This document shows, piece by piece, positions 1-11,816 of a DNA stretch of 11,816 nt (the stretch's first letter is position 1; every line of letters starts with the position of its first letter). Under the pieces are notes generated by a model that was given only the letters and a program-made list of their open reading frames with translations, did no database searches and was not told the DNA's origin. The translations under genes were made by a program, and so were the position numbers. Source of the DNA: Synechococcales cyanobacterium PMM_0073 (GTDB lineage Bacteria; Cyanobacteriota; Cyanobacteriia; Elainellales; Elainellaceae); NCBI GenBank assembly GCA_949127695.1, contig CASBQH010000181.1, positions 1-11,816 of the forward strand, in the 5' to 3' direction.

Positions 1-152
1 ATCATCCAACGGGGCAGAGCGATTTTCTGGGGATCTCGATAAACCGCTCTGTCAAGCAAATAGGCGCACCTGCTATCGAACAGACCTCTATCGGATGAAT
101 CTTTCGCTGGCTGTCTCTTAACGTATAAATTGTGCATAGAGTGTGGCTACGA

Positions 153-174
153 TACTTCGATTATTATAGAAGTA
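153..174. promoter_or_regulatory. Inverted-repeat operator candidate upstream of the antitoxin gene
   Basis: Perfect 6-bp arms TACTTC (153-158) and GAAGTA (169-174) flank a 10-nt AT-rich spacer, GATTATTATA. The spacer contains TATTAT (162-167), a plausible -10 element, and the repeat ends 19 nt before the antitoxin ATG. Phd/YefM-type antitoxins commonly repress their own promoter by binding palindromes over the -10 or -35 region, so the position fits an autoregulatory operator. No good -35 match is visible. The repeat is seen directly; its function is inferred. Confidence 0.45.
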
Positions 175-193
175 ACCGTTTAAGAGGTTAGAT

Positions 194-418
194 ATGCAAC
201 AGGTCGATATCATGGCGGCTCAATCTCAAATCACGCAACTTCTAGAGTCTGCGCTGCGAGGCGAAGAAATCATCATCACCCGCGATAATCAACCTATTCT
301 GAAGCTGATTCAGGTGTCACCAATTGCCAAACGACGACGCGGCAGCGCCAAAGGGCAGATTTGGATAGCACCTGACTTTGATCAACCCCTCGAAGATTTT
401 AGAGAGTATACAGACTGA
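194..418 (+). CDS. Type II toxin-antitoxin antitoxin, Phd/YefM-like, without an adjacent toxin
   Basis: This 74-residue protein has the Phd/YefM layout: an N-terminal segment (about residues 1-45) with the pattern LLESALRGEEIIITRDNQPILKL, in which a helix is followed by the strand-turn 'ITR(D)..P'. That part should form the DNA-binding dimer. The C-terminal tail (about 50-74), with GQIWIAPDFDQPLEDF, resembles the toxin-binding tail of VapB-type partners of PIN-domain toxins. The family neutralises a toxin and represses its own promoter. GAGG at 184-187 lies 6 nt before the ATG at 194, which favours this start over the in-frame ATG at 212. Normally the toxin gene overlaps or follows within a few bases. 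Here the next 260 bases hold no reading frame resembling a PIN, RelE or Doc toxin, on either strand. It may be an orphan antitoxin, a remnant after toxin loss, or a solitary regulator. Family call fairly sure; role uncertain. Confidence 0.75.
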   Translation: MQQVDIMAAQSQITQLLESALRGEEIIITRDNQPILKLIQVSPIAKRRRGSAKGQIWIAPDFDQPLEDFREYTD

Positions 419-422
419 ACCG

Positions 423-443
423 CTATGCACTAAAAGTGCATAG
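423..443. repeat. Stem-loop, 9-bp arms (copy 1 of the TGCACT/AGTGCA hairpin)
   Basis: CTATGCACT (423-431) and AGTGCATAG (435-443) are perfect inverted arms around an AAA loop. It begins 5 nt after the antitoxin stop codon. There is no following T-run, so it is not a classical intrinsic terminator, although it could slow transcription or protect an RNA 3' end. A near-identical hairpin recurs at 598-614. Confidence 0.7.
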
Positions 444-452
444 GTTCCTGTG

Positions 453-467
453 TGGGCTAAAAGCCCA
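453..467. repeat. Stem-loop, 6-bp arms with the same AAA loop
   Basis: TGGGCT (453-458) and AGCCCA (462-467) pair around AAA. The stem differs in sequence from its neighbour at 423-443, but the loop context CT-AAA-AG is identical, suggesting a shared structural design or origin. No T-run follows. Confidence 0.55.
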
Positions 468-597
468 AGTGAACTCGTTCTTGCATGGCGCACTGAGTCG
501 TCAATCTGCTCCCTTTTCGTTTCATCGGTGATCCCATAATTTTCCGTTTAGCTGGCTGACTTCGTTGCTGGCGGAAACTGTGTAGCAGCTAAAGCCT

Positions 598-614
598 TGC
601 ACTAAAGTGCATAG
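598..614. repeat. Stem-loop, second copy of the TGCACT/AGTGCA hairpin
   Basis: TGCACT (598-603) and AGTGCA (606-611) pair around AA, followed by TAG. Over 598-614 the sequence TGCACTAAAGTGCATAG equals 426-443 apart from one missing A, so the two form a direct repeat about 172 bp apart. The last eight bases, GTGCATAG, also occur at 132-139. The stretch 444-597 between the two copies shows no gene; the whole of 419-684 is otherwise unassigned. Confidence 0.6.
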
Positions 615-684
615 TTTCGACTAGCGTGCTGGGACAATGAAGGAGTTATTTCTTGTCTCCTTCTACTATTTTCGATTAAGTCTA

Positions 685-1578
685 ATGCCACCCCTCCAGC
701 GCCTTACCCCAATCGAGATTCAGCAATGGGCAGAGCAGGCTCAAGCCCAAACCCAAGGGGTAGTTCTCAACCGAATTGCGCCCTTGGCTCAGGCCAATCC
801 CTGCTGGTTTGGCGTCCAAATTTGTGGTGAGGCCAACTTGAGCTACGGTGACGTGGCCTGTCATTTTCCACTGATGAGCGTGATCAAGCCGTTTTTGCTC
901 CTGTATTTGCTTGACTATCACGGACAAGAGGCAGTCTCGCAGTGGGTGGGCAGAGAGCCTTCTAACTTACCGTTCAACTCACTCCAACAGCTCTTAGCCG
1001 ATCACGGCTATCCGCGCAACCCAATGATTAACAGCGGCGCAATCACGCTCGCCGACAAGCTGCCTGGAGAATCGGCTACCGAGCGCTGCGCCAACCTCTG
1101 CGACTGGCTGAATCAACAAGCCCAAACTCAGCTCAGCCTAGATGAAACTACGCTCACCGCCGTGCGTCAGAGCAACCGCGATCCCAACCGTAGCCTGCTG
1201 GATTGCCTTGCAATTTCTGGAGCCGTGACTAGCCCAGAGCTAACGCTAGATACCTACGAGCAGATCTGCTGTCTGGCAGGGCAGGTGCATGACTTGGCCA
1301 AGCTGGGGCTGCTGCTGTCGCTCGATCGGCCTATAGCGACTCAGCACCGAGATGCTGTGACTGCCGTGATGCTCAGCTGCGGCCTCTATGAAGCTTCGAG
1401 TTGGTATGCTCAGCAGATTGGCCTGCCGATGAAGTCGGGTGTGAGTGGGGCAGTGCTGGCCGTAATTCCACAGCAAGGCGCGGTCGCCTGCTACAGTCCG
1501 GCCTTGGATGCCACGGGTAATTCGGTAGCCAGTCTCAAATGGCTGGAAGCGCTGGCGGAATTCTTGCGGCGAGATTAA
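685..1578 (+). CDS. glsA: Glutaminase (serine-type, beta-lactamase fold)
   Basis: Hydrolyses L-glutamine to glutamate and ammonia in the cytoplasm. The frame opens at ATG 637 (313 aa), but the 16 extra residues (MKELFLVSFYYFRLSL) do not look like the family N-terminus. The ATG at 685 gives 297 aa starting MPPLQRLTPIEIQQW, so I chose 685; neither start has a good ribosome site. In 313-residue numbering the nucleophile motif is S81-V-I-K84 followed by P-F, as in the human S-C-V-K-P-L. The substrate motif NPMINSGAI is at 128-136, the tyrosine equivalents are in YEQICCL (207) and GLYEAS (250), and KSGVSG is at 266-271. Family knowledge puts a Glu and an Asn in the QSE...RN segment; here it reads QSNRDPNRS (178-186), so the Glu aligns with Asn180 and two residues appear deleted. 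The gene ends 32 bp before the convergent methyltransferase gene. Family assignment is firm; activity on glutamine is likely but untested for this variant. Confidence 0.9.
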   Translation: MPPLQRLTPIEIQQWAEQAQAQTQGVVLNRIAPLAQANPCWFGVQICGEANLSYGDVACHFPLMSVIKPFLLLYLLDYHGQEAVSQWVGREPSNLPFNSLQQLLADHGYPRNPMINSGAITLADKLPGESATERCANLCDWLNQQAQTQLSLDETTLTAVRQSNRDPNRSLLDCLAISGAVTSPELTLDTYEQICCLAGQVHDLAKLGLLLSLDRPIATQHRDAVTAVMLSCGLYEASSWYAQQIGLPMKSGVSGAVLAVIPQQGAVACYSPALDATGNSVASLKWLEALAEFLRRD

Positions 1579-1610
1579 GCTTTTTCAGTCTGGGATTCAA
1601 TGTATCAGGT

Positions 1611-3008
1611 TCAGCTAATCAGGCTCAAAAACGCCGCCATTTCCACATGCGCCGTCTGCGGGAAAAAATCGGCAGGCTGGACAAGCCTGAGCTGATAAGA
1701 CTGGCTCAGCAGCTTCAGGTCACGCGCCAGCGTCGCTGGATTGCAGCTGACATAGACAATCTGCTGAGGGCGCTGCCGCAGCAAGGTTTCAATTACCTGG
1801 GCATCGCAGCCTTTGCGGGGCGGATCGAGCAGGACAATATTCGGCTGTACCGTCAGCTGGGGTAACAGCAGTTCGACTTTGCCAGTCTGAAACTCAACGT
1901 TGGTAATGTTGTTAATCTGCGCGTTCACCTGAGCCTGCTCTATTGATTCTCGATGGCTTTCGAGTCCAATACAATGCTTGACTCTTCCTGCCAGCGGTAG
2001 CGTCATCGTGCCCACGCCACAGTAGGCATCCACCAAAACTTCGTCGCCCTGTAAATTCAGCTCTGCGCCAATCCGCTCCACCAGCGCTTCGGCCTGCTCT
2101 GTATTCACCTGAAAAAACGTAGTTGGCTGAATCTGAAACTCTAGTCCGGCAAAGCGTTCGCTTAAGTAGCCGCGTCCGGCAATCGTCCGGGTTTCAGAGC
2201 CAAAAATGATGTTGCTGCGCTCCGGATTAATATTCAGACAGACGCCCACCAAGTCAGGGTAGCGCTCCAGCCATTTCTGAGCATGTTGCTCGATTTTGGG
2301 CAGATTGCTGCTGCGTGCCACAATCGTCAGCAGCACCTCGCCCGTCTGTCGGCCAATTCGCAGGCTCAGATGCCGCACTTCGCCTTTGTGCGTCGCCTCA
2401 TCATAGACCTGCCAATGCTGCTTCTGAATATCTAGCTTGATCCGCGTCAAGTAGGGGTTCAGCCGCGCATCTTGGATCGGGCATTGGTTGAGGTTAATCA
2501 AAAAATGGCTGCTTTTTTGGTAATAGCCCGCCTGCACCGCCCCGTCCTGCCCCAGCTTCACCGGATAGCTAGACTTGTTGCGATAGGCCAGCGGCTCTGC
2601 GGCCAGGATTGGCGCGACTATCTGCTCTACTCCAGGCTGCGCGAAGCCGCCAATGCGCTCCAGGCTTTGCACCACCAGGTTTCGCTTCATCTCCAGCTGG
2701 TAGGCATAGTCGATATGCTGCCACTGACAGCCGCCGCATTTGTCGGCCACAATGCAGGCAGGCCGCACTCGATATTCAGAGGACTGAATCAGCTGATGCA
2801 GCTTGCCCTGAGCATACTGCGGCTTTACCCGCACCAAGCGCGCCCAGATCTGATCTCCAGGCACTGTATCGGGCACAAACACGACGCGCCCCTGCCAGCG
2901 CCCCACGCCTTCGCCGCTGTGGTTCAGGTCATCAATGGTCAGCTCTAGCAGCTTGCCCTGCTGCCAGTCCGCCGGATTGCGGCTAATCTCTGCTGTTTCT
3001 AACTCCAT
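1611..3008 (-). CDS. rlmD: 23S rRNA (uracil-5)-methyltransferase, TrmA/RumA family
   Basis: An S-adenosylmethionine-dependent enzyme that makes 5-methyluridine in 23S rRNA (U1939 in E. coli for RlmD; some relatives modify U747 or both). Domains in order: TRAM RNA-binding domain (about 15-75); iron-sulfur cysteines C85, C91, C94 (CGGCQWQH) and C176 (NQCPIQD); the central insert; then the Rossmann methyltransferase domain. Motifs visible: FFQVN (298-302), VDAYCGVGTM for SAM binding (326-335), LDPPRKG (394-400), SCNP with catalytic Cys422, and the general base in HVE (Glu456). Length 465 aa is normal for the family. The ATG at 3008 is supported by GAGGAG (reverse complement of 3014-3019) 5 nt upstream. 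It is divergent from tlyA across 80 bp, so both rRNA methyltransferase genes share a promoter region. Position specificity cannot be told from sequence alone. Confidence 0.92.
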   Translation of the reverse strand: MELETAEISRNPADWQQGKLLELTIDDLNHSGEGVGRWQGRVVFVPDTVPGDQIWARLVRVKPQYAQGKLHQLIQSSEYRVRPACIVADKCGGCQWQHIDYAYQLEMKRNLVVQSLERIGGFAQPGVEQIVAPILAAEPLAYRNKSSYPVKLGQDGAVQAGYYQKSSHFLINLNQCPIQDARLNPYLTRIKLDIQKQHWQVYDEATHKGEVRHLSLRIGRQTGEVLLTIVARSSNLPKIEQHAQKWLERYPDLVGVCLNINPERSNIIFGSETRTIAGRGYLSERFAGLEFQIQPTTFFQVNTEQAEALVERIGAELNLQGDEVLVDAYCGVGTMTLPLAGRVKHCIGLESHRESIEQAQVNAQINNITNVEFQTGKVELLLPQLTVQPNIVLLDPPRKGCDAQVIETLLRQRPQQIVYVSCNPATLARDLKLLSQSYQLRLVQPADFFPQTAHVEMAAFLSLIS

Positions 3009-3013
3009 TGCTG

Positions 3014-3019
3014 CTCCTC
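3014..3019 (-). promoter_or_regulatory. Shine-Dalgarno of the rRNA uracil methyltransferase gene
   Basis: Read on the minus strand this is GAGGAG, ending 5 nt before the ATG at 3008. It fixes that start. Confidence 0.7.
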
Positions 3020-3088
3020 GCCATTGCCCTCTCTAACATAGTAGGATTTCGGTATAGCCGCCTCGTTCACGAAATCACTTAGCCCACT

Positions 3089-3910
3089 TTGCCCAAACAG
3101 CGTCTCGATACTTTGCTCGTTGATCGCCAGCTCTGCGACTCTCGCCAGCAGGCACAGCGGCTGATTCAAGCGGGCGAAGTCAAGGTCAACCAGCAGGTGA
3201 TTGACAAACCAGGTACTGAAGTTGATCTGGCGGCGGTGCTAGAGGTGAAAGCTCGTGCGCCCTATGTATCGCGGGGTGGCGAAAAGCTAGCCAAAGCGCT
3301 GAGCGAATTTGAGATTGAGGTGAAAGGCCGGATCTGTCTAGATGGCGGCATTTCTACCGGCGGCTTCACCGACTGCCTGCTGCAAGCCGGAGCCAGACTG
3401 GTCTACGGCATTGATGTCGGCTATGGCCAAGTGGCCTGGAGCCTGCGCCAAGACGAGCGGCTGATCCTCAAAGAGCGCACCAATATTCGGCATTTACAGC
3501 CAGCAGATCTGTATGTTGACCCCGATCAGCCGCGCCCTGATTTTAGCGTTATGGATCTCTCGTTTATTTCGCTTACCAAAGTTTTGCCTGCCCTCTGGAA
3601 TTTGCTGCTGCCGCCCCAAGAATGCCTGCTGCTAGTCAAGCCGCAGTTTGAGGTCGGGCGCGAGAAAGTAGGCAAAAAGGGCGTAGTGCGCGACAGCAAA
3701 GACCAGGCGGCGGCGATTTACCAGGTCTGGCAGGCTGCTCAAGCGCTGGGCTGGGGATTGAGCGGCCTCACCTGGTCGCCGCTGCTCGGCCCTGCCGGAA
3801 ATATCGAATACTTGCTCTGGCTAAAAGCGGCGAGTGGGTCTGCTGAGAACTTCGATCTGGCTGCGGCAGAGCGGCTGACGCAGCAGGCTCAACAGACCCT
3901 GGTTCGCTAG
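3089..3910 (+). CDS. tlyA: TlyA-family rRNA cytidine-2'-O-methyltransferase (TTG start)
   Basis: TlyA proteins join an S4 RNA-binding domain to an FtsJ/RrmJ-like 2'-O-methyltransferase; in mycobacteria and relatives they methylate cytidines in 16S and/or 23S rRNA. Residues 1-60 form the S4 domain (KQRLDTLLVDRQLCDSRQQA...). RGGEKLAKAL (62-71) carries the first catalytic Lys; LDGGISTGGFTD (84-95) is the SAM loop; GIDVGYGQ (107-114), MDLSFISL (155-162, Asp156) and LVKPQFEVG (182-190, Lys184 and Glu188) complete a KDKE-type site; GKKGVVRD (195-202) is a family hallmark. The start is TTG: an in-frame TAG at 3080-3082 lies just upstream, no ATG is available, and the S4 domain begins at once. There is no clear Shine-Dalgarno. 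The 3' end overlaps the convergent SPOR gene by 4 nt at a shared CTAG. Some homologues are annotated as haemolysins, an old label I would not use. Exact rRNA target unknown. Confidence 0.9.
   Translation: MPKQRLDTLLVDRQLCDSRQQAQRLIQAGEVKVNQQVIDKPGTEVDLAAVLEVKARAPYVSRGGEKLAKALSEFEIEVKGRICLDGGISTGGFTDCLLQAGARLVYGIDVGYGQVAWSLRQDERLILKERTNIRHLQPADLYVDPDQPRPDFSVMDLSFISLTKVLPALWNLLLPPQECLLLVKPQFEVGREKVGKKGVVRDSKDQAAAIYQVWQAAQALGWGLSGLTWSPLLGPAGNIEYLLWLKAASGSAENFDLAAAERLTQQAQQTLVR
3907..3910. other. Shared CTAG: stop codons of two convergent genes
   Basis: The palindrome CTAG supplies TAG on the plus strand (3908-3910, end of tlyA) and TAG on the minus strand (3909-3907, end of the SPOR gene). No room is left for a separate terminator, so each transcript must run into the other gene's 3' end. 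The same arrangement recurs at 9451-9454. Confidence 0.9.
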
Positions 3911-4701
3911 CTGCCGTAGGTGACTCGCGCATCCATGCCAAAGTCGCGGAAGTAGCTCGTCCAGCGGTTGGCAGCATCGCGGCTGTTGAATGGGCCAACC
4001 TGCACATGCGCCCCTCGCCGGGTATCTGTGGCAATCATGCCGTCTACGCCCATGCCGCTGGTGAGTCGCGTTACCTGCTCAGAGAGCGTATCCAGCTTTT
4101 TGCCATTGCTGGGGATCACCACGTAGTAAGACCGACCATTTGAGTCAGCGCTTGAGCCAGGAGCCGGAGGCGCAGCGTTAAACTCAACGCTGCTGGGGCC
4201 AGATTGCCCTGATGGCATGACCGTTGTGGGCAGTGGCTCAGCGGGCGGAAATGCCGACGAGTTAGGGTCAGCCTGACTCACTGCCTGAGCGCCGGGGCTA
4301 GTCACTGCCACCACCTGTGCGCCAATGCCAGCGTTCGCTAAAGCATCCACCTGCTGCTGAGCGCTAGTGGCGTCACTGTAAAGCCCTGCCTGAATAAACC
4401 GCTGCCCGCTATATTCCTGCACCGAGGCTGTCGGCTGCACGGCCTGCACCTGAGAGAGCAAAATCTGGCTGTCGCCGTTGACCACAACCAAATATTGCTG
4501 CGCCTGACTCACAGCGGCTTGACCAAAGGCGGGCGGCGGCGGCAGGCCGTCTGTAATTTGCTGTGCCAGCAAAAAGTGCTGCGTATCGTTGAGCAGGGGT
4601 CTTGCCCAGGCAGAAGGCGCGATTGCCATCAGCCAACCGCCGCAGGCCAGAATTGCCGCCAGCCGCCGACCGGAGATTCGCAGGGTAGAAAGATCGATCA
4701 C
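3907..4701 (-). CDS. Exported protein with two SPOR-like repeats
   Basis: A 264-residue protein that should be secreted to the periplasm. Residues 11-33 form a signal peptide (GRRLAAILACGGWLMAIAPSA) with a likely cleavage after AWA (about 33). Two related repeats follow. Repeat 1 (about 69-133) runs YLVVVNG...FIQAGLYSDATSAQQQ...GIGAQVVAV. Repeat 2 (about 192-262) runs YYVVIPSNG...HVQVGPFNSRDAANR...GMDARVTYG. The shared pattern, Y-V-V then (I/V)Q(A/V)G.(Y/F).S..A......(G).(.)A.V, matches SPOR domains, which bind denuded glycan strands of peptidoglycan at division sites. A low-complexity Pro/Ser/Gln linker (about 135-190) separates them. The start is GTG at 4701, backed by GGAGGT 6 nt upstream. 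The 3' end overlaps tlyA. A glycan-binding or cell-envelope role is inferred; the repeats are divergent and a profile search is needed to confirm them. Confidence 0.8.
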   Translation of the reverse strand: MIDLSTLRISGRRLAAILACGGWLMAIAPSAWARPLLNDTQHFLLAQQITDGLPPPPAFGQAAVSQAQQYLVVVNGDSQILLSQVQAVQPTASVQEYSGQRFIQAGLYSDATSAQQQVDALANAGIGAQVVAVTSPGAQAVSQADPNSSAFPPAEPLPTTVMPSGQSGPSSVEFNAAPPAPGSSADSNGRSYYVVIPSNGKKLDTLSEQVTRLTSGMGVDGMIATDTRRGAHVQVGPFNSRDAANRWTSYFRDFGMDARVTYGS

Positions 4702-4707
4702 GGGTTT

Positions 4708-4713
4708 ACCTCC
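4708..4713 (-). promoter_or_regulatory. Shine-Dalgarno of the SPOR-repeat gene
   Basis: On the minus strand this reads GGAGGT, ending 6 nt before the GTG at 4701. It decides in favour of this non-ATG start, which also preserves the whole signal peptide. Confidence 0.75.
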
Positions 4714-4720
4714 GCTACAG

Positions 4721-4899
4721 ATAGCGTTAACAAAGAATTTTTTATCTAAATGGCGCTAATCGTAACATAGGTTCTCAATAGCGGATCAGCTTTTTTGAGT
4801 TTCTGCCAAGATTGGGCGCAGGCCGCCACAGGCCGATTTATCTGGTAAGTGATAGCCTAGAAATAGCTTTTTGTAAAGCAGCTTTTTAAATAGCGTTAA
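4721..4899. repeat. Direct repeat ATAGCGTTAA bracketing a divergent intergenic region
   Basis: The 10-mer ATAGCGTTAA occurs at 4721-4730, just upstream of the SPOR gene, and at 4890-4899, just upstream of mnmA, in the same orientation. The 209-bp region between the two divergent starts also has AGCTTTTT at 4788-4795, 4865-4872 and 4880-4887, the last two spaced by 15 bp. Promoters for both genes must lie here, but I could not pick a convincing -35/-10 pair. Function of the repeats is unknown. Confidence 0.35.
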
Positions 4900-4910
4900 A
4901 GCAGCAGTTG

Positions 4911-5975
4911 ATGAACAAGGTTGTAGTCGGGCTTTCGGGCGGAGTGGACAGTTCAGTGGCGGCGGCGGCTTTGCACCGTCAGGGCTACGCGGTCGAAGGG
5001 CTGACGCTCTGGCTGATGAAGGGCAAAGGCCAATGCTGCTCTGAAGGCATGGCGGATGCGGCGCGCCTCTGCGAAGAGCTAGAAATCCCGTATCACGTCG
5101 TCGATACCCGCGAGCTGTTTGAAAAAAACATCGTGAATTACCTGGTAACGGGCTACAGCGCGGGCATCACGCCCCTGCCCTGCTCGCAGTGCAACAAGGC
5201 CGTCAAGTTCGGACCCATGCTGCAATATGCCCGCGAGCAGCTCGGCATTGACCAAATTGCCACTGGACATTATGCCCGCATCACTCAAAATCCCGAAACT
5301 GGGCGATACGAGCTGCGCCGCGCCATGGACGCGAACAAAGACCAGTCTTACTTCCTCTACGATCTAGAGCAAGATATTTTGGCGCATACGCTGTTTCCGC
5401 TGGGCGACCAGCCCAAAACCGAAACCCGGCGAATGGCCAGCGAGTTTGGCCTGCATACCGCCGAAAAGCCGGAAAGTCAGGATCTTTGCCTGATTGAAGC
5501 GCATGGCTCTATGCGGAGCTTTCTGGAGAAATACCTGACGCCGCAGCCCGGTCAAATTGTCGATCCAGCGGGTCAGGTGCTGGGGCAGCATGACGGCATC
5601 CACAACTATACAATTGGTCAGCGTAAGGGCATTGGCATTGCGGCAGATCGCCCGCTCTACGTGATTGGCATCGACGCAGGCAAAAACCAGGTGATTGTCG
5701 GCGACCGCAGTGCCGCGCAGACACCAGAATTTACCGTGGCGCGGGTCAACTGGGTTTCGATGGCCGAGCCGCAAGCCCCCATTCGGGCTGAAATGCAGAT
5801 CCGCTATCGCTCGCAGCCCGAAGCTGCCACCATTATTCCGCTGCCGGAAGATCGGGTGAAGGTGGTGTTTGACGAGCCGCAGCTCAGCGTCACGCCGGGT
5901 CAGGCCGCAGTCTGGTATCGGGGCGATTTGCTGCTGGGCGGCGGCGTGATTGAGCGCGATCTTGAACCTGAGTGA
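4911..5975 (+). CDS. mnmA: tRNA-specific 2-thiouridylase MnmA
   Basis: MnmA adenylates and thiolates C2 of the wobble uridine (U34) in tRNAs for Lys, Glu and Gln, taking sulfur from a persulfide delivered by a sulfur-relay chain or a cysteine desulfurase. Numbering from ATG 4911 (354 aa): the ATP PP-loop GLSGGVDSS is at 7-15; the first catalytic Cys is C94 ([12 protein letters not shown]); ATGHYARI at 117-124 and DQSYFL at 144-149 are conserved; the second catalytic Cys is C193 ([10 protein letters not shown]); GQRKGIGIA lies in the C-terminal half, followed by a beta-barrel domain. [11 protein letters not shown] (37-47) is a segment familiar from cyanobacterial MnmA. A TTG directly precedes the ATG (4908), but homologues begin at M-N-K-V, so ATG is preferred; no strong ribosome site is visible. 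Its stop is followed at once by a 12-bp palindrome. Identification is firm. Confidence 0.96.
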
Positions 5976-5986
5976 AGCTTAAGCTT
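5975..5986. repeat. 12-bp palindrome after the mnmA stop
   Basis: AAGCTTAAGCTT is its own reverse complement and starts on the last base of the mnmA stop codon. It is short and AT-rich and lacks a T-run, so it is unlikely to terminate alone. It might be a chance palindrome or a protein-binding site. Confidence 0.35.
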
Positions 5987-6083
5987 GAGCGAGAAGAAGA
6001 TTCAGAGCAGCCCAATAAATTCAGGGCAATTGGGCAGCGGGGTTCTGATAGGATGATCTCGAAATCTGAAGAGTTGAGAGTCT

Positions 6084-7256
6084 ATGAGTCATCATCCAGA
6101 CAATATCGCCCCGCATGGGGGCAGCCTGATCAACCGCGTCTGTACCCCAGACCAGAAGGCCGAATTTCTCGACCAGGCCGACCAACTGCCCCGGCTCACC
6201 CTGGATGAGCGCGCCCTCTCCGATCTCCAGCTGATCGCCATCGGCGGCTTCAGCCCCCTCACCGGATTCCTTGGACAGGCCGACTACCAGGCCGTTGTAG
6301 ACTCCATGCATCTGGCGAACGGCCTGCCCTGGTCAATCCCCGTTACCCTGCCCGTCAGCGCCGAAACTGCCCAGCCGCTCAAGCTCGGCAGCAACATCCG
6401 CCTGGATGATCCGGCTGGCCGCTTTGTGGGCGTGCTGCACCTGAGCGAGAAGTACAGCTACGACAAGCTGCATGAAGCGCTGCAAGTCTACCGTACCAAC
6501 GAAGATAAGCATCCCGGCGTCAAAGTCCTCTATGCTCAGAGCGAGATCAACCTCGCAGGCGAGATCTGGCTGCTGGAGCGCGATCCGCATCCTTTCTTCC
6601 CCGCCTACCAAATTGACCCGATCGACTCCCGCGCCCTGTTCCGCGACAAAGGCTGGAAAACCATCGTCGGCTTCCAGACTCGCAACCCGATTCACCGGGC
6701 GCATGAGTATATTCAAAAATGCGCCTTAGAAACCGTAGATGGGCTGTTTCTGCATCCCTTAGTGGGTGCCACCAAGTCAGACGATATCCCAGCCGACGTG
6801 CGGATGCGCTGCTACGAGATTTTGATTGAAAAATATTACCCAATGAACCGGATCGCGCTGGCCATCAACCCAGCTGCGATGCGCTATGCCGGCCCCAGAG
6901 AGGCGATTTTCCATGCGCTGCTCCGCAAAAACTACGGCTGCACGCATTTCATTGTCGGGCGCGATCATGCGGGCGTGGGCGACTACTACGGCACCTATGA
7001 CGCGCAGTATATATTTGATGAGTTTGATCCAGGTGCACTCGGTATCACGCCGATGATGTTTGAACATGCGTTTTACTGCAAGCGCACGGGGCAGATGGCG
7101 ACGAGCAAGACCAGTCCGAGCTTGCCAGAAGAGCGGGTGCATCTATCTGGGACGAAGGTGCGAGAGATGCTGCGCCGAGGCGAACTGCCGCCGCCGGAGT
7201 TTTCACGGCCAGAGGTGGCAGCTGAGCTGGCTAGAGCGGCGCAAATTCCAGTCTAG
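6084..7256 (+). CDS. sat: Sulfate adenylyltransferase (ATP sulfurylase), single-chain type
   Basis: Catalyses ATP + sulfate to adenosine 5'-phosphosulfate + pyrophosphate, the first step of sulfate assimilation, in the cytoplasm. It is the homo-oligomeric Sat/Met3 type and not the CysD/CysN GTPase pair. The 390 aa cover the PUA-like N-terminal domain (about 1-170) and the catalytic domain. Motifs: [11 protein letters not shown] (198-208), holding the sulfate/ATP-binding residues; [13 protein letters not shown] (262-274); [12 protein letters not shown] (292-303); and [17 protein letters not shown] (354-370). No C-terminal APS kinase domain is present, so PAPS synthesis needs a separate CysC. 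The start [13 protein letters not shown] fits homologues; the upstream GAGAG (6076-6080) is only a weak ribosome site. The 108-bp gap to mnmA holds no other gene. The stop codon sits at the centre of a 24-bp palindrome. Confidence 0.96.
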
Positions 7257-7273
7257 ACTGGAATTTCTGCGCC
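7238..7273. terminator. Large hairpin centred on the sat stop codon
   Basis: Positions 7243-7266 form a perfect 24-bp palindrome (half-site AAATTCCAGTCT). Outside it, GGCGC (7238-7242) can pair with GCGCC (7269-7273) across a 2-nt bulge, so the full stem could reach 17 bp with a 2-4 nt tip. The TAG stop (7254-7256) lies at the tip. The only following AT-rich run is TAAAATAT, so this is not a classic U-tract terminator, but it could act as an attenuator, an RNA-stability element for sat mRNA or a symmetric protein-binding site. The next gene starts 13 nt downstream. Structure is seen directly; function is inferred. Confidence 0.55.
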
Positions 7274-7285
7274 TAAAATATCAGC

Positions 7286-9454
7286 ATGGCACTCAAGCGA
7301 CGAGCTTTTCTACAGCGAGCGGGCATCTTCGCCACACTGGGATTCAGTGAGGCCAGCTTTGGGCTACTCAGTCAGCGCTATCAGCAGGCGCTGGCTCAGC
7401 CGACCGGTCGCAAGCTGGCCTTGCTAGTTGGAATTAACCAATATCCTGAATCGGTCTGTGACTATCCGCCGCAAGGCTCGGCGCTGAGCGGCTGCCTCAC
7501 GGACGTAGAGCTGCAATATGAGCTGCTGCTGAACCGCTTTGGCTTTGCGCCTGCCGATATTCGCCTTTTAACCAATCAGGCTGCCACTCGTGAAGCCATC
7601 GAAACCAGTTTTCTAGAGCATTTAGTCGAGCAAGCTGCCCCCGGTGACTTGGTGCTGTTCCATTTCAGCGGCTTGGGGAGCCAAGTGCAGATCGAAGGCA
7701 GGCAGCAAAATAGCCTAGTCCCAGTTGACGGCCAGCTCCCGACCGCCGATCAGCCTCTGGTGCAGGACATCATGCAGGAGACGCTGGCGCTGCTGCTGCA
7801 AAGCCTGCCCACGCGACAGGTGATCACGCTACTAGATGCAGGATTCAGCCGTCTGGGGCGGACTACGCAGGGCAACTTGAGGATTCGCTCTCGGCCTAGC
7901 GCCCCAGTGGGAGCGATCGCTGAGTCGGAGCTAGCGTTGCAGGATCGCCTGCGCCGTCAGCTGCCAAAGGCACAGCGGAGCCAGCCGCCGGGACTGCTGC
8001 TGAACGCAGGCACCAACAGTCAGCTTGTGGCTGAAGCACAGTGGGATGGCTTCAGCGCTGGGCTGTTTACCTACGCGCTAACGCAGCAGCTTTGGGGCGA
8101 TGCGTCGCTGAGCGTCAGCTTCACGCAAGCCGCCGCGCTGGTTCAGCGGCAGACAGGAGCCCAGCAGCAGCCCCTTGCCACTGGCCAAATGCTGTCAATT
8201 GGCAGGGCTGAACCCAAAGCAGCAGGCGTGATTCGGCATATTGAACCCGACGGCAAGCTCGACCTCTGGCTGGCTGGACTGCCCGCCGCCGTGCTGGAAA
8301 CCCAGACTGGCTCGCTGTTTGCCGCAGAGCTGGCCACAGAGGCAGAGCCAGTGTTGATTCAGCTTCGCAGTTGGACAGGGCTAGCGGTGACTGCCCGCAG
8401 CCTTTCGCCAGTGGTGCTGCGCCCCGGTCAGCTGCTGCGCGAACTGCTGCGAATTCTGCCGCGAGATCTGCGGCTGACGGTGGGGCTTGATCCGGAGCTA
8501 GAGCGAATTGAGCGGGTAGATGCCACCAGCGCCTTTGCCGCGATTCCTCGCATTACGGCAGTGGCTACGGGCGAGGCCAGCGATCTGCTGTTTGGCAAGC
8601 CCAAATTGCCGCTGCTAGCCGCATCTCTACCCAGGCCGTCGAGTGCAGCACCTGACGCAGCGATTCTAGATCCGCCTGCCGCACCGCTTTTGAAGGGCGG
8701 CTATGGCTTGTTTTATCCCGGCCATGACGCGGTTCCCAGCACGCTCAACCCCACAGCAGAGGCCGTCAAAACTGCCGTGGCTCGCTTAAAGCCGCAGCTG
8801 AAAACGCTCTTGGCCATCAAGCTGTTGCGAATCACCCAAAACGCCAGCTCTCAGCTCCAGGTGCAGGCCAAGCTGAAGCTGGTTTCGCCTGAAGCTAAGC
8901 CTGTTTTTCAGCAGGGAACTCTGCCGATTCAGCCTTCACAATCTGGCTCTGATCCACTCTCTCCGCCCGTTCTGCCTGCGGGTGGCCAGATTCAGTATCT
9001 TCTGGAAAACGCTGGAGATCGCCCGGTCTATTTCTTGCTGATTGGCCTCAACGCGAATGGCAATCCCGTGCTGTTCTACCCGGCCAATCCGCTCATTGCG
9101 GCGGGTGATAGCATTGCTGTGCCGTCGGTCAACGGCGCGAGAAACGGCGGCGGCTGGCTGCTGCAAACTGCGACGGGGCTGGCCGAAACCCATGTGCTCT
9201 TTAGCATTGCCCCCTTCACCCAAACCTCCCAGCTGTTGGCCGCATCGCCTCAGTTTGAAATTGATCAACTGCTGGCGCTCACAAATCCGCTAGCCGTGGT
9301 GGAAGCAATTCTGGCAGATCTACATCAGGCTAGCGCCGAAGGCAATGCCAAGCTGCCCGTTGAGGTTCCGGCAGATAGCTATGCGCTGGATATCAACGCC
9401 TGGGCGAGCTTCAGCTTTTTGTATCAGGTGGCGCTCCAGTCGCCCGTTGGCTAG
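7286..9454 (+). CDS. Caspase-fold (peptidase C14) pseudoenzyme with Tat signal and DUF4384-like C-terminus
   Basis: A 722-residue protein related to bacterial orthocaspases. Residues 3-26 (LKRRAFLQRAGIFATLGF...) look like a twin-arginine signal, implying export in folded form. The caspase p20-like domain runs from about 41 to 275: LALLVGINQYP (44-54), LSGCLTDVE (67-75) and GLFTYAL (259-265) are hallmark segments. The catalytic His motif, normally SGHG, is FSGLGSQ (127-133), so His is Leu130. The catalytic Cys motif, normally D-x-C-H-S-G, is LLDAGFSR (182-189), so Cys is Gly186. Both dyad residues are gone in an otherwise intact 2.2-kb frame, suggesting a selected non-catalytic role. About 300-530 is unassigned. 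About 560-680 resembles DUF4384 (PVYFLLIGLNANGNPVLFYPAN). No ribosome site is clear; ATG 7286 is kept because the Tat motif follows at once. The 3' end overlaps the DUF58 gene by 4 nt. One HIP1-like GCGATCGC lies at 7913-7920. Fold assignment is firm; function unknown. Confidence 0.85.
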   Translation: MALKRRAFLQRAGIFATLGFSEASFGLLSQRYQQALAQPTGRKLALLVGINQYPESVCDYPPQGSALSGCLTDVELQYELLLNRFGFAPADIRLLTNQAATREAIETSFLEHLVEQAAPGDLVLFHFSGLGSQVQIEGRQQNSLVPVDGQLPTADQPLVQDIMQETLALLLQSLPTRQVITLLDAGFSRLGRTTQGNLRIRSRPSAPVGAIAESELALQDRLRRQLPKAQRSQPPGLLLNAGTNSQLVAEAQWDGFSAGLFTYALTQQLWGDASLSVSFTQAAALVQRQTGAQQQPLATGQMLSIGRAEPKAAGVIRHIEPDGKLDLWLAGLPAAVLETQTGSLFAAELATEAEPVLIQLRSWTGLAVTARSLSPVVLRPGQLLRELLRILPRDLRLTVGLDPELERIERVDATSAFAAIPRITAVATGEASDLLFGKPKLPLLAASLPRPSSAAPDAAILDPPAAPLLKGGYGLFYPGHDAVPSTLNPTAEAVKTAVARLKPQLKTLLAIKLLRITQNASSQLQVQAKLKLVSPEAKPVFQQGTLPIQPSQSGSDPLSPPVLPAGGQIQYLLENAGDRPVYFLLIGLNANGNPVLFYPANPLIAAGDSIAVPSVNGARNGGGWLLQTATGLAETHVLFSIAPFTQTSQLLAASPQFEIDQLLALTNPLAVVEAILADLHQASAEGNAKLPVEVPADSYALDINAWASFSFLYQVALQSPVG
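9451..9454. other. Second shared CTAG: stop codons of two convergent genes
   Basis: CTAG gives TAG on the plus strand (9452-9454, caspase-fold gene) and TAG on the minus strand (9453-9451, DUF58 gene). This is the same 4-nt convergent overlap as at 3907-3910. Confidence 0.9.
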
Positions 9455-10773
9455 AGCTGGCTGCGTGCCTTGAGCTGAAGATAGCGCTCGACCAGCTGTT
9501 CGCCCAGCTGATCGGCGGGCGCATCGAGAATCAATACGCCCTTTTGTTTGAGGCTTTCCAGGGCAATCTGGCGCTGGCTGAGCAGATCGAGCGCGACAGC
9601 TCGCTGATAGCTGCGGTGGAGTTCTGGGGAGCTGCCTTGAGCTGGATCAGCCTGCCGTTCAATCTGCGGATCGCGCAGCGCCACACAAAACGGCAGATAG
9701 CGCGGCGTCAGGCGAGCCATGGCCGAGAGCAGCTCCGCTGAAGCCGTTTGGTCAATTACGTCAGTAATGAACACCACCAGCGCCCGTCGGGTTTGCTGCT
9801 GCGTAATCGCAGTCACCGCCGCCAAATAGTCAGGCTCTTGCAGGCTAGGCTGGAGCGGGGTGAGGCGTTCGATAATTTTGGAGAGCTGGTTTTGGCCACG
9901 TTCGGGCGGAATCCAGGTATGCAGCAATCGATCAAACACGCCGACGCCGACCCGATCGCCCCGGTTTAGCCCAGCCAGCGTGAGCGACAGCGCCGCGTTC
10001 ATCCCCCAGTCAAACCGGGCGAGTCCCTGCACCTGCGCCGTCATCAGCCTGCCGCTGTCCAGCAGCAAAATCAGGGTCTGCTCACGCTCTGGCTCCAGTA
10101 CCCGCAGCAGCAATCGGCTGCGCCGCGAGGTGGCCTTCCAGTCAATTAGGCGGCTGTCGTCGCCGACGCTATATTCTCGCAGCTCGGCAAATTCGGTGCC
10201 CATGCCCAGCCGCTGCGCTCGCTTCAGGCTGCCCGTATTTTGCAGCGCTAGCCGAATTGACAGCGCTTTGAGTCCGACCAAATCGGGGTAAACTGCTGCC
10301 GACTGCGCTTGCGGCACTGACCAACTACGCCAAGCCAGCCCCCAAGCGCCGAGCTGCCGCAGCCTTATTGCCCCAAAGCTATAGTCGCCGCGCTGACTCG
10401 GAAACACCTGATAAGTGAGCGTTTCGGTCGCGTTGGCCGGGAGCGTTATCTCAAGCCGCTGAGGCATGGCGCTGAAGGCTTGCGGAAATTCGTCGTGGAT
10501 TTGCAACAATGCCGTTCTGGTTTGCGAGCCAGCTTGCAGCTTTAGCTCCACCGGATTGCCGCGTCCAATTGAGAGCCGCTCTAGCGCCGATCGCTTGACG
10601 GTAATTTGCTGAGGCTGCACCCGCCAGCCGTCTATGAGCAGCAGCAGCAAAATCACGCCATCCCAGGCCAGCATTCCCAGCAAAGCATTAGACTGTTGAA
10701 GAGCAGCCTGAGCGAAGATTGCGCCGCCCAAACCGAGCAGCAGCAGTAGATAAACGCGACGAGTCGGCAGCAT
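9451..10773 (-). CDS. DUF58 membrane protein with von Willebrand factor A-like domain
   Basis: This 440-residue protein has two N-terminal membrane segments (about 6-23 and 30-47), an extracytoplasmic-type beta domain (about 55-165), and a cytoplasmic C-terminal part. The DUF58 signature is clear at 191-217: GTEFAELREYSVGDD then RLIDWKATSRR. The vWA-like domain begins at LILLLDSGRLM (234-244); the MIDAS-type motif is D-S-G-R instead of the classical D-x-S-x-S, a variant I believe occurs in this family. A second acidic position is in VVFITDVID (333-341). DUF58 proteins usually sit beside a MoxR-type AAA+ ATPase and transglutaminase-like genes and are thought to assist complex assembly or metal insertion; no such partner is in this window. 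The ATG at 10773 gives a natural start before the first membrane segment. Family call firm, role unknown. Confidence 0.88.
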   Translation of the reverse strand: MLPTRRVYLLLLLGLGGAIFAQAALQQSNALLGMLAWDGVILLLLLIDGWRVQPQQITVKRSALERLSIGRGNPVELKLQAGSQTRTALLQIHDEFPQAFSAMPQRLEITLPANATETLTYQVFPSQRGDYSFGAIRLRQLGAWGLAWRSWSVPQAQSAAVYPDLVGLKALSIRLALQNTGSLKRAQRLGMGTEFAELREYSVGDDSRLIDWKATSRRSRLLLRVLEPEREQTLILLLDSGRLMTAQVQGLARFDWGMNAALSLTLAGLNRGDRVGVGVFDRLLHTWIPPERGQNQLSKIIERLTPLQPSLQEPDYLAAVTAITQQQTRRALVVFITDVIDQTASAELLSAMARLTPRYLPFCVALRDPQIERQADPAQGSSPELHRSYQRAVALDLLSQRQIALESLKQKGVLILDAPADQLGEQLVERYLQLKARSQL

Positions 10774-10790
10774 ATGATCGGTAGCAGCGG

Positions 10791-10810
10791 TACTTTACGA
10801 CTTACTTTAC
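10791..10810. repeat. Direct repeat TACTTTAC in a divergent promoter region
   Basis: TACTTTAC occurs at 10791-10798 and 10803-10810, 12 bp from start to start, roughly one helical turn. The pair lies in the 81-bp gap between the DUF58 gene (minus) and the phosphatase gene (plus). Spacing suits a regulator dimer bound to one face of the DNA. Low evidence beyond the repeat itself. Confidence 0.35.
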
Positions 10811-10843
10811 AAGGCCATAAGCTGAGTTGACCAACCAGAATTC

Positions 10844-10848
10844 AGGAG
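10844..10848 (+). promoter_or_regulatory. Shine-Dalgarno of the phosphatase gene
   Basis: AGGAG ends 6 nt before the GTG at 10855, which supports GTG as the start codon of the phosphatase. Confidence 0.75.
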
Positions 10849-10854
10849 AAGCCT

Positions 10855-11481
10855 GTGCGATCAGAACCAGAGCCAGCAGAACAGGCTGATTTGAGCGAGC
10901 TTAAATGCGATCTGCCCTTGTTTACTTCCAGCAGTGCCCCGATTCGGGTCGATTTTCTGCCAGAGATCGCCGCCCATTTTCCGGGTCGCTTAGGCATGAC
11001 GATTGCGCCGGGAAAATGCAACTTGGGAATGCAGGCCGTCTGGCAGCGGCAGCTCGCGCCAGACCTAGAGCGACTGCGCCAGCATTACCAAACCGATCTG
11101 CTGGTGACGCTGGTGCAGGCTCATGAGCTAAAAGAGCTAGAGATTCCCGATCTGTTTGAGCAGGTGCAGGCTCACGGAATGCAGAGCTGCTGGTTCCCGA
11201 TTCAGGACTTCAGCACCCCTGATTCAATGGCGGGGCTGCAAGCGCTGGTGGAGCAGATTTTGGCGGCTTTGGCTGCGGGGCAAACGGTGGTGGTTCACTG
11301 CAAAGGCGGACTGGGGCGCTCTGGATTGGTGGCAGCAGCTTGCTTGGTGGCGCTGGGCTACTCGCCAGAAGCGGCTTTCGTCGCCGTACGGCAAGCGCGA
11401 CCAGGCAGCGTCGAAACCCTGGCGCAAGAAGCCTATGTGGTCGAGTTTGCGCGGCAGTGGCAGGCGGCTAGCGACTGCTAG
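10855..11481 (+). CDS. Dual-specificity/tyrosine-type protein phosphatase (CX5R)
   Basis: A 208-residue cysteine-based phosphatase. Residues 44-60 (GRLGMTIAPGKCN...) are the conserved entry segment of a bacterial DSP-like subfamily, followed by LERLRQHYQTDLLVTLVQAHEL (71-92). The general acid is likely Asp118 in PIQDFSTPD. The signature loop VVHCKGGLGRSG (146-157) contains nucleophile Cys149 and Arg155, with Ser156 completing the loop. The C-terminal helices follow, including ARPGSVETLAQEAYV (181-195), where the RPG..E segment is usual. All catalytic residues are present, so it is probably active, but the substrate (phosphotyrosine, phosphoserine, or a small molecule) is unknown. The GTG start is backed by AGGAG. 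No membrane segment or signal peptide is seen, so it should be cytoplasmic. It is divergent from the DUF58 gene; no cognate kinase is in the window. Confidence 0.9.
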   Translation: MRSEPEPAEQADLSELKCDLPLFTSSSAPIRVDFLPEIAAHFPGRLGMTIAPGKCNLGMQAVWQRQLAPDLERLRQHYQTDLLVTLVQAHELKELEIPDLFEQVQAHGMQSCWFPIQDFSTPDSMAGLQALVEQILAALAAGQTVVVHCKGGLGRSGLVAAACLVALGYSPEAAFVAVRQARPGSVETLAQEAYVVEFARQWQAASDC

Positions 11482-11534
11482 CGAGTTCTTGACTCAGCAG
11501 CTCGTGGCTTGCTGATCGAAACACCTAGGCAAGC

Positions 11535-11614
11535 TTCAGCTTCCGGCGTTGCTGAATGCAGGGATGAATTCGCCCCCAGCTCCCAATTCATAGCCCTATG
11601 GGCTACCCTGCGGG
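11535..11614. repeat. Chain of small stem-loops in the gap before the second caspase-fold gene
   Basis: Four adjacent inverted repeats: TTCAGC/GCTGAA (11535-11540, 11551-11556), ATGAATT/AATTCAT (11564-11570, 11585-11591), TAGCCC/GGGCTA (11591-11596, 11600-11605), and CCC/GGG around TGC (11606-11614). The segment GGCGTTGCTGAAT (11545-11557) reminds me of insertion-sequence termini, but no transposase or matching opposite end is visible. The remainder of the 257-bp gap (11482-11738) holds no gene that I can see. It could be a dispersed repeat, a structured leader RNA or a remnant. Confidence 0.4.
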
Positions 11615-11738
11615 AAGCAAGCAACAAGAAAGGGGGATCTCCGTTTCGCAGCCTCAATATTTAACGCCCTATGTAGTTTTCAAGCTACCGTAATGCTTAA
11701 GCTCTCCCAAGTCGTAGTCCTGTTCTCTGGGTTCAAGC

Positions 11739-11816
11739 ATGAAGCGATATGCCTTGGTTGTTGGTATCGGCGAATATGGCGAATATAGCGCTCTCAGCTC
11801 ATTATCTAAGCCTGCG
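11739..11816 (+). CDS. N-terminus of a second caspase-fold protein (cut by the window end)
   Basis: Twenty-six codons are open from ATG 11739 to the last base; an in-frame TAG at 11715-11717 shows nothing real lies upstream. The peptide starts MKRYALVVGIGEYGEYS and continues to LSSLSKPA. This matches the first strand and loop of caspase/peptidase C14 domains, where (K/R)-x-A-L-(V/L)-V-G-I-x-x-Y is followed by L-x-x-L-x-x-(P)-A-x-D-A. Compare LALLVGINQYP in the gene at 7286. It lacks a signal peptide, so unlike its neighbour it is likely cytoplasmic. In cyanobacteria such N-terminal caspase domains are often fused to other modules, which cannot be seen here, nor can the catalytic residues. No strong ribosome site is present. 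Confidence 0.7.
   Translation, partial: MKRYALVVGIGEYGEYSALSSLSKPA

Follow-up and report, generated by a model that had tools for sequence, protein, structure and literature searches.

The window, a stretch of 11,816 nucleotides from Synechococcales cyanobacterium PMM_0073 (contig CASBQH010000181.1), carries a gene whose product is probably exported and is shaped like a protein-cutting enzyme without the cutting residues. We read the gene as a Tat-linked pseudo-orthocaspase of cyanobacteria ('YS-type' family), from a clade with Leu where most members carry Tyr, and its product as an exported, non-proteolytic housekeeping binding protein, an explanation that we hold, from sequence comparison, to be somewhat better than an even bet. 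New here is that UCYN-A, which has no photosystem II (PSII), and four rhopalodian endosymbionts, in which both photosystems are absent or decayed, retain this gene intact as their sole caspase-fold gene. The features of the window are as follows.

4908..5975, + strand: mnmA, tRNA 2-thiouridylase, upstream of sat
6084..7256, + strand: sat, ATP sulfurylase, directly upstream with a 29-bp gap; conserved linkage
7286..9454, + strand: putative Tat pseudo-orthocaspase gene, an intact 722-aa frame
7286..7402, + strand: predicted Tat-type signal peptide, residues 1-39 (KRRAFLQ ... ALA), from the sequence and motif counts in relatives
7409..8200, + strand: caspase-fold (p20) domain, residues 42-305
7493..7495, + strand: Cys70, matched to TbMC2 Cys92; C in 72/79
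7502..7504, + strand: Asp73, S1-pocket acid matched to TbMC2 Asp95; invariant, 79/79
7673..7675, + strand: Leu130, replacing the catalytic His in alignments
7835..7837, + strand: Asp184, S1-pocket acid matched to TbMC2 Asp211; invariant, 79/79
7841..7843, + strand: Gly186, replacing the catalytic Cys in alignments
8219..8458, + strand: small beta-barrel domain, residues ~312-391, resembling the N-terminal barrel of F1-ATPase beta
8504..8524, + strand: RIERVDA motif, residues 407-413, pseudo-family signature from pattern counts
8957..9229, + strand: DUF4384-like region, residues ~558-648, placed by position in relatives

The frame runs from ATG through stop with no internal stops, as the preliminary description had stated. 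The Peptidase_C14 profile (PF00656) matches residues 42-302 with an E value of 2.3e-16, and the caspase fold is therefore not a chance assignment; the protein has the p20 fold that places it among the orthocaspases. The AF2 model has a pLDDT of 88.3, and the systems compared include the metacaspases AtMC4 and AtMC9 and Geobacter GSU0716, the best structural match found by Foldseek being an engineered C147G mutant of AtMC9. Wild-type AtMC4 and AtMC9 are active proteases. In the window protein, alignments place Leu130 (FHFSGLGSQ) in the catalytic His column and Gly186 (LLDAGFS) in the catalytic Cys column, confirming the SGLG and D-A-G-F-S motifs noticed earlier, so the His-Cys dyad of an active orthocaspase is lacking. 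In the set of the 121 closest proteins, which counts the window's own, the His position is L in 100, F in 14, Y in 6 and M in 1, and the Cys position is G in 60, S in 56, C in 4 and A in 1; with His in 0/121, these relatives do not mostly keep the two catalytic residues. Leu130 is thus kept across the clade, whereas Gly186 varies. The Leu/Gly pair had been taken for undescribed, which does not hold, since a 2021 list covering 473 cyanobacterial orthocaspases already gives LG as one of 16 rarer pseudo-dyads in the passage seen (PMC8283722). A protein 98% identical to that of the window (P0002) reads DAGCS, with Cys in place of Phe187 beside Gly186.

Across the family we compared 130 pseudo-orthocaspase rows (119 distinct, eleven sequences being in both the genome and the named sets), in which the dyads are mainly YS, LG, LS, CS, YG and FS. 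The 80 named loci divide into YS 48, CS 9, FS 6, LS 5, YG 4, LG 3, YC 2, CG 1, KS 1 and SS 1. Cys is retained (YC) in 3/130 rows and His (HG) in 2/130; the latter are two deep family members, L069 and L071, with Gly for Cys, which suggests that the Cys may have gone first. Ten loci (L087, L089, L091, L093, L094, L096, L097, L112, L119 and L126), hosted by Microcoleus, Tychonema, Aliterella and one Oscillatoriales bin, read SGCG and so carry Cys where the catalytic His would stand; their Cys position is Ser in nine and Gly in one.

The YS-type pseudo-orthocaspases, as described in passages of PMC6426788 (Klemencic et al. 2019), have a Tat-like RR...AxA start, replacements of both p20 catalytic residues, acidic S1 residues and a long C-terminus, and the window protein has all of these, including two conserved specificity-pocket aspartates, D73 and D184. 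It differs in its Leu/Gly pair, the literal Tyr-Ser dyad being absent, and its clade sits among YS and YG rows on the tree; our analysis adds to that description a C-terminal signature motif, a link to sat and non-photosynthetic members. The TbMC2 pocket residues Asp95 and Asp211 are named in a passage of the same paper, from which the TbMC2 residue list was taken, while the matching of numbers to the window protein was made here. The invariance of D73 and D184 in the pseudo family is new, and a retained acidic S1 pocket would fit a binding or scaffold role. Both aspartates are likewise retained in catalytic (HC) paralogues, and may hence be inherited structure.

The N-terminus (MALKRRAFLQ...ALA-QP) bears out the Tat signal proposed from the window alone: RRx[FLW] is found in 129/130 pseudo rows and [AVS]xA ahead of the mature part in 125/130, and the product is probably exported by the Tat route, as predicted from the motif. 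In the C-terminal half, residues 407-412 fit the pattern [RK][IVH]E[RK][VI]D, which occurs in 130/130 pseudo rows, 121 of them with the literal RIERVD. The 80 named loci were partly found through a RIERVDA-like pattern, which biases their share of the motif count; the rows from the 50 genomes and the proteins in the search lists were collected without it. The RIERVDA-type pattern is also present in 14/14 further loci and in 241/241 proteins, window included, that two protein searches listed as matches (120 best out of 2115 hits and 120 best out of 2757), and in none of 18 HC paralogues and 6 further HC copies (0/24). That this motif marks the pseudo family and is absent from the catalytic Tat paralogues is new here, and no paper in the library searched was found to mention RIERVD. 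Trp706 is likewise shared by 126/130 pseudo rows, and its equivalent is Leu, Ile, Met or Val in 18/18 HC paralogues. The DUF4384-like tail of the preliminary description stands through the relatives, since PF14326 hits the equivalent C-terminal part in 10/10 relatives picked for carrying that precomputed label, with 6/10 above and 4/10 below the curated cut-off of 27 bits, but the window protein itself has no PF14326 match at E 0.1.

The gene neighbourhood bears on a sulfur-metabolism role, in which ATP sulfurylase and the product would work together, the latter perhaps as an exported factor for sulfate or sulfur status. From 195 genomes drawn evenly, 120 best matches were followed, 105 of which had both sat and the best copy placed; sat lies immediately upstream on the same strand in 65/105 (gap 16-2038 bp), near in the opposite orientation in 0/105, and not adjacent in 40/105, a figure that may include genomes where an HC copy scored best. 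By a simple estimate, given thousands of genes per genome, chance would yield well under one such adjacency. Second copies have sat upstream in 0/21 (dyad checked for some only), and of the loci that extend 600 bp or more upstream, 83/121 pseudo and 0/18 HC ones have it (eleven sequences counted twice). mnmA, which adjoins sat, is present in 34/148 loci searched, many with short flanks. Passages of earlier papers mention ATP-sulfurylase operons in Cyanobacteria (2012; PMC3501461) and propose a sat/sulfur link for one Nodularia gene (2016; PMC4933709), in both cases without the tie to the pseudo family that is drawn here. The sat gene also lies directly upstream in both UCYN-A genomes; however, 4/4 rhopalodian endosymbionts keep the pseudo-orthocaspase gene with sat elsewhere. 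ATP sulfurylase, moreover, is a cytosolic enzyme, whereas the product is predicted to be exported. A direct sulfur role is therefore unlikely in our judgement, with a small but real share of the probability. Three observations belong to the same neighbourhood. At L007 (395-1501) and L033 (2706-3763) mnmA abuts the pseudo-orthocaspase gene with no adjacent sat, as though an mnmA-sat-pseudo-orthocaspase row had lost its middle gene. The single sat found in each rhopalodian genome (G445, G454, G488, G531) is 57-58% identical to that of the window, against 74% in free-living G433, as if replaced or fast evolving. A DUF58/VWA gene (window 9451-10773, - strand) converges on the end of the pseudo-orthocaspase gene with a 4-bp overlap, and DUF58 is found in 6/148 loci, the window's own included, many of them with short flanks.

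Could the protein still be an enzyme, through another pair such as His126/Cys70 or in a non-proteolytic reaction? H126 is kept in 128/130 and C70 in 116/130 pseudo rows, and the presence of both in the window copy may leave some residual chemistry there. But these residues are also kept in HC paralogues (18/18 and 15/18, respectively) and so look structural, C70 is missing in 14/130 pseudo rows, and three loci (L201-L203) have Ala at H126, which makes an enzymatic role quite improbable.

A further possibility, raised in the preliminary description, is that the protein regulates active caspases as a decoy or dimer partner, as c-FLIP or TbMC4 do. Both TbMC4 and c-FLIP(L) are, like the window family, dead caspase folds with a function (passages of PMC6426788), and they work alongside active caspases; the window family, in contrast, is retained even where a genome has no second Peptidase_C14 gene. 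A family match at 1e-25 was found in 152/195 cyanobacterial genomes and in none of the other 43, where the family is missing or too distant, and the pseudo gene has one row in each of 50 genomes among rows fetched. The genome of the window organism has two HC caspase genes, and a Tat-borne HC paralogue accompanies the pseudo gene in 16/50 genomes, which would suit a regulator. This paralogue (18 rows among L045-L072, and 6 more) is alike in overall architecture, its p20 being on average 39% identical to that of the window protein, and unlike it in having the His/Cys dyad intact, no RIERVDA motif and no sat neighbour (0/18). Twelve further stretches (from G038, G027, G042 and G054) yielded six HC copies, the remainder being pieces or re-reads of pseudo genes, with G038 having a motif-bearing piece of the pseudo gene besides its HC copy. 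Against a regulator, no Tat-HC copy was found in 34/50 genomes among rows fetched, neither of the two HC proteins of the window organism has an RR signal, so they would not share a compartment with the product, and the pseudo-orthocaspase is the only PF00656 gene in 6/6 endosymbionts and in 2/2 putative Synechocystis genomes. Regulation of active caspases is thus not borne out as a general role, and we give it very little weight.

The endosymbionts bear equally on a role in photosynthesis or thylakoid biogenesis, a hypothesis put forward in PMC6426788, where passages cite absence from Gloeobacter and light-regulated expression; the wide cyanobacterial presence at 1e-25 would agree with it. The second protein search listed family members named Candidatus Atelocyanobacterium thalassa (UCYN-A) and cyanobacterium endosymbiont of Rhopalodia, and we examined two UCYN-A genomes (G502, 1.49 Mb; G503, 1.44 Mb) and four rhopalodian endosymbiont genomes (G445, G454, G488 and G531; 2.48-3.07 Mb contigs). 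All six have one intact copy with a YS dyad, an RR start and RIERVDATSA, and TatC is found in 6/6. According to passages of PMC6315102, UCYN-A is without PSII, RuBisCO and the TCA cycle, and passages of PMC12903740 describe rhopalodian endosymbionts without photosystem I and II or carbon-fixation proteins. Consistently, PSII reaction-centre matches (PF00124) are absent from 4/6 endosymbionts and reduced to short fragments, mostly with stops, in 2/6, while the free-living relative G433 has six open; G445 and G531 lack PsaA/PsaB (PF00223), G454 and G488 have them in pieces, mostly with stops, and the two UCYN-A genomes, like G433, have them intact. Nevertheless, the pseudo-orthocaspase gene remains under purifying selection, with dN/dS of 0.094 when the two UCYN-A genomes are compared and of 0.143-0.190 for the four rhopalodian ones, the latter retaining it without any photosystem. 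A PSI-related role is possible for UCYN-A alone, where PsaA/PsaB are intact, but as a family-wide explanation photosynthesis has only a slim chance. A term search of three orthocaspase papers turned up no passage dealing with UCYN-A or the rhopalodian symbionts; five papers were listed as containing both UCYN-A and caspase, the latter word once in each. The photosystem gene remnants, mostly with several stops, belong to PF00124 in G445 and G488 and to PF00223 in G454 and G488.

The window gene is not a decaying copy, because its dN/dS against the nearest relative with DNA (78% identical) is 0.156, well below 1 (p20 0.104, C-terminal part 0.21; likelihood ratio against neutrality 296), and seven other pairs give 0.078-0.201. 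A one-off loss in a decaying active caspase can accordingly be dismissed: both catalytic residues are gone and two of the 50 genome rows (L019 and L028, from fragmentary assemblies; counted in the 130 rows, excluded from the trees) are split into two ORFs, but an equivalent loss is seen in every near relative. In a tree of 66 rows, built with the dyad columns left out and no root inferred, the 18 HC paralogues form one group with support of 100, a single branch (support 100) dividing them from the pseudo rows as expected for separate ancestry. The 29 rows with Leu, or Phe in one subclade, at the His column form another group (support 99), with one Leu row, L044, falling outside. Minimum changes among pseudo rows are 5 in the His column (2 for Leu/Phe versus the rest) and 11 in the Cys column; a larger, cruder tree of 146 rows gives 14, 6 and 16, respectively. 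Because of this grouping and these counts, the commoner Tyr seems to have been replaced by Leu at the level of the clade, and exchanges among Gly, Ser and Ala appear to be frequent; the direction from Tyr to Leu is one that we infer.

Together, the protein is probably exported, lacks the dyad, occurs once per genome among the rows fetched from 50 genomes and is kept where PSII (in four genomes both photosystems) and all other caspase-fold genes have been lost, a pattern that favours a core binding, non-cutting function over photosynthesis-specific and caspase-regulating roles. In the exported binding protein that we favour, the product would fold and then be carried by the Tat route to the periplasm or thylakoid lumen, a partner's basic (Arg/Lys) segment would sit uncut in the dead caspase groove, and the half with RIERVDA, the beta-barrel and the DUF4384-like region would offer a second contact. 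It might thus serve as an envelope adaptor or retention factor, in a housekeeping capacity, and the sat linkage would reflect co-expression with sulfate activation, with no shared reaction. Points against this explanation include the S1 acids shared with HC paralogues, H126 and C70 in the window copy, the unlinked sat in 40/105, the two split genes, the 43/195 genomes without a match and the HG rows.

The family is probably the same as that of SyOC (sll0148) of Synechocystis PCC 6803, which passages of PMC7889975 describe as a single pseudo-orthocaspase with a Tyr/Gly dyad. This orthology is suggested not by the sll0148 sequence but through L201-L203, putative Synechocystis relatives with a Tyr/Gly dyad, the RIERVDA motif, an RR start and no adjoining sat. 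The SyOC knock-out survives H2O2 better and has raised DacB, a peptidoglycan protein (passages of PMC7889975), effects consistent with an envelope link. According to the same paper, cells with the deletion show no change of growth in normal medium, which leaves the 'housekeeping' part of the reading weak.

The original observation of a conserved, probably exported, dyad-less caspase-fold protein is upheld by alignments, tree, dN/dS and the AF2 model, and most of its interpretation was right, except for the novelty of the dyad; the evidence from the family as a whole is of greater value. Survival of the gene where PSII, or in the four rhopalodian genomes both photosystems, and the other caspase-fold genes are gone is a natural experiment against the photosynthesis idea and caspase regulation. 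Mutagenesis has concrete targets in RIERVDA and the pair of S1 aspartates, with Synechocystis as a ready knock-out host. Tentatively, and at somewhat less than even confidence, the caspase fold may have acquired here a new non-proteolytic envelope function, kept in the nitrogen-fixing organelle UCYN-A and in photosystem-less diatom endosymbionts as the last caspase-fold gene, with a working site formed by the basic-ligand pocket and RIERVDA rather than by the old dyad. Retention in the symbionts points to a core non-proteolytic function, and since most cyanobacteria examined keep one such gene, it probably has a basic, non-cutting job.
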